The notes under the pieces are model-generated. The model was not told the DNA's origin. It saw nothing but the letters and a program-made list of their open reading frames with translations, and searched no databases. A stretch of DNA of 64,000 nt from Accumulibacter sp. (GTDB taxonomy: Bacteria; Pseudomonadota; Gammaproteobacteria; Burkholderiales; Rhodocyclaceae), in NCBI RefSeq assembly GCF_029255285.1, contig NZ_JAPUVI010000105.1, forward strand, positions 62,001-126,000, given 5' to 3'. Position numbers and translations under genes: made by a program. This document shows, piece after piece, positions 1 to 64,000 of this stretch. Each line of letters starts with the position of its first letter. Within the stretch, counting starts at the first letter, position 1.

Positions 1-1199
1 GCGGCTCCGTGCGCGATGAGTTGCTCGGGTTGCCGGTTCAGGACCGTGATTATGTCGTCGTCGGAGCTACTGCGGAGGAGTTGCTGGCGCGCGGTTTCCG
101 GCCGGTAGGCAAGGACTTTCCAGTATTTCTTCATCCGTCCACGCATGACGAGTACGCCTTGGCGCGTACCGAGCGCAAGACCTCGCCCGGCTACAAAGGT
201 TTTGTCTTTCACACGGCGCCCGACGTGAGTCTGGCTGACGATCTGGCGCGCCGTGACCTCACCATCAATGCCATCGCGCGGGCCGCCGACGGGTCGCTGG
301 TCGATCCCTACCACGGCGTCGACGACTTGGCCGCGCGAGTCCTGCGCCACGTCGGCCCGGCCTTCGTCGAGGATCCCGTACGCGTTCTGCGTCTGGCCCG
401 TTTTGCCGCCCGCTTCACCGATTTTACGGTGGCGCCAGAAACGATGGCCTTGATCCGTCAGTTGGTCGACAACGGCGAACTCGACCATCTGGTCGCCGAA
501 CGGGTCTGGCAGGAGTTCGCGAAAGGCCTGATGGAGGCTTGCCCCTCGCGAATGTTCGAGGTGCTGCGCGACGGCGGCGCGCTGGTGCGCCTGTTGCCCG
601 AAGTCGATCGCCTGTGGGGCGTTCCGCAACGCGCCGACTACCACCCGGAGGTCGATACCGGCGTGCATGTCATGATGGTCGTCGATCAGTCGGCGCAACG
701 CGGCTGTCCGCTGGCCGTCCGTTTTGCTGCGCTGTTGCACGACCTGGGAAAGGGCACGACACCGGCGACCGATCTGCCGCGCCATCCCGGTCACGAAGAA
801 CGCAGCGTGGCGCTGGTCGGCGCCGTCTGCTCACGTCTCAAGGTGCCGGCAGAATGCCGGGATCTGGCGCTGATGGTGGCGCGTCATCACGGCCAGATCC
901 ACCGCGGCCCGGAGTTGACCGCAGCGGCCATCGTCAGGCTATTCGAAGCCACCGACGCCTTGCGCCGGCCCGCCCGCTTCGAGCAGCTTCTCGCCGCCTG
1001 CGCCTGCGACTACCATGGCCGCCTAGGCTGGCAGGAGGTGGCCTATCCGGCACCGGCGATCTTTCGGCAGGCACTGGCACAGGTGCGGCGCGTCGATGCC
1101 GCGGCGATCGCCCGCGCTTGCCGTGAACCGGCTCAGATCGCCGCCCGCCTGCACGTAGCGCGTGTGGCGGCCGTTCGGGAAGCGCTGGCGGTTGGCTAA
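1..1199 (+). CDS. cca: CCA-adding enzyme (tRNA nucleotidyltransferase), 5' truncated by window edge
   Basis: Adds or repairs the 3' CCA of tRNAs in the cytoplasm. The frame is already open at base 1 and the first codons read G-S-V-R-D-E-L-L, the family's usual N-terminal G-G-x-V-R-D motif, so only about 10 residues are missing. Seen in order: nucleotidyltransferase head, the R-R-D-L-T-I-N-A motif, the E-D-P-x-R-x-L-R helix typical of class II polymerase-beta-like nucleotidyltransferases, and an HD phosphohydrolase domain with A-L-L-H-D-L-G-K. The HD domain marks the longer bacterial multifunctional form, and the remaining 396 residues fit its usual length of about 410. The GTG at 9 is an internal Val codon, not the start. 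Identification is firm. Confidence 0.96.
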   Translation, partial: GSVRDELLGLPVQDRDYVVVGATAEELLARGFRPVGKDFPVFLHPSTHDEYALARTERKTSPGYKGFVFHTAPDVSLADDLARRDLTINAIARAADGSLVDPYHGVDDLAARVLRHVGPAFVEDPVRVLRLARFAARFTDFTVAPETMALIRQLVDNGELDHLVAERVWQEFAKGLMEACPSRMFEVLRDGGALVRLLPEVDRLWGVPQRADYHPEVDTGVHVMMVVDQSAQRGCPLAVRFAALLHDLGKGTTPATDLPRHPGHEERSVALVGAVCSRLKVPAECRDLALMVARHHGQIHRGPELTAAAIVRLFEATDALRRPARFEQLLAACACDYHGRLGWQEVAYPAPAIFRQALAQVRRVDAAAIARACREPAQIAARLHVARVAAVREALAVG

Positions 1200-1479
1200 A
1201 CGTTGACCCCCCGTCGATAGTGCCGGACTCGCGCCGGCGGCGGAGCGCGGAGGAACTCGGCTGGGCTTCCATCCCGAAACCAGTGCTGTGATTTCCGGTT
1301 TGCCGCTCCGACACCCTGTCGCCGTGCGCAACCTCGTTTGCTGGCCGGCAAACACACGCGGGGTACCGTCTCGGCCGTTTTGTGGCGGACTTAACACAGC
1401 GGCAGGCTGAGGGCGCTTATAAAGACGACTTCGGCTTGACTAGCCATCGATCGACCTTTGTTTCTGCGGATGACACCCG

Positions 1480-3033
1480 ATGCTCTTCAACTCGTACCCA
1501 TTTCTGCTCATCTACCTGCCGCTGGTCGCACTGCTGTTCTTTGCCCTTGGGAAGCACAGCCCCCGGCTCGCCGCCTCGTGGCTGGGTGCCGCGTCCTTGT
1601 TTTTCTACGGCTACTGGAACGTGGCCTACGTCGGGCTGCTGCTGCTCTCCATCCTCTTCAACTACGGTGTCGGCTATGCGCTGACCAGGCAGCACGAGCG
1701 CGGCGGCCATAGCAAAAACCTGATTCTGACCGTCGGGATCGGCGCCGATTTGGCCTTGCTCGGTTACTACAAGTACGCGAATTTTTTCCTGGACACGGTC
1801 AACCATTTGCTCTCTACGCACTGGCCGCTGCAGGAAATTCTGCTGCCGCTAGGCATCTCCTTCTTCACCTTCACGCAGATCGCGTTTCTTGTGGACGTCT
1901 GGTCGGGCAAGGCGCGTGAATACAGCTTCATCCACTATCTGCTCTTCGTGACCTATTTCCCGCATCTGATCGCCGGGCCGGTACTGCACCACAAGGAAAT
2001 GATGCCTCAGTTCGCGCGACCCGAAACCTACCGCCTGTCGGTGGACAACGTGACGATCGGTCTGGCAATTTTCAGCCTTGGCCTGTTCAAGAAGGCCGTG
2101 CTGGCCGATGGCGTCGCTCCCTACGCCAACGCGGCCTTTCTGCTGGCGAACAGCGATCAGAAGCTGGATTTTTTCGCTGCCTGGGGCGGTGCATTGGCCT
2201 ATACGGCCCAGCTTTACTTCGACTTTTCCGGCTATTCCGACATGGCCATCGGCCTTTCCCGAATATTTGGCATCGTCCTGCCCCTCAATTTCAACTCGCC
2301 ATACAAGGCCACCAGCATCAGCGATTTCTGGCGTCGCTGGCATATGACTTTGTCAAGATTTCTTCGTGACTACCTCTACATCGCGCTGGGTGGCAGCCGC
2401 AAGGGTCCGTTCCGCCGTCAGGCAAACCTGATGGCGACCATGCTGTTGGGCGGGCTCTGGCACGGCGCTTCGTGGAATTTTGTTCTCTGGGGCGGACTGC
2501 ACGGCGTCTATCTTGTAATCAACCACGCTTGGCGCGCGCTGCGCGAAAGTGGTCCGGCGCGCGCTATCGCAGTCGGACGCATCGAACGGCTGGCCGGCTG
2601 GGGTCTCACCTTCTTTGCGGTGGTGGTGGCGTGGGTGTTTTTCCGCGCCACCACGCTCGGCGGAGCGCTCAACATGTTGCAGGGAATGCTCGGCATGCAG
2701 GGTTTCAGCTTGCCCCTCGCCTTCCTTCCCGTGCTCGGCGGCGCGGCGGACAGCCTGCGCGCTTGGGGGGTCGAATTTTATCTCGGTGGTGGCAGCCGTT
2801 TCGCCGCCACCTGGATCTGGTCAGTGGCGTTGCTGTCGATCGCCTTGTTTCTGCCCAATACCCAAGAGCTGATGCGTCTGCACAGGCCGGGCCTCGATTT
2901 CTATCCGGCGTCCAGCGAGTCGAGGCTCGAGTGGAAGCCCAACGCCGCTTGGGCCTGGATGATGGCGGGCATCGCGGCGGCCGGCGTGCTATCGCTGTCT
3001 CAGGCGACCGAATTCCTTTACTACCAATTCTGA
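1480..3033 (+). CDS. MBOAT family O-acyltransferase (AlgI-like)
   Basis: A 517-residue polytopic inner-membrane protein of the membrane-bound O-acyltransferase family, which moves acetyl groups across the membrane onto exported polysaccharides. Diagnostic segments are F-D-F-S-G-Y-S-D-M-A-I-G, the D-F-W-R-R-W-H block followed by R-D-Y-L-Y-I-x-L-G-G, and G-G-L-W-H-G-A-S-W-N-F with the catalytic-type histidine. Length and order match AlgI/PatA/DltB-type proteins. Three bases separate it from the next gene, which encodes a membrane-anchored SGNH-like protein, the usual partner that completes the transfer in the periplasm. No alginate or cellulose biosynthesis gene is in view, so the acylated polymer is unknown. 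The preceding gap (1200-1479) holds no evident gene. Confidence 0.9.
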   Translation: MLFNSYPFLLIYLPLVALLFFALGKHSPRLAASWLGAASLFFYGYWNVAYVGLLLLSILFNYGVGYALTRQHERGGHSKNLILTVGIGADLALLGYYKYANFFLDTVNHLLSTHWPLQEILLPLGISFFTFTQIAFLVDVWSGKAREYSFIHYLLFVTYFPHLIAGPVLHHKEMMPQFARPETYRLSVDNVTIGLAIFSLGLFKKAVLADGVAPYANAAFLLANSDQKLDFFAAWGGALAYTAQLYFDFSGYSDMAIGLSRIFGIVLPLNFNSPYKATSISDFWRRWHMTLSRFLRDYLYIALGGSRKGPFRRQANLMATMLLGGLWHGASWNFVLWGGLHGVYLVINHAWRALRESGPARAIAVGRIERLAGWGLTFFAVVVAWVFFRATTLGGALNMLQGMLGMQGFSLPLAFLPVLGGAADSLRAWGVEFYLGGGSRFAATWIWSVALLSIALFLPNTQELMRLHRPGLDFYPASSESRLEWKPNAAWAWMMAGIAAAGVLSLSQATEFLYYQF

Positions 3034-3036
3034 GCC

Positions 3037-4236
3037 ATGGCCAATTATCTTCGTTTGTGGACGGTCGCCCTGCTGGCCACCGTCCTGGGGACGATCGCCG
3101 TTAACTACTGGGTGGACCCCTATGGTCTCTATCGGCCCTATCGGGCAGGCGAGAACAAGCCCCACGCCGCGACCCAGGGAGCGCTGATCAAGCCTTATCA
3201 AGTGTTGCTGGCACAACCGCGAACCCTTGTTCTCGGCAACTCGCGGGCCGAACTGGGCTTCGATCCGGATGACCCGGCTTGGCCGTCGACCTACCGTCCA
3301 GTCTACAATCTCGCGCTGCCGGGTGCCGGCACGCGGACGGCGAGCCGATTGCTGGACCATGTGTTGGCGGCTGGTCAGCCGCAACTGATTGTTCTGGGAG
3401 TCGACTTCATGGATTTCCTGACGGCCCCGGAGGCGCGCGACGATGATCCGGCGCCGATCGAAAAGCGGCTGCTGATGGCGGAAGGCGGCCCGAATCGCTG
3501 GCGTTGGTGGCAGGTCATGCATGACCGGGCGTCGACCCTGGCATCGCTGGACGCTGTGGTGCATAGTCTGGATACCCTGCGTTTGCGAGGCAGGCCGGAG
3601 GCGGCGCATCTCACCGCCGCCGGTTTCAACCCCAGTCACGACTACCGGCAGATTGCCCGCCACGAAGGATACTTCAACCTTTTCAGGCAACGCGACATGG
3701 AGAACCTGCGCGCCTACAAGCGACGACCCAAGAATCTCTTCCTGAGCGGTTCGCAGACCTCACCGGCTTTCGACGACGTGGCAGGCATTCTGCGCACCGC
3801 AGGTCGTCGGCAGATTGCTGTCACCATAGTGATCTACCCCTATCACGGCCATCTTCTGGAGATACTCCGGAGCACGGGTTGCTGGCCCCTGGTCGAGGAC
3901 TGGAAGCGAAAACTGACCGATCTGGTCGCCACCGAGGGCGGCGCCGCCGCGCAGTTGTGGGACTTCAGTGGCTACCACGCGTTCGCGCGTGAGCCCGTAC
4001 CGGGGCCCGGCGACCGCACGACTGAAGTGCGCTGGTATTGGGAAGCCGGACATTTCAAGAGTAGCTTGGGGCACGAGATCCTGCAGCGCATCTTCGAGCG
4101 TGGCACGCCCGACTTCGGACTACGTCTGACGCCCGAAAACATCGAACAGCATCTGCAGAACGTACGCTTGGCCGGCGACAGCTATCGTGTGGAGAACGCC
4201 CGGTCCTTGAGCGAACTGGCGGCACTGGCTCGCTGA
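3037..4236 (+). CDS. membrane-anchored SGNH-hydrolase-like protein, MBOAT partner
   Basis: A 399-residue protein with an N-terminal hydrophobic segment (about residues 5-25) and a soluble region expected in the periplasm. It contains V-L-G-N-S-R-A-E (about residues 65-72), placed like the nucleophile block of SGNH/AlgJ-type proteins, and a late E-A-G-H-F-K-S-S-L-G segment that resembles the family's D-x-x-H block with Glu in place of Asp. Coupling to the MBOAT gene (3-base gap) suggests a two-component O-acetylation machine in which this protein accepts the acyl group from the membrane enzyme. The family assignment rests on motif resemblance and context; the catalytic residues are not proven. 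Confidence 0.6.
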   Translation: MANYLRLWTVALLATVLGTIAVNYWVDPYGLYRPYRAGENKPHAATQGALIKPYQVLLAQPRTLVLGNSRAELGFDPDDPAWPSTYRPVYNLALPGAGTRTASRLLDHVLAAGQPQLIVLGVDFMDFLTAPEARDDDPAPIEKRLLMAEGGPNRWRWWQVMHDRASTLASLDAVVHSLDTLRLRGRPEAAHLTAAGFNPSHDYRQIARHEGYFNLFRQRDMENLRAYKRRPKNLFLSGSQTSPAFDDVAGILRTAGRRQIAVTIVIYPYHGHLLEILRSTGCWPLVEDWKRKLTDLVATEGGAAAQLWDFSGYHAFAREPVPGPGDRTTEVRWYWEAGHFKSSLGHEILQRIFERGTPDFGLRLTPENIEQHLQNVRLAGDSYRVENARSLSELAALAR

Positions 4237-4658
4237 AGGTCGCTGACTGGTCGGCTACCCGTTTTTCAAGAGCGGCAAGGACGAGCGGGTCGTGCAACGA
4301 GCCGCGCAGATCCTCCCGGGCATCCTGAGCGACGGGTATCGGAAGATCCCGGGTGTACCGATCGGCGACAGCGAAAGTTTCGCAACCTGTGCCACAGCGA
4401 TTGACACTGAATGAGGTCTTTCCGCTCCTCTGTCCTGTTGTGGTGGCGAGATGTGCTCATCGCCTTCATCATCGGCGCCAGGGCCGTGCGCGATACACTG
4501 GCCCATCCGGGCGAACCGAGCCCGCCATGACGCCTGATTGCAACGGCCCCCGTGTCCAAACGCGAGATAGACGCTGCTTGATGAGGGCTCATATCCTCTC
4601 GTCGGTGCCGTTGGATTTCCTGCCCTTTCGACAGGTCGCGGCGACACCCGTGGGCGAC
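4237..4658. other. 422-bp gap between convergent genes with a possible gene remnant
   Basis: No complete gene is recognised. On the plus strand, just after the stop of the SGNH-like gene, a frame from about 4245 stays open for some 53 codons and begins G-Y-P-F-F-K-S-G-K-D-E-R, then stops near 4412. It has no convincing start or ribosome-binding site and may be the tail of a lost gene. The remainder shows nothing recognisable; no clear stem-loop terminator was found by eye although the flanking genes converge here. Confidence 0.3.
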
Positions 4659-5402
4659 TCAGAGCTTCAGGCCCCCGTCGAGTTCGATGACGGTTCCCGT
4701 GAGGTAATCGTTGCGCGCCGCGAATACCACGGCCTGCGCCACCTGCTCGGCGCTCCCCAGGCGACGCAGCGGTATCCGGCCGACCCATTCCCTGAGGCGT
4801 TCATCGCTCATTGCCGAGTGTGTCGACGGGGTATCGATGAAACCGGGAGCGATCGCCAGCGCCCGGATGCCCAGCCCGCCGAGTTCCTTTGCCCAGGTCA
4901 GCGCCAGCGCGTTGCTGCCTGCCTTGGCGGCCGAGTAGGCGCTTTGTCCGGCGTTGCCACGCGCGGCAATCGAACTGATGTTGATCAGCACGCCGCGTGT
5001 GCGACGGCGGATCATCTGCTCGGCGACGCAGGAACCCATCACGAAAACCGAGCTGAGATTGAGGCGCAGGGCCTTGTCCCAAAGCCCCGGGTCATGACGC
5101 CCGGCCTTGCGGTCGAGCAGGTTGTACAGCGGTGCGCTGCAAATCCAGCCGGCCGCATTGACCAGGATGTCGATCCGCCCATGCTCCGCGACGACCGCCT
5201 CCACCGTCCGCGCTGCCTGATCCGGATCGGCCGCGTCACAGACGAAGGCGCGCAGCCGTTCGCCCGGCAATTGGCCGAGCAGTTCTCGGTTGAGGTCGAG
5301 CGCGGCGACCCGACAACCCTCGCCGGCCAGCGTCAGTGCGATGCAGCGGCCGATGTTCTGCGCCGCACCGGTGACTACCGCGACCGCGCCGTCAAGCTCC
5401 AT
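4659..5402 (-). CDS. short-chain dehydrogenase/reductase (FabG-like)
   Basis: A 247-residue classical SDR oxidoreductase using NAD(P)H. The N-terminal cofactor motif is T-G-A-A-Q-N-I-G, followed by the N-A-A-G motif, a catalytic serine in I-N-I-S-S-I, and the Y-S-A-A-K catalytic pair. The end D-Y-L-T-G-T-V-I-E-L-D-G-G is typical of FabG-type 3-oxoacyl reductases. Its start overlaps the end of the acyl carrier protein gene by 11 bases, so the two are almost certainly translated together. A carrier-bound 3-oxoacyl or hydroxyacyl substrate is the natural inference; a sugar-related substrate is possible given the aminotransferase upstream. Confidence 0.88.
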   Translation of the reverse strand: MELDGAVAVVTGAAQNIGRCIALTLAGEGCRVAALDLNRELLGQLPGERLRAFVCDAADPDQAARTVEAVVAEHGRIDILVNAAGWICSAPLYNLLDRKAGRHDPGLWDKALRLNLSSVFVMGSCVAEQMIRRRTRGVLINISSIAARGNAGQSAYSAAKAGSNALALTWAKELGGLGIRALAIAPGFIDTPSTHSAMSDERLREWVGRIPLRRLGSAEQVAQAVVFAARNDYLTGTVIELDGGLKL

Positions 5403-5631
5403 GGTCGAGCAAGCCTCTCTTGCGCAACTGGTCGACGATGGCGGCGACCGAAACCATGTCGGCGATCTCGTCGCCGTCGAGAACGATCCGATAGTGCTCT
5501 TCGATACCGATGACGATCTCCATATGCGCCAGTGAGTCCCAGGCGGCGCAGGTTTTCATCGAGGTGGCGGGAGCTATGTCGCCGATCGGCAGCTTGAGTG
5601 CGGTGGCAATGAGTTTCAGGAGTTCGTCCAT
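5392..5631 (-). CDS. acyl carrier protein
   Basis: A 79-residue carrier protein with the phosphopantetheine attachment signature W-D-S-L-A-H-M around the modified serine, followed by the acidic recognition helix (E-I-V-I-G-I-E-E). Length is typical for a free ACP. It lies between the aminotransferase (16 bases upstream) and the SDR (overlapping), not in a fatty acid synthesis operon, so it is likely a dedicated carrier for this small pathway. Dedicated ACPs beside DegT aminotransferases occur in polysaccharide and lipid modification clusters; which acyl chain it carries cannot be read from the sequence. Confidence 0.88.
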   Translation of the reverse strand: MDELLKLIATALKLPIGDIAPATSMKTCAAWDSLAHMEIVIGIEEHYRIVLDGDEIADMVSVAAIVDQLRKRGLLDHGA

Positions 5632-5647
5632 CGGGGGCGCTCGGAAA

Positions 5648-6760
5648 TCAGCAGGGAGAAGAGACGATGTTGATCACGCGATCGACCGTCTTGGCGTCGA
5701 GATCCGGGTAGATCGGCAGGCACAGCACCTGTTCGGCCGTTCGCGTCGCCACCGGCAGATTGGCCGGCCCGGCCGAGGCCATGCCGCGGTACATCGGTAG
5801 ATTGCTGATCAGGGGGTAGAAATAGCGCCGCACGTGAATGCCGTGACGGCGAAGCGTCTCGTAGAGCTGGTCGCGCGAAAGAGGATAAGCGGCACCGATC
5901 AACAGCGGGAAATAGCCGCCGTTCGGGCTCACCCCTTCCGCGCTGGCCAAGCACTGGACTCCCGGAACATTTGCCAGCGCCTGACGGTAGCGGCGGTCGA
6001 TGGCGAGGCGCGCGCTGATCGCGAGGTCCACGTGTTGTAGCTGCAGCAAGCCGAGCGCCGCCTGAAACTCGCTCATCTTGCCGTTGATGCCGGGGGCGAC
6101 GACGGTGACCTCGTCGGCAAAACCGAAGTTCTTGAGATAGTCGATGCGTTGCTTGAGCTTGGCGTCGTGGCAGACGATCGCCCCGCCCTCGAAGGTGTTG
6201 AACACCTTGGTCGCGTGAAAACTCAGTACCGCCAGGTCGCCCTGCTCGAGCAGCGACCTGCCGTCCACCGAGACGCCGAACGCGTGCGCCGCGTCGTAGA
6301 TCAGTTTCAGGCCGTAGGTATCGGAGATCTGCTGCAGGCGCTGGCTGGCGCAGGGGTTGCCGTAGCAGTGCACGGGCAGGATGGCCGTGGTGCGCGCCGT
6401 GATCGCCGACTCGATCAGCGTTTCGTCGAGGTTGCAGGTATCGCGCCTGATATCGACGAACACCGGCTTGATGCCGTTCCACAGCAGCGCATGCGTCGTC
6501 GCGACGAAGGTGTACGGTGTCGTGATGACCTCGCCGGTGATGCGCAGCGCCTGCAGCGCCGTCATCAATGCCAGCGTGCCGTTGGCAAACAGACAGACGT
6601 GCGGGACGCCCAGATACTTCCTCAGCGCCTCCTCGAACTTCTCGTGAAACGGACCCGCGTTGGTCAGCCAGCGGCTGTCCCAGATCTCTCTCAAATAGGG
6701 CAGAAAGGCTTCCAGCGGGGGCAGGTAGGGCCGGGTAAGGAAGGTTGGCTTGTCGTGCAT
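5648..6760 (-). CDS. DegT/DnrJ/EryC1/StrS aminotransferase
   Basis: A 370-residue PLP-dependent aminotransferase of the sugar-aminotransferase family. The PLP-lysine region reads A-V-L-S-F-H-A-T-K-V-F-N-T-F-E-G-G-A, and the cofactor-binding F-A-N-G-T-L-A-L segment and T-P-Y-T-F-V-A-T-T block are present. The ATG at 6760 (M-H-D-K-P-T-F-L) is chosen because it gives the family length; upstream in-frame codons continue but look non-coding. Family members transfer an amino group from glutamate onto a keto-sugar, usually nucleotide-linked. It heads a minus-strand operon with the ACP and SDR genes, suggesting synthesis of an aminated, perhaps N-acylated surface component. Confidence 0.87.
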   Translation of the reverse strand: MHDKPTFLTRPYLPPLEAFLPYLREIWDSRWLTNAGPFHEKFEEALRKYLGVPHVCLFANGTLALMTALQALRITGEVITTPYTFVATTHALLWNGIKPVFVDIRRDTCNLDETLIESAITARTTAILPVHCYGNPCASQRLQQISDTYGLKLIYDAAHAFGVSVDGRSLLEQGDLAVLSFHATKVFNTFEGGAIVCHDAKLKQRIDYLKNFGFADEVTVVAPGINGKMSEFQAALGLLQLQHVDLAISARLAIDRRYRQALANVPGVQCLASAEGVSPNGGYFPLLIGAAYPLSRDQLYETLRRHGIHVRRYFYPLISNLPMYRGMASAGPANLPVATRTAEQVLCLPIYPDLDAKTVDRVINIVSSPC

Positions 6761-7027
6761 GCTGTCCAAGGCGGAGTCCCTCAATGTCGCGCCGGCGAGG
6801 CGGGTGAAACGGCCTCGTTGCCGCCGGGAGAGGAGTCGGCGCCAGGCCGGACGATCATCGGCCGAGCCATCGACCGTCCGGCAGCTTGCCGAGCGCGGCC
6901 GGCGATTCACGTCGTTCCCGCAGCGACCCATTATGCACTGCATTGCGTAAAGCGTGCGCCTCGAATTGCGCTGCCGCTTGCCGGCCGCCATGCCGTTGCC
7001 GCCGCCCCGCAACGGTCCTCTTCGCGG

Positions 7028-9184
7028 TCACGAACGCAAGTTGTGCAAGCTCAGCGGCAGCGAGCGGATTCGCTTGCCGGTGGCCGCGAAGATGGCGTTG
7101 CACACCGCCGCCGCCAGGGGCAGGATCGCCGGCTCGCCGTGCCCGCCCCAAAAGCCACCGGTCGGCACGAGGACGGTGTCGACCTGCGGCATTTCGTGAA
7201 TCCTGGGCAGGCGGAAGTCGTGGAAGTTCGACTCGACGATCCGCCCGTTCTTCACCTTGTTCTCCTGGTAGAGGAGGCTGCCGAGCCCGTACACGACGTT
7301 GCTCTCGGCCTGCGCACGGCAGTTGTCGGGGTGCACTACATGGCCCGAGTCGATGGCGACGACGATACGCCTCACCTTCACCTGGCCTTGCGCGTCTACC
7401 GACACCTCGGCGACCATCGCCGTGTAGCTGCCGAAACCGTCGGCCATTGCCAGGCCGCGGTACACGCCTGGCGCCGTCGGCTTATCCCAGGCCGCCGCCC
7501 TGGCCACGGCTTCGAGGACCAGGCGGTTCTTGTCGTCGGCTTTCAACATGGCCAGTCGATAGGCCAACGAATCCTTGCCGGCGGCGATCGCCAGTTCGTC
7601 GATGAAGGACTCGCGGTAGAAAACGTTCTGCTGCCCGGGTGCGCGCCAGAAACCGACCGGCACATGCCCGTTGCGCAGCGCGTAGTCGACGCGCTGATTG
7701 GCCACCGCGTACGGCAGGTCGCTGAACGAGCGCACGGCGGTGAAATCGATCCCGTCCTTGAGCGAGCCCGGCATCAGGACATTGAGGATGGACGGGCAGG
7801 CAATGCGCGTGTGCAGGGCGACCAGACGGCCCTGCGCATCGAGGCCGGCCTTCAGGCGGACGAGGCTCGCCGGTCGGTAGAAGCCGTGCTGCATGTCCTC
7901 TTCACGCGACCACATCATCTTCACCGGCACGCCGGGCAGCGCCTTGGCGATCGTCACTCCCTGCGTGACGAAGTCCTGCGGGCCACCGCGGCGACCGAAA
8001 CCGCCGCCCAGCATCATCTTGTGCACTTCGACTCGGTCCAGCGGCAAACCGGCCGCCGCCGCGGCGGCGGACATCGACGCCTCGCCGTTCTGCGTCGAGG
8101 TCCACACTTCGAGAAAACCATCCGGCCGGAACCAGGCGGTGCAGGTCTGCGGCTCCATCGTCGCGTGGTTGAGGTAGGGCGACTGGTACTCCGCCTCGAC
8201 CACCTTCGCCGCGCTGGCCAGCGCCGCCGCGCTGTCGCCCAGCGTGCGGGCTTGCGGCAAGGCCGGATCGTCGAGCCCGGCGCGCAGCATGGCCGAAATC
8301 GTTTCGCTGCTGGCCAGCGCATGCTCGCCGCTGTCCCAGTCGATCGTCACCTTCTTCAGCGCCTGGTTGGCGCGCCACCAACTATCGGCGACGACAGCGA
8401 CGAAGTTTTCCTCGCGCAGAATCTTCTTGACGCCGCGCATCGCTTGCGCGGCGCTCGCGTCGATCCGCCGCACCCGGCCGCCAAAGACCGGGCATTGGGC
8501 GATCGACGCGTGCAACATGCCGGGCAGCGACACATCGACGCCGAAAACGGGTTTGCCGAGAACCTTGTCGGGAATGTCGAGGCGCGGCAGCGATCGACCG
8601 GCGATTTTCCAGTCCCTGGCATCGCGCAGCTTGACCTCGACCGGCGGCGTCAGGCGCGCCGCCTCGGCCGCCACCTGGCCGTAGCGCAACGTCCGGGCGC
8701 TGGGCACGTGCGTGATGACCCCGGCGACCGCGCGGCACTCGCTCGCCGGCACCTGCCAGCGCGCTGCCGCCGCCTCGATCAGCAGGTGGCGCGCACTGGC
8801 GCCCGCCCGCCGAACGTAATCCTGCGACGAGCGCACGCCCATGCTGCCGCCGGTAGACATCGAGCCCCAGACGCGTTGCCGGCGGATGTGTTCGTTCGGC
8901 GACGCGAACTCGGCACTGACCTTGGCCCAGTCGCAATCGAGTTCTTCGGCGACCAGTTGAGCGAGCGCGGTATAGGTTCCCTGACCCATTTCCGAGCGCG
9001 CGATGCGGATGACGACGCGGTCGTCGGGATGAACGACGATCCAGGCGTTGACTTCACTCGCTGATTCTCCGCCGGCGGCACCGACCGTCGGCGGGAGGCA
9101 GAACCCGAGGGCCAGCCCACCGCCCAGCGCGGCGGAAACCTTCAGGAAATCACGGCGGGACAGTGCTGTCGTCATGGCCTTCAT
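7028..9184 (-). CDS. Tat-exported molybdopterin-binding hydroxylase, large subunit (xanthine dehydrogenase family)
   Basis: A 718-residue molybdopterin cytosine dinucleotide subunit of the xanthine oxidase superfamily, closest in layout to the beta subunit of isoquinoline 1-oxidoreductase and related periplasmic aldehyde-type oxidases. It starts with a twin-arginine signal, [15 protein letters not shown]. Inside are [16 protein letters not shown] and R-A-P-G-Q-Q-N, the pterin and substrate-pocket blocks, and the late [11 protein letters not shown] segment. The ATG at 9184 is preferred because it overlaps the upstream [2Fe-2S] subunit stop as ATGA. No FAD subunit is present, so electrons probably go to a cytochrome or the membrane chain. 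Substrate unknown. Confidence 0.88.
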
Positions 9185-9639
9185 CCTCCCGCCGGCGGCG
9201 TTGCCAGGGCATGAATCGCCTTGCGTACCCGCGCGTAGGTGCCGCAGCGGCACAGATTGCTCATCGTCGCATCGATCTCGGCGTCGCTAGGCCGCGGGTT
9301 CTTGGCCAGCAGTGCGACGGCGGACATGATCATCCCGGTCTGACAATAACCGCACTGCGGAACCTGGTGTTCGATCCAAGCCCTCTGCACACGGTGCAGA
9401 CCGTCCTGCGCCAGACCCTCGATGGTCACCACCTGCCGGCCGGCGACGCGAGACACCGGCAGCGCGCAGGCGCGCACGGCTTCGCCGTCGAGGAGTACCG
9501 TGCAGGCGCCACAAACGGCGATGCCGCAACTGTATTTCGTCCCGGGCAGGTCGAGGTGGTCGCGCAAGACCCAGAGCAGGGGCATCTCCGGTTCGACGTC
9601 GAGCGCGACGGCGCGGTTGTTCACGGTGAATTCCAGCAT
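9181..9639 (-). CDS. (2Fe-2S)-binding subunit of molybdenum hydroxylase
   Basis: A 152-residue iron-sulfur subunit. The plant-ferredoxin-type cluster ligands are in [10 protein letters not shown] and the second cluster in C-G-Y-C-Q-T-G-M-I followed by N-L-C-R-C-G-T-Y. It shuttles electrons from the molybdenum site of the large subunit encoded directly downstream (ATGA overlap). It has no signal of its own, so it is probably carried through the Tat pathway bound to the large subunit, as known for related two-subunit enzymes. Homologous and equal in length to the product of 13572-14030. Confidence 0.92.
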
Positions 9640-9723
9640 TCGATACTCCTGCGTGGCGGGGCGCGACGTTCAACTATACCGAAACCCCCTCGCCATCGCG
9701 AGCGCCGCAGACGACGCCCGAGC

Positions 9724-10329
9724 TTAGCCCGATGGCGGCTCGCCAGCCGCAGTCCGTAAGTCGCTCGGGCGATCGATATCGCACAGAATGCCCGGGTCGT
9801 CGACTTCGATTAGCATCAACGAACGCGCCTCATCGTCGAGCAGTCGCCGGGCGCCGGTGTCACCCCGCAGACTGGCCAGCGCCGCGAAGCAGCGGCGGGA
9901 GAAGCCCACCGGATGACCGCGCCGGCCACCGTAGACGGGAGCGACGATCTCGGCGCCCTCGTGCAAGGCGACCGCGACGGCGCGCACGGTCGCCTCGTCG
10001 ACGAAAGGCATGTCGGCCAGGGCGACCAGCCAGCCGGCAGCGTCGCGGCTGGCCCGTACGGCGCAGGCCAGGCTGCTGCCGATGCCCAGTTCGCACGCCC
10101 GGTCGGTACGCACGTCGATCGCAAGTTCGCGCAGCAAGCGATGGAGAGCCGACTGCTCGCTGCGCAGCACGCTGACGGTATGAGGGCAGACGGCGATCAG
10201 GCGCCGCGCCGCCACCAAGGCCATCGGCGTGCCGTCCGCCAGCGGCTGCAGCAGCTTGTCGGCGCCGAAGCGCGTCGATCGCCCGCCGGCCAGCAAGACG
10301 CCGACCACCGCACCGCTGTCCGACAACAT
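9724..10329 (-). CDS. mocA: molybdenum cofactor nucleotidyltransferase (MobA/MocA-like)
   Basis: A 201-residue NTP transferase starting V-G-V-L-L-A-G-G-R-S-T-R-F-G-A-D-K, the nucleotide-binding signature of the MobA/MocA family, with L-A-D-M-P-F-V in the middle (metal-binding Asp) and G-H-P-V-G-F later. In xanthine-oxidase-family clusters this protein usually adds CMP to molybdopterin to give the cytosine dinucleotide cofactor, hence MocA rather than MobA. Its ATG directly follows the stop of xdhC (TAGATG). Sitting between two hydroxylase gene pairs, it probably serves both. Specificity for CTP over GTP is inferred from context. Confidence 0.82.
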   Translation of the reverse strand: MLSDSGAVVGVLLAGGRSTRFGADKLLQPLADGTPMALVAARRLIAVCPHTVSVLRSEQSALHRLLRELAIDVRTDRACELGIGSSLACAVRASRDAAGWLVALADMPFVDEATVRAVAVALHEGAEIVAPVYGGRRGHPVGFSRRCFAALASLRGDTGARRLLDDEARSLMLIEVDDPGILCDIDRPSDLRTAAGEPPSG

Positions 10330-11364
10330 CTAGCGCGCCTCCCGATCGCCGCCAGCGGCGGCCGCGCTGGCGACCGCCGTCAGGTCGCCCGGGCAGCTTG
10401 TACCGGCGAACGCTTGGAGCTTCACTCCGTGTTTGGCGGCGGTCAGTTCGGCGGCGATGGAGACGGCAATTTCAGCCGGCGTGCGACTGCCGATCGGAAT
10501 TCCGACCGGACCGCGCAAGCGGGCGACTTCGTCCGCGCCCAGGTCGAAATGCTGCCGCAAGCGCTCGCGCCGTTTGGCGTTGTTGCTACGTGAACCCAGC
10601 GCGCCGACGTAGAAAGCTGGCGATTTCAATGCCTCGAGCAAGGCCAGGTCGTCCAGCTTCGGGTCGTGGGTCAGCGCGACGACGGCCAGGTGCGGATCGG
10701 GGCGCATCGTCTGAACGACATCGTCCGGCATGCCTTCGACCAGGCTGGCGCCCGCGACGTCCCAGGTCCGGCGATACTCCTGCCGCGGGTCGCAGATCGT
10801 CACCGCGTAATCGAGCGCCTGTGCCATTTCGGCCAGGTAGCGCGCCGTCTGTCCGGCACCGATGATCAACAGGCGCCAGACCGGGCCATGCACGGTGCGC
10901 AGGCAGTGGCCGTCCCAGTGTAGGCATTGGCCGCGCGTCGCATCGCCCAGGCTGACCTGGCCAGTGTTCAGGTCGAGTGTGCGCACGACCAGTCGGCCCT
11001 GCGCCAGCCTGGCGTCGAGTTCGGCCAGCGGCGCGCTGGCCGGCGCCGGTTCGACCACCAGTTCGAGCGTCCCGCCGCAGGGCAGCCCGAAGCGCAGCGC
11101 TTCGTCGCGTGTGACACCATAGCGCAGCGTGAACGGGCGCTCACCGGCCAGTTGGCCGGCCAGCATGCGAGCGATCAGATCGTCCTCGACACAGCCCCCG
11201 GAAACCGACCCGCAGACCAGGCCGTCATCGCGCAAGGCCAACCAGGCGCCGGCCGGGCGCGGTGCCGAGCCCCAGGTGCGGGCCACCGTGAGCAGCGCAA
11301 AACGCTGATCCTGAGCCGCCCAGCGGCGTACGGTGGCGAGCACCTGCCGATCGGTGCTGTCCAC
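10330..11364 (-). CDS. xdhC: XdhC-family molybdenum cofactor insertion/sulfuration protein
   Basis: A 344-residue XdhC/CoxI-type maturation factor that binds the molybdenum cofactor and hands it, in sulfurated form, to the apo-hydroxylase. N-terminal half: T-W-G-S-A-P-R-P-A-G and the G-S-V-S-G-G-C-V-E block, both family hallmarks. C-terminal half: a Rossmann-like domain with L-I-I-G-A-G-Q-T-A and Y-V-G-A-L-G-S-R, then G-P-V-G-I-P-I-G-S-R-T-P-A-E-I-A. The GTG at 11364 is chosen because it lies just after the TGA of the large subunit gene (11369-11367) and gives normal length; a CTG at 11370 would overlap it. Confidence 0.88.
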   Translation of the reverse strand: MDSTDRQVLATVRRWAAQDQRFALLTVARTWGSAPRPAGAWLALRDDGLVCGSVSGGCVEDDLIARMLAGQLAGERPFTLRYGVTRDEALRFGLPCGGTLELVVEPAPASAPLAELDARLAQGRLVVRTLDLNTGQVSLGDATRGQCLHWDGHCLRTVHGPVWRLLIIGAGQTARYLAEMAQALDYAVTICDPRQEYRRTWDVAGASLVEGMPDDVVQTMRPDPHLAVVALTHDPKLDDLALLEALKSPAFYVGALGSRSNNAKRRERLRQHFDLGADEVARLRGPVGIPIGSRTPAEIAVSIAAELTAAKHGVKLQAFAGTSCPGDLTAVASAAAAGGDREAR

Positions 11365-11366
11365 GT

Positions 11367-13562
11367 TCAGGCACGCAAGTCTGCGCGGCGTAGCGGCAGG
11401 CGCTCCGGAAAGCGGCCGGTCGCCGCGCCGATCGCGTTGGCGACCGCCGGCGCCAGGGGAGGAACGCCCGGCTCGCCGATGCCCGTCGGTTTCGCCGCCG
11501 AGGGAACGATGTACACCTCGACGCGCGGCATCTCGCCGATCCGCAGCATCGGGTAGGTGTCGAAATTGCCCTCGACGACAGCCCCGGCGCGCAGTGTGAT
11601 CTCGCCGTGCAGAACCGCCGACAAGGCAAAGCCGACGGCGCCTTCGACCTGCGACCGGATGTTGTCCGGGTTGATCGCCATGCCGCAGTCCACCGCGCAG
11701 ACGACGCGGTCGACCTTGACCGAGCCGTCGGCAGCCACCGTCACTTCGGCGACCTGCGCGACGTAGGACTGGAAGGACTCGTGTACGGCAAGTCCGCGAC
11801 CCCGCCGGCTGCCCGAAGTGGCGGCCGGCAGCGGCCTCGCCCAGTCCGCCTTCTCGGCCGCCAGTTGGAGGACGCCGCGGTGGCGCGGATGCTCGGCCAG
11901 CAGTTCGAGACGCCAGGCGAGAGGGTCCTTGCCCAGGGCTCGCGCCAGCACGTCGAGAAAGACCTCGGTCGCATAGGCGGTGTGCGACGAGCCGACCGAA
12001 CGCCACCAGAGCACCGGCACGCCAATGTCTTTCGGAGTGTGCAGCTCGACCAGGCGGTTGGCGATCGCGTAGGGGAGATTGGCGGCGCCTTCGACCGACA
12101 GCGGGTCGATGCCGTCCTGGCGGGTCAGCGCGGCGAACGACGAACCGGCGAGGATCGACTGGCCGACCAAACGGTGTCGCCAGCCGATGAGCCGACCTTC
12201 GGCATCGATGGCGGCGGCGAGCGAATGATGGAAGAGCGGCCGGTAATAGCCAGCCCGCATGTCGTCCTCGCGCATCCAGACCAGCTTGACCGGCGCCCGG
12301 CCGCCGATCGCCTTGACGATGTGGGCGGCTTCGACCAGATAGTCGGATTCGGTATTGGCCCGCCGGCCAAAACTGCCTCCGGCATACAGCATATGGATCT
12401 TCACCCGCTCCACCGGCAGGCCAAACATTTCGGCCAACCGTGCCTGGTCGCCGGTGTTCAACTGTTCGCCATTCCACACCTCGCAACCTTCCTCGCCAAG
12501 GCGGATGACGCAGTTCATCGGCTCCATCGCCGCGTGGGCAAGATAGGGCAGGTCGTAGCTCGCGAGGATGATTCTGTCGGCACCGGCAAAAGCCTGTTCG
12601 GGGTCGCCAGTCCGCTGCGCGACGACGCCGGGCGACTTCGCCATCTCCCGATAACGGGCGAGGATGTCTGCGCTATCGAGCCGGAAAGCCCGGCTCTCGT
12701 CCCATTCGACGCGCAGCGCGTCGCGCCCCTTCTTCGCGCTCCAGGTATCGCGTGCCAGCACGGCGATCCCCGAGGGGATCGGCACGACATCGACGACGCC
12801 CTGGACGCGCCGGGCGGCGGTAGCATCGAAGTGGCGCACGGTGGCGCCGAAAAGCGGCGCATGCGCGACCACGGCGACGAGCATCCCCGGCAGCCGGATG
12901 TCCTGAGTGAAGATCGCCCGGCCGCTCGTCTTGTCGGCGCTGTCCTTGCGCGGCACGTGGCGGCCGATCAGGCGAAACTCGCCCATCGGCTTGAGCACCA
13001 CTTCGGCCGGCACCGCTTCCCTGGCCGCGTCCGCCGCCAATTCGCCAAAACGCGCCTGCCGCTTCGTCGCCGCGTGGCTGACGACGCCGTCGCGGACCGC
13101 GATTTCGGTCACCGGCACCTGCCAGCGCCTGGCCGCCGCGCTGACCAGCATCGCCCGGCCGGTGGCGCCCGCCTGGCGAAGCTGGTCCCACGAATTGGCC
13201 ATCGCCGTACTGCCGCCGGTCCCCTGGCTGGGGCCCCAGAACAGGTTGTTGTAACGCGTCGCGTCGGCCGGCGCCCCCTCGACGCGGACGGTCTGCCAGT
13301 CCGCGTCGAGCTCCTCGGCAAGAATCGTCGCCAGGCCGGTGTAGCTGCCCTGCCCCATCTCGAGATGCTTGGCGATCACGGTGACACTGTCGTCGGTCGC
13401 GATGCGCAGAAAGGCATTCGGTGCGAAAGGCACCGCTACCGAGGCGGTTTGCCCGGTGGCCGGCGGGGCCGCCCTCGCCGGCAGGCAGAAAGCGAGCGTC
13501 AAACCGCCGGCCTCCTGCAAAAAGCGGCGGCGGCGACGGTTTTCGATAGTCGGGTCGTCCAT
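11367..13562 (-). CDS. second molybdopterin-binding hydroxylase large subunit, probably Tat-exported
   Basis: A 731-residue paralogue of the product of 7028-9184. The N-terminus has a dense arginine run ([13 protein letters not shown]) followed by a hydrophobic stretch and A-R-A-A, a plausible twin-arginine signal. Pterin-binding blocks [17 protein letters not shown] and the late [11 protein letters not shown] are present. The active-site loop differs from the first enzyme ([11 protein letters not shown] against F-W-R-A-P-G-Q-Q-N), so the two probably use different substrates. Ten bases separate it from the upstream [2Fe-2S] subunit gene. Confidence 0.86.
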
Positions 13563-13571
13563 GCGGCGCTC

Positions 13572-14030
13572 CTAGGCGAGGGATCTGGCGGCGGCGTGAA
13601 TTGCCGCGCGGATGCGCTGATAGGTCGCGCAGCGGCACAGGTTGCCCGCCAGCGCGTGGTCGATGTCGGCATCGGTCGGCGCCCGGTTGCCGGCCAGCAG
13701 TGCGGTGGCGCTCATGATCTGCCCGGACTGGCAGTAGCCGCACTGCACGACGTCGAGTTCCCGCCAGGCCGCCTGCACCGCCCGGCCGATCCGCGACTGG
13801 TCAACGGCTTCGATCGTCGTCACCGCCCGCCCGGCGACCGCCGACACCGGCGTCACGCAGGCGCGCACCGGGCGGTCATCGACATGCACGACGCAGGCGC
13901 CGCAAAGCGCCTGCCCGCAGGCGTACTTGGTCCCGGTCAAGCCGAGCGTGTCGCGGAGAACCCAGAGGAGAGGCGTATCGGGAGCGACGTCGATCGGCTG
14001 CGGCCGACCGTTGACCTTGAGCTGAATCAT
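13572..14030 (-). CDS. (2Fe-2S)-binding subunit of second molybdenum hydroxylase
   Basis: A 152-residue iron-sulfur subunit with C-G-Q-A-L-C-G-A-C for the ferredoxin-like cluster and C-G-Y-C-Q-S-G-Q-I plus N-L-C-R-C-A-T-Y for the second. The start at 14030 (M-I-Q-L-K-V-N-G) gives exactly the length of its paralogue at 9181-9639; in-frame codons further upstream lack family similarity. First gene of the minus-strand unit small subunit, large subunit, xdhC, mocA. The 224 bases to the divergent queC must contain both promoters. Confidence 0.92.
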
Positions 14031-14254
14031 GCGATGGCTCCTGTCGAAGGACGCGAGACGAGAAATTCTACTCCTTGCGCTCGATCGCGAGGGTCGTCGT
14101 GGCGACCGCCAGCGGGCGACCGTCGGCCAGGTCAAGCGACGTTTTGAGAAACTCGCTCGAGGGTCAGCGACAGGCGTACCGGCGATGACGCTTCGCGCTC
14201 GCTTTGCCGCCGAAATTGCCCGCCGCCGGTGGAAAGCGGTATAGTCGCCAAGCC

Positions 14255-14947
14255 ATGCCGACACCCATTTCAAAGCCCGCCGCGGTCGTCCTCCTGTCCG
14301 GCGGGCTCGACTCGGCCACCACGCTGGCGATCGCTCGCGCCGACGGTTTCGCCTGTTACTGCCTGTCGCTCGACTATGGCCAGCGTCATCATGCCGAGCT
14401 GCAGGCTGCCGAGCGCGTCGCCGGCTCGCTCGGCGCGTGCGAGCATCGCGTTCTGCACCTGGGGCACGACGTTTTCGGCGCTTCGGCGCTGACCGACGAG
14501 CGCATCGCCGTTCCAGTCGGCGGCGTGCAGCCGGGGATTCCGGTGACCTACGTGCCGGCACGCAATACCGTGATGCTCTCGCTGGCGCTTGCCTGGGCCG
14601 AAGTGCTGGCCAGCCGGGACATCTTCGTCGGCGTCAACGCGGTCGATTACTCGGGTTATCCCGATTGCCGGCCAGAGTACATCGCTGCCTTCGAGACGAT
14701 GGCCAACTTGGCGACCCGCGCCGCGGTCGAGGGAGCGCGGATGATGATCCATGCGCCGCTGATCGCGCTCGGCAAAGCGGAGATCATCCGCCGCGGCCTG
14801 GCGCTCGGGGTCGATTACGCGCTCACCGTGTCGTGCTATCAAGCGACTCCGGACGGCCGCGCCTGTGGTGTCTGCGATTCGTGTCGCCTGCGGCGCGCCG
14901 GCTTCGCTGCCGCGGCTTGCCCCGACCCGACGCCTTATGCCCTGTGA
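14255..14947 (+). CDS. queC: 7-cyano-7-deazaguanine synthase
   Basis: Converts 7-carboxy-7-deazaguanine to preQ0 with ATP and ammonia in queuosine biosynthesis. The 230-residue product has the PP-loop [11 protein letters not shown] near the N-terminus, Y-V-P-A-R-N-T in the middle, [12 protein letters not shown], and the C-terminal zinc ligands in S-C-Y-Q ... [11 protein letters not shown] at 14255 gives the length of the E. coli enzyme. It stands alone, divergent from the hydroxylase cluster. Confidence 0.96.
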
Positions 14948-15312
14948 AGCCGCAGCCACCCGGAAACCGGCCAATGGCGGCGGCGCTGGCATCCCCTTGT
15001 GGCAGCCGGAGCGTCCGAATCTCGCACGCCGGCAGCCCTCGACGTTTCGCCGGAGCATTGGTGGCCGTAGCCTCCAGTTCGGTGGGCGAGCCTGAAGGTG
15101 CGGCCGCGAGAGGAAGGGTGTGACGCGGTTTTGCAGGAGGGGTTAGCGAAGTCTGACGGTTGGCGCGGGTCGTCAGAGTCCTGAAACGCCGCTGCACAAG
15201 GTTTCCTCCTTCGAGCTCGTTCCCCTCGTTCAGGTTCACAACACGCTGGACAAGGCTTGGTTTGGTCCGGTTGATCCGCATAGGCTATAATTGCGCCCCG
15301 CTGGGCCCTTTT
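14948..15312. other. 365-bp gap between queC and the tRNA gene
   Basis: No supported gene is seen on either strand. The 3' part carries the promoter of the tRNA (separate entry). Frames crossing it are short or shadow-like, and no clear stem-loop terminator for queC was found by eye. Confidence 0.5.
15262..15291 (+). promoter_or_regulatory. sigma-70-type promoter of the tRNA-Thr gene
   Basis: A perfect TATAAT at 15286-15291 is preceded at 18 bases by TTGGTC (15262-15267), a partial match to TTGACA. Transcription would start near 15298, about 15 bases before the tRNA. A G/C-rich stretch (GCGCCCCGC) follows the -10 hexamer, as in stringently controlled stable RNA promoters. Confidence 0.65.
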
Positions 15313-15386
15313 GCCTCCGTAGCATGAAGGTCGTGCAGATGATTTGTAATCATCTGGTGTTGGTTCGATTCCGACCGGAGGCACCA
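15313..15386 (+). tRNA. tRNA-Thr (anticodon TGT)
   Basis: A 74-base cloverleaf with encoded CCA. Acceptor GCCTCCG pairs with CGGAGGC; anticodon stem GATGA/TCATC carries loop TTTGTAA, anticodon TGT, decoding ACA (Thr). The T arm is GTTGG-TTCGATT-CCGAC and the variable loop is four bases. The D arm pairs GCAT with GTGC (one wobble) and has a seven-base loop GAAGGTC that keeps the GG pair but lacks the usual A at position 14. All other stems pair fully. Confidence 0.88.
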
Positions 15387-15688
15387 TAAAAATAACAAGT
15401 TACGGGGGTTCCTGCGCGAGCTCTCTCGGTTTCTGGCGATCCGGTAGGCAGATTCGGGCAATCCAGATCAATGCCGCCGACGCTCCACGTCATCACCAGC
15501 ATGGCCTCCAGGTGCATCAGCTTGACTTCCAACAGTTTCTCACCGTCGAGTGGCCCAACCAGGTGCGAGCGGCGCGGCGCACAACGCGCAGGCAGGATCT
15601 CGAAAACCGCGAGCGCTTGCGCCAGTTGGCGGCATGAAGTGAAGGAGTGAAGGTCGAGGACCGGCAACACGAGCTTCCGACGTTCCAT
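15350..15688 (-). CDS. doubtful small protein, antisense to the tRNA 3' half
   Basis: A 112-codon minus-strand frame starting M-E-R-R-K-L-V-L-P-V-L-D-L-H. Codon third positions are G/C-rich as in real genes of the window and the first 60 residues look protein-like, but there is no good ribosome-binding site, the frame extends further upstream without a clear start, and the last 12 codons run through the tRNA. It is the only candidate in the 432 bases between the tRNA and the TonB-like gene. No family recognised; may be spurious. Confidence 0.25.
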   Translation of the reverse strand: MERRKLVLPVLDLHSFTSCRQLAQALAVFEILPARCAPRRSHLVGPLDGEKLLEVKLMHLEAMLVMTWSVGGIDLDCPNLPTGSPETERARAGTPVTCYFYGASGRNRTNTR

Positions 15689-15818
15689 GGCGAGCGCGCG
15701 GGACGACGTTGCTCGCGTTGTCCGGCTGGCCCGCCAGGTCGCCGGAGCGGAGCGACCGGCCCAGCCGTCTTCGCCACCGCGGCGCCGTCTGGCTCGTAAC
15801 GCCGGAAGCTGAGCGTCA

Positions 15819-16685
15819 ATGCGACTCTCCCTGGTTGCCGAGGCCACGCCTCCCGGACCAGGACGTGCGCTGGCCTGGGCCGTCGCCGCGTCGCTGCTGC
15901 TGCACGCGCTGGCGCTGTTCTTTCCGCAGCAGGAACCTAGTAGGCCCCGAACGAGCGCAAACTCACGCTTCACGGCCCGCCTGTCGACGCCGCCGGCGGA
16001 ATCCCCCCCACCGCCGGCACCCGCCTCGGTCGCTCCGACGCCGAAGACAGCCGCCAGGCCGGCAGTCAAACCTGCCCGTAACGAAACACCGCGCCGCCGA
16101 GTACTCACTGTGCCGAAGTCTGCCGCGCCGGCGGCCGCCGACACGCCGCGCTGGTCGGCCACCGAGAAGCAGGAAATGAACCGCTTCCTCGACGAACTGG
16201 CGAACGAAGCGAAGGCCGCGCCCAGACCTTCGCTGGCCCAGCGCTCGCTGGCGATGGCCAGGGAAACGGCCCGCCATCAGGCACGCCAGGACGAAGAAGG
16301 CCGCGCCCTCCTCGAACGGCGGCCGCACACGCCGCCGCCCGAACCCTTCAGCCTCGACCTCTACGTGGACGGAGTCGTCAAGCGGCTCAACCGCAGCGCC
16401 GCATTCGTGCGCCACGACCCGAGAAGCCGCGGTGTGAAGAACGCGGCGGTACAGTTCCGCATCCACCCCGACGGCAGCCTGAAGTCCTTTACGGTGCTCA
16501 ACGCGGGCGACCAGGAGCAGAAAATCGCTTTCATCCGCTCGGTCGTCGAGCGCGCCATCCCCTTCGCACGATTCCCGCCGGACCTCGACCGCGCAGCGCG
16601 CTCGCTGGGCGTCACGATCTGCATCCAGCCGAGCGGCGGTGGCGGTTTCGGATTTACCCGGGTGGCCGATGGCCGCCCCTGCTGA
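15819..16685 (+). CDS. TonB-like C-terminal domain protein, single membrane anchor
   Basis: A 288-residue protein with a short cytoplasmic head, one membrane segment (about residues 18-36), a long Pro/Ala-rich stretch (about 45-115), a charged helical region, and a C-terminal domain (about 180-275) with F-R-I-H-P-D-G-S-L-K and a late strand, resembling TonB/TolA C-terminal domains. Such proteins span the periplasm and link inner-membrane energy to outer-membrane partners. There are no exbB/exbD genes or receptor nearby, so the partner is unknown. The overlap of 'anchor, proline spacer, small C-terminal domain' supports the class but not a specific TonB role. Confidence 0.55.
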   Translation: MRLSLVAEATPPGPGRALAWAVAASLLLHALALFFPQQEPSRPRTSANSRFTARLSTPPAESPPPPAPASVAPTPKTAARPAVKPARNETPRRRVLTVPKSAAPAAADTPRWSATEKQEMNRFLDELANEAKAAPRPSLAQRSLAMARETARHQARQDEEGRALLERRPHTPPPEPFSLDLYVDGVVKRLNRSAAFVRHDPRSRGVKNAAVQFRIHPDGSLKSFTVLNAGDQEQKIAFIRSVVERAIPFARFPPDLDRAARSLGVTICIQPSGGGGFGFTRVADGRPC

Positions 16686-16723
16686 TCGCCGTGGTTTCAC
16701 CGATCAGCGCGGCCGCAGGTCGT

Positions 16724-17950
16724 TTACGCCGGCTCGCCCCGGCCGCCGGCAGCGAAGCGAAAAACGGCCTGCCGCAAGCGTCGCAGCGCTTCGTCGAGCA
16801 CGGCGTCGCCGGTCGCGAAATTGAGCCGCACGAATCCGGGAGCGCCGAAGTCGGCCCCGTCCGACAGGCCGACTCCCTGCTGCTCGAACCACCGCGCGGG
16901 ATCGCCGACCACGGCTGCCAGGCGGCGGGCGTCGATCCACGTCAGGTAGGTCGCCTGGGGATGAGTATGTGGCAAGCGCATCGCCTCGAGCGCTGCCGAA
17001 ACCAGGTCGCGGTTGCGCCGCAGCCTGACGAGCAGCGCCTGCCGCCACGGCTCACCGTCGCGCAGCGCCGCCCGCAATGCCGTATAGCCGAAACAACAGG
17101 GGTCCGGCACCAGGCGCTGCCTGGCAGCGCGAAAGCGTTTGCGCAGCCCGGCGTCCGGTATGATCGCCCAGGCGATTCCGAGGCCGGCCAGGTTGAAGAC
17201 CTTTCCCGGTCCGTGCAACGTGATGCTGCGTGCCAGAAGCGCCGGCGAGCGTTCGCCGAGGAGGCGTGCGAACGGCAGATGCGGCGTCGTGCCGTCGAGA
17301 ATCAGGTCGCAATGGACCTCGTCCGAACAGACGTACAGATCGTGCCGAACACAAAAATCGGCCAGCGCATCGAGTTCGTCACGCGAGAACAGGCTGCCCA
17401 CCGGATTGTGCGGGTGACACAGCAGCAACAGCCGTGTGTCGGGTTGCCGGGTCGCTTCCAGGCGGGCAAAGTCGACGCTGTAACGCAGCTCGCCACGGAG
17501 TGCCGCGCTTTCATCGAGCGCCAGCGGGACGGCCAGCGTGCGCCGCCCCTGCGTCGGCGCGGCGCTCAGAAAAGGCGGGTAAACCGGCGAAAAACTCAAG
17601 GCCGACTCACCCTCGCCGCAGCAGGTGCGGACCGCGAGATTGATTCCGAGCACCAGCCCCGGCAGCCAGACGATCCACTCGGCTTCGATCGGCCAGCCAT
17701 AGCGTTGCGCATGGTAGGCGACCAGTTCGCCGGCCAGCTCACGCGGCGCCGACATGTAGCCGAAATTGCCGTGCTCCACCTGTGCCGCCAGCGCCCGCTG
17801 AATCGGTGGCGCAACCGGATAGTCCATGTCGGCGATCCAGAGCGGGATGACATCGCGGCCGCGGTATCTTTCCCATTTGGTCGCCGACCAAGCCAGGCGG
17901 TCGTCCGGGCAAGCGAAGGCGGCCGAGAAATCCGGTTTCCCGGTGTTCAT
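16724..17950 (-). CDS. PatB/MalY family PLP-dependent C-S lyase or aminotransferase
   Basis: A 408-residue fold-type I PLP enzyme. Seen: W-I-A-D-M-D-Y-P-V near the N-terminus (hallmark of the MalY/PatB group), C-H-P-H-N-P-V-G-S, S-D-E-V-H-C-D-L, and the PLP-lysine region H-G-P-G-K-V-F-N-L-A-G-L. The group includes cystathionine beta-lyases. ATG at 17950 is chosen over the one at 17956 because the GGGA upstream is then correctly spaced. It follows the TAXI gene on the same strand at about 100 bases. The exact substrate cannot be told. Confidence 0.85.
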   Translation of the reverse strand: MNTGKPDFSAAFACPDDRLAWSATKWERYRGRDVIPLWIADMDYPVAPPIQRALAAQVEHGNFGYMSAPRELAGELVAYHAQRYGWPIEAEWIVWLPGLVLGINLAVRTCCGEGESALSFSPVYPPFLSAAPTQGRRTLAVPLALDESAALRGELRYSVDFARLEATRQPDTRLLLLCHPHNPVGSLFSRDELDALADFCVRHDLYVCSDEVHCDLILDGTTPHLPFARLLGERSPALLARSITLHGPGKVFNLAGLGIAWAIIPDAGLRKRFRAARQRLVPDPCCFGYTALRAALRDGEPWRQALLVRLRRNRDLVSAALEAMRLPHTHPQATYLTWIDARRLAAVVGDPARWFEQQGVGLSDGADFGAPGFVRLNFATGDAVLDEALRRLRQAVFRFAAGGRGEPA

Positions 17951-18050
17951 CGCCATGTTCCCGCTATGCTCGACGGTCTTGGCCAGCACCGCCGGAAAGG
18001 CCCGCCGACACCGCCTGGCACGGCCACCCCGGTCGCTTCCCCGGGGTGGC

Positions 18051-19109
18051 CTATTGGCACAGCCCGAGCAGCCGTTCCTGCTGCGAACACGCTTTGGCCG
18101 ACGGCGTCGCCTGCGGTCGCGCCCGCGCCTCGTCACCGAGGCAGGAACGCAGCTCACGCGCCGACGCCGCGTAGTAGCTCCAGCCGCGGCCAAGCTCGGG
18201 CAGCGCCAGCTCGACCTCGCGCCACTTCGGGTGCCCCTTCTCGCGCAGCGTCGAAAAGTTCCCGCACAGCGACCGCGTGAAGCGGCGCAAGTGCTCCTCG
18301 GTGCCCTTCACGCGAAAATCGTAAGTCACCAGGAAAGCCTTGACCGCCAACCCCGGCAGATCGGCCGACAACAGGTTCGGGTAGTTGCTGGCGCGTACGG
18401 TGGCCGGAAAGTAGGTTTTGAGGACCGCCTTGCTGGTCGCGTGGCTGCCGTCGAACTTGAGCAGCTTGATACGCTGGCGCGCCTCGGGCTTCATGTCGGC
18501 AAGCAGCTTGGCCGGTTGGCCGGCGACCACCGCGACGACTTCGATCGTCTTGTCGGTGACCAGCTTGACCAGCGCCTCCTCGTTCGACAGGAAGCTCGTG
18601 CTTGCCTCGGGCAGGGCCTCGCCGAACATCAGACGGTACAGCGTCGCCGTGGTCAGCGCCGTGCCGCTGCCCAGTTCGCCCGCATTGATCCTGGCGTTGC
18701 GGATTTCGTGCACATAGTTGCGCTCCGAATCGGCCCTGACGATGAAGTAGATCTCCTCGTTGTAAAGCGGCAGGATGACGCGCAGTGGCCGGATCATCGC
18801 GCCGGCCTCGGCGTTGCCACTGGCCGCCATGTCGAGGAAGGACTGATAGACGTCCGACTGGACGAGGGCGAGCTTTACCCCCGGCTCGTAGCGCAAGCGC
18901 CGGACGTTATCGACCGATCCCGCCGACGACAGCACCTCGAGCCCGATGTCCGCCGGCGGCGCGACAAACTGCGCCAGATCACGCCCGATCTTGATGTAGG
19001 TGCCGCGCTCGGAAGCGGTCACGATCTTGTAGTCCGGCGCCGCGAGAAGCACCGCGGCATGGCCCAGCGCGCCGGCCAGCAACAGCGCGCACCAGATCAT
19101 CTTCTTCAT
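18051..19109 (-). CDS. TAXI family TRAP-type solute-binding protein
   Basis: A 352-residue periplasmic protein with an N-terminal signal (residues 1-24, ending L-L-A-A). The body matches TAXI receptors: A-S-E-R-G-T-Y-I-K-I-G near the N-terminus, L-A-L-V-Q-S-D-V-Y, L-Y-N-E-E-I-Y-F-I, and G-E-L-G-S-G-T-A-L-T-T. These bind small organic acids such as glutamate for TRAP transporters. No fused TRAP permease gene follows, so it may act as a sensor or work with a distant transporter. It ends with a short tail holding C-x9-C (C-S-Q-Q-E-R-L-L-G-L-C), a motif also found at the end of its upstream neighbour. The ATG follows that neighbour's TAA directly. Confidence 0.83.
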   Translation of the reverse strand: MKKMIWCALLLAGALGHAAVLLAAPDYKIVTASERGTYIKIGRDLAQFVAPPADIGLEVLSSAGSVDNVRRLRYEPGVKLALVQSDVYQSFLDMAASGNAEAGAMIRPLRVILPLYNEEIYFIVRADSERNYVHEIRNARINAGELGSGTALTTATLYRLMFGEALPEASTSFLSNEEALVKLVTDKTIEVVAVVAGQPAKLLADMKPEARQRIKLLKFDGSHATSKAVLKTYFPATVRASNYPNLLSADLPGLAVKAFLVTYDFRVKGTEEHLRRFTRSLCGNFSTLREKGHPKWREVELALPELGRGWSYYAASARELRSCLGDEARARPQATPSAKACSQQERLLGLCQ

Positions 19110-19982
19110 TTAGGGTCTCCCCTGATTTGTATTCACGTTGCAAAGACCCAACGCGGCAACGGCGTCCGGACACTCCCCGAGCCGCGGCGGCTCAGGGCGG
19201 GGCTTCGTCGCGACGTCGGCCGCCGGCCTGGGACGCGCCGGCTTCGCCGTGCCGGCCGCCGGTGGCACCGGCGGCAGATCCCGGTCAGCACCAGCGACGC
19301 TCGCCACGGCCGGCCGGCCGGAAGCTGGAAACGCCGCGTCCGGCGGGGTCTCCGGTTTCGTTGCCGCGCCGCCGACGACGGGCGATCCGGTAACACCGGC
19401 GGGCGTTTCGGCGCGCTGCGGCGACGCTTGCCAGTCGTGATACACCGCCCCGACCATCAGCAGCAGCATCAGCGCCGCCAAAGCAAGCCAGCGCGCCGGG
19501 CTTGACCGGACGGCGCTCGGCTCCCGATCGACAGCCAGTCTCTCGTCGACCGACGCCGGCTCGGCGGGCGGCGGTCGATCGGCCAATCCTGGCCTCGTCG
19601 CGTTTTCGCCACCCGCCTGGCCGGCGGGCTGCCACCCTTCGTGCAGTAGCGCGAGCGCCTGCGCCACCGACTCGGGTACCGGCACTCGCCCCCGGTCGGC
19701 TCCGGAACGGTCGAAGGATCCATCCGAATACGGCGCGTCTAACGTTGCCAGTACCGCATCAATCTCGTCGGCCACCGACTCGGCCGATAGCTCGCTCGTC
19801 ACGTACGGCGGGAACTCGGCTCCGCACTTGTGACAGCTTGCCGCGCTGCGCTTGTCGATCGCACCGCACTGCTCGCAGGGCTGCAAGTGCAGCGGCGAAC
19901 CGCACTCGTTACAGAAGCTGGCCTCCGCCGGATTGGTGTGCTTGCAGAAAAGACACGGGAGAAAGCGCATTGGCGAAATCAT
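19110..19982 (-). CDS. membrane-anchored double zinc-ribbon protein
   Basis: A 290-residue protein with four CxxC knuckles at the N-terminus (C-L-F-C, C-N-E-C, C-E-Q-C, C-H-K-C), forming two zinc ribbons, then an acidic linker, one membrane segment (W-L-A-L-A-A-L-M-L-L-L-M) and a Pro/Ala-rich outer part. The topology suggests a cytoplasmic zinc-ribbon head and a periplasmic tail ending C-P-D-A-V-A-A-L-G-L-C, a C-x9-C that mirrors the tail of the TAXI protein encoded immediately downstream (TAA-ATG, no gap). The start at 19982 (M-I-S-P-M) is uncertain; 19970 is also possible. Function unknown. Confidence 0.6.
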   Translation of the reverse strand: MISPMRFLPCLFCKHTNPAEASFCNECGSPLHLQPCEQCGAIDKRSAASCHKCGAEFPPYVTSELSAESVADEIDAVLATLDAPYSDGSFDRSGADRGRVPVPESVAQALALLHEGWQPAGQAGGENATRPGLADRPPPAEPASVDERLAVDREPSAVRSSPARWLALAALMLLLMVGAVYHDWQASPQRAETPAGVTGSPVVGGAATKPETPPDAAFPASGRPAVASVAGADRDLPPVPPAAGTAKPARPRPAADVATKPRPEPPRLGECPDAVAALGLCNVNTNQGRP

Positions 19983-20065
19983 CGGTTGGCGGAGCCGAGT
20001 ATATGTGGCTCCGTCAACCGGAGTCAATCGGCGGCCCTAATCCGTTCAGCGCGCGGAATCACCGA

Positions 20066-20091
20066 TTGACAGCCTCTTGACACGGCGCTTA
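20066..20091 (+). promoter_or_regulatory. copy A of the response regulator promoter
   Basis: Two TTGAC blocks 11 bases apart (20066-20070 and 20077-20081), then TTAGGC, as at 28293-28322. It would still drive the truncated fusion gene. Confidence 0.45.
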
Positions 20092-20164
20092 GGCTATCTG
20101 AATGCGTTACTCGCCGGGCAAGCGGCCTGGGCCGATCGGCCAATCCCTACACTGACAAAGCACC

Positions 20165-20380
20165 ATGCGCGCCCTAGTCGTCGAAGACGATCCCATGATC
20201 GGCCGAAGCGTTCAGCAGGGGCTACGCCAGGACGGCTACGCCGTGGACTGGCTGCGCGACGGCCAGGCGGCCGAATCGACGCTGGCGACGACGCCCTACG
20301 ACATTCTGTTGCTCGACGCCCGGCGGCAACCACTGATGCTCAAACACAACGGCGCCGGCTACCAGGTCGAAGTGACCGAT
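20165..20380 (+). pseudogene. response regulator N-terminus fused in frame to CheB fragment (5' part)
   Basis: Residues 1-51 are nearly identical to the OmpR-type regulator at 28392 (M-R-A-L-V-V-E-D-D-P-M-I-G) and end at the phospho-aspartate position L-L-L-D. The frame then runs directly into a segment matching the CheB-like protein of the other copy (N-G-A-G-Y-Q-V-E-V). The join removes the rest of the regulator, the kinase, degP, the TPR gene and the catalytic Ser and His of CheB. The frame is cut by the IS256-type element at 20381. Non-functional remnant. Confidence 0.88.
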
Positions 20381-22130
<1,750 letters not shown>

Positions 22131-22236
22131 AGTCGCGCCGGCCACCGCCCGCCCACCCCCGCGGCGAGCGCGGAAAACCTCCGCTTGGCTCGGCTCGCCG
22201 CTTCCCTCGCCGCGCACCATCGCGTATGCTGCACGG

Positions 22237-22401
22237 ATGGGCATTCGTGGAGTCATCGCGGCATCGGACCCGCATACGGCAATCGCGGGCGCGCAGATCC
22301 TGCGCCACGGCGGCAACGCCGTCGACGCGATCGTCGTCGCCGAACTGCCGCTCACCCCGCTTGCCGGCAGGGGCGGCGGCGTCATGCTGCCTGAAGATTG
22401 A
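22237..22401 (+). pseudogene. gamma-glutamyltransferase remnant, 54 codons, both ends joined in frame
   Basis: Starts M-G-I-R-G-V-I-A-A-S-D-P like the full gene at 33285, lacks 7 residues found there (K-L-A-A-T-V-T), then jumps from the A-G-G-G loop to the last residues of the full gene (G-V-M-L-P-E-D, stop). About 1.4 kb is missing but the frame is kept, so a 54-residue open frame remains. It lacks the catalytic Thr and cannot be an active enzyme. Confidence 0.88.
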
Positions 22402-22624
22402 TCGGCAAGACGTAGGGCCGTTCCCATTTTGTCGACCATGGTAGTATGCTGTGGAAGGTCAAGAGGAGAGAGATCTATCGGCGAACTCGGCAAAGGCCAA
22501 GCGGGGAGCCGACGTTCGGCGGTGCTTGATGTCGTATCGCCGCCCGAGCCCATTCTTTTCTTTTAACTCAAGGCGCAGGGGGTTCACTGCAGCTTCTCCC
22601 TCGGCTTTCGTCGCGGAGTGTCCG

Positions 22625-23590
22625 ATGGCCAAGAAAGAACCGCTGTACATCAGCTATGCGGATCCCGACCGCGCCTTCGTTCGGCGCTTGGCATCTCACC
22701 TCGAGCAATCAGGGATACCGGTTTCCTTCGACGAGCTATTGACGCCTGGCGACTCCTGGGCGGCGACGCTGCGCGAAGCGATCGAGTCGGCGCCGATGTT
22801 TCTTGCCGTGTTGTCACCCGGCTACCTGAATTCCCGCTGGGCCAAGGAGGAGCTCAAAGTTGCGCGGCAGCAGGAAGTCGAAGGGCGAACTCGGGTGATC
22901 CTGCTGATGAGTCAGAACTGCGACCTGCCGGGTGCCTTGGCCCGCGAAACCTACGTAGACTTCACTCAGGACTATCACTCAGGACTGCAGCAACTCGGCA
23001 CCCAGTTGGCTTGCCTGCCCGGTTCTCTGGAAGACAGCCGACAAGCTCTCGCGCTCGAAACACGTAAGGTGACGGTGGCGGATGGACAATCGACTCTCGA
23101 CGACCACGAGAACCTAAGCTTCTTCGAACGGATCCCGCCAAGGCAGCAATCATCGCAGCCCCCCCTTCGAGCGACTGGCGACACGCCCAAAACGTGTTTT
23201 GTCGTGATGCCGTTTGACGATGCCGATCTCGATGTGGTGTACGAGGACTTCATTCGTCCGACCCTGGCCGAGCAGTGCGGGCTGGCCTGCCGACGGGGCG
23301 ACAAAGTTTTCGGTTCAAACGTCATCATGCAAGATATCCTGAACCAGATTGGCGAGTCCGACTTCATTCTCGCGGATTTGACCGGCTGCAATCCCAATGT
23401 GCTGTATGAGGTGGGCATCTGCGACACACTTAACAAACCCGTTCTCCTGCTCACCCAATCGAAGGACAGCATTCCTTTTGACCTCCGTCACCGTCGGGTG
23501 CTTATCTACGACTACTCGCCGCGCGGCTGCAAGGCACTCGAACGAAGCTTGCCGGCTAACGTCGCTGCGGTGCTGGGAAGTCCGCGATGA
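22625..23590 (+). CDS. TIR domain protein with C-terminal nucleoside-deoxyribosyltransferase-like domain
   Basis: A 321-residue cytoplasmic protein. Residues 1-130 form a TIR domain: L-Y-I-S-Y-A-D-P-D-R, S-F-D-E-L-L-T-P-G-D-S-W, and S-R-W-A-K-E-E-L with the Glu that acts in NAD-cleaving TIRs. Residues about 190-300 form a second domain: C-F-V-V-M-P-F-D-D, then I-L-A-D-L-T-G-C-N-P-N-V-L-Y-E-V-G and K-P-V-L-L-L-T-Q. That pattern belongs to nucleoside 2-deoxyribosyltransferase-like/TIR-like domains often seen in defence proteins. ATG at 22625 has GGAG at good spacing. It overlaps the histidine kinase gene by 4 bases (ATGA), so it is the first gene of a three-gene operon. NADase activity is inferred, not shown. 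Confidence 0.8.
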   Translation: MAKKEPLYISYADPDRAFVRRLASHLEQSGIPVSFDELLTPGDSWAATLREAIESAPMFLAVLSPGYLNSRWAKEELKVARQQEVEGRTRVILLMSQNCDLPGALARETYVDFTQDYHSGLQQLGTQLACLPGSLEDSRQALALETRKVTVADGQSTLDDHENLSFFERIPPRQQSSQPPLRATGDTPKTCFVVMPFDDADLDVVYEDFIRPTLAEQCGLACRRGDKVFGSNVIMQDILNQIGESDFILADLTGCNPNVLYEVGICDTLNKPVLLLTQSKDSIPFDLRHRRVLIYDYSPRGCKALERSLPANVAAVLGSPR

Positions 23591-26500
23591 ATTCCAGGTC
23601 GCCGCCTCGGGCGGAACTGTCGCCCAGCACATGGGTGGGAAGCGACGACGTCGTCAGATGGCTCGAAATCGCGCTCATGCAGGACCTCGACAAGCTGCTC
23701 GACGCCATCATTGTCGAGGTTCCCAAGACGGTCGGCGCGCGCGACTGTTCGGTTTACCTGCTGCCTCAGTTTGTCCAGCAGTTCAACGGGAAGCTGACGA
23801 CTGGCGCGAACGAGTTGATCCCTTATACCGAGGTGGAAAAGAACTTCATCGTCAGCGCCCGTTCGACACAGGAAAACCCGAAGCGAACCTACGGGCAGGC
23901 CTACTACTGTGCGGGGGAAGGGTTGACCGGATGGGTGTTCGAACAGCGCCGCCCTCTGCTGCTGCGCAATATGTGGGACGAAAACGAACGGAGACAACTC
24001 GTCCCGCCCGCTTACCACAGCGACAAATACGGCCTGGGCAAGGAACTTGGGCGGGATCACGCCCAACCCTTCCTGGCCATGCCGCTGACCACCGCCGCTG
24101 CGGAGTCGCTGGGCGTCCTCAAACTGACCGGCACTCTCGACTCGGCGCCCTTCCCTCCGGCAGTGCAGGACTTTCTGCAGCCTGTCGTGCGTGCTTTGGC
24201 GGATTTGATCCAACGCACAGCGAACCTCGAGCGTACGAAAGGCTTGAAGAAGCTGATGGCTAGCCTAGCCGCGAGATCGTCTTTGCGCGAGGTATTGGAT
24301 ACGGCAGCCAAGGAATTGCCGGATCTGGTCGACGGCTCCGACGCCGCGGTTTTCTTGCTCGACGAGAAAACCGGATACTACGTACTCCGAGCGACGACGA
24401 GCGACGTGTTGAAAGACAAAGTCGACAAGGCCTATTACCAGCCCGGCGAAGGACTGACAGGTTGGGTCGCCAGTCAGAAGCGGCCGCTACGGGTAAAGAA
24501 CCTGACCGATCCGGCCGAACTGAAGGCTATTGACCCGAAGCTGAAATGGCTGGACAAGGACCAGGAGTACGGGCGCCGCCCGACGCGCCAGTACCTCGCG
24601 GCCCCATTGTTGTCTACGAAGGAGAGCGAGCCTGCCCTTGGCGTGATCCGCTTCCCGGTCCACCGTTACAACCAGAGCTTCACCAGCGACGACGAGCAAC
24701 TGCTCGTCGAGTTCGCTTCCAGCTTTGTTCAGATCCTCGAGACCGTCCGAGTCAGAGAGCTCTCCGCGCAGATCTCGGCCATCAAGGACTTGTTCCTGGC
24801 GTCGACCTTGAACCGGGAGCGTTTGTTGGAGGAGGCGACCCGAAGTACGGACCGTGTGCTTGGCGGCGACGGCTGCTCCCTCTTTCTCAGGGACGAGCGA
24901 TCTGGACTCTATGAGCTGAGAGCGACCAGTGCACCGAGTCTTGCCAGGGAGATCGGGCGCTTGGCCTACGCCGAGGGCGAAGGCAAGACCGGGCGTGTCA
25001 TCAAGGAACGGCGATCGCTACGCCTCAACCCGGTCGAAGAGCCTGAGATTTCGGTCAAGGACTCCGTGGAAGCGGACATCCAACACGGCGCCAAGTTTCT
25101 GGCGGCACCGCTCCTTGCCGACAGCGGCGAACCGATAGGCGTCATTCGTCTTACTCGTCAGCGGAACAAGCCGGACTTCGTACAGGTGGACGAAAACCTG
25201 CTTAGTTCCATCGCTTCCATGCTGAGCCTTTCCTTGCAGACCCTCGCCGCGCACGAAGCAAACCAGGAAATCGTCAGAGCGCTGCTGAGCATCGCCGAAA
25301 CCAACGTCCGTCTGGTTCGTGACCAGCACCGCCTGCCGCTCAACGACCGACGCGAGCAGTCGAGGTGGCTTGCCCTGACCACCGTCACCAGCCATGACGG
25401 TCTTCGCTTCAACCGGGCGGCGCTGTTCACCTGCGACCCCAAGCAACGGACGGTTTCCGGTATCTGTGCCGTCGGGCCGAAGACGCGCGAGGACGCGCAT
25501 ACGCTCTGGAACCATGCCAAACAGATGTCTTTCGACGACCTCCTGGAACTCAATATCAAGGAGAGTAGCAAGCAAGGCTTCCATGAAACCATCACCGATC
25601 AGTGCTTGACCTTGGGTAGCGAAGAAGATCCGGGCACGACCCTCCCTTGGGCCACTTGTGCCGAGCCGGCGGCGGTCTACCGCGTGCAAGGCGGCAAGGC
25701 CGAGATAATGACCTCAGCCGGTTTCCTCCCGTCTCCCTGTTCGATTCCGCAATGCTTCCTTGATCTGGTCGACTGCGACTGCTTCGCGCTGATCCCGTTT
25801 TCCGGACTCGATACCCTGCCAAGCGTCCTCTACGTCGACAACCGCTTCAATCAGAGGGCAATATCGATCGACCAACTAAGGCCGTTGACCGTGTTTGCCG
25901 ACTTCTTCGGAACCAGCATGAGTCTGGCGGAGGCTCAGGATCGGCTCCTTCTGCGCTCCGAGCGCTTGGCGACCCTCGGCGAGTTCGCCACGTCCTTCAG
26001 CCACCAAGCGCGCCAGCCGTTGCAGATCATCAGTAACGCGGTAAGGCTTCTGGAAGATGAGTCGGATGTCCGGGAGTCGGCTTCGCTTCGACAACGCTTG
26101 ATTGAATTGCGTGAAGGCCTCGGCCGGCTGGAAGTCGCGCTGAGATACCTCAACGGCTTTGCGCGACAGGACTGCCTTCCGGAGGGCGAGCTGATAGACA
26201 TTGGGCAGACAATCCGAGGTGCGACGGATTTTGTCGCTGCGCAATTGAGGAATCACGGCATTTCCTTGTCCATCGACATCGCCCCGGACCTGCCGAGGAT
26301 CCCGGTGAATCCGGCAGATCTCCAGGACATCCTGCTCAACCTCATCGCGAACGCGCGAGACGCCATGGAGGACGGGGGTGAGCTGAGTTTGCGGGCGTCC
26401 ATGCGATCGGATTGGGTCGTCGTGGAGGTCAGCGATACCGGTAGGGGAATTCCCGAAAAGGACCGCGAAGCCATTTTCGAACCGCTGTTCACCACCAAAC

Positions 26501-26649
26501 CGACCGAGAAGGGCATGGGCATGGGTCTGGCGCTATCGCGAAGGCTCGCCGAGCGCATCGGGGGTTCCCTCAAACTGGCTTCGCCATCCGGGCAGCGCAG
26601 CGGAGAAAGCTTCGTGCTCAGCCTTCCTATTAAAGGTCAGACGCGATGA
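23587..26649 (+). CDS. soluble sensor histidine kinase with multiple GAF domains
   Basis: A 1020-residue protein without a membrane segment. Three clear GAF-type repeats share the motif G-E-G-L-T-G-W-V (about residues 116, 298) or G-E-G-K-T-G-R-V (about 462); a fourth, divergent GAF-like region covers about 570-785. The kinase core has F-S-H-Q-A-R-Q-P-L with the phospho-accepting His806 (instead of the common H-E-I-R-N-P-L), N-box N-L-I-A-N-A-R-D-A-M, G1 D-T-G-R-G-I-P, F-box F-E-P-L-F-T-T-K and G2 G-M-G-M-G-L-A-L. GAF domains bind small ligands such as cyclic nucleotides or sense redox state. ATGA overlaps on both sides tie it to the TIR protein and the receiver. Confidence 0.88.
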   Translation: MNSRSPPRAELSPSTWVGSDDVVRWLEIALMQDLDKLLDAIIVEVPKTVGARDCSVYLLPQFVQQFNGKLTTGANELIPYTEVEKNFIVSARSTQENPKRTYGQAYYCAGEGLTGWVFEQRRPLLLRNMWDENERRQLVPPAYHSDKYGLGKELGRDHAQPFLAMPLTTAAAESLGVLKLTGTLDSAPFPPAVQDFLQPVVRALADLIQRTANLERTKGLKKLMASLAARSSLREVLDTAAKELPDLVDGSDAAVFLLDEKTGYYVLRATTSDVLKDKVDKAYYQPGEGLTGWVASQKRPLRVKNLTDPAELKAIDPKLKWLDKDQEYGRRPTRQYLAAPLLSTKESEPALGVIRFPVHRYNQSFTSDDEQLLVEFASSFVQILETVRVRELSAQISAIKDLFLASTLNRERLLEEATRSTDRVLGGDGCSLFLRDERSGLYELRATSAPSLAREIGRLAYAEGEGKTGRVIKERRSLRLNPVEEPEISVKDSVEADIQHGAKFLAAPLLADSGEPIGVIRLTRQRNKPDFVQVDENLLSSIASMLSLSLQTLAAHEANQEIVRALLSIAETNVRLVRDQHRLPLNDRREQSRWLALTTVTSHDGLRFNRAALFTCDPKQRTVSGICAVGPKTREDAHTLWNHAKQMSFDDLLELNIKESSKQGFHETITDQCLTLGSEEDPGTTLPWATCAEPAAVYRVQGGKAEIMTSAGFLPSPCSIPQCFLDLVDCDCFALIPFSGLDTLPSVLYVDNRFNQRAISIDQLRPLTVFADFFGTSMSLAEAQDRLLLRSERLATLGEFATSFSHQARQPLQIISNAVRLLEDESDVRESASLRQRLIELREGLGRLEVALRYLNGFARQDCLPEGELIDIGQTIRGATDFVAAQLRNHGISLSIDIAPDLPRIPVNPADLQDILLNLIANARDAMEDGGELSLRASMRSDWVVVEVSDTGRGIPEKDREAIFEPLFTTKPTEKGMGMGLALSRRLAERIGGSLKLASPSGQRSGESFVLSLPIKGQTR

Positions 26650-27068
26650 GCCAAGTATTGATAGTCGACGACGAAGCCACCATTCGCAACCAGTTCCGCG
26701 ACTTTCTTGCCAAGTGGAACGTCGAGGTGCTGGTTGCCAGTGGCCTGCAGGAAGCCGAGCAAATGATCGCTGGCCACGATGTCGGCGTGATCGTCCAAGA
26801 CCTTATTTTGGATGCACCCATAACCCAAGTGTACGAGTTTATAGGGAAGCACTGCGGGCCGGACGTCGGGCGCGAAGCCATCGTCATTACCGGTCACCTC
26901 GACAAGGCAGATTTCCGACGAGTGGCAGACACAGGTGCCTATTGCTTCTTCGAGAAAAACGTGAGCCTGGACGAACTGCTGATCGCCACATGGGCCGCGC
27001 AGGAACGAGCCGATCGGATGGCACGTGTAAACGGCCGACGTGGTAGAGCGGCGTTATCCGCTTGTTGA
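26646..27068 (+). CDS. single-domain response regulator
   Basis: A 140-residue receiver with no output domain. Acidic pocket D8/D9, phospho-acceptor D52 in V-I-V-Q-D-L-I-L, the T in V-I-T-G-H, and the conserved Lys in F-F-E-K-N-V-S are present. It overlaps the kinase gene by 4 bases (ATGA) and is surely its partner. Without a DNA-binding domain it must act by protein contact, the TIR protein being the obvious candidate. Confidence 0.88.
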   Translation: MSQVLIVDDEATIRNQFRDFLAKWNVEVLVASGLQEAEQMIAGHDVGVIVQDLILDAPITQVYEFIGKHCGPDVGREAIVITGHLDKADFRRVADTGAYCFFEKNVSLDELLIATWAAQERADRMARVNGRRGRAALSAC

Positions 27069-27153
27069 CACACACGCCCGTTTCGCACCGCCCAGGTTCG
27101 TCAATGTCGAGGCAGGCGACCTTCGCCGGTTGCCCGGATTCGCGACGTGTTGG

Positions 27154-28269
27154 CAACAAATAGATCTGTCCGGTGTTGTAGCACATGAATTCTCCGCTTT
27201 GACCGGGGCGGGGAAAGCGGTGGAGGGCGTAGCCCGGATTGCTCCGCGCCGGGTGGCCGCGGCGGACCTACGCAGCCACCTTCAGATTCAGAGGCATGAT
27301 GTTGCCGGCCTGGTCATAGTCGACCAACTTGCGTGGGCCTTGCAAGATCGCCAGCGTGCGGTCCGTACGGCGCCGCACCGTCACCTTGGCCTTGACGTAG
27401 TGGCAGCGATGGCGGTCGGCGGGGATCTGTAACTTCATCCCCTCGAAGCTGACGAAGCTGTCGTTGCCGACGGTGTGCTCGAACCGCTCGCGCACGATGT
27501 CGTCGAGCGCACCGCCGATCCAGCCGACGAAGGCACTGCCTCCTGCCATCGCTGGTGGCATGAACTCGACGTTAAAGGCTAGCCGATAGACTTCGGTCAA
27601 GTAGCGGTTGGCGCCCGCCATGTCGGTGACCCCGGCCAGCGCCAGTTCCCGCGGCAGGCGATCCTGATGGGTGCGAAACAGGCGCTCGGAACGCCCACGC
27701 GCTTCCGGCAAGCAGGCGGCGATCATCTCGATTCCAAGGCGCTTCATGGCTTGCCCGAATTGCGTCAGGTGTTGCTTGTCCACCTTGCCCCCGCCTTCCG
27801 GCGTCTGCCAGTAGTGGCTCCCACGGCCAGAGTAGAAACTCGAGAAGAGTCCCCGCGATTCAATGACTTCCCATACGCCCGGCAGGCGCAACCGGCTGTT
27901 CACCCAGGTGTAGCTCCGCGTTCCCTCATCCTTCCGATACCAGGCATAGAAGCTCCAGCCCACGTACTTCCTGCGGCCGCTCGCCGTCAGCGCCATCACT
28001 TCGTCCACCGGCGCCTTGCGCTGCGATACCTGCTTCAGCCGCCGATCAATCAACCCCTCCATCCCGCCCTCTTCATAACGCGACAAATACCGTCCGAATG
28101 TCCGCTCGCGTTCCCCCAGCAGACTCGCCACCTCCACCTGCGTCAGCCGACCCACTTCCCATCCTCGATACGGTTCTTCAAACCGCATCTTCCTGATCTC
28201 CTGCCGCAATTCCGTCCGCTTCATCTGATTCCTCCTGCAGACCAAGACAAACCGGACAGATTACTTGTT
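27154..28269 (-). mobile_element. ISNCY-type insertion sequence remnant
   Basis: Bounded by imperfect inverted ends sharing the core ATCTGTCCGGT: ACAAATAGATCTGTCCGGT from about 27156 and, on the other strand, ACAAGTAATCTGTCCGGT ending near 28268. The single gene inside is internally deleted. The right end lies only about 8 bases from the first base of duplicated copy B (28277). Exact ends are estimates. Confidence 0.7.
27268..28224 (-). pseudogene. ISNCY family transposase with internal deletion
   Basis: The 318-residue frame starts at an ATG with AGGAGG upstream. The N-terminal helix-turn-helix region (L-T-Q-V-E-V-A-S-L-L-G) and C-terminal integrase core (G-K-V-D-K-Q-H-L-T-Q-F, E-A-R-G-R-S-E-R, L-Q-I-P-A-D-R-H-R-C-H-Y-V-K) are well kept. 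Near residue 100, T-R-S-Y-T-W-V-N-S-R-L-R-L-P-G is joined directly to V-W-E-V-I-E-S-R-G-L-F. Intact family members, as I recall them, are roughly 80 or more residues longer here, and the missing part holds the first catalytic Asp region. Probably inactive, although no stop codon is present. Confidence 0.72.
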
Positions 28270-28292
28270 TCCTACACGCGCGGAATCACCGA

Positions 28293-28322
28293 TTGACAGC
28301 CGCTTGACACCGCGCTTAGGCT
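28293..28322 (+). promoter_or_regulatory. promoter with tandem TTGAC repeats upstream of the response regulator
   Basis: TTGAC occurs at 28293-28297 and 28304-28308, an 11-base period typical of OmpR-family direct-repeat operators. The first TTGACA also forms a -35 box with TAGGCT (28317-28322) at 18 bases. Autoregulation by the encoded regulator is a reasonable inference. The same arrangement is kept in copy A. Confidence 0.45.
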
Positions 28323-28391
28323 ATCTGGATGCGTTACTCGCTGGGCAAGCGGTCTGGGCCGATCGGCCAATCCCTACACTGACAAAGCACC

Positions 28392-29054
28392 ATGCGCGTC
28401 CTAGTCGTCGAAGACGATCCCATGATCGGCCGAAGCGTTCAGCAGGGGCTGCGCCAGGACGGCTACGCCGTGGACTGGCTGCGCGACGGCCAGGCGGCCG
28501 AATCGACGCTGGCGACGACGCCCTACGACATTCTGTTGCTCGACCTCGGCCTGCCGGGAAAATCCGGGTTCGACGTGCTCGCCGGCTTGCGGCGTTCGGG
28601 CAACAGCGTTCCGGTGCTCGTGATCACCGCCCGCGACGCCGTCGCTGATCGCGTCAGGGGGCTGGACGGCGGCGCCGATGACTACATCGTCAAGCCGTTC
28701 GACCTCGACGAACTTGCCGCGCGCATGCGCGCCGTGCTGCGCCGGCGCGCCGGCCGGGCGGAGCCGACGATAGAGCATGGCGACCTGCGCATGAATCCGC
28801 TGCGCCACGAACTGACACGGAACGGTCAGCCGGTGGCTCTCTCGGCGCGTGAGTTTGCGTTGCTGCAGGCCTTGCTCGAGCAGCCCGGCGTACCGCTTTC
28901 CCGGGCCAGGCTCGAGGAAAGGCTTTACGGCTGGGGCGAGGAAGTGGAAAGCAATGCCGTCGAAGTGCACATCCATGCTCTGCGGCGCAAACTCGGCGCC
29001 GAACGGATCAAGAACATCCGCGGTGTCGGTTACCTGGTACCGCGTATCCGATGA
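28392..29054 (+). CDS. OmpR-family response regulator (QseB/PmrA-like)
   Basis: A 220-residue two-domain regulator. Receiver: V-V-E-D-D, phospho-acceptor D51 in L-L-L-D-L-G-L-P, T in V-I-T-A-R-D, K in V-K-P-F-D. The C-terminal winged-helix domain has L-S-A-R-E-F-A-L-L and V-E-V-H-I-H-A-L-R-R-K-L, then I-R-G-V-G-Y. The E-V-H-I-H pattern and short linker place it in the QseB/PmrA/TctD subgroup. The kinase start overlaps its stop (ATGA). Confidence 0.94.
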   Translation: MRVLVVEDDPMIGRSVQQGLRQDGYAVDWLRDGQAAESTLATTPYDILLLDLGLPGKSGFDVLAGLRRSGNSVPVLVITARDAVADRVRGLDGGADDYIVKPFDLDELAARMRAVLRRRAGRAEPTIEHGDLRMNPLRHELTRNGQPVALSAREFALLQALLEQPGVPLSRARLEERLYGWGEEVESNAVEVHIHALRRKLGAERIKNIRGVGYLVPRIR

Positions 29055-30367
29055 CGTCGATCCGACGCCAACTGCTGTTGGCTCTGTTGTCGGCCATGAC
29101 GCTGACCACGCTGCTCGGTGCGCTCGCCACCTACCGGACGGCGCGCGACGAAGCCAATGCGATGTTCGATTATCAGTTGCGACAACTGGCGCTGTCGTTT
29201 CGCGATCCGGCCGTGCAGAGCGGGCACTCGCGACAGTTCGAGATCGACGACGACGCGCCGGACGTCTCGATCCAGATCTGGCAAGCGGACGGAACCCGCA
29301 TCTACCTCTCGCATCCGCGCCAGGATCTACCGCCCCAGGTGCCGCTCGGCTTCGCGACGATAGACACCGGCCGCGGCCGCTGGCGAGTCTTCGGCTTGCA
29401 GCAGGCGGGGCAGACGATACAGGTGGCGCAAGCCCTGAACGTCCGCGATCAGTTGGCGCTGGCCGCCGCACTGCGAACCGTCGCGCCTTTCCTGCTCATG
29501 CTTCCGATGCTCGGTGTGCTGATCTGGGTGCTCGTCGGGCGCGGTCTGCGACCCCTGGCCGCCGTGGCACGTGCGGTGACGACTCGCACGGCGGTGGCGC
29601 TCGATCCACTGCCGACCAGCGGAGCGCCGGTCGAAGTGCAAGGGCTGCTGCAAGCGCTGAACGATCTCCTGGCCCGTTTGCAGCGCGCACTCGAGACGCA
29701 GCGTGAGTTCATCGCCGACGCCGCGCACGAGTTGCGCACGCCGCTCGCCGCCCTGAGCCTGCAGCTCCAGCTGGCCGAACGGGCGAGCGACGCCGTGGCG
29801 CGCGCCGACGCTTTTGCCGAGCTTAGACGCGGAATCGAGCGCGCCACGCATTCCGTGCAGCAGCTCCTGACCCTGGCGCGCCAGGAACCGCGCGCTGGCG
29901 AGCGACCGCTGACGCCGGTGCCGCTTGCCGACCTGGTAGCCACTGTCGTCGCCGACCAGTTGCCGCTCGCCGAAGCCCGACAAATCGACCTCGGCGTACG
30001 CCCCACCGAGCGTTCCGGCGTCGTCACTGGAGAAGCCGATGCGCTGCTGATCCTGGTCAGCAACCTGGTTGACAACGCGATTCGCTATACGCCACCCGGT
30101 GGCACGGTCGATGTCGCCGCCGGCGAAGACGACAGCGGACCCTTCGTCGAGGTCTGCGACTCGGGGCCCGGCATTCCTCCCGAGGAGCGCGAACGCGTCT
30201 TCGACCGCTTCTATCGCCGAGCGCAGACCGACGAACCCGGCAGCGGGCTCGGCCTCGCGATCGTACAGACGATCGCCGGGCGGCACCGGGCACAAGTCCT
30301 TCTCGGCGACGCCAAGCTCGGCGGCGTGCGCGCTCGCGTCCAATTTTCCCGCCCACCGTCGCCTTAA
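29051..30367 (+). CDS. inner-membrane sensor histidine kinase (QseC/PmrB-like)
   Basis: A 438-residue kinase with two membrane segments (about residues 8-27 and 150-172) around a periplasmic sensor, then a HAMP-like linker, H-box A-H-E-L-R-T-P-L, N-box L-V-S-N-L-V-D-N-A-I-R-Y, G1 D-S-G-P-G-I-P and G2 G-S-G-L-G-L-A-I. Layout and length fit the QseC group. The periplasmic part is small (about 120 residues) and contains no recognised ligand motif. Confidence 0.93.
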   Translation: MTSIRRQLLLALLSAMTLTTLLGALATYRTARDEANAMFDYQLRQLALSFRDPAVQSGHSRQFEIDDDAPDVSIQIWQADGTRIYLSHPRQDLPPQVPLGFATIDTGRGRWRVFGLQQAGQTIQVAQALNVRDQLALAAALRTVAPFLLMLPMLGVLIWVLVGRGLRPLAAVARAVTTRTAVALDPLPTSGAPVEVQGLLQALNDLLARLQRALETQREFIADAAHELRTPLAALSLQLQLAERASDAVARADAFAELRRGIERATHSVQQLLTLARQEPRAGERPLTPVPLADLVATVVADQLPLAEARQIDLGVRPTERSGVVTGEADALLILVSNLVDNAIRYTPPGGTVDVAAGEDDSGPFVEVCDSGPGIPPEERERVFDRFYRRAQTDEPGSGLGLAIVQTIAGRHRAQVLLGDAKLGGVRARVQFSRPPSP

Positions 30368-30379
30368 GTCGGATTTAAG
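30363..30379 (+). promoter_or_regulatory. PmrA/QseB-like operator upstream of degP
   Basis: CTTAAG, five bases (TCGGA), TTTAAG. This fits the PmrA box consensus YTTAAK-N5-YTTAAK with no mismatch. It overlaps the stop codon of the kinase gene and lies about 70 bases before the degP start, so the regulator encoded just upstream probably controls the protease. Confidence 0.6.
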
Positions 30380-30448
30380 TCGGGCTCGTCTATCGTGCGG
30401 CCATGGGAAGCGGAGCGCTTCCGGTCTACGAGGATATAGGAGGCAAAC

Positions 30449-31891
30449 ATGCCCGACACCACCTTCAAACGCAGTCTGCTCGCCATTACTCTGATTGCCG
30501 CGCTGGGCGCGGGCTACGCGACACTCGGTGGCCACGCCGTGGGTACCGCCGACGCGCTTCCCGCCGTCCCCTCTGCGGCCGGCGCCCCGGCAGCCAGGCC
30601 GGCGCCGCGTCTGCCCGATTTCAGCGCGATCGTCGACGACAGCGGCCCGGCAATCGTGAACATCAGTTCCAGCGGCCGCGCGAAAAAGGCAACGACAATC
30701 GACCCCAACGACCCGCTGTTCGAGTTCTTCCGCCGCTTCGGCGTACCCTCGCCACACGGCGGGGCTCCGTCCCGCGGCATGGGGTCGGGTTTCATCGTCA
30801 GCCAGGAGGGACTGATTCTGACCAACGCGCATGTCGTCGACGGAGCCGACGACGTTACCGTCAAGCTGACCGACAAGCGCGAATTCAAAGCCCGAATCGT
30901 CGGTCTCGACAAGTTGACCGATGTCGCCCTCCTGCGCATCGACGCTACCAAGCTGCCGGTCGTTCGTCTGGGCGATCCGTCGCGAATCCGCGTCGGCGAA
31001 TGGGTGGTCGCCATCGGTTCGCCGTTCGGGTTCGAGAACAGTGTGACGGCCGGCATCGTTTCGGCCAAATCACGCTCGCTGCCAAGCGACAGCCATGTGC
31101 CTTTCATTCAGACCGACGTCGCGGTCAATCCAGGCAACTCGGGGGGGCCCTTGCTCAACCTCGACGGCGAAGTGATCGGCATCAACTCCCAGATCTACAG
31201 CCGCAGCGGGGGTTATCAGGGCCTGTCGTTTGCCATCCCGATCGACGTCGCGTTGAACGTCAAGGAGCAGTTGCTGCAGCACGGCAAGGTCAGTCACGGC
31301 CGCCTGGGGGTGACGATTCAGGAGGTTTCGCAATCCTTGGCCGAATCTTTCGGCCTCAAGAGCTCGACCGGCGCGCTGATCAGCGCCGTCGAGCAAGGCA
31401 GCCCCGCTGCCGCCGCCGGTCTGCAAGCGGGCGACATCATTCTCAGGTTCAACGACATCGAGGTCGCCCGCTCGGCAGACCTGCCACCGATGGTCAGCGC
31501 GCTCAAACCGGGAACCCGGGTCTCGCTGCAGATCTGGCGCAAGGGAGCAAGCCGGGATTTGACGCTTTCGGTAGGCGAAACCCCGGTGGAACGACGCGCC
31601 TCGATATCCGGTGGCGAAGCGGAGAAGTCCCGGCTCGGTCTGGATCTGCGCCCGCTGTCGCCGCAGGAACGTCGCGCAACCGACGCTTCCGACGGCCTGC
31701 TGGTCGAGCAGGCGAGCGGTCCGGCAGCGCGGGCCGGTATCCGCCGCGGCGATGTCATCGTTTCCTTGAACGGTCACCCGGTGCGTGATGTCGCGCAATT
31801 GCAGACACTGCTCGACAAGGCGGGCAAACGCGTCGCGTTGCTGGTCGAGCGCGAAAAAGCAAGAATTTTCGTGCCGGTGGAACTTGGTTGA
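30449..31891 (+). CDS. Do/DegP-family periplasmic serine protease
   Basis: A 480-residue HtrA-type protease/chaperone. N-terminal signal-like segment (residues 8-28), a Pro/Ala linker, trypsin-like domain with His in L-T-N-A-H-V-V, Asp in T-D-V-A-L-L and Ser in G-N-S-G-G-P, then two PDZ domains (G-R-L-G-V-T-I-Q-E and a second from about residue 395 with G-L-L-V-E-Q-A). AGGAGG precedes the ATG. It degrades or refolds damaged envelope proteins; its position behind an envelope-sensing two-component system fits a stress response. Confidence 0.94.
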   Translation: MPDTTFKRSLLAITLIAALGAGYATLGGHAVGTADALPAVPSAAGAPAARPAPRLPDFSAIVDDSGPAIVNISSSGRAKKATTIDPNDPLFEFFRRFGVPSPHGGAPSRGMGSGFIVSQEGLILTNAHVVDGADDVTVKLTDKREFKARIVGLDKLTDVALLRIDATKLPVVRLGDPSRIRVGEWVVAIGSPFGFENSVTAGIVSAKSRSLPSDSHVPFIQTDVAVNPGNSGGPLLNLDGEVIGINSQIYSRSGGYQGLSFAIPIDVALNVKEQLLQHGKVSHGRLGVTIQEVSQSLAESFGLKSSTGALISAVEQGSPAAAAGLQAGDIILRFNDIEVARSADLPPMVSALKPGTRVSLQIWRKGASRDLTLSVGETPVERRASISGGEAEKSRLGLDLRPLSPQERRATDASDGLLVEQASGPAARAGIRRGDVIVSLNGHPVRDVAQLQTLLDKAGKRVALLVEREKARIFVPVELG

Positions 31892-31975
31892 TCGCTCGCT
31901 GCCGAAATTCCGTCATGCTGACGGCGGAAGCGGTAGCGGTTGTCGGAAGTGGTGGTGCACTATGGAGCCTGGTTC

Positions 31976-33179
<1,204 letters not shown>

Positions 33180-33284
33180 AGTCGCGCCGGCCACCGCCCG
33201 CCCACCCCGCGGCGAGCGCGGACCCCCCCCGCGTGGCTCGCCTGGCCGCTTCCCTCGCCGCGCACCATCGCGTATGCTGCACGG

Positions 33285-34856
33285 ATGGGCATTCGTGGAG
33301 TCATCGCGGCGTCGGACCCGCATACGGCAATCGCGGGCGCGCAAATTCTGCGCCGCGGCGGCAACGCCGTCGACGCGATCGTCGCCGCCAAACTCGCGGC
33401 CACCGTCACCGAGCTGCCACTCACCTCGCTTGCCGGCGGGGGGGCCTGCCTGTGGGGTAACGCCGAGGATGGTTACGAGGTGCTCGACTTCTTTGCCGCC
33501 GCGCCGGGCCTTGGTCTGGCCGCGCTGCCGGTACTCGACTTCGCGCCGGTGGCCGTCGATTTCGGCCAGACGACGCAGATTTTCCATGTCGGCAAGGGGG
33601 CGGCGGCCGTCCCTGGGGAACTCGTCGGCCTGCTCGACCTGCACCGCCGCGCCGGTAGCCTGCCGCTGCGCGAGATCGTCGCTCCGGCGGCGAAGTGGGC
33701 GCGCGACGGCTTCGTGGTCAGCGCCCAGATCGCGAAGATCGCCGCCGTGATTACGCCGATCGTCGGCCGAACGCCTGCCGTGGCACGCCTGTTTTTCCCC
33801 GGCGAGCACATGCTGCAAGCTGGCGATCGCCTGGCCAACCCCGAACTCGGCGACTTTCTGCATGCGCTCGGCGAGGGCAGCCCCGACACGCTGGTCGCGC
33901 AATACTGGTCTTCGCTGGTAACGCACTTCGGCCCGTCACAAGGCGCTCTGATCACGGCGCAGGATGTGGCCGCCTACGAGCCGGTGGCACGCGAACCGCT
34001 GCGCGTTCCTTTCGGCCGGCACGTCGTGCTGACCAACCCGCCACCCTCGGCCGGCGGCGGGCTGATCGGCGCCGGGCTGCGCATCGCCGAACTCCTTGGC
34101 CTCGGCCAGGAAACGTTTCTCGGGCGCCAGCACCTGGTCGCGCTAACGACGCTGATGGCCAGCGTGTCGGATCTCCGGCAGTCGGGCTACGACGATCAAC
34201 TGCGCAGCGATCCCGGGTGGATCCACGACCTGGTGGCTGGCGCGGGTATTCCGGCCTGGGTCGAGCGAGCGCGAGCACAGACTCGGCGGCGGGAGAATCC
34301 GCTCGGCGCGACAACGCACGTTTCGGTGATCGATGCCCAGGGCATGGCGGCGGCGATGACGACCAGCAACGGCGAGGGCTGTGGAGAAGCCTTGCCGGGA
34401 CTGGGAATCCACGTCAACAATTTCCTCGGCGAGGACGACATCAACCCCGGTGGCTTCCATCGACTGGCGCCCGGGAGCCGGATGAGCACCATGATGTCGC
34501 CGACCATCGTCGTTGCCGGCGACAGACCCTGCCTGGCGCTCGGCAGCGGAGGCTCGAACCGGATTCGCAGCGCCATTCTGCAGGCCTTGCTCAACCTGCT
34601 GGTCTATCACCGGTCGCTCGATGAAGCGGTAAATGCCGCGCGTCTACATGTCGAAGGCGAGAAACTCTGGTTCGAGAATTGTGGTCTTGCCGCTGACGCC
34701 GCCGACGCGTTGCAAGCCGCCTGGCCGGGAGCGACGTGTTTTGACTCGCCCAACCTGTTCTTCGGCGGCGTCAACTGCGTCGCCAGCCTCGACGACCGGC
34801 TCTGCGGCGCCGGCGATCGTCGACGTGGCGGCGTCGTCATGCTGGCTGAAGATTGA
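33285..34856 (+). CDS. gamma-glutamyltransferase family protein
   Basis: A 523-residue Ntn-hydrolase precursor. Family features: G-G-N-A-V-D-A near the N-terminus, V-P-G-E-L-V-G, P-P-S-A-G-G-G-L-I, the self-cleavage and nucleophile site N-P-L-G-A-T-T-H-V-S-V-I-D (first Thr of T-T-H expected to become the new N-terminus), and G-S-G-G-S-N-R-I. Canonical bacterial enzymes are periplasmic, but this one has no signal peptide, so it is probably cytoplasmic. It could split glutathione, a gamma-glutamyl compound, or a cephalosporin-type amide. Confidence 0.83.
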   Translation: MGIRGVIAASDPHTAIAGAQILRRGGNAVDAIVAAKLAATVTELPLTSLAGGGACLWGNAEDGYEVLDFFAAAPGLGLAALPVLDFAPVAVDFGQTTQIFHVGKGAAAVPGELVGLLDLHRRAGSLPLREIVAPAAKWARDGFVVSAQIAKIAAVITPIVGRTPAVARLFFPGEHMLQAGDRLANPELGDFLHALGEGSPDTLVAQYWSSLVTHFGPSQGALITAQDVAAYEPVAREPLRVPFGRHVVLTNPPPSAGGGLIGAGLRIAELLGLGQETFLGRQHLVALTTLMASVSDLRQSGYDDQLRSDPGWIHDLVAGAGIPAWVERARAQTRRRENPLGATTHVSVIDAQGMAAAMTTSNGEGCGEALPGLGIHVNNFLGEDDINPGGFHRLAPGSRMSTMMSPTIVVAGDRPCLALGSGGSNRIRSAILQALLNLLVYHRSLDEAVNAARLHVEGEKLWFENCGLAADAADALQAAWPGATCFDSPNLFFGGVNCVASLDDRLCGAGDRRRGGVVMLAED

Positions 34857-34880
34857 TCGGCAAGACGCAGGGCCGTTCCC

Positions 34881-35054
34881 GCAGGGCCACAATATCGATG
34901 CCAAAGTCGTGGCACGCCTGTAATAATCGATTACGCGCAATGAGTTACGAAGGAGCCGTACACCGCCCTCTGATTTGTGGTTTTCTGTCTCTCTTGGGGT
35001 CGCCGCCTACCCCTCGCAACGTCACCGATCAGGGCGCGCACCGCCTCTTTGCCT
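34881..35054. other. short region between convergent genes
   Basis: The end of the duplicated locus at 34880 is followed by about 170 bases of lower-GC sequence with no gene, before the 3' end of the WD40 operon. No clear hairpin was seen. Confidence 0.4.
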
Positions 35055-36299
35055 TCATCGAGTCGGGATGCAGTTGCAAGTGCACACCGCTCCCCACGGT
35101 ATGGGCTTCGGAGTGCATGGTTCAACCCAGGACTTTCCGTCAGCACCCACGCCAGGAGAATCCGACGAGGTTCCGGTGCCTTGGTGGGGATCGAAGAGGC
35201 ACCCGAGCAGAACAGCGCTCGGCAGGCTCCACAACGCGATCTGTTTGTCGCGACCAGCCGAGGCGAGCATCGTGCCGTCAGCACTGACCGCCACCGCGTA
35301 GATCATCTCCGTGTGGTGGGTCAGTGTGCGTAGCAACTTGCCATCGCGCACGCTCCATACCTTGACGCTCGTATCCCAGCTTCCGGAAACGAGGGTTTTC
35401 CCATCGGGAGAGATCGCCAGCGTGGACACCAACTCCGTGTGGCCGGCCAATGAGTTGAGCAACTTGCCATCGCGCAGGTTCCATAAGCGAATCACCTTGT
35501 CGCCCCCGCCGGACGCCAGCAGCTTCCCATCAGCGCTTAGTGCGAGCGTCCTCTCGGAATCGGCAAAACCTTGGAGTGTTCGCAGCAGGGTGCCGTCGGC
35601 CTGGCGCCAGATCTTGATGGTCCGATCATCGCCGGCAGAAACCAGCACCTTGCCGTCCGGACTGCACGCCAGGGACCAGGTCGTATTCGTCGCTCCCGAC
35701 GACAGAGTCTGCCTGATCGAGTCGTTCGACACGCTCCATAGCTTGATTTCGTCATAGTACCCAGCGGAAGACAGCCGTCCTCCCTCCGGGCTGAAGACGA
35801 GCGCATTGACCGTATCCGCGTGAGCGTTTTCGATGCGCTTGAGTAGTTTTCCCGCTCGCAGATCCCACAGCAGAAGTCCTTTATCGTAACCTGCGGAAGC
35901 CAGCATGTGGCCATCCGGGCCAAAGGCCAGCGCGCGCGCGCCGCCTCGATGTTCGTTCAAGGTGTACAGCAGATCCCCCTTCGGCACCTGCCAGACCTTT
36001 ACCGTCCAGTCGTTGCTGGCGGAGGCAAGCATCTTGCCTCCAGGGTCGAAGGCCAAAGCATGGATGTAATCCTTATGCGCGGGTTTGCCCGAACACGGAG
36101 CGTTCAGCGCCGCTTCGCTTTTCGGCACGATGGCGGTCGCTCCCAGGACACCCAACGTAATCGCGCCAGCACCGAAGAAACCTCGCCGATTCATCCGGGT
36201 GTTCAGCCTGAGCTGGGCAACCGGCACGATGACTGCCTTGTGGCTCGGGCTCGTAGCCGGCAGACGAGCAAGCGCGAACTCGGGTGCCTTCGTCGTCAT
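35055..36299 (-). CDS. WD40-repeat protein with Tat motif and C-terminal CTCNC tail
   Basis: A 414-residue protein. Residues 1-35 form a conserved leader-like segment (L-A-R-L-P at 10-14, V-P-V-A-Q-L at 25-30), followed by a twin-arginine motif at 37-41 (N-R-R-G-F) and a hydrophobic stretch. Residues about 75-365 hold seven WD40 units, each near 42 residues with a G-K-x-L-A-S-x-x-x-D core and a W-D/W-R end, enough for one seven-bladed propeller. The last residues (P-W-G-A-V-C-T-C-N-C-I-P) carry three Cys. The start at 36299 overlaps the stop of the previous gene (ATGA). Likely folded and exported; function unknown. See the radical SAM finding. Confidence 0.75.
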   Translation of the reverse strand: MTTKAPEFALARLPATSPSHKAVIVPVAQLRLNTRMNRRGFFGAGAITLGVLGATAIVPKSEAALNAPCSGKPAHKDYIHALAFDPGGKMLASASNDWTVKVWQVPKGDLLYTLNEHRGGARALAFGPDGHMLASAGYDKGLLLWDLRAGKLLKRIENAHADTVNALVFSPEGGRLSSAGYYDEIKLWSVSNDSIRQTLSSGATNTTWSLACSPDGKVLVSAGDDRTIKIWRQADGTLLRTLQGFADSERTLALSADGKLLASGGGDKVIRLWNLRDGKLLNSLAGHTELVSTLAISPDGKTLVSGSWDTSVKVWSVRDGKLLRTLTHHTEMIYAVAVSADGTMLASAGRDKQIALWSLPSAVLLGCLFDPHQGTGTSSDSPGVGADGKSWVEPCTPKPIPWGAVCTCNCIPTR

Positions 36300-38053
36300 C
36301 GCGCGACCTCCGGTCGACGCTTGGCCACTTGGTAGGCATCGACAGCGTATCGGACAAACCACGGTCGTGCCCGCGCATCGGCGAGCAGCACGTTGACGCG
36401 CCGCCACAACCGGGCTGACAGATTGCCTCGCTGTCCGCACAAGGCGATCATTTGCGCCGCCATGATCGCGACCACCTCATCCTCATCGTCGAGCCGCGCA
36501 ATGCATGGGCCCGATGTGGGCCATTGACCGCGCTCTGGCTGAACACCGCAGGCGATGGAGCGCTTCAATTGACGGATTCTGTTCGCAAGCGTCGAGTCAG
36601 CTTGCCGTATTGCCCAATCGAGATAGCCGAATTGCCCTGCGCCCATGGCCAGCAATAGCTGCTCCGCCATGCCGCGCACGAATGGATCAGGATGAAGCAA
36701 GCGGTGCGCTTGGCAAACCGGAATCAAATTGCAGGTACACACCTTGTTGCATGTGCAGATCGTACCGCCGCTCCGCAGAGGCGTGTTGACGACAGGCGTG
36801 GTCCGTGGCCTGCTGACGGAACCGGGAACACAGTGGCAGGTGCACGTAGCGCCGGCAGGAATCGCGCTGCCACAGGGCAGGGTATAAGTGATCATGCGTC
36901 CCGATTCGTGGCGCAGTTGATACGTCATTCCGCTAACCTGCGCATCGCTGATCGCGAGATCAACCAGACACTGGAGCTTTTCGCCGTCCGGAAGCCGCCA
37001 GAGAAGAATCGCCCCATCCGCGCCGCCGGATGCCAGCAGGCGGCCATCCCGGCTGATTGCCAGCGCGCGCACGATACTTTTGCCATGAGCTGCAATTCTC
37101 TTCACCAGCTTTCCGCCCGGAAGTTGCCAGAGCTGGATCAAGCCGTCACCGCTGCCAGCAACAAGTGTTTTCCCGTCCTCGCTGATCGCCAGCGACCAGA
37201 TCCCCGCCTCGCCCGCCAAGGTCTGCGCCAATTCCCCATCCGGCAAACGCCAAAGTGTGATCGCCTTGCCGCCAGCCGCGAGCAGTTTGCCATCCGGGCT
37301 GATGGCCAACGACTGTTCGTTCGGTCCGCCGCCGTTCGCCGCTGCCGGCAGCTCTTTCCACAACTCACCTTCGGGAAGTCGCCAGAGCAGGGTCTTTTGC
37401 CGGTTGCGCGAGACCAGCAGACTGCCATCCGGCGTGATCAAAAGGATATTCGCTCCGCCTGGATGAGTACGCAGTATCTTGCGCAGACTGCCTTGTGGCA
37501 GATTCCACAGCTTGATCGTCTCATCCGGGCCAGCGGACACCAGAGTGCCGCCGTCCAGACTCATCGCCACTGCCTGCATCGGGATTTTCGTGATTGGCGA
37601 CGAGGATCGTTCCGGCAGGTTCCATAGGTTGATTCCTTTGCTGCTGCCGACGGTCAGGGTGCTGCCGTCGGCGGCGATGGCCAGCGACGTATTCTGGCCC
37701 GCGTCGGCAATCAAAGTATCGAAGTGCGCCCCAAGCGGCAGCGACCACAGCTTCACCGAATCCGAGTTAAAGCCGCCCGCCGAAATGAGCGTACGGCCGT
37801 CAGGAGTGATCGCCAACGCGCCGACGCTCCCGCCGTGCGTGCTGCCTCGGCAACCCGCTTGCACGCTCAACGCGCCGCATCCGCTGGCCAAGATTCCCGC
37901 CAGCGTGCTCGCGGTGAGACCGGCACCCAGGAAACCTCGACGGTTCATGGTGGTATCGAGTTTGAGCTGGGCGATCGGCACAACCATCGCCGCCTGTTGT
38001 GCTTCGCATTCCGGCAATCGCGCCAGGTCAAAGCGCGGCGGTAGGGTTTTCAT
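36296..38053 (-). CDS. WD40-repeat protein with Tat motif, two CTC clusters and helical C-terminal domain
   Basis: A 585-residue relative of the downstream protein. The first 45 residues align to it without gaps: L-A-R-L-P at 10-14, V-P-I-A-Q-L at 25-30, N-R-R-G-F at 37-41. WD40-like units fill about 70-365. Two Cys-rich stretches follow: I-P-A-G-A-T-C-T-C-H-C-V-P (about 398-409) and I-C-T-C-N-K-V-C-T-C-N-L-I-P-V-C (about 431-446). The remaining 140 residues are helical, with no recognised family. GGAG precedes the ATG. Twenty bases downstream of the radical SAM gene, so the maturase probably acts on it. Confidence 0.75.
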   Translation of the reverse strand: MKTLPPRFDLARLPECEAQQAAMVVPIAQLKLDTTMNRRGFLGAGLTASTLAGILASGCGALSVQAGCRGSTHGGSVGALAITPDGRTLISAGGFNSDSVKLWSLPLGAHFDTLIADAGQNTSLAIAADGSTLTVGSSKGINLWNLPERSSSPITKIPMQAVAMSLDGGTLVSAGPDETIKLWNLPQGSLRKILRTHPGGANILLITPDGSLLVSRNRQKTLLWRLPEGELWKELPAAANGGGPNEQSLAISPDGKLLAAGGKAITLWRLPDGELAQTLAGEAGIWSLAISEDGKTLVAGSGDGLIQLWQLPGGKLVKRIAAHGKSIVRALAISRDGRLLASGGADGAILLWRLPDGEKLQCLVDLAISDAQVSGMTYQLRHESGRMITYTLPCGSAIPAGATCTCHCVPGSVSRPRTTPVVNTPLRSGGTICTCNKVCTCNLIPVCQAHRLLHPDPFVRGMAEQLLLAMGAGQFGYLDWAIRQADSTLANRIRQLKRSIACGVQPERGQWPTSGPCIARLDDEDEVVAIMAAQMIALCGQRGNLSARLWRRVNVLLADARARPWFVRYAVDAYQVAKRRPEVAR

Positions 38054-38073
38054 GGGCTATCTCCGTTCCTCGA

Positions 38074-39468
38074 TCAGACAGGTTGATGCCAAAACAAACC
38101 GCCGCTTGCCTCGATGCGATCCAGGATCTCGTCCTTGAGCAGTTCGCGAGTGATCTCACAACGGGCGGAACCGGCAAAAATGCCATTCTGCCGAATCGTC
38201 AATTCCTTGTAGTAACAATCGCCAGCGCAATGCCATTTTGCAAAGCATCCTGCGCAGAAGCTTCTGTTCTGCGCCACTTGCGCACGCAAGTGGCGCAGCG
38301 TTTCCAGGTTGAAGCGATAGCCCTTGTCAGCGCTGGGTTCACCATAGAGGAAGATCTCCGCGCGCGGGTCGTTTTCCGAAAACGCTTCGTAACACGCCGA
38401 AACCTTCCCTCCGGGAGTCAGGCAGAAATTGTCCTGCGAGACTGCACAAAAATGGCCGGTCAGGGTATCGAGCCGTGCGGCAGAAAACGTGATCTTTCGC
38501 CCATGATGTTTCGCCCGGCTGCGGGCGTCACGGAATGCCGCAACGAACTCCGCGGTTTCTGCGGAAGCCGCCCCCTGCCAGCGGCCGAGCAGGTACGCCG
38601 GCTCAATCTGAATGTGCTCGGTGGAAAACTGGCGACAGATGAACTCGATCGAATCCGCCAACTGGGCGATCGTTTCGCGCGTCACGGTCACCCGGACACC
38701 ATAATCAAACCCGGTCTCGTCAAATCGTCGTAGCGTGGCGATGACGCGCTTGCTGCTGCCATCGCCCCGGCGGGTGACCCGGTGCCGGTCATGGACCGTC
38801 GGCAAACCGTCAAACGATACGCTGGCGCCGTGCAAATGCTCGACGATCCAGTCAATCTGCTCATCCTTCAGCATGCCGTTCGTCGCCAATGATCCATGCA
38901 CCGCAATGCCGATTTCACCGGCACGTTGCTCGGCATACGCGAACGAACCGGTCATCGTCCGCCAAAGAACGGTCGGTTCCCCGCCCCCATGGTAGCCGAC
39001 ACCAAAAAACGGTTGTTGTTGGCGATGCGCATGCCGAGCGACGAAGTCGATCCCACGTTTCGCCACATGCATCGGCATCGCGGTGGTCGCTGAATCACCG
39101 GCAGCGGCGTAGCAATACGTGCAGCGCAGATTGCAGGCCGTTGTCAGAAATAGCGTGACCGACGTTGGTTTCGGTTCCCCCGCCAACTCTCCGGACGGCG
39201 TCTCTTCAGGTGCCGAGTCGATCAGTCGCAGACCGCGGAAAAAGTCAAGCAGATCACGGTCTGTGCCAGCCGTGGATTCATGACGCCCCTCTCGAATATC
39301 TGCTAGCGCATTGATCAGCGTCGCGTTCGCCACAAAAGCAACCCGGCGAAGTGGGGCGTAGACGAGATGCAATCCCCGTTCCAAGGGTATGGCAAACAAC
39401 TCGGCCGAAATTGTTGTCGAAGACGCTGTCAACCCCGCTTCGACAGAGGCATCGGCGTTCGTGGTCAT
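38074..39468 (-). CDS. radical SAM/SPASM domain protein, putative maturase of the WD40 proteins
   Basis: A 464-residue radical SAM enzyme. The iron-sulfur motif is C-N-L-R-C-T-Y-C (C112, C116, C119), followed by G-G-G-E-P-T, the SAM-contact loop, and a SPASM-type C-terminal region with many Cys (N-F-C-L-T-P-G-G, S-A-C-Y, F-C-A-G-C, H-C-A-G-D-C, A-R-C-E-I) that can bind two extra clusters. The N-terminal 100 residues (V-Y-A-P-L-R-R-V-A-F-V-A-N) resemble the leader-binding region of peptide maturases. GAGGAA precedes the ATG. First gene of a three-gene operon with two Cys-rich WD40 proteins. SPASM maturases form thioether or C-C links on peptides or proteins, as in QhpD; the reaction here is inferred. 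Confidence 0.85.
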   Translation of the reverse strand: MTTNADASVEAGLTASSTTISAELFAIPLERGLHLVYAPLRRVAFVANATLINALADIREGRHESTAGTDRDLLDFFRGLRLIDSAPEETPSGELAGEPKPTSVTLFLTTACNLRCTYCYAAAGDSATTAMPMHVAKRGIDFVARHAHRQQQPFFGVGYHGGGEPTVLWRTMTGSFAYAEQRAGEIGIAVHGSLATNGMLKDEQIDWIVEHLHGASVSFDGLPTVHDRHRVTRRGDGSSKRVIATLRRFDETGFDYGVRVTVTRETIAQLADSIEFICRQFSTEHIQIEPAYLLGRWQGAASAETAEFVAAFRDARSRAKHHGRKITFSAARLDTLTGHFCAVSQDNFCLTPGGKVSACYEAFSENDPRAEIFLYGEPSADKGYRFNLETLRHLRAQVAQNRSFCAGCFAKWHCAGDCYYKELTIRQNGIFAGSARCEITRELLKDEILDRIEASGGLFWHQPV

Positions 39469-40567
39469 CGCTTTCCTCGTGGAAAGCGGGCGAGAGAAGG
39501 AAAGCAGGCCGACCGAACCGCCGGTTCACGCCGGAACAGGGCGCCCGGACGATAAGGTGAGGCTGTCATCGGGACCCAATGCGCCCGACAGATAGGAAGC
39601 CGAGTCTTTACGCGTGTGGCGTCCATTTCTCAAAGCACTTTCGACACGTCCTGTTGAAGGCGGCATCGAACGTACATGGTGATCATCGTCGACGCCTCGT
39701 CAAGTCCGTTTTCGGCCCCGTGGCACAGGCAGGATTTTGCTTCCCAGCCGCGATGGCTCCTGATCTGCCTGCCAGATCGGAATATTATCTCCCGACAAGG
39801 CAGCCACTGCCACCTGCGCCTTGACTTCTGTGCCGCGTTGCTCATGTTTCGTTCCCATCATTACGTTCCTTTGAATCGGTCGGCCTTGGCTTATCTTACC
39901 CGACTGTCCGAAAAAACGTTCCCGCCGCACTCGTAAAGCCACGCGCGTCGCCAACCAGTTGCTGAAGATCAAGCACCGGCGCTTCGGTTCGATCGACCGC
40001 GAGAGCAACCTTCTGGTGCCGTCCGTCGGCGGCGACGCCGGGAGGGTGGCCCTGATGGCCGACAAGGACGGCACGAAGCGCGAACCCCACCAGAAGATTC
40101 GCCAGTCCACGCGGTTCGCCGTGCTGGTCATGCGCGACGAGGAAAAGGCAGAGGCGAGGAAGTACTTCGCGACGCCGTGTTGTTCTCGATCCATGAAGCG
40201 AAGGGGCTGGAATACGAGAGCATCGTCCTCTACCGCTTCGTTTCCGATCACCGCGCCGAGGTCAGCAAGAACAGGCGGAGGGCTTCCGCCAAACGATTCT
40301 CAAGCGGACGCTGGTTCCCTGGCCGGTCGTCGGCGAGACGAGAGTCGTCGAACTGCTGGTCAAGGTCTTCCGGCGACTGACGACCGGAGGCGATGCCGAA
40401 AGTCATCGACCGCTTTCTCCTCCAGGCGGGCCTGCCCGGGTGGCGAGTGCCGATCGCTGCAGAGCGCACTGTCGCGCGTGCGCAAGCACTCGAGGAAGAG
40501 CGTCTGACCGAAGCTCGCGCGCGACAGGCGCAACGCGAGGTAGCGCCGGCCGCCGCGCGGCGGCCGG
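39469..40567. other. 1.1-kb region upstream of the radical SAM operon with decayed genes
   Basis: No intact gene is supported. The left 380 bases must hold the promoter of the minus-strand operon, but no clear hexamers stand out. A frameshifted helicase remnant fills 39870-40380. A plus-strand open stretch at 40393-40635 (M-P-K-V-I-D-R-F-L-L-Q-A) could be the tail of another lost gene; it runs into the 3' end of hypE and is not called. Confidence 0.5.
39870..40380 (+). pseudogene. decayed UvrD-like helicase C-terminal fragment
   Basis: Pieces in three frames read in order as one protein: A-Y-L-T-R-L-S-E-K, then (after a shift in the A6 run near 39911) V-A-N-Q-L-L-K-I-K-H-R-R-F-G-S-I-D, then (after a shift near 40172) L-F-S-I-H-E-A-K-G-L-E-Y-E-S-I-V-L-Y. 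The H-x-A-K-G-L-E-Y segment is the helicase motif of UvrD/PcrA-type superfamily 1 enzymes. The 5' two thirds are missing. Family call from motif; no intact start or stop. Confidence 0.65.
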
Positions 40568-41617
40568 TCAACAAATGCGCGGCAATTGCTCGCCGGTCAG
40601 CCAGTCGACGATGCGTCGGCCACCGAAGGCGGTAGTCATCTGCACGAAGCTGTGCGCATCCTGATGCACGCTGCCGATCACCGCGGCTTGCCGGCCGAGG
40701 GGATGAGCGCGCATCGCGGCCAGCAAGCGCTCGGCGTCCTCGGGCGCGACGATGGCGACGACCTTGCCTTCGTTGGCCACGTACAGCGGGTCGAGGCCGA
40801 GGAACTCGCAGGCGGCGGCGACTTCGGGCCGCACCGGCAACGCGCTTTCCTGCAACATCATGCCGACTCCCGACTGGCAAGCGATTTCGTTGAGCGTCGT
40901 CGCCACGCCGCCGCGCGTCGGGTCGCGCAGCACGCGGATGGCGGCGCCGCTGGCACGCATGGCGGCGATCAGGCCGTGCAGTGCGGCGGTATCGGAAGCG
41001 ATGGCGGCGGCAAAGCCAAGGTTTTCACGTTGCGCCATGATCGCCATGCCATGTTCGCCGATGCTGCCGGAAACGATGATTCGGTCGGCGGGCCGGGCAC
41101 GGTCGCCCGACCACTCGTCCCCCTCGGTGACGACGCCAACGCCGGTGGTCGTGATATAGACGCCGTCGCCGCTGCCTTTTTCGACCACTTTGGTGTCGCC
41201 GGTGACTACCGGCACCCCCGCCGCGCTAGCCGCGGCGGCCATCGATTCGACGATGCGTGCCAGATCGCTGAGCGGGAAGCCTTCCTCCAGAACGAAGCTG
41301 GCGGCGAGATAGAGTGGTGTGGCACCGACCACGGCGAGGTCGTTGATCGTGCCGTGCACGGCCAGGCAGCCGATGTCGCCGCCGGGGAAAAACAAGGGCG
41401 ACACGACGTGAGCGTCGGTCGACATCACCAGCCGGCCAGGCGGCATCGGCAGCACGGCGGCGTCGTTGCCCTGTCCCAGGTAGGCGTTGCCGAGGCGGCG
41501 GACGAACAGTTCCTCGATCAGTTGCGCCGTCGCCCGGCCACCGCTGCCGTGGGTCATGTCGATACGCCCTTGCCGGAGGTCCAGCGGACGGACGTAAGCC
41601 TTGTGCGTTCGGCTCAC
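40568..41617 (-). CDS. hypE: hydrogenase maturation protein HypE (carbamoyl dehydratase)
   Basis: A 349-residue PurM-like ATPase that dehydrates the thiocarbamoyl group on its C-terminal Cys to thiocyanate, source of the CN ligands of [NiFe] hydrogenase. Seen: H-G-S-G-G-R near the N-terminus, G-N-D-A-A-V-L, G-D-T-K-V-V, D-P-T-R-G-G-V-A-T-T-L-N-E, and the essential C-terminus P-R-I-C ending on the reactive Cys. GTG at 41617 overlaps the hypD stop (GTGA). Last gene of hypABFCDE. Confidence 0.96.
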   Translation of the reverse strand: MSRTHKAYVRPLDLRQGRIDMTHGSGGRATAQLIEELFVRRLGNAYLGQGNDAAVLPMPPGRLVMSTDAHVVSPLFFPGGDIGCLAVHGTINDLAVVGATPLYLAASFVLEEGFPLSDLARIVESMAAAASAAGVPVVTGDTKVVEKGSGDGVYITTTGVGVVTEGDEWSGDRARPADRIIVSGSIGEHGMAIMAQRENLGFAAAIASDTAALHGLIAAMRASGAAIRVLRDPTRGGVATTLNEIACQSGVGMMLQESALPVRPEVAAACEFLGLDPLYVANEGKVVAIVAPEDAERLLAAMRAHPLGRQAAVIGSVHQDAHSFVQMTTAFGGRRIVDWLTGEQLPRIC

Positions 41618-42765
41618 GACACCCTTTCCAGGTCGGCGAACCGACCGAAGGAATAGTGCGCCGCACAAGCTCCCTCCGATGACACCATGCACGAGCCAAC
41701 CGGGTTTTCCGGCGTGCAGACGCTGGCGAAGAGGCGACATTGCGACGGCCGCTTGACTCCGCGCAGAATCGCGCCGCATTCGCACGCTGGGTGGTCGGCG
41801 ACGGCTTCGTAGCGGATGGCGAAACGCCGTTCGGCGTCGAATTCGGCGAATTCGCGGCGGATCCGTAGCGCACTGAAGGGCAAGTCGCCGAGCCCTCGCC
41901 AAGCAAAAGAGCGGCGCAGCTCGAAGACTTCGGCCATCAGATTCTGCGCCTTGCGATTGCCTTCGCGTGTGACGGCGCGCGAGAACTGATTCTCGACCAG
42001 CGCCCGACCGGCATTGACTTGCTCGATCAGCATCAGAATAGCCTGCATCACGTCGAGCGGTTCGAAACCGGCGACAACCACCGGCTTGCGGTACTGCTCG
42101 GCGACAAACTCGTAGGGTTGTGTGCCGATGATCGTCGACACATGTGCCGGACCAACCAGCCCGTCGATTCCGACGCTTCCCCCCTGCCGGACCTCGGGAG
42201 AATCGAGGATGCTGGCGATTGCCGGCGGCGTCAGCACGTGGCAGCAAAGGACCGAAAAGTTGCCGAGACCGAGCGCTTGTGCCTGTTTGATCACGAGTGC
42301 CGTCGGCGGCGTCGTCGTTTCGAAGCCGATGGCCAGCAACACCACTTGCCGCTGCGGGTTCTGCCGTGCGACGAGCAGCGCGTCGGCCGCCGAGTAGATC
42401 ATCCGGATATCGCTGCCGGAAGCCCGGCCCGGTCCGGCTTTCGCCTTGAGCAGCGACAGGCCGCCGGAGGCCGGTACGCGCATCGGATCACCATAAGAGC
42501 ACAGCATGACGCCGGCGTCGCGCACGAGGCGGATGGCCATGTCGATGCGACCGATCGGCAACACACAGACCGGACAACCGGGACCATGAATCATGCGCAC
42601 CTGGTGCGGCAGCAGATCGCTGAGTCCGTAACGCGAGATAGTGTGCGTGTGGCCACCGCAGAACTCCATGAAGCGGTACTCGCGATCCCTCCGGACGACT
42701 CGCCGAATGGCCGCCGCCAGGCCGCTGGCCAGTTCGCCGTCACGGAATTCGTCGATGAATCTCAT
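41614..42765 (-). CDS. hypD: hydrogenase formation protein HypD
   Basis: A 383-residue [4Fe-4S] scaffold that, with HypC, assembles the Fe(CN)2CO unit. Conserved blocks: M-E-F-C-G-G-H-T-H, H-G-P-G-C-P-V-C-V-L-P, G-F-E-T-T-T-P-P-T-A, F-S-V-L-C-C-H, and the cluster ligands in C-E-C-G-A-I-L-R-G and C-T-P-E-N-P-V-G-S-C-M-V-S-S-E-G-A-C. Start overlaps the hypC stop (ATGA). Full length. Confidence 0.97.
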   Translation of the reverse strand: MRFIDEFRDGELASGLAAAIRRVVRRDREYRFMEFCGGHTHTISRYGLSDLLPHQVRMIHGPGCPVCVLPIGRIDMAIRLVRDAGVMLCSYGDPMRVPASGGLSLLKAKAGPGRASGSDIRMIYSAADALLVARQNPQRQVVLLAIGFETTTPPTALVIKQAQALGLGNFSVLCCHVLTPPAIASILDSPEVRQGGSVGIDGLVGPAHVSTIIGTQPYEFVAEQYRKPVVVAGFEPLDVMQAILMLIEQVNAGRALVENQFSRAVTREGNRKAQNLMAEVFELRRSFAWRGLGDLPFSALRIRREFAEFDAERRFAIRYEAVADHPACECGAILRGVKRPSQCRLFASVCTPENPVGSCMVSSEGACAAHYSFGRFADLERVS

Positions 42766-43016
42766 CGACCGGCAGGATCGGCATCCCGCTCTTGCCGTGC
42801 GGCTTCGCCGAGTTCGGCGAACAGTGCCAGGGTCTTTGCGGCCTCTTCGGGGTCGAGCCGGCTCAGCGCGTAGCCGACGTGGACGATGACGTAATCTCCG
42901 ACCGCCGCGTCGTCCACGAGGGCCAGGGAAATCTCCTTGCCGACGCCGTCGAGCTCGACCAAGGCCCTATCGTCTGGCCGGAGTTCGACGATCCGGCAGG
43001 GAAGCGCTAGACACAC
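42762..43016 (-). CDS. hypC: hydrogenase assembly chaperone HypC
   Basis: An 84-residue chaperone starting at GTG with M-C-L-A-L-P, the Cys2 used to carry the iron ligand complex after Met removal. The beta-barrel pattern (G-D-Y-V-I-V-H-V-G-Y-A) and short helical end fit HypC/HupF. The GTG is chosen because Cys must be residue 2; it overlaps the 3' end of hypF by 10 bases and the gene overlaps hypD by 4. Confidence 0.95.
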   Translation of the reverse strand: MCLALPCRIVELRPDDRALVELDGVGKEISLALVDDAAVGDYVIVHVGYALSRLDPEEAAKTLALFAELGEAARQERDADPAGR

Positions 43017-45331
43017 TGGTCCGTGCTCCTCGACCGGCCAACCAGATGCTGCAAGGCGATCCACGCCTGACCTACGGCCAACCCGCCGTCGTTGGGCGGC
43101 ACCTGGCGAGCCTCGATGAGGCGAACGCCCTGCGCCCCCAGGCGGGCGCGCAGAGCGCGCACGAGTACTTCATTGAGGAAACAGCCGCCGCTGCCGGCGA
43201 CAGCTTTTTCGCCCGGGGCGACGACCCGCAGCCAATCGACCAGCGCAGCGGCGAGCGTGGCGTGGAAGAGCGCGGCACCGCGTTCGGCATTCCGTTCGTC
43301 GCAGAGAGCAGCGAACAAGGGCAGCAGATCGAGACAGCCGGCTTCGATTCGCCAACCCTGGTCGAGCGGCAGCGTATCGCCGTAGCGTTGGGCCAGCCCT
43401 TCCATCAGCATCGCCGCCTGTCCTTCGTAGGCCATCGTCGGTTTGATGCCGAGCAAGCCGGCGGCAGCATCGAACATGCGGCCCATGCTGGTCGTCGGCG
43501 GGCAGTGGATGTTGTCGGCGAGCATTTGGGCGACGGCCGGCGCGGCTTGCTGAGCGGCAAAACGGTGGACGATCTCGTCGCCTCGTCCGAGTTGGTGCAA
43601 CACCGCGGCCGCCATGCGCCAGGGTTCGTTGGCCGCCCGGTCGCCACCTGGCAAGGCCAATGGCACGACATGGCCAAGGCGTTCAAAGCTGGCGCCATCG
43701 ACGCGCAACAGTTCGCCTCCCCACGCCGTGCCGTCGGTGCCGATGCCAACGCCATCGAGCGAGAGGGCCAAGGTGCTCGCCTCGATGCCGTGTTCGGCCA
43801 GCACGGCGGCGGCGTGCGCATGATGATGCTGGACGCCGAGCAGCGGCAGTCGACGTTGCTCGGCAAAATCGGCGGCGAAGCGGGTCGAATGAAAGTCCGG
43901 GTGAAGATCATGCGCGACAATCGCCGGTTCGACGCCAAGCAGCTTGACGAGCTGTTCGACACATTCCTCGAGAAAATTACACACTGCCGCATTGTCGAGA
44001 TCGCCAATGTGCTGCGAAACGAAGGCTTCATCGCCGCGGGTGAGGCAGATCGTATTCTTGAACCAGGCCCCGACGGCCATTACCGACGGCCCGGAAACCG
44101 GCATCTTGATGGCCCGCGGTGCGTAGCCGCGCGCCCGCCGGATGAACTGCAGGCCGCCGGTGGTGATCCGCGCGACACTGTCGTCGCAACGCGTGACGAT
44201 GTCGCGGTCGTGCATCAGGAAGGCGTCGGCGATGCCGTAGAGCCGCAGCAAGGCTTCGCTGTTGCCGGTCACCAGCGGTTCGCCGCCCGGGTTGGCGCTC
44301 GTCATGACCAGCGCCAGATCCTGAGATCTCTCCAGCCAGCCGAGGCCGGGCGGCCGTTTCGCCGCTTCGTGGAAAAGTAGGAACTGGATCGGGGTGTACG
44401 GCAGCATGACCCCCAGCCAAGCCAGTCCAGGCGCCACGCCGGTCAGCGCCTGGTCGCAACTGCCGCGTTTCTTGAGCAGGATGGCCGGCCGCGTCGGCAG
44501 GGTCATCAGTCCCGGCTCGCCGATTCCCATCTGAACCAGTTGGGCGGCCGACGGGGCGTTCGCCAGCATCACCACGAACGGCTTCTCGTCCCGGTGCTTA
44601 CGCTCGCGCAGGACGGCAACGGCCACGGCGTTGCGTGCGTCGCACGCCAGGTGGAAGCCGCCCAATCCCTTGATGGCAAGGATTTTTCCCTGCCGCAGCA
44701 TGGCCAGGGCACCGGCGATCGGATCATTGGCCAGCCGGTGTCCCTCGGCATCGAGCAAAAAAATCTGCGGGCCGCACTTCGGGCAGCAATTGGCCTCCGC
44801 ATGAAAACGCCGGTCCGCCGGTCGCCGATACTCGAACTGGCACTTGGGGCACATGGCGAACGGTTTCAGGCTGGTGCGTGCCCGATCGTAGGGCAGACCG
44901 CGGCTGATCGTGTAACGTGGCCCACAGTTGGTACAGTTGGTAAAGGCGTAGCGCCAGCGCCGGTTTGTCGGATCAAAGATTTCGGCCAGGCAGTCACGGC
45001 AGACCGCCGTGTCGTGTCCGATCATCGTTGCTGCCCGGCCGCTGCGGCTGTCGATGATCACGAACTCGTCAGACAGATTGGCCGGCACAGCCTCGCGGGC
45101 AGTCACTGAATTGATGCGGGCAAGTGGCGGAGCTTCCCGCTCCAGGCGTTCGGTGAGGCTTTTCACTTTGGCGGGCGAGCCGCGAACCTCGATTTCGACG
45201 CCCCGCGAGTCGTTGCGAACCCAGCCGGTGAGGCCCAGTTCCTTGGCCAGCCGCCAGACGAAGGGGCGGAAACCGACGCCCTGCACGACTCCGCTGACCC
45301 GGATGTTCTGGCAAACGATGGCGTTCGACAT
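43007..45331 (-). CDS. hypF: carbamoyltransferase HypF
   Basis: A 774-residue enzyme that carbamoylates HypE using carbamoyl phosphate and ATP. Domains in order: acylphosphatase-like (V-V-Q-G-V-G-F-R-P-F), double zinc finger (C-R-D-C ... C-T-N-C-G-P-R-Y and C-P-K-C ... C-C-P-K-C), YrdC-like (I-K-G-L-G-G-F-H-L-A), and the Kae1-like carbamoyltransferase part (V-Q-H-H-H-A-H, G-S-G-G-C-F-L-N). ATG at 45331 lies one base after the hypB stop. Full length. Confidence 0.96.
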   Translation of the reverse strand: MSNAIVCQNIRVSGVVQGVGFRPFVWRLAKELGLTGWVRNDSRGVEIEVRGSPAKVKSLTERLEREAPPLARINSVTAREAVPANLSDEFVIIDSRSGRAATMIGHDTAVCRDCLAEIFDPTNRRWRYAFTNCTNCGPRYTISRGLPYDRARTSLKPFAMCPKCQFEYRRPADRRFHAEANCCPKCGPQIFLLDAEGHRLANDPIAGALAMLRQGKILAIKGLGGFHLACDARNAVAVAVLRERKHRDEKPFVVMLANAPSAAQLVQMGIGEPGLMTLPTRPAILLKKRGSCDQALTGVAPGLAWLGVMLPYTPIQFLLFHEAAKRPPGLGWLERSQDLALVMTSANPGGEPLVTGNSEALLRLYGIADAFLMHDRDIVTRCDDSVARITTGGLQFIRRARGYAPRAIKMPVSGPSVMAVGAWFKNTICLTRGDEAFVSQHIGDLDNAAVCNFLEECVEQLVKLLGVEPAIVAHDLHPDFHSTRFAADFAEQRRLPLLGVQHHHAHAAAVLAEHGIEASTLALSLDGVGIGTDGTAWGGELLRVDGASFERLGHVVPLALPGGDRAANEPWRMAAAVLHQLGRGDEIVHRFAAQQAAPAVAQMLADNIHCPPTTSMGRMFDAAAGLLGIKPTMAYEGQAAMLMEGLAQRYGDTLPLDQGWRIEAGCLDLLPLFAALCDERNAERGAALFHATLAAALVDWLRVVAPGEKAVAGSGGCFLNEVLVRALRARLGAQGVRLIEARQVPPNDGGLAVGQAWIALQHLVGRSRSTDQCV

Positions 45332-45332
45332 G

Positions 45333-46355
45333 TCAGCCTCGCGCGCCGGCAGCGAGTGGTGCTTCGACCCCGCCAGCCGGTCGCCGCTGCGTCGCCGCCA
45401 TGTCCTTTCGCCGTTCCTGCCGGGCCGCACAGCCGGCCATCAACCAGTCCAGCCACTCGGCGAAGCCTTCGCCACTCATCGCCGAGAGCTGAATCACCTG
45501 CAGCACCGGATTGACCTGCCGCGCGTAACGGACCGCCAGATCACTGTCGAAAGCCAGGTGCGGCAACAGGTCGATCTTGTTCAGCAGCATCAGCGATGCG
45601 GCGCGGAACATTCCTGGATATTTCAGAGGCTTGTCTTCTCCCTCGGTGACCGACAGGATGACTACCTTGTGCGCCTCGCCGAGATCGAAGGCCGCCGGAC
45701 AGACGAGATTGCCGACGTTCTCGATGAGCAGCAACGAGTCGTCGGCGGGCGCAAGCTCGTCCAGCGCATGGCCGATCATGTGGGCGTCCAGATGACAGCC
45801 CCGGCCGGTATTGATCTGCAGCGCGGCAGCGCCGGTGGCGCGGATGCGCTCGGCGTCGCGGCTCGTTTGCTGGTCACCCTCGACGACGGCGATGCTCACT
45901 TTGGTCTTCAACAGGTCGATAGTCCGGCAGAGCAGACTGGTTTTTCCCGAGCCGGGACTCGACACGAGATTGAGCGCGAAGATCCCTTGCGCGTCAAAAC
46001 GTCGGCGGTTTTCCGCCGCGTAGCCGTTGTTCCTGGCCAGGATGTCGCGCTCGATGCGCACCATCCGGGACGCCGTCATCCCCGGCGCGTCGATACCGAC
46101 GGCTTCCTGATCGAAATCGGCTGCCGCCGGGTGTCGGTGCGCCGGCGCGTCGTCGTGCCCGTGCGTGACGAGCGGCTGCCTGTCGCGACCAGCGACCGGC
46201 CGATAGCTCATCGCCGAACGGGCTTGCCCTCGTTGCTCTGCCAGGAGCCCGGGATCGGCGTGTGAAACCTTGCCCGAAGGCGCGTTTTCGTGCTCGGACA
46301 AAGCGCTGAGAGCGACGCGCGTCTTCCCGACGGCACAACCGCAAGTCGTACACAT
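45333..46355 (-). CDS. hypB: hydrogenase nickel incorporation GTPase HypB
   Basis: A 340-residue GTPase that delivers nickel to the hydrogenase large subunit. N-terminal high-affinity metal motif C-T-T-C-G-C, a His/Asp-containing stretch ([12 protein letters not shown]) that may store nickel, P-loop S-S-P-G-S-G-K-T-S, and the L-L-N-K-I-D-L-L specificity motif. The stretch between the metal motif and G domain (about 90 residues) is longer than in E. coli. Confidence 0.95.
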
Positions 46356-46377
46356 TTTTGCTGTCCCCTTTTAATAA

Positions 46378-46719
46378 TTATTCGACCTCGAGTTCCCTGA
46401 CTCGCATCTCGGTCCCCCCGGTTGGCTGAACCGGGTAGCCGCCGCAGGTCGGGCAAGGGTCGTGCCATGTCGCGAGCGGCACAGTATTGTTACAATTAAA
46501 GCATAATCCTTGGCCGGCCACCCTGATTACGCTCAGCCTAGCGCCTTCGGCCAGAGTGCCGCGGCTCACAGCGTCGAAACAGAAGGCGATGGCTTCCGCC
46601 TCGACCGCCGACAAATCGCCGATCTCAAGCACAAGCAGGCGAACTCGCCGAAAATTCTGGGTTCGAGCGGCGTCTTCGACGATCTGGAGGATTTCCATGG
46701 CCAGCGACATCTCGTGCAT
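46378..46719 (-). CDS. hypA: hydrogenase nickel metallochaperone HypA
   Basis: A 113-residue nickel and zinc protein partnering HypB. Nickel site M-H-E-M-S with His2 at the N-terminus; zinc site C-F-N-C ... C-P-T-C near the C-terminus. The ATG at 46719 is fixed by the need for His2. It is preceded at 10 bases by the stop of a small open frame on the same strand. Confidence 0.95.
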   Translation of the reverse strand: MHEMSLAMEILQIVEDAARTQNFRRVRLLVLEIGDLSAVEAEAIAFCFDAVSRGTLAEGARLSVIRVAGQGLCFNCNNTVPLATWHDPCPTCGGYPVQPTGGTEMRVRELEVE

Positions 46720-46729
46720 TCGTCCGCTT

Positions 46730-46948
46730 TCACGTGATAGGCGAGCAGGGATCGAGTGCCAGCCGCAGGGGGTATCGGTGCTCGACCAAGGCTTCGCTCC
46801 CCATGTCGAGGCCGCGTACGGTAGAAAATCCATGCGGCGCAGGCGGCGCAGGCGCCACCGGCAAGCGTCTCGGGGCGACCGTGGCCGCGACGATCCGTCG
46901 ACCACCCCGCGCCAGCGACAGATCCAGACAACCCGGTTGCACGGCCAT
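46730..46948 (-). CDS. small open frame upstream of hypA, possible hydrogenase-gene remnant
   Basis: A 72-residue frame that stops 10 bases before hypA and has the G/C-rich third positions of real genes here. It contains L-D-L-S-L-A-R-G-G-R-R-I-V-A-A-T-V-A-P-R-R-L-P-V-A. In many bacteria hupK lies just upstream of hypA, and the start of this frame loosely resembles HupK N-termini, so it may be a truncated hupK left after loss of hydrogenase genes. The match is weak and from memory. The rest of the 349-base gap to ccmA (46720-47068) shows no other gene. Confidence 0.3.
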   Translation of the reverse strand: MAVQPGCLDLSLARGGRRIVAATVAPRRLPVAPAPPAPHGFSTVRGLDMGSEALVEHRYPLRLALDPCSPIT

Positions 46949-47068
46949 GCTCCCCGAAAAGGTTTCGCCAGAATACCAAAAGCCTTTGAATCGCTTTTGA
47001 TTTCCGTCAATCAGGGGCTAAACTCCCGCCTTCACAATACGCCCTCGGTCATCTCCGCGACTTTGCCC

Positions 47069-47725
47069 ATGCTTGAAGTTTCGAATCTGGAATGTGTGCG
47101 CGGCGAACGTCGCCTGTTCGCCGGCATCAACTTTCGACTGGATGGTGGCGAGATGCTCTATCTGCAGGGCCAAAACGGGTCGGGAAAGACGAGCTTGCTG
47201 CGCATGTTGTGCGGCCTGACGCCAGCGGCGGGTGGCGAGATTTTCTGGCGTGGTCGGCCGATCGGCCAACTTGGCGAGGAGTTCCGGGCCGAGCTGTGCT
47301 ATCTCGGCCACCAGAACGCCATCAAGGAGGAACTGACACCGCTCGAAAACATCGTGTCGGCAGCCCGATTGGCGCAAGAAACCCTGGACGAGGACACGGC
47401 GGTCGATGCCCTCGAACGGGTCGGACTGCGCGGCCGCGAGGATCTGGCCTGTCGCTATCTGTCGCAGGGACAGAAACGCCGCGCCGCGCTCTCCCGCCTG
47501 GTGCACGAGAGGCGCGCCTTGTGGGTGCTCGACGAACCTTACGTGGCGCTCGACAAGGCGGCTGTCGACCTCGTCGCCGGGCTCATCGGTGCCCATCTGC
47601 AGCGCGGTGGCCTGGCTGTGCTGACCACCCACCAGCCCGTGGCGGTGCCGGCCGCTGCCTTGCGCGAGCTTTGGCTGGGCAACGGTGATGCGGCCGACGT
47701 TCGCGACTCATCGGCAAGATGCTAG
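47069..47725 (+). CDS. ccmA: heme exporter ATP-binding protein CcmA
   Basis: A 218-residue ABC ATPase. Walker A G-Q-N-G-S-G-K-T-S, the Q-loop at L-G-H-Q-N, signature L-S-Q-G-Q-K-R-R, Walker B L-W-V-L-D-E-P, and switch His in T-T-H-Q-P. Powers release of holo-CcmE from CcmC in System I cytochrome c maturation. ATG at 47069 gives family length; the open frame further upstream is not similar. First gene of ccmABCDEFGHI; overlaps ccmB by 7 bases. Confidence 0.95.
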   Translation: MLEVSNLECVRGERRLFAGINFRLDGGEMLYLQGQNGSGKTSLLRMLCGLTPAAGGEIFWRGRPIGQLGEEFRAELCYLGHQNAIKEELTPLENIVSAARLAQETLDEDTAVDALERVGLRGREDLACRYLSQGQKRRAALSRLVHERRALWVLDEPYVALDKAAVDLVAGLIGAHLQRGGLAVLTTHQPVAVPAAALRELWLGNGDAADVRDSSARC

Positions 47726-48387
47726 TATCGATCCGCGCCGTCATTGGCCGCGATTTGCGACTGGCCATGCGGCGGCAGTCCGACATCATCGCGGCGCTGT
47801 TCTTTTTCATCATCGTCGTCAGTCTGTTTCCGCTCGGTGTCGGGCCGGAGGCGGATCAGTTGCGCAGGCTCGCGCCGGGCGTTTTGTGGGTCGCCGCCCT
47901 GCTGGCTACGATGCTGTCGCTGCCGCGGCTGTTTGCCGACGACCATCGCGACGGCACGCTCGAGCAACTGGCACTGGCGCCGCAGCCGCTGGCGCTGATC
48001 GTTTTCGGCAAGGTGATCGCGCATTGGCTGGTCGCCGGCCTGCCACTGGTGTTGCTGGCGCCGGTGCTGGGAATTCAGTTCGATCTGGCGAACGACGCGT
48101 TGGCGATACTGGCGTTGTCGCTGTTGATCGGTACGCCGGCGCTGTCCGGTATCGGCGCGATCGGCGCGGCGCTGACGCTGGGAGTGCGTGGCGGCGGCGT
48201 GCTGCTTTCGCTGCTGGTCCTGCCGCTCTACATCCCGGTTCTGATTTTCGGCGCCGGAGCGGTCGATGCCACGTTGAGCGGCCTTGGCGCGCAGGCCCAC
48301 CTGTCACTGTTGGGCGCCCTGACGCTCGGCGGTGTTTTTTTTGCCCCGTGGCCGACCGCCGCGGCACTGAGAATTGCCCTCGAATGA
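47719..48387 (+). CDS. ccmB: heme exporter membrane protein CcmB
   Basis: A 222-residue protein with six hydrophobic segments, permease partner of CcmA. Characteristic start (R-D-L-R-L-A-M-R-R), then L-P-R-L-F-A-D-D-H-R-D-G-T-L-E-Q-L and a glycine-rich segment with G-T-P-A-L-S-G-I-G-A-I-G-A-A-L-T. Usual length. Confidence 0.95.
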   Translation: MLVSIRAVIGRDLRLAMRRQSDIIAALFFFIIVVSLFPLGVGPEADQLRRLAPGVLWVAALLATMLSLPRLFADDHRDGTLEQLALAPQPLALIVFGKVIAHWLVAGLPLVLLAPVLGIQFDLANDALAILALSLLIGTPALSGIGAIGAALTLGVRGGGVLLSLLVLPLYIPVLIFGAGAVDATLSGLGAQAHLSLLGALTLGGVFFAPWPTAAALRIALE

Positions 48388-48400
48388 GCCCACGCGACGC

Positions 48401-49150
48401 ATGAGTGAAAGAGTGATCAACTGGTTCAAGTATGCCAGCCCGCAGACCTTTTACCCGCTGGCCGGCAAGCTGATTCCATGGTTTTGGGCGCTGGCGGCGA
48501 TCTTCGGCCTGGCGGGCCTGACCATCGGTTTTCTGCTGGCACCGACCGATGAACAGCAGGGCGAAGGATATCGAATCATCTTCCTGCATGTACCGGCGTC
48601 GTGGATGTCGATGTTCATTTACCTGGTGATGGCTTTCTGGGCCGGCACCGGGCTGGCCTTCAACACCCGCCTGTCGGGAATGATGGCCTCGGCGCTGGCG
48701 CCGACCGGCGCGCTCTTCGCTTTTCTCTCGCTATGGACCGGCGCGCTGTGGGGCAAGCCGATGTGGGGTACCTGGTGGGTCTGGGACGCAAGGCTGACTT
48801 CCGAACTGATCCTGCTCTTCCTTTACATCGGCTTTATCGCGCTGCAGGCGGCGATCGACGACCCGCGCCGGGCCGATAAGGCTGGCGCGATTCTCGCCCT
48901 GGTCGGCGTGGTGAATGTTCCGATCATCTATTTTTCCGTAAAGTGGTGGAACACGCTGCACCAGGGAGCTTCGGTCAGCCTGACGAAGGCGCCGAGTATG
49001 GCGGCCATGATGCTGTGGGGGATGATCCTCTGCGCGCTGGGCTGCTGGATGTACAGTATTGCCGTTGCCCTGATGCGCGTGCGGACGATCATGCTCGAGC
49101 GCGAGCGTCACACCGACTGGGTACGCAGCGTGCTGGGCGAAAAGGAGTAG
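48401..49150 (+). CDS. ccmC: heme handling protein CcmC
   Basis: A 249-residue six-helix protein that loads heme onto CcmE. It has the WWD-type motif W-G-T-W-W-V-W-D-A-R-L and heme-ligand His residues in L-H-V-P-A-S and N-T-L-H-Q-G. ATG at 48401 chosen by similarity to the family N-terminus (W-F-K-Y-A-S-P). Confidence 0.96.
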   Translation: MSERVINWFKYASPQTFYPLAGKLIPWFWALAAIFGLAGLTIGFLLAPTDEQQGEGYRIIFLHVPASWMSMFIYLVMAFWAGTGLAFNTRLSGMMASALAPTGALFAFLSLWTGALWGKPMWGTWWVWDARLTSELILLFLYIGFIALQAAIDDPRRADKAGAILALVGVVNVPIIYFSVKWWNTLHQGASVSLTKAPSMAAMMLWGMILCALGCWMYSIAVALMRVRTIMLERERHTDWVRSVLGEKE

Positions 49151-49154
49151 GCGC

Positions 49155-49382
49155 ATGCACTGGAACAACGTGGCCGACTTTCTGGCGATGGGTAAGCATG
49201 GTCCTTATGTCTGGGGATCGGTCATCGTCATGGCGCTGCTGATGGTGGCGGAACCAGTGCTGCTGCGGCGGGGTCGGAAGAAGCTCATCGCGCGCCTCAA
49301 GAGGCAGTTCCGCGTCGAGAGATCGGAGACGCCGGCCGACAGCAGGCCAATGATCGTGCCTACGGGCAGGAGCAACACTTGA
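49155..49382 (+). CDS. ccmD: CcmD, small membrane subunit
   Basis: A 75-residue protein with one membrane helix ([14 protein letters not shown]) preceded by the typical M-G-K-H-G-P and followed by a basic tail. It stabilises the CcmABC-CcmE complex. Slightly longer than most because of its C-terminal extension; overlaps the ccmE start. Confidence 0.9.
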
Positions 49383-49858
49383 AACCTCGTCACAAGCGCC
49401 TCGCGCTGATCGTCGGCGGTCTGGCGATTCTCGGCCTTGCCGCAACCCTGGTGCTCAACGCTTTCCGGAGCAACCTGGTGTTTTTTTTCTCGCCGACTCA
49501 GGTGGCCGCCGGCGAAGCCCCGAGGGGCAAGAATTTTCGCATCGGAGGCATGGTCAAGACCGGTTCGCTGCAGCGTGAGGCCGACGGCGTGACGCTGCGT
49601 TTCGTCGTCACCGATACCGACAAAGACATGACAGTCGCCTACAGAGGGATTCTGCCCGATCTCTTCCGCGAAGGCAAAGGCGTGGTCGCCCAGGGCAAGC
49701 TCGATGAGAACGGCGTCTTCAACGCCACCGAGGTCCTCGCCAAGCACGACGAGAACTACATGCCACCGGAGGCGGCCAAGGCGGTTGGCGACGCGCACGA
49801 ACGGGCGGCCGCCAACAAGGCGGCTGCCGAAGCCGCCGCCAGGACGATCAGGCAATGA
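49379..49858 (+). CDS. ccmE: heme chaperone CcmE
   Basis: A 159-residue anchored periplasmic heme chaperone. Start is a TTG at 49379 (M-K-P-R-H-K-R) overlapping the ccmD stop as TTGA, with AGGAG at good spacing. One anchor helix, then the OB-fold ([18 protein letters not shown]) and the covalent heme site [10 protein letters not shown]. Confidence 0.96.
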
Positions 49859-49874
49859 TGCGGACGATACGATC

Positions 49875-51872
49875 ATGATTCCGGAACTTGGCAACTTCGC
49901 GCTCATCCTGGCACTCTGCGTCGCCCTCGCCCTGGGCACGCTGCCGCTGGTCGGTGCGCATACCGATCGCCGGCAATGGATCGCGCTGGCCCGCCCGGCG
50001 GCCATGGCGCAGGCGCTACTGCTGGCTTTCGCTTTCGGCTGCCTGACCACCGCCTTCGTGCAAAACGATTTCTCGGTCGTTTACGTGGCGCAGCATTCGA
50101 ACACGCTGCTGCCCCTCGAATACCGCGTGGCCGCCGTCTGGGGCGGCCACGAGGGCTCGCTGTTGCTGTGGGTGCTGATGCTGGTGCTGTGGACGCTGGC
50201 CGTCGCCCGGCTGTCACGGGCCCTTCCCGAGCACATGGTGGCGCGCGTGCTCGGCATTCTCGGGCTGGTCGCCGCCGGTTTTCTGCTGTTCATTCTCTTG
50301 ACCTCCAACCCTTTCGAACGGATGCTGCCCGCCGCCGAGGAGGGGCGCGACCTCAATCCGCTGCTGCAGGACCCCGGCCTGATCTTCCACCCGCCGATGC
50401 TGTACATGGGCTACGTGGGCTTCTCGGTCGCTTTCGCCTTCGCCATTGCGGCGCTGCTTTCCGGCCAACTCGACGCCGCCTGGGCACGCTGGTCGCGACC
50501 GTGGACGACCGCCGCCTGGGTTTTTCTGACCCTCGGCATCGCGCTCGGATCGTGGTGGGCCTACTACGAACTCGGCTGGGGAGGCTGGTGGTTCTGGGAT
50601 CCGGTCGAGAACGCCTCGTTCATGCCCTGGCTGGTCGGCACGGCGCTGGTACACTCGCTGGCGGTGACCGAAAAGCGTGGCAGCTTCAAGAACTGGACGG
50701 TGTTGCTGGCCATTTCGGCGTTTTCCTTGTCGCTCCTGGGCACTTTTCTGGTTCGTTCCGGCGTGTTGACCTCGGTTCATGCCTTCGCCACCGACCCCCG
50801 GCGTGGAATTTTCATCCTCGCCTTCCTGGTCACGGTGATCGGCAGTTCGCTCGCGCTGTTCGCCTGGCGGGCCCCGAGAGTCGGTCTCGGCGGGCGTTTC
50901 GGCCTGCTCTCCCGCGAGTCGCTGCTTCTCACCAACAACGTACTTCTGGTCGTCGCCTGTGCTTCGGTATTGCTCGGCACGCTCTATCCGCTGCTCATCG
51001 ACGCGCTGGGTGCCGGCAAGCTGTCGGTCGGCCCGCCGTATTTCGACGCGGTCTTCGTGCCGCTGATGCTGCCAGCCGCGTTCCTGATCGGCGTGGCGCC
51101 TTTTGCACGCTGGAAACAGGCCAGCGTCGGCGAACTGACGCGCCGCCTGCGCTGGGCCTTCCTGACGGCGGCGCTGGTCGGTGCCGGAGCGCCTTTCCTG
51201 TTTGGCCAGTGGAAGCCGTTGGTCGCCTTGAGTCTGCTGCTGGCGGCCTGGATCGTTTGCAGCGCACTGCTCAACGTCGTGGCACGCGTGCAATCGACAC
51301 GTGCCGGCCGCTCGTTCCTGGCCACCGTGTACCGGCAGCCGCGCAGCTTTTTCGGCATGCACCTGGCGCATCTCGGGATTGCCGTGTTCATCGTCGGGGT
51401 GACGATGGTGGGCGCCTACCAAGCCGAAAAGGACGTCAAGATGGAGGTCGGCGACACGGTCAGCGTGGGCGCCTACACCTTCCGCTTCAACGGCGTGCGT
51501 CCGCAACAGGGGCCGAACTACCGCGCGCTCGTCGGCGACATCGATCTGCTGAGGGATGGCCGGACGATCCGCAAGATGTTCCCCGAAAAGCGCTTCTACG
51601 TCGCATCGTCGATGCCGATGACCGAGGCGGCGATCGACAGCGGTTTCCTGCGCGACCTCTATGTCTCGCTCGGCGAACCGATCGACCGGGCGAGGCCGGA
51701 TGCCGCTTGGGCCGTTCGCGTCTACCACAAGCCCTTTGTCGACTGGATTTGGGGCGGTTGCGTGCTGATGGCCCTGGGCGGTCTGGTGGCGATGGCCGAC
51801 CGCCGCTATCGGGTCAAGGCGCAACTCCGCTCGCCGGCACCGGTCGCCGCGCCATTGGCCGAGAACGTGTGA
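49875..51872 (+). CDS. ccmF: cytochrome c heme lyase subunit CcmF
   Basis: A 665-residue polytopic protein that joins heme to apocytochromes. WWD motif W-G-G-W-W-F-W-D-P-V-E-N, the H-S-N-T-L-L-P segment and V-W-G-G-H-E-G-S-L-L-L-W are present, with about 14 hydrophobic segments and a periplasmic loop near the C-terminus. ATG at 49875 follows ccmE by 16 bases. Confidence 0.96.
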   Translation: MIPELGNFALILALCVALALGTLPLVGAHTDRRQWIALARPAAMAQALLLAFAFGCLTTAFVQNDFSVVYVAQHSNTLLPLEYRVAAVWGGHEGSLLLWVLMLVLWTLAVARLSRALPEHMVARVLGILGLVAAGFLLFILLTSNPFERMLPAAEEGRDLNPLLQDPGLIFHPPMLYMGYVGFSVAFAFAIAALLSGQLDAAWARWSRPWTTAAWVFLTLGIALGSWWAYYELGWGGWWFWDPVENASFMPWLVGTALVHSLAVTEKRGSFKNWTVLLAISAFSLSLLGTFLVRSGVLTSVHAFATDPRRGIFILAFLVTVIGSSLALFAWRAPRVGLGGRFGLLSRESLLLTNNVLLVVACASVLLGTLYPLLIDALGAGKLSVGPPYFDAVFVPLMLPAAFLIGVAPFARWKQASVGELTRRLRWAFLTAALVGAGAPFLFGQWKPLVALSLLLAAWIVCSALLNVVARVQSTRAGRSFLATVYRQPRSFFGMHLAHLGIAVFIVGVTMVGAYQAEKDVKMEVGDTVSVGAYTFRFNGVRPQQGPNYRALVGDIDLLRDGRTIRKMFPEKRFYVASSMPMTEAAIDSGFLRDLYVSLGEPIDRARPDAAWAVRVYHKPFVDWIWGGCVLMALGGLVAMADRRYRVKAQLRSPAPVAAPLAENV

Positions 51873-51882
51873 GGGACAACGG

Positions 51883-52467
51883 ATGAACAGGTTTCTCTGG
51901 CCACTGATCGGTTTTTTCTTCCTCGTCGCCTTGCTCGCCGTCGGGCTCAACCTCAATCCGCGTGACCTTCCTTCGCCGCTGGTCGGCAAACCGGCGCCAA
52001 ACTTCACCCTGCCGCAGCTCGCTGCGCCTGGCCAGACCTTCTCACCGCAGGATATGCTCGGCCAGGTCTGGCTGCTCAACGTCTGGGCGTCGTGGTGCGT
52101 TTCGTGTCGCCAGGAACATCCGCTGCTGGTCGAACTGGCGAAACGCCGCATCGTTCCCTTGATCGGTCTCAACTATAAGGAGGTGCGCGGTGACGGTGCA
52201 ACCGATATCGACAAGCTCGCCCCTGGCATGGAACAGCCGATGGTCGTCGAGCGTGCGGCTGCCTGGCTGGCGAAGCACGGCGACCCCTACACGCTGTCAG
52301 TGCTCGACATCGACGGTCGGGTAGGGATCGACTACGGCGTTTACGGCGTCCCCGAAACCTACGTCATCGACCGCGGCGGCATCATCCGCCTGAAGCACAC
52401 CGGTCCGATCACGCCCGACGTCCTCTCTGGCAAGATTCTGCCGCTGCTCGGCGAACTGTCGCGATGA
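51883..52467 (+). CDS. ccmG: thiol:disulfide interchange protein CcmG (DsbE)
   Basis: A 194-residue thioredoxin-fold protein with an N-terminal anchor (residues 4-24), active site W-A-S-W-C-V-S-C, and the cis-Pro loop Y-G-V-Y-G-V-P-E-T. It keeps the CXXCH cysteines of apocytochromes reduced. Overlaps ccmH by 4 bases. Confidence 0.95.
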   Translation: MNRFLWPLIGFFFLVALLAVGLNLNPRDLPSPLVGKPAPNFTLPQLAAPGQTFSPQDMLGQVWLLNVWASWCVSCRQEHPLLVELAKRRIVPLIGLNYKEVRGDGATDIDKLAPGMEQPMVVERAAAWLAKHGDPYTLSVLDIDGRVGIDYGVYGVPETYVIDRGGIIRLKHTGPITPDVLSGKILPLLGELSR

Positions 52468-52949
52468 GGTACTGGCTCATCGTTTGGCTGTTTGCCCTGT
52501 CGAGCATCGCCTCGGGCAGCCTGCGCGCCGGGGAAGCGCAGCCGCTCGCGGCGGACGAACTGACCGAAAAGCGCCTGGTCGCGATTTCGAGCGAGTTGCG
52601 TTGCCTCGTGTGCCAGAACGAATCGCTGGCCGGGTCGCATGCCGAGCTGGCCAACGACCTGCGACGCGAGATCCGCAGCCTCATCCAGGACGGCAGGAGC
52701 GATGCCGAGATCATGGAATTCATGGTCAGCCGCTACGGCGACTTCGTCCGCTACCGACCGCCGCTCAAGGCGACGACGCTATTGCTGTGGTTCGGTCCGG
52801 GCCTGTTGTTCGTCGTCGGCCTCAGCGCGCTGGTGCTTTACCTGCGTCGCCGCAACCGTGCGATCGTCGACCCGCCGCTCACCGCCGATCAACGGGCGCA
52901 GGCGGAGGCACTGCTGCAGGACCAAGATTCGGACCAAAAACTCTCATGA
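52464..52949 (+). CDS. ccmH: cytochrome c maturation protein CcmH
   Basis: A 161-residue protein with a signal sequence, the redox motif L-R-C-L-V-C-Q-N, the conserved R-Y-G-D-F-V-R-Y-R-P-P segment, and one C-terminal membrane helix. It acts with CcmG in apocytochrome reduction. The TPR part that is fused in E. coli CcmH is encoded separately here as ccmI. ATGA overlap with ccmI. Confidence 0.95.
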   Translation: MRYWLIVWLFALSSIASGSLRAGEAQPLAADELTEKRLVAISSELRCLVCQNESLAGSHAELANDLRREIRSLIQDGRSDAEIMEFMVSRYGDFVRYRPPLKATTLLLWFGPGLLFVVGLSALVLYLRRRNRAIVDPPLTADQRAQAEALLQDQDSDQKLS

Positions 52950-54175
52950 CAGGTTTCGTCATCGCCGCGGCCTTGCTGGTCGCCGCCGTCCTCGCCCTTC
53001 TCTTGCCTCCACTCTGGCGCACACCGCGCTCGTCGAGCGGCACCGACCGCCGCCAGGCGAATCTGGCGATCTTTCGTGACCAGATCAGGGAACTCGAGCG
53101 CGAACGGGATGACGGTCTGCTGGCGCCAGCTGATTTCGAAACGGCGCGCAACGAACTCCAGCGTCGCCTGCTCGACGAAGTTGATCCGTCTGCCGTCGAG
53201 CCGTCGTCGATGCCCGCGAGGAGCGCCACAGGGAGCCGCAGGACGGCCCTCGCCTTGCTCATCGTGCTCCCGCTGGCGGCTACCGCCGGCTACGCGCTGC
53301 TCGGCAACCCGCGCGCCCTCGATCCGCTGCGACGGCAGGCGCGGCTGGCGCCACAACAGATCGAGGAAATGGTCGCCGGCCTGGTCGAAAAACTGAAGAG
53401 GAATCCCGACGACAGCCAGGGCTGGGTAATGCTCGCGCGCTCGTACAAGGTTCTGGAGCGCTTTGCCGAAGCCGCCGCCGCCTATGGCCGCGCCGGCCCC
53501 CTGGTCGACCAGGATGCGACGCTGCTCGCCGACTACGCCGATGTCCTCAGCCGAAGCCGGGGCGGTGACTTGCAGGGCAAACCCTTGGAACTGGTCGAGC
53601 GAGCGCTGGCGATCGATCCGGACGAACCCCAGGCGCTACTGCTGGCCGGTGCAGCGGCCAGCGACCGTCACCAGTTCGTGGCCGCGGCCGACTACTGGGG
53701 GCGCCTGCTGACGCAGCTCCCGCCCGGCTCGGAGGAGGCGGAGGCGCTCGCCGCCGCGGTCGCCAAGGCACGCGAGATTGCCGCCGGCCAGAAGGCAAAT
53801 GGCCCACCGGGAAAGGCACCGACCGTCGGCACCAGCGCCGTCAGCGGCGAAGTGGCGCTGTCCGGCAAGCTGGCCGGACAGGCGAAGCCAACCGACGTGC
53901 TGTTCGTCTTTGCGCGCGCCGCGACGGGATCGCGCATGCCGCTCGCCGCGCTGCGGGCGACGGTCGCCGATCTGCCGCTGCGCTTTCGCCTGGACGACTC
54001 GATGGCGATGGCGGGCGGCAAGAAGCTGTCGGATTTCCCGTCGGTGACTGTCGAGGCACGTGTCGCCAAGGCCGGCACGGCACAGAGTTCGAGCGGCGAC
54101 CTGTTCGGCCGACTCGAGAGCGTCAAGCCGGGAAGCCAGAATCTGCGCCTGCTGATCGATCAGGTTCAGCCCTGA
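52946..54175 (+). CDS. ccmI: apocytochrome c chaperone CcmI (CycH-type)
   Basis: A 409-residue protein. The N-terminal part has two membrane helices (about 3-22 and 98-117) around a cytoplasmic loop with a leucine-rich helix (L-A-I-F-R-D-Q-I-R-E-L-E). The periplasmic part has TPR units (G-W-V-M-L-A-R-S-Y and following helices) that hold apocytochrome C-termini, then a beta-rich C-terminal domain. Last gene of the ccm operon. Confidence 0.92.
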   Translation: MTGFVIAAALLVAAVLALLLPPLWRTPRSSSGTDRRQANLAIFRDQIRELERERDDGLLAPADFETARNELQRRLLDEVDPSAVEPSSMPARSATGSRRTALALLIVLPLAATAGYALLGNPRALDPLRRQARLAPQQIEEMVAGLVEKLKRNPDDSQGWVMLARSYKVLERFAEAAAAYGRAGPLVDQDATLLADYADVLSRSRGGDLQGKPLELVERALAIDPDEPQALLLAGAAASDRHQFVAAADYWGRLLTQLPPGSEEAEALAAAVAKAREIAAGQKANGPPGKAPTVGTSAVSGEVALSGKLAGQAKPTDVLFVFARAATGSRMPLAALRATVADLPLRFRLDDSMAMAGGKKLSDFPSVTVEARVAKAGTAQSSSGDLFGRLESVKPGSQNLRLLIDQVQP

Positions 54176-54217
54176 AATCCTGCCGGCACGGCCGGCCCGC
54201 GCCATTTCCGGAATTAG

Positions 54218-54260
54218 TTAACCTAGATCAAACCGTCCGCCACGGCTAATCCGCTAGACT
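54218..54260 (+). promoter_or_regulatory. FNR/Dnr-like box and promoter of the tetraheme cytochrome gene
   Basis: TTAACCTAGATCAA at 54218-54231 matches the FNR half-site ATCAA exactly and the other half (TTGAT) at three of five positions. TAGACT at 54255-54260 fits a -10 box. If transcription starts near 54266 the box is centred at about -41.5, the classic position of an FNR-activated promoter. Confidence 0.55.
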
Positions 54261-54314
54261 TCGGCCAGCCTCGGCGCTCGTCGGATGGCAGTGAGAATTC
54301 AAGGAGGAAGCATC

Positions 54315-54902
54315 GTGCCCGACAACGGCTCCGGTTTCTGGGCGACACTCAAACGTCCAAGCGCCAAGTATTCGCTACTCGCCCTGCTGTCGGTCGGCTT
54401 CGTCTCCGGCGTCCTCTTTTGGGGTGGTTTCAACACGGCCATGGAAGCGACCAACACGCTCGAGTTCTGCATCGGCTGCCACGAGATGAATGACAACGTC
54501 TATCAGGAATACAAGACGACCATTCATTACAGCAACCGCACCGGTGTTCGCGCCTATTGTTCCGATTGTCATGTGCCCAAGGACTGGGGGCACAAGATGA
54601 TGCGCAAGATCGCCGCCAGCAAGGAACTCTACGGCAAGGTGATGGGCACCATCGCGACGCCCGAAAAGTTCGAAGCCAAGCGCCTCGAACTGGCAACCAA
54701 CGAGTGGTCCAGAATGAAGGCCAGTGACTCGCGTGAGTGCCGCAACTGTCACTCGTTCGCGGCGATGGACATCGAAAAACAGAAAGCACGCGCGTCGAAA
54801 ATGCACAAGATCGGCCTGGACGAAAAGCAGACCTGTATCGATTGCCACAAGGGCATCGCGCACCGCAAGCCGAAGAACATGCCGGAAGACCCCGACGCCT
54901 AA
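54315..54902 (+). CDS. NapC/NirT-family membrane-anchored tetraheme cytochrome c
   Basis: A 195-residue quinol-oxidising cytochrome. One N-terminal membrane anchor (about residues 20-40) and four CXXCH heme sites: C-I-G-C-H (52-56), C-S-D-C-H (82-86), C-R-N-C-H (142-146), C-I-D-C-H (174-178). GTG at 54315 is chosen because AGGAGG lies 7 bases upstream; in-frame codons upstream of it look non-coding. Family members carry electrons from the quinol pool to periplasmic reductases. The next gene encodes another heme protein, a likely acceptor. Its maturation needs the ccm genes just upstream. Confidence 0.92.
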   Translation: MPDNGSGFWATLKRPSAKYSLLALLSVGFVSGVLFWGGFNTAMEATNTLEFCIGCHEMNDNVYQEYKTTIHYSNRTGVRAYCSDCHVPKDWGHKMMRKIAASKELYGKVMGTIATPEKFEAKRLELATNEWSRMKASDSRECRNCHSFAAMDIEKQKARASKMHKIGLDEKQTCIDCHKGIAHRKPKNMPEDPDA

Positions 54903-55015
54903 GCAAAGTGGAGCGACGGGCAAGAGTTAAACCTGACCTGCCGGCCAGGACGGGGCAAGAAAGCCCGTCCACCTCGGGCCGGCCATAAAACAACCCTTCT
55001 TGAGCGGAGTTTGAC

Positions 55016-55855
55016 ATGAAAAAGACGAGCGTTTCCCTTGCTTTCTTCGGCGCTTTTCTGGCCTGTGGTTCGCAGATTGCGCAGGCGGCTGCGCCGGACT
55101 GGAGCAAGGTTCCGAAACGCGACATTCAGGTGTTTCATGCCGCCGTGACGCCGATCGAGTGGGTCATGAAGAAGTCGGATCACAGCGGTCGTACCGGAAT
55201 CAACAAGGGTGAAACCTGCGTCGGCTGCCACGAGGAAAAGGGCGGCCTCAACTTCGACATGAAGCGCCTCGCCGGCAAGGATCTCGAACCCAAGGGTGCG
55301 CCGAAGACGATGAGCTTTCCGGTGAGTGTGCAGAGCGCGTACGACAATGAAAACGCCTATATCCGCCTGACCTTCAAGGCGCCCTCGGGTGCCGTCGAAC
55401 CGGTCGACAAGGAGAACGACGTCAAGGTTGCCGTCATGTTCGCCAACGACAAGGTGACGCAGGGCGCTCAGATCGGTTGCTGGGCGACCTGCCACGGCGA
55501 TGCGCGCACCATGCCTGGCGCCGACGACAAGAAGACCAAGTACACCAAGGACGGCGCCTATGAACTCATGCAGTGGAGAAGTGCCAAGGGCGCCAAGGCG
55601 GCCGATGGCTCGGTGACCGACAAACGCAACATGGAAGGCGGTACGGCGGGCGTCAAGGCGGAAGGCAGCAAGGCGGGCGATACCTACACCGTCACCTTCA
55701 CGCGCAAGCTTTCCGGCGCACTCGCCGAAGGCAAGGCAACGCCGTTTGGTATCGCTGTCCATGCCGATCGCGCCAGCGGCCGTTTCCATCACGTTTCGAT
55801 GGGCTATACGATGGGTTTCGGGGCCAACGGCGACATCAAGTCGGCGAAGCAGTAG
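55016..55855 (+). CDS. periplasmic heme protein, ethylbenzene dehydrogenase-related type, with CXXCH and CX3CH
   Basis: A 279-residue protein with a cleavable signal (residues 1-25, I-A-Q-A-A-A). It has one normal heme site, C-V-G-C-H (68-72), and C-W-A-T-C-H (155-160), which has three residues between the cysteines. The region A-Y-I-R-L-T-F-K-A and the following C-H-G-D-A-R-T-M-P resemble the heme-binding domain of ethylbenzene dehydrogenase gamma-type proteins. GGAG precedes the ATG. It follows the tetraheme cytochrome by 113 bases and may receive electrons from it. Family call is moderate. Confidence 0.7.
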   Translation: MKKTSVSLAFFGAFLACGSQIAQAAAPDWSKVPKRDIQVFHAAVTPIEWVMKKSDHSGRTGINKGETCVGCHEEKGGLNFDMKRLAGKDLEPKGAPKTMSFPVSVQSAYDNENAYIRLTFKAPSGAVEPVDKENDVKVAVMFANDKVTQGAQIGCWATCHGDARTMPGADDKKTKYTKDGAYELMQWRSAKGAKAADGSVTDKRNMEGGTAGVKAEGSKAGDTYTVTFTRKLSGALAEGKATPFGIAVHADRASGRFHHVSMGYTMGFGANGDIKSAKQ

Positions 55856-55994
55856 GTTTTCGGCACGGCGGCGGCGGCAGGCGTCGTTCCTGCCACCGCC
55901 GTGTCCCGCGCTCGATACGCCCCGTCAGACGGGCATTGGCCTCTGACCTTGCTTGAGGCTTTCGCGTAGTGGCGCTTCTGACGACGATCGGCGA

Positions 55995-56180
55995 TCAATC
56001 CGGCTTGCGTCGATCATCGGTTCCAGGTGCGAGAAACATCCCGATTCCCAGAACGATCAACAGCGCCGGCCACCAGGTTCGCAGCAGGCGGGCAAAATCG
56101 ATGTCGAGCGCTCCCAGGTTGATGGCCAGGCCGAGCAGGCCGAGAACGATCAGCACCACGGCGCCAACATTTCCTCTCAT
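55995..56180 (-). CDS. small membrane protein, two helices (LiaF/DUF5668-like)
   Basis: A 61-residue protein with two hydrophobic segments: G-A-V-V-L-I-V-L-G-L-L-G-L-A-I-N and W-W-P-A-L-L-I-V-L-G-I-G-M-F-L, separated by a short polar turn. The W-W-P-A-L-L-I-x-L-G pattern is typical of the transmembrane domain found in LiaF-like and DUF5668 proteins. AGGAAG precedes the ATG. Downstream of prpD on the same strand. Function unknown. Confidence 0.65.
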   Translation of the reverse strand: MRGNVGAVVLIVLGLLGLAINLGALDIDFARLLRTWWPALLIVLGIGMFLAPGTDDRRKPD

Positions 56181-56270
56181 TTTTCTTCCTCTCTGCTTCC
56201 GCCGTGGCGCGCTCCGGAGCGGAGCCGCGCAACCGGCGAAGCACGACCAGGACACCGGCGGCGACGCCTG

Positions 56271-57713
56271 TCAGACGACATACTGGTCAAGGTAATCGTG
56301 CACCGCCAGGTTCCCCAGGCCCTGCATGTCGAGCGACGACCTGAGGATACGTTCCTGCCGCTCCTCGGAAAAACGGCGTGCGAGGTGTTTCTTGAACTTT
56401 TCGACCAACACCGGTATTCCTTCGAGACGTCGACGGCGATGCCCGAGCGGATACTCGACAAGCAGTTCGGCCGTGCGGCTGCCATCGGCGAAAAAAACCT
56501 GAACGGCGTTGGCGATCGAGCGTTTGTCGGGATCCAGGTAGTCCGCCGTAAAGCGCGCATCCTCGACGACCTCGATCTTCGCACGCAACGTGTCGATACG
56601 CGGATCCGACGCCGCGCCGTCCTCGTAGGCGTCGGCCGTCAGTTCCCCATGAATCAGCGCAAAGGCGACCATGTACTGCAGGCAATGGTCGCGGTCGGCC
56701 GGATTATGCAGAGGTCCTTTCTTATCGATGATCCGTATGGCCGATTCGTGCGTGCGAATGACCAGTTTCTCGATTTCGGGTAGTCGACCGGAGACCTGCG
56801 GATGCAGCCTGACCGCACACTCGACGGCCGTCTGGGCATGGAATTCCGCCGGGAAACTGATCTTGAACAGAATGTTCTCCATCACGTAACTGGTGTAGGG
56901 CCGCCCGACGCGGAACTCTCGTCCCCTGAATAAGGCGTCGTAGAAGCCCCAGGTGCGGGTGGTCAACACCGCGGGGTAACCCATTTCTCCCTTCATCGAA
57001 AAAAGGGCGAGTAGCACGCCTCGCGCGGTGGCATCGCCGCCCGCCCACGACTTGCGCGAGCCGGTGTTCGGCGCGTGCCGATAGGTGCGCAAGGGCTGGC
57101 CATCGACGAAGGCCTGCGAAACGGCGTCGATGATCTGCTGTCGCCCGCCACCCATGAGGCCGGTACACACCGCAGCGGTCGCCACCTTGACGAGCACGAC
57201 ATGGTCCAGACCAACGCGATTGAAACTGTTTTCGAGCGCCAGGACACCTTGTATCTCATAGGCTTTGACCATTGCCTCGAGCACCTGTTGCAGCACAAAC
57301 GGCGCTTCTCCGCCGGCCACCCGAGTGCGCGACAGCCAGTCGGCCGTGGCGAGAATTCCGCCCAGATTGTCCGACGGATGACCCCATTCAGCCGCCAGCC
57401 AGGTATCGTTGAAATCGAGCCAGCGAATCATGGTGCCGATGTTGAAGGCCGCCTGCACCGGGTCGAGAACGAATCCGGTGCCCGGGACTCGCGCCCCGTG
57501 CGGCACCACGGTGCCCGCAACGACTGGTCCCAGCAAGCGGGTGCAGGCCGGATAGTCGAGTGCGGCGAGCCCGCAGCCCAGCGCGTCGATCAGGCAGTAA
57601 CGTGCCGTCTCGAACGAGCTTCGCGCCGGGATCTTGTAGTCGAGGACGTAATCGGCGATATCGACCAGGATCTTGTCCGGCTCCGGGCGGGCGGCAGGTA
57701 GGCGTGTAGACAT
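56271..57713 (-). CDS. prpD: 2-methylcitrate dehydratase PrpD
   Basis: A 480-residue MmgE/PrpD-family enzyme, dehydrating 2-methylcitrate in the methylcitrate cycle that oxidises propionyl-CoA. Seen: [40 protein letters not shown], and [11 protein letters not shown]. The length equals E. coli PrpD. ATG at 57713 lies 10 bases after the prpC stop. Confidence 0.93.
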
Positions 57714-57723
57714 GGATGGGGTT

Positions 57724-58881
57724 TCACGTTCTTTGCTCGATGATGATGAAGTTCTGCGCCTCGGGTCCGATATAGCGCGCAGAAGGACGGATGAGTCTGC
57801 CGTCGACTCGTTGCTCGAGGACATGGGCGGCCCAGCCGCTGGTTCGGGCAATGACGAACAATGGTGTAAACATGGGCGTCGGGACGGCCAGCATGTGGTA
57901 AACCACGGCCGAGAACCAGTCTACGTTGGGAAACATTCGCTTTTCTTCCCACATCACGGCCTCGATGCGGCTCGCGATGTCGAACAGCACCCTATTGTCG
58001 CCATCGACGCACAGTTGTTCGGCGACGGCGCGGATCACTTTGTGGCGCGGGTCGGCAATAGTGTACAGCGGGTGCCCGAAGCCGATGATGATCTCGCGGT
58101 TTTCAATCCGGCGGCGAATGTCGCTTTCCGCGTGCGCCGGGTCGTTGTAGCGGCTTTGTATCTCGAAAGCGACCTCGTTGGCGCCGCCGTGCAGGCGGCC
58201 GCTGAGAGCGCCGATAGCTCCGCTGATCGCCGCGTACAAGTCGGCGCCGGTACCGGTAATCGTCCGCGCGGTGAAGGTCGAGGCATTGAACTCGTGTTCC
58301 GCATAAAGGACCAGTGACTTGTCAAGACAACTGGCGTGCAGCGCCGTCGGTGGCTTGCCGTGCAAGAGGTGCAGAAAGTGAGCCGCAATCGACTCGTCGT
58401 CGGTCTCGGTGTCGATACGACGACCATTGTGCGACCAGTGATACCAATAGAGCAGCATCGACCCGAAGCTGGCGATCAGCCGGTTGGCTATCTCGCGCGC
58501 CGCGCCGGGGTTATGGTCCTGTGCTTCCGGCAGTATCGTCCCGAGTGCCGAGCAACCGCTGCGCAAGACATCCATCGGGTGCGCCGACGCCGGAAGATTT
58601 TCCAGCATTGGCCGCAGCATGACCGGCAAGCCGCGCAATGTCTTGAGCTTCTTTCGATATTGCTTGAGCTGCGTGCAAGTGGGCAAGCGGCCATAGAGGA
58701 GCAGGTAGGCCACCTCTTCGAAAGTGGCATGCTCAGCCAGAGCAATGACATCAAAGCCACGGTAGTACAGGTCATTGCCCGCACGACCGACGGCACAGAC
58801 CGCTGTGTCACCGGCCACCACACCGGAAAGCGCGACGGATTTCTTGCTTCGCGGTAACGGCTTCTGAGCTTTGTCGCCCAT
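57724..58881 (-). CDS. prpC: 2-methylcitrate synthase PrpC
   Basis: A 385-residue citrate synthase-fold enzyme condensing propionyl-CoA with oxaloacetate. Family and active-site segments: [15 protein letters not shown] (His), G-F-G-H-P-L-Y (His), and the Asp in N-V-D-W-F-S. The short length and Y-R-G start fit PrpC rather than housekeeping GltA. First gene of a prpC-prpD unit; no prpB is next to it. Confidence 0.92.
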
Positions 58882-59536
58882 CGTCTCCTCCCCTCGTCAC
58901 GAAGTGGCAGGCATCTGGCGGCTGGTATGAGGGAGATCTCCCGATGTTCGGGAGGTGCCGACCGCCAGTCCGGCCGACGGGTCGGCGAGTCGCTCCTGAA
59001 ACCCATATTGCCCAGCCACACCGCCCGAATGTCGCGGCCGGCAACGATTGAGGGATGAGTATTCCCGAGTTTGCCTATGACGGTCAACTGGAAGCCCCAA
59101 AATGAATGGCCGCAAGTCATCTGTCCGGTACGCGTTGCTCCAAATGCGCACGGCGTGGGGCTGTGTCGGGTCACCGCCAAACTTCCGAGCCTCGCGTCAT
59201 TTAGCACGGCAGGCGCCTTCCCTTTGGAAGGAGGGGGCGATGTCCGGCAGGCAGAGTTTTCATGGGTCTTGTCCAGGTCGAAACGCAAGGCCACTCCGAG
59301 AGCCATGATATTCTGGCCGAAAGGCGGCGCTGGCGCCCGGTAGCTCTGGGCCAGCCAGAGGATCGCCCTGGTGGCGGCCGGGCCAGTGAAGTGGCAGGCG
59401 GGTGAACGGTATCTCGCTGTGCCGGCCGCTCCGCTGCAGGTAGTGCTTACCCATCGGGCACGGAAGCAGTACACTGGAAGAGCGTGCCTCAGCACGCTTC
59501 GATCGTTGTCGATACTTGGAACCAAGGATCACGTCA
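58882..59536. other. 655-bp divergent intergenic region
   Basis: Lies between prpC (minus) and the repeat-containing receiver gene (plus), so it must hold both promoters. Short frames on both strands lack start signals or protein-like character. No regulator binding site or RNA is recognised. Confidence 0.45.
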
Positions 59537-60907
59537 ATGTCCGCCATCGAGAGCTTGTTGTTGATCGCCGCTGGTGTATTCGTGGCTTTCTTACTGTTCC
59601 GTCTGTTCGTCTCCCGCCGGTCTGCTGCCCGGAATCGCTCGGCAACTGCCGAGGCAGCCACTTCGGCAGCGCAACCGTCAGCCGCCGACGATCTCGCTCG
59701 CCGCGAGGCCGCGCGCCAGGCCGCCGAGGAGGCCGCTCGTCGCGAGACCGAGCGCCAGGCCGCCGAGGAGACCGCTCGCCGCGAAGCCGAGCGCCAGGCC
59801 GCCGAGGAGGCCGCTCGTCGCGAGGCCGCGCGCCAAGCCGCCGAGGAGGCCGCTCGTCGCGAGGCCGCGCGCCAGGCCGCCGAGGAGGCCGCTCGCCGCG
59901 AAGCCGAGCGCCAGGCCGCCGAGGAAGCCGCTCGCCGTGAAGCCGAGCGCCAGGCCGCCGAGGAGGCCGCTCGCCGCGAGGCCGCGCGCCAAGCCGCCGA
60001 GGAGGCCGCTCGCCGCGAAGCCGCGCGCCAGGCCGCCGAGGAGGCCGCTCGTCGCGAGGCCGCGCGCCAGGCCGCCGAGGAGGCCGCTCGCCGCGAAGCC
60101 GCGCGCCAGGCCGCCGAGGAGGCCGCTCGTCGCGAGGCCGCGCGCCAGGCCGCCGAGGAGGCCGCTCGTCACGAAGCCCAGCGCCAGGCCGCCGAGGAGG
60201 CCGCTCGTCGCGAAGCCGCGCGCCAAGCCGCCGAGGAGGCCGCTCGTCGCGAAGCCCAGCGCCAGGCCGCCGAGGAGGCCGCTCGCCGCGAAGCCCAGCG
60301 CCAGGCCGCCGAGGAAGCGGCCCGCCTTGAGGCAGAACGCCAGGCGGTCGAGGAAGCGCTTCGCCTCGAAGAGACGGAGCGCCTGGCCGTCGAAGCGGCG
60401 ATCCTTCGGGAAACCGAGCGACAAGCCAGAGAGGCTCGCCTCCAGGCGGCGCGTAAGGCAACCGAGGACGCCGAACGCCAGGCTCGTGCCGCGGCTACCC
60501 GGACAGCGGCGGCCAAGGCGAAGGGACCGGCGGAAACGGTGGTCATGGTGGCCGATGACTCCAAGGTCGTACGAATCAAGACCGGCCGCCTGCTCGGCGC
60601 GCATCAGTATCAAGTTCGGATGGCCGAAGATGGGCTGGATGCGGCACGCCAAATCGCCGAATCGGTCCCCGACGTTCTGGTGACGGATGTCGACATGCCC
60701 GGCATGGGCGGCTTCGAGCTGGCGCGTCAGGTTCGCGCCGATCCGCGAAGTGCGCATGTGCCAATCATCATGGTGACTTCCGACAGTGAACAATTGCGCG
60801 ACGAGGCGGCGGCGGCAGGCGTCAACGTCATGCTCGGCAAGCCTTACCCGGAAGAACAACTGATTGCTCACATACAGCGCCTGATGGGCGCTCAGTCCGG
60901 CGGATGA
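59537..60907 (+). CDS. membrane-anchored receiver-domain protein with long Ala/Glu/Arg repeat helix
   Basis: A 456-residue protein in three parts. Residues 6-28: one membrane helix (L-L-L-I-A-A-G-V-F-V-A-F-L-L-F). Residues 55-262: sixteen 13-residue repeats R-R-E-A-A-R-Q-A-A-E-E-A-A with the fifth position A, E or Q, continuing in degenerate form to about 320; charge pattern predicts a long single helix or coiled coil of some 40 nm. Residues about 333-452: a receiver domain with V-A-D-D-S, phospho-Asp in V-T-D-V-D-M-P-G, T in M-V-T-S-D and K in G-K-P-Y. The repeat arm may hold the receiver far from the membrane. No partner kinase adjacent. ATG at 59537 chosen because the helix begins right after it. 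Confidence 0.82.
   Translation: MSAIESLLLIAAGVFVAFLLFRLFVSRRSAARNRSATAEAATSAAQPSAADDLARREAARQAAEEAARRETERQAAEETARREAERQAAEEAARREAARQAAEEAARREAARQAAEEAARREAERQAAEEAARREAERQAAEEAARREAARQAAEEAARREAARQAAEEAARREAARQAAEEAARREAARQAAEEAARREAARQAAEEAARHEAQRQAAEEAARREAARQAAEEAARREAQRQAAEEAARREAQRQAAEEAARLEAERQAVEEALRLEETERLAVEAAILRETERQAREARLQAARKATEDAERQARAAATRTAAAKAKGPAETVVMVADDSKVVRIKTGRLLGAHQYQVRMAEDGLDAARQIAESVPDVLVTDVDMPGMGGFELARQVRADPRSAHVPIIMVTSDSEQLRDEAAAAGVNVMLGKPYPEEQLIAHIQRLMGAQSGG
59699..60322 (+). repeat. sixteen tandem 39-bp repeats
   Basis: Sixteen contiguous 39-base units in the codon frame of the gene, each reading CGCCGCGAGGCCGCGCGCCA then about 19 bases ending GAGGCCGCT with small changes. 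Near-identical units, no spacers, so not CRISPR. Because 39 is a multiple of 3, all reading frames stay open across the array, giving several long false frames. Likely to vary in copy number between strains. Confidence 0.95.
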
Positions 60908-61016
60908 CACGCCACCGGAAGTCGCTTGGCGTGCGGCGAACCACCACTCGTCTCGATTCGGGTCAGGCGTACCGGCTAACGCAAGTGACGCGCCGCACGA
61001 ACTCGCCACTTTCTAT

Positions 61017-61412
61017 GTGCCGCACACCGTGACAGCGGCCCCGGAATTCCGGGTCGTCTGCCTGTGTGCCGACTGGTGCGGCGTTTGCCGGGAATACGCG
61101 GCCGCTTTCAGAAGTGTCGCCGGCCAGTTTCCGGCGGTCGCTTTCCACTGGCTGGACATCGAAGGCCAGGCCGATGAACTGGGCGATCTGGATGTCGAGA
61201 ACTTCCCGACCTTGCTCATCGGGCGACGAGAGGAAGTCCTTTTCTACGGCACCATGCCGCCGGCACCGGCACACCTCAAGCGCACCCTGGAGGCTTTCCT
61301 GCAACAGACGCGAGAGGAAAGCCGCGAGTACGCGTTCTCCAGCGTCGAACGGCGCTGCTGGCAAGACGATGCCGACCTGCGTCGGCTGGCAACGGGAGCG
61401 GAAGGGTCGTAG
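61017..61412 (+). CDS. thioredoxin-like protein
   Basis: A 131-residue thioredoxin-fold protein with active site C-A-D-W-C-G-V-C-R-E-Y and the cis-Pro segment N-F-P-T-L-L-I-G. There is no signal peptide, so it is probably cytoplasmic. The start is uncertain: GTG at 61017 or 61029, no ATG in frame. A C-terminal tail of about 30 residues follows the fold. It follows the receiver gene by 109 bases; a shared role is not evident. Confidence 0.75.
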   Translation: MPHTVTAAPEFRVVCLCADWCGVCREYAAAFRSVAGQFPAVAFHWLDIEGQADELGDLDVENFPTLLIGRREEVLFYGTMPPAPAHLKRTLEAFLQQTREESREYAFSSVERRCWQDDADLRRLATGAEGS

Positions 61413-61783
61413 CCGAGAGCTGGGCGGGCGACGGCGACGGAGCTTCCAGACGACCTGGATGAGAAGCCCCCCGACCGGCCGGCTCGGCTTGACGCTGGTG
61501 AACAAGAGCGTCATGACAGCGTGACCCTTCCATCATTGGCAGGGCATGGGCCTCGCTTTTTTGGTGCTGTGAAGAGGTGAAATTCATGTCCAGTCGCCGG
61601 GCGGCCAGACGCCCCAGGGCGGCGTAGCGAAGCGCTATCGGCGGCAGGCGGGCACGGGCGCCGGGGGCGTCGACCTGTTCCTCGGCGCCGCGCTGTATGC
61701 TTGAGCAATCGTCTGCTTGCTCGATGGCGTGCCTCGAGAAGCGAGGCGTGCTTCTTTGATAACGGCTGACAAGGGAGTGCCGC
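61413..61783. other. 371-bp gap without recognised gene
   Basis: No supported coding frame. The last 50 bases carry the ribosome-binding site (GGGAG) of the channel gene. No repeat or RNA recognised. Confidence 0.4.
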
Positions 61784-62227
61784 ATGATCCTGATCAACCT
61801 GGCGATCGGTTTGCTGACCATGATGGGGTGTCTCATCGTGCAGATCAGCTTCTCGTTCTGGAGTTTGCGCTACGCAACGCGCCAGGCGGATGAACCCGGG
61901 CCCGGCAACGGACTGTTGGCCGGCATCCTTACGCTGCTCATGGCAATGCTGATCATGATGCTCGGCAACTTCTTGCAGATCGTGCTCTGGGGCACGCTGT
62001 TCTACTGGCTGGGCGAGTTCCACGAGTTTTACGAAGCGGTCTACCACTCGGCGGTCAATTTCACCTCGCTTGGCTACGGCGACGTCGTGATGAGCGCCCA
62101 ACGGAAACTCCTCGGTCCGCTCGAGGCACTCAACGGCATCCTGATGCTCGGTCTGACCAGCGCCGCGTTGCTGGGCATACTGCAGTACCTGAGCAAGGCG
62201 AAGCAGCAACGGCAAGATCGAAATTGA
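61784..62227 (+). CDS. potassium channel pore (two-helix ion channel) protein
   Basis: A 147-residue membrane protein with hydrophobic segments at about 2-24, 44-70 and 108-130. Between the last two is the pore loop with the selectivity filter T-S-L-G-Y-G-D, the K+ channel signature. No cytoplasmic ligand-binding domain is attached, unlike Kch or MthK. GGGAG precedes the ATG. Confidence 0.8.
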   Translation: MILINLAIGLLTMMGCLIVQISFSFWSLRYATRQADEPGPGNGLLAGILTLLMAMLIMMLGNFLQIVLWGTLFYWLGEFHEFYEAVYHSAVNFTSLGYGDVVMSAQRKLLGPLEALNGILMLGLTSAALLGILQYLSKAKQQRQDRN

Positions 62228-62335
62228 GTGGCGGACGACGTCGTGCCGCAGGAGCGCGTTCGGTATACTCGGTTCGATAGGAAGTCCCGACTTAGATCGA
62301 CGTCCATCACCCCGACCAACAGAATAGGAGTTACT

Positions 62336-62701
62336 GTGAAGATAAGAACCGCTGCCTGCTGTCTGCTCGCCTTCTGCGCCTCGTCCACCGTCTTCGCCGC
62401 CGAGAGCAAGAAACCCCAGGCAATCCACTTCGAAACCACCACCTGCGGCAACCTGCTGGACATCTTCGCCGCCGCCGATCCGAAATTGAACAAGGACACG
62501 AAGATGCTCAAGGGGGCGCAGGATAGGGCTTTTGCCTTCGTCGCCTGGACGCATGGCTACCTGAACGGCCGTGACGGCATCGACGCCAAGCGGTATCCGT
62601 TCAATCAGGCGGGCGTTACCCAGTTGGTCGGCGAGATCTACAAGGCCTGCAAAGGAAACGATCCCAAGCTCTTCCTTGACGTCGTAAAGGAGATCCATTG
62701 A
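62336..62701 (+). CDS. small periplasmic protein, HdeA/HdeB-like
   Basis: A 121-residue exported protein. GTG at 62336 has AGGAG five bases upstream and gives a clean signal peptide (T-A-A-C-C-L-L-A-F-C-A-S-S-T-V-F-A-A). The mature part has two Cys (T-T-C-G-N-L-L and Y-K-A-C-K-G) far apart, small size and helical character, like the HdeA family of acid-stress chaperones, where such cysteines form a disulfide. The family call is tentative. It overlaps the next open frame at its stop. Confidence 0.55.
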   Translation: MKIRTAACCLLAFCASSTVFAAESKKPQAIHFETTTCGNLLDIFAAADPKLNKDTKMLKGAQDRAFAFVAWTHGYLNGRDGIDAKRYPFNQAGVTQLVGEIYKACKGNDPKLFLDVVKEIH

Positions 62702-62727
62702 ACTCCACCACCGCGCGAGGAAAGACA

Positions 62728-63141
62728 ATGATGAAATCGCAACTCTCGAGACCGCTTCCCTGCATGGGAGTGATTTTGGCCTTGCTCGGCAGCGGGGCCT
62801 TGGGCTCTGCCGAGGTCCTGGCCGGAGACCACTGGCGGCACGATGGCAAGAGAATCGAGCGCCGGGAATTGGCGCGCGATCTCAATCGGCATGAACGCGA
62901 GCGGCGCGCCTTTGTTGCCGGTGCTGTGGTTCAGCAACACCGTGAATACCAGCGCGACCGCTATGACTACCGCCGGGAAGGTTACGCCGGTCGCTATCGC
63001 GAGTACTACGGTGACGACGATCGCCACGACGGTAGCAACGTCGGCAGCGTTCTCGTCGGCGCGGCCGTGGGCGCCGTGGTTACCGGCGTGATCATGAACA
63101 ACATGAACAAGGACGGTAGCCGGACTACGACGCAACCATGA
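62728..63141 (+). CDS. exported glycine-zipper protein of unknown function
   Basis: A 137-residue protein starting M-M-K-S-Q-L-S with GAGGAA upstream. It has a signal peptide, a strongly charged middle (Arg/Tyr/Asp-rich, residues about 40-100) and a C-terminal hydrophobic zipper V-G-S-V-L-V-G-A-A-V-G-A-V-V-T-G. Proteins of this build associate with the outer membrane or envelope; no family is recognised. 26 bases after the HdeA-like gene. Confidence 0.55.
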   Translation: MMKSQLSRPLPCMGVILALLGSGALGSAEVLAGDHWRHDGKRIERRELARDLNRHERERRAFVAGAVVQQHREYQRDRYDYRREGYAGRYREYYGDDDRHDGSNVGSVLVGAAVGAVVTGVIMNNMNKDGSRTTTQP

Positions 63142-63617
63142 GCCGGGAGATCGGGCGAAGCGAGCTTCGCTGCGTCAGACCGCCGACGACTCCCTGTCCC
63201 GCATGACGACAACCCCGCTCGACGCCATGTCTTGCGGGATTTTTCGTGCAAGCCTCCCGACCTCGCCCAGCCCACGACTGTCACGTCCGCGCGCCTGGCG
63301 GATGGCCTGGCCGGGCGGCCAGGTCGGTTCGTGACTTAGCCTGAACTTACCAGGCCTCCAAGGTAACGCCTAGCTTCAAGGTGACCCGGCCCAGTGGCGC
63401 GACCTGGGTCAAACATTCGAGCGGCGTCTTCACGTCCCGAAGCTTGTGAGCGCTTGACGGTCTTGCCTGGGTTGTCGGTGATGAAGGTCGCGAACAGGCA
63501 CGGGCAACAGGAAGGCTTCGCTGACTCCTTACGCGCACCGACCTGCGACTGGCTCACGGCATCGACGCATCGATGCGCTTTCGACCCTTTGACAATCCAG
63601 GCCAACGACCTCCCAAG
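63142..63617. other. 476-bp gap between convergent genes
   Basis: No supported gene. A minus-strand stretch (63347-63538) reads K-L-R-D-V-K-T-P-L-E-C-L-T-Q-V-A-P-L-G without a start and may be the end of a lost gene. Bases 63175-63250 contain complementary-looking stretches around GACTCCCTGTCCCGCATG and TGCGGGATTTTTCGTG, which could form a terminator stem (CCCGCA / TGCGGG, followed by a T5 run), reading in the plus direction. Confidence 0.4.
63198..63246 (+). terminator. possible intrinsic terminator
   Basis: CCCGCA (about 63199-63204) and TGCGGG (about 63233-63238) can pair across a loop of about 28 bases, and ATTTTT follows directly. The loop is long, so the prediction is weak. It would end transcription of the glycine-zipper gene. 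Confidence 0.35.
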
Positions 63618-64000
63618 CTACACCTTGAAGCGGCGGACCTGATCGGTAAGCGCGGCGGCGAGCTGGTTGAGCCGTTGCACCGATTCCTTTGCTTCGGCAA
63701 GTGCGGCACAGCTTTCGTCGCTCATGCGGGCAATATTATCGACGTGCTGGGCAATTTCGCCACCGGCCGAACGCTGTTCGTTAACCGCTTCCGTGATTCC
63801 GGAGACGCCGCTCGATGCGGTGCTCACGGTCTGGCTCGCCTGATCCAGCCGCGTCGTCACTTGCTTGAGATTCTCCAATCCGGTTTGCAAAGCCGTCTGG
63901 CCCTTCCGGACTTCACCATCGACGGCTTCCGACTGCAGGCCCAGATGGGCAGTGACCTTGTCGATTTCTTGTGCCGACCGGGTCGACTTTTCCGCCAGCT
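63618..64000 (-). CDS. methyl-accepting chemotaxis protein, C-terminal part (cut by window edge)
   Basis: The frame is open to base 64000. It reads (from the edge) L-A-E-K-S-T-R-S-A-Q-E-I-D-K-V, the typical receptor signalling helix, then a long coiled coil with V-S-G-I-T-E-A-V-N-E-Q-R-S-A-G-G-E-I-A-Q-H and the end V-Q-R-L-N-Q-L-A-A-A-L-T-D-Q-V-R-R-F, the standard C-terminal end of MCPs. No C-terminal methyltransferase-tethering pentapeptide. At least the 127 C-terminal residues are present. Confidence 0.88.
   Translation of the reverse strand, partial: LAEKSTRSAQEIDKVTAHLGLQSEAVDGEVRKGQTALQTGLENLKQVTTRLDQASQTVSTASSGVSGITEAVNEQRSAGGEIAQHVDNIARMSDESCAALAEAKESVQRLNQLAAALTDQVRRFKV

Follow-up and report, generated by a model that had tools for sequence, protein, structure and literature searches.

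A radical SAM/SPASM maturase family likely to modify cysteine cores on exported proteins, with WD40 propellers as one of several carriers

The window analysed here is a stretch of 64,000 nucleotides from an Accumulibacter genome (contig NZ_JAPUVI010000105.1, positions 62,001 to 126,000), in which open reading frame calls delimit a three-gene run on the minus strand from position 39468 to 35055. The run consists of a gene (38074..39468) for a 464-residue radical SAM/SPASM protein, assigned from NCBIfam, Pfam and alignment and hereafter referred to as the maturase, followed by the genes for two propeller-bearing partner proteins, A (36296..38053; 585 residues) and B (35055..36299; 414 residues), all on the minus strand. 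An intergenic gap of 20 bases (38054-38073) separates the maturase gene from that of partner A, which overlaps the gene for partner B as ATGA, and the tight operon described in an earlier, sequence-only reading of this DNA is borne out by these coordinates. The GC content is 0.588 over the operon stretch 38001-40000 as against 0.668 over the neighbouring 40001-42000. HypD (41614-42765) and an AIR-synthase, HypE-like protein (40568-42247) are encoded next to the operon, with HypF-like and HypC-like reading frames, identified by eye, beyond them. The interval 39700-40550, which separates the operon from the hyp genes, contains short frames that by eye resemble remnants of a helicase gene, and one open piece among them gave no Pfam match.

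The maturase carries the CxxxCxxC radical SAM cluster motif (C112, C116 and C119; 39112..39135, minus strand) and a SPASM region (38158..38448, minus strand) with seven Cys residues, C341, C359, C405, C408, C414, C418 and C437, in an inner C-x2-C-x5-C-x3-C arrangement. In an alignment of the window's enzyme with those of 72 further loci (alignment A2), all ten cluster Cys residues were invariant in 73 of 73 rows, the window included, in keeping with the earlier description of a radical SAM protein with a Cys-rich SPASM region. Among the best 25 matches listed for Pfam and for NCBIfam, the Radical_SAM model PF04055 was matched with 49 bits (cut-off 29.5) and no NCBIfam family cut-off was reached, the two highest NCBIfam matches being PapB (NF047865; 123.3 bits against a cut-off of 340) and QhpD (TIGR03906; 108.6 bits against 453), and the SCIFF maturase model TIGR03974 giving 101.2 bits against 425. 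The structure model (pLDDT 92) has CteB as its top fold match, with the N-terminal domain covered too, the alignment with CteB (5wgg) beginning at model residue 21, which corresponds to chain residue 1. This domain (residues 20-85; 39214..39411, minus strand), delimited from the structure model and the CteB alignment, is predicted to fold as three strands followed by two helices (elements within residues 25-79) and appears to be RRE-like, that is, putatively leader-binding. CteB/ScfB, the SCIFF maturase (PDB 5wgg and 5why), is the closest structural relative of the window's maturase, and the NCBIfam neighbours and the fold match agree on the likeness to thioether-forming SPASM maturases that had been noticed earlier.

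Both partners are modular. Partner A begins with a leader and an RR signal (residues 1-45, RR at 38-39; 37919..38053, minus strand; leader HMM E-value 7e-19), followed by a WD40 propeller (residues 71-365; 36959..37843, minus strand), supported by Pfam (PF00400, 107 bits) and by the structure model, in which 28 strands over residues 77-363 make up seven blades. The propeller is succeeded by two Cys cores, the first of which, termed T1 (TYTLPCGSAIPAGATCTCHCVPG, residues 389-411; 36821..36889, minus strand), matches core profile A4 with an E-value of 9.8e-24 and lies on a small hairpin beside the propeller in the structure model, and the second of which (TICTCNKVCTCNLIPVC, residues 431-447; 36713..36763, minus strand) is of the CTCxxV type, a motif common to the Streptomyces and Actinomadura partners, and lies within a disordered stretch of the model. 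The motifs of the protein are TLPCGSAIPAGATCTCHCVPG and ICTCNKVCTCNLIPVC, and directly after the latter comes a helical domain (residues 448-584, about 137 in all; 36302..36712, minus strand), visible in the structure model and common to the actinobacterial partners. A known fold for this domain was set aside, as it gave neither a PDB sequence match with a 6-row profile nor a Pfam match above cut-off. Partner B likewise has a leader and an RR signal (residues 1-45, RR at 38-39; 36165..36299, minus strand; leader HMM E-value 4e-16), a WD40 propeller (PF00400, 208 bits) and, at its extreme C-terminus, which reads GAVCTCNCIPTR, the core EPCTPKPIPWGAVCTCNCIPTR (35058..35123, minus strand; core profile E-value 1.2e-5); the core profile matches of both partners come from a search of the window's own genome. 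The two WD40 proteins with CTC motifs of the sequence-only reading are thereby recovered, and the present analysis adds to it the leader in front of the twin arginine, the helical domain of partner A and the second type of motif.

The leader has the consensus PxFxLxRVxxDGxxxxPEIVPVxxxPWxxxMxRRGFLGAG in the partners, and P6, R38 and R39 are kept in 34 of 34 aligned sequences, the twin arginine preceding a hydrophobic stretch. With a leader model trained on part of the same loci in which it was counted, a leader ORF at an E-value up to 1e-3 was found in 40 of the 47 loci that belong to the window's group, in 7 of 16 loci of the next group and in none of the nine loci of the most distant group. 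Export through Tat, as proposed earlier, stands in so far as the partners carry an export-type RR signal; however, the two leaders of the window match neither of the Tat models (TIGR01409 and PF10518). Of the homologues tested, L014 and L080 alone passed the NCBIfam Tat model TIGR01409, and PF10518 gave no match above cut-off among the leaders tested. The tatC gene was found in the window's genome, and the partners of the window are probably exported via Tat. In an Accumulibacter bin (L035, 6188-7107) the partner gene is broken over several frames and carries LR instead of RR.

Relatives of the maturase were searched for in one genome per species (84,980 species) and proved to be encoded in 161 stretches; the 80 best of these were retained and provided 76 usable loci; L034 was left out as it shares a contig with L010, which took its place, and L052, L058, L089 and L090 as they were broken or cut. 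A same-strand ORF with a CxC core was present within 1 kb of the maturase in 62 of the 76 loci (41 downstream and 21 upstream), compared with 14 of 228 when the same test was applied to other long ORFs of these loci, most of these 14 adjoining the same partner gene, and with a background of 27 in 10,307 ORFs beyond 1 kb. The 14 loci without an adjacent core include four with a core more than 1 kb from the maturase (L015, L018, L042 and L071), two with variant cores (L020 and L031) and three in which it was masked (L024), missed by the overlap rule (L057) or at a contig end (L079); no core partner was found within the examined stretch of L040, L053, L054, L056 and L083 (5/76). An apparent maturase-substrate fusion in L057 was rejected, being really two frames with a separate product of 127 residues. 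In Thiomargarita and a relative (L053, 7088-7453; L054, 9367-9711), two tiny frames without a CxC core follow the maturase, one with leader-like segments and the other ending in VLGCSPN.

The association extends to whole genomes. Among 150 genomes around that of the window, one other, of the same family, encodes a full-length maturase relative, and none was found in the 20 same-genus genomes listed; the distribution of the maturase is patchy. The T1 core occurred among these 150 relatives in G000 and G078, both with the maturase, and marginally in G048 (E-value 8e-4). In an acidobacterial set of 245 genomes the maturase was found in 11 and the core in eight, all of them within the 11, so that the core was absent from all 234 maturase-free genomes, and in a Streptomyces set the maturase and the type-2 domain each occurred in one of 199 genomes, the same one, at the centre of the set. 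The T1 core is encoded in 28 of 41 genomes that were picked for the maturase, with eight copies in each of two of these, and most of the 13 without it at an E-value of 0.001 have another CxC form in the locus. The earlier suggestion of a functional tie between the radical SAM gene and proteins with CTC motifs is thus upheld, both by locus neighbourhoods and by genome co-occurrence. That the operon merely unites chance neighbours and belongs to hydrogenase maturation, as the adjoining HypD and HypE-like genes might suggest, is disfavoured and hardly credible, since no hyp cluster is among the gene groups common to at least three of the examined loci and since enzyme and core co-occur across genomes and loci.

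Relatives among the best 80 of 161 are spread over Acidobacteriota, Verrucomicrobiota, Bacteroidota, Nitrospirota, Planctomycetota, Cyanobacteriota, Pseudomonadota, Actinomycetota, Chloroflexota and Thermodesulfobacteriota, and the gene pair, the motifs and the leader are met with again in different phyla, beyond what chance would give. Viral copies were set aside, as viral contigs yielded one remote relative only. One contig (G573, C111; L116 and L119) encodes three relatives within about 7 kb. In the maturase tree the window's enzyme joins seven enzymes from Streptomyces, Actinomadura and Streptosporangiaceae (support 98), and the helical domain marked by CTCNKVCTC..IPVCQAHRLL is found at the end of propeller A and in the partners of those seven actinobacterial enzymes; differences in core type parallel the branching of the maturases. 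Loci of the more distant group repeatedly contain two companions, a further radical SAM protein and a HutW/HemN-like protein (212 bits, below the cut-off of 400), each present in 13 loci, for example at L018 14547-16415 and L063 13258-14616. An NB-ARC/TPR protein (L012, 10524-13883) and a TIR protein (L038, 6863-7729) adjoin the system, a possible hint of a role in conflict or immunity. A known anti-phage system was rejected, PADLOC giving only generic radical SAM, WD40, TPR and TIR matches.

The sequence-only reading had regarded the enzyme as dedicated to WD40 propellers and had proposed a table of the neighbours of its homologues. In that table the CTC-core partner recurs in the 62 loci, but at least two WD40 repeats were present in only 31 of these 62 adjacent partners, as they are in the window, and none were detectable in the other 31, in which the CTC core is kept. 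Thus, it is the core and not the propeller that tracks the enzyme; homologues without propellers exist, and propellers no longer qualify as the defining substrate. WD40 presence and absence also alternate on the maturase tree, with at least six changes, the labels of the tree having been assigned by hand before CxC partners emerged in nine loci (L059, L064, L067, L071, L072, L076, L084, L085 and L087). A dedication to WD40 propellers is therefore refuted as a general rule by the 31 partners without them, and is very improbable.

The partners without WD40 repeats are diverse. In Streptomyces and Actinomadura they have, besides a signal and the core, a stretch rich in Ser, Pro, Thr and Gly; the partner in L062 is Ig-like (N_BRCA1_IG, 67.6 bits); some are weakly SH3-like, below the Pfam cut-off; and others are short products of 106 to 190 residues (L041, L045, L064, L067, L076, L085 and others). 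The carrier can thus be exchanged: the window and half of the relatives have a WD40 propeller, the others different or disordered domains. In L016, L031 and L055 and, by eye, in L108, the core (CTCIPV or CVCIPV) is immediately followed by a Peptidase_S74 chaperone domain. The Peptidase_S74 domain cleaves itself in phage tail spikes, and if it did so here, the core would become a free C-terminus in these four partners.

The T1 core has the consensus PCGSPIPxGAxCTCNCVPG, with C26, C36, C38 and C40 kept in 16 of 16 chosen examples. In the core repeats, 273 gaps of 2 and 84 gaps of 4 between Cys residues point to a six-residue unit, CTCxxV, in which β-branched residues are conserved around the Cys residues (V/I/T before, T/S inside and V after CxC), and the residue at +4 from the initial Cys of CxC is usually P, C, G, S, K, T or A (273 occurrences). 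The mean pairwise identity among 34 partners is 0.44 for the leader, 0.73 for the T1 core and 0.33 for the propeller, so that the ends are more strongly conserved than the carrier; the selection of these partners for carrying a core works in favour of the core value. In Chloroflexota and Bryobacterales, HYW[YH]PN stands after the cores at the end of many partners (L062-L082, L015, L018 and L042), and in the Nitrospira relatives L084, L086 and L087 a small product upstream of the maturase has CSC[EQ]xKP repeats in place of CTCxxV.

The dense CxC spacing is also what would be expected of exported proteins that bind metals in the manner of metallothioneins or bufferins, with the radical SAM protein tuning or assisting them and metal capture as the function; MNIO-modified exported Cys-rich proteins bind copper (PMC12452194), and CxC repeats are compatible with metal binding even in unmodified form. 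Such a function is nonetheless rather improbable, as no metal-homeostasis gene cluster recurs around the loci and disulfides or thioethers would consume the ligands. Since T and V are conserved in the cores as well, another radical chemistry may operate (PMC9062424, in part): the enzyme-substrate pairing would be the same, the β-branched residues around Cys would be the sites of cyclopropane or C-C bond formation, epimerisation or oxidation, and the Cys residues would serve otherwise. This is a somewhat better candidate than metal capture and yet an unlikely one, given that the Cys residues are the best conserved of the core and that thioethers are the products of the enzyme's nearest neighbours in sequence and fold. 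That the maturase modifies the Cys cores at all is highly probable, and given such modification thioether chemistry is moderately favoured, because the nearest relatives (CteB, PapB, the SCIFF maturase and QhpD) are makers of thioethers.

Several known systems resemble the present one in part. The peptide modified by the SCIFF maturase is small, whereas the proteins with CTC cores are large and exported. PapB, a ranthipeptide maturase, acts on a repeated Cys-rich core, as proposed here, but it links Cys to Asp/Glu within Cys-X3-Asp/Glu motifs (PMC9413430, in part), which are not conserved in the present cores. QhpD, of the quinohemoprotein amine dehydrogenase, is a SPASM enzyme whose target is a protein and not a small peptide, and is the nearest precedent for a protein substrate, though QhpC is a single dedicated subunit (PMC8172795) and no dehydrogenase subunits were found beside the maturase gene. 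Bufferins, in which a signal region replaces the classical leader ahead of a Cys core and which are occasionally fused to larger proteins, are the nearest precedent for such a replacement (PMC12452194, in part); they differ in using Sec, an MNIO enzyme and other motifs, while here a Tat-like RR signal is combined with a radical SAM enzyme. In the FtsH ternary conflict systems a radical SAM enzyme is proposed to modify the product of a neighbouring gene, and like the present system they occur in scattered and in multicellular bacteria; neither a CTC core nor a WD40 partner nor a Tat signal is mentioned in the portion of their account drawn upon (PMC7159879), and a non-systematic look noticed no vWA-MoxR-FtsH set beside the loci. 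A network study lists 22 new pathways, with no WD40 or CTC case named in the part of it consulted (PMC9062424). No description of the maturase and CTC-core pairing was found in the literature searched, which lay mostly outside subscription journals and bioRxiv, and the maturase family with CTCxxV partners, spread over many phyla, seems to be undescribed.

Established for the family are the co-occurrence of enzyme and core, the modular partners, the complete set of cluster ligands and the CteB-like fold. The reading preferred here, which is reasonably well favoured as a whole, is a RiPP-like protein-modification system of leader, maturase, distant Cys core and Tat export. The N-terminal leader, which takes up about 37 residues before the twin arginine of the Tat-like signal, would bind the RRE-like domain of the maturase, which would act in the cytoplasm on the distant C-terminal Cys cores, T1 and CTCxxV repeats, most likely by forming thioether links from Cys sulfur to carbon. 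The folded product would then leave through Tat, the leader being lost along with the signal peptide, and a cross-linked Cys cap would be displayed outside the cytoplasm on its carrier. A tentative extension, offered as a possibility only, is that the extended n-region of the Tat signal doubles as the maturase leader, thereby coupling modification to export, and that the cores carry a new nested [CTCxxV] cross-link; the system might then form a widespread class in which a rigid surface cap is moved in evolution among propellers, lipoprotein stalks, Ig-like domains and autoprocessing S74 domains of the chaperone type.

The propeller-centred view from which the analysis started gives way to that of a maturase paired with a mobile leader and Cys core, the propeller being one carrier of these; most likely, the family cross-links short CTCxxV Cys motifs on exported proteins, often WD40 propellers. 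As the family is seemingly undescribed, radical protein chemistry could be sought there in a new setting. If the proposal holds, radical SAM cross-linking would extend beyond small peptides and single enzyme subunits to a recurring way of finishing large exported proteins, in which one type of leader and core has been moved among unrelated carriers, and leader recognition would be merged with Tat targeting. It would also provide a natural toolkit for placing cross-links at the ends of folded proteins, and cultured hosts such as Streptomyces and Actinomadura would be at hand for its direct study.
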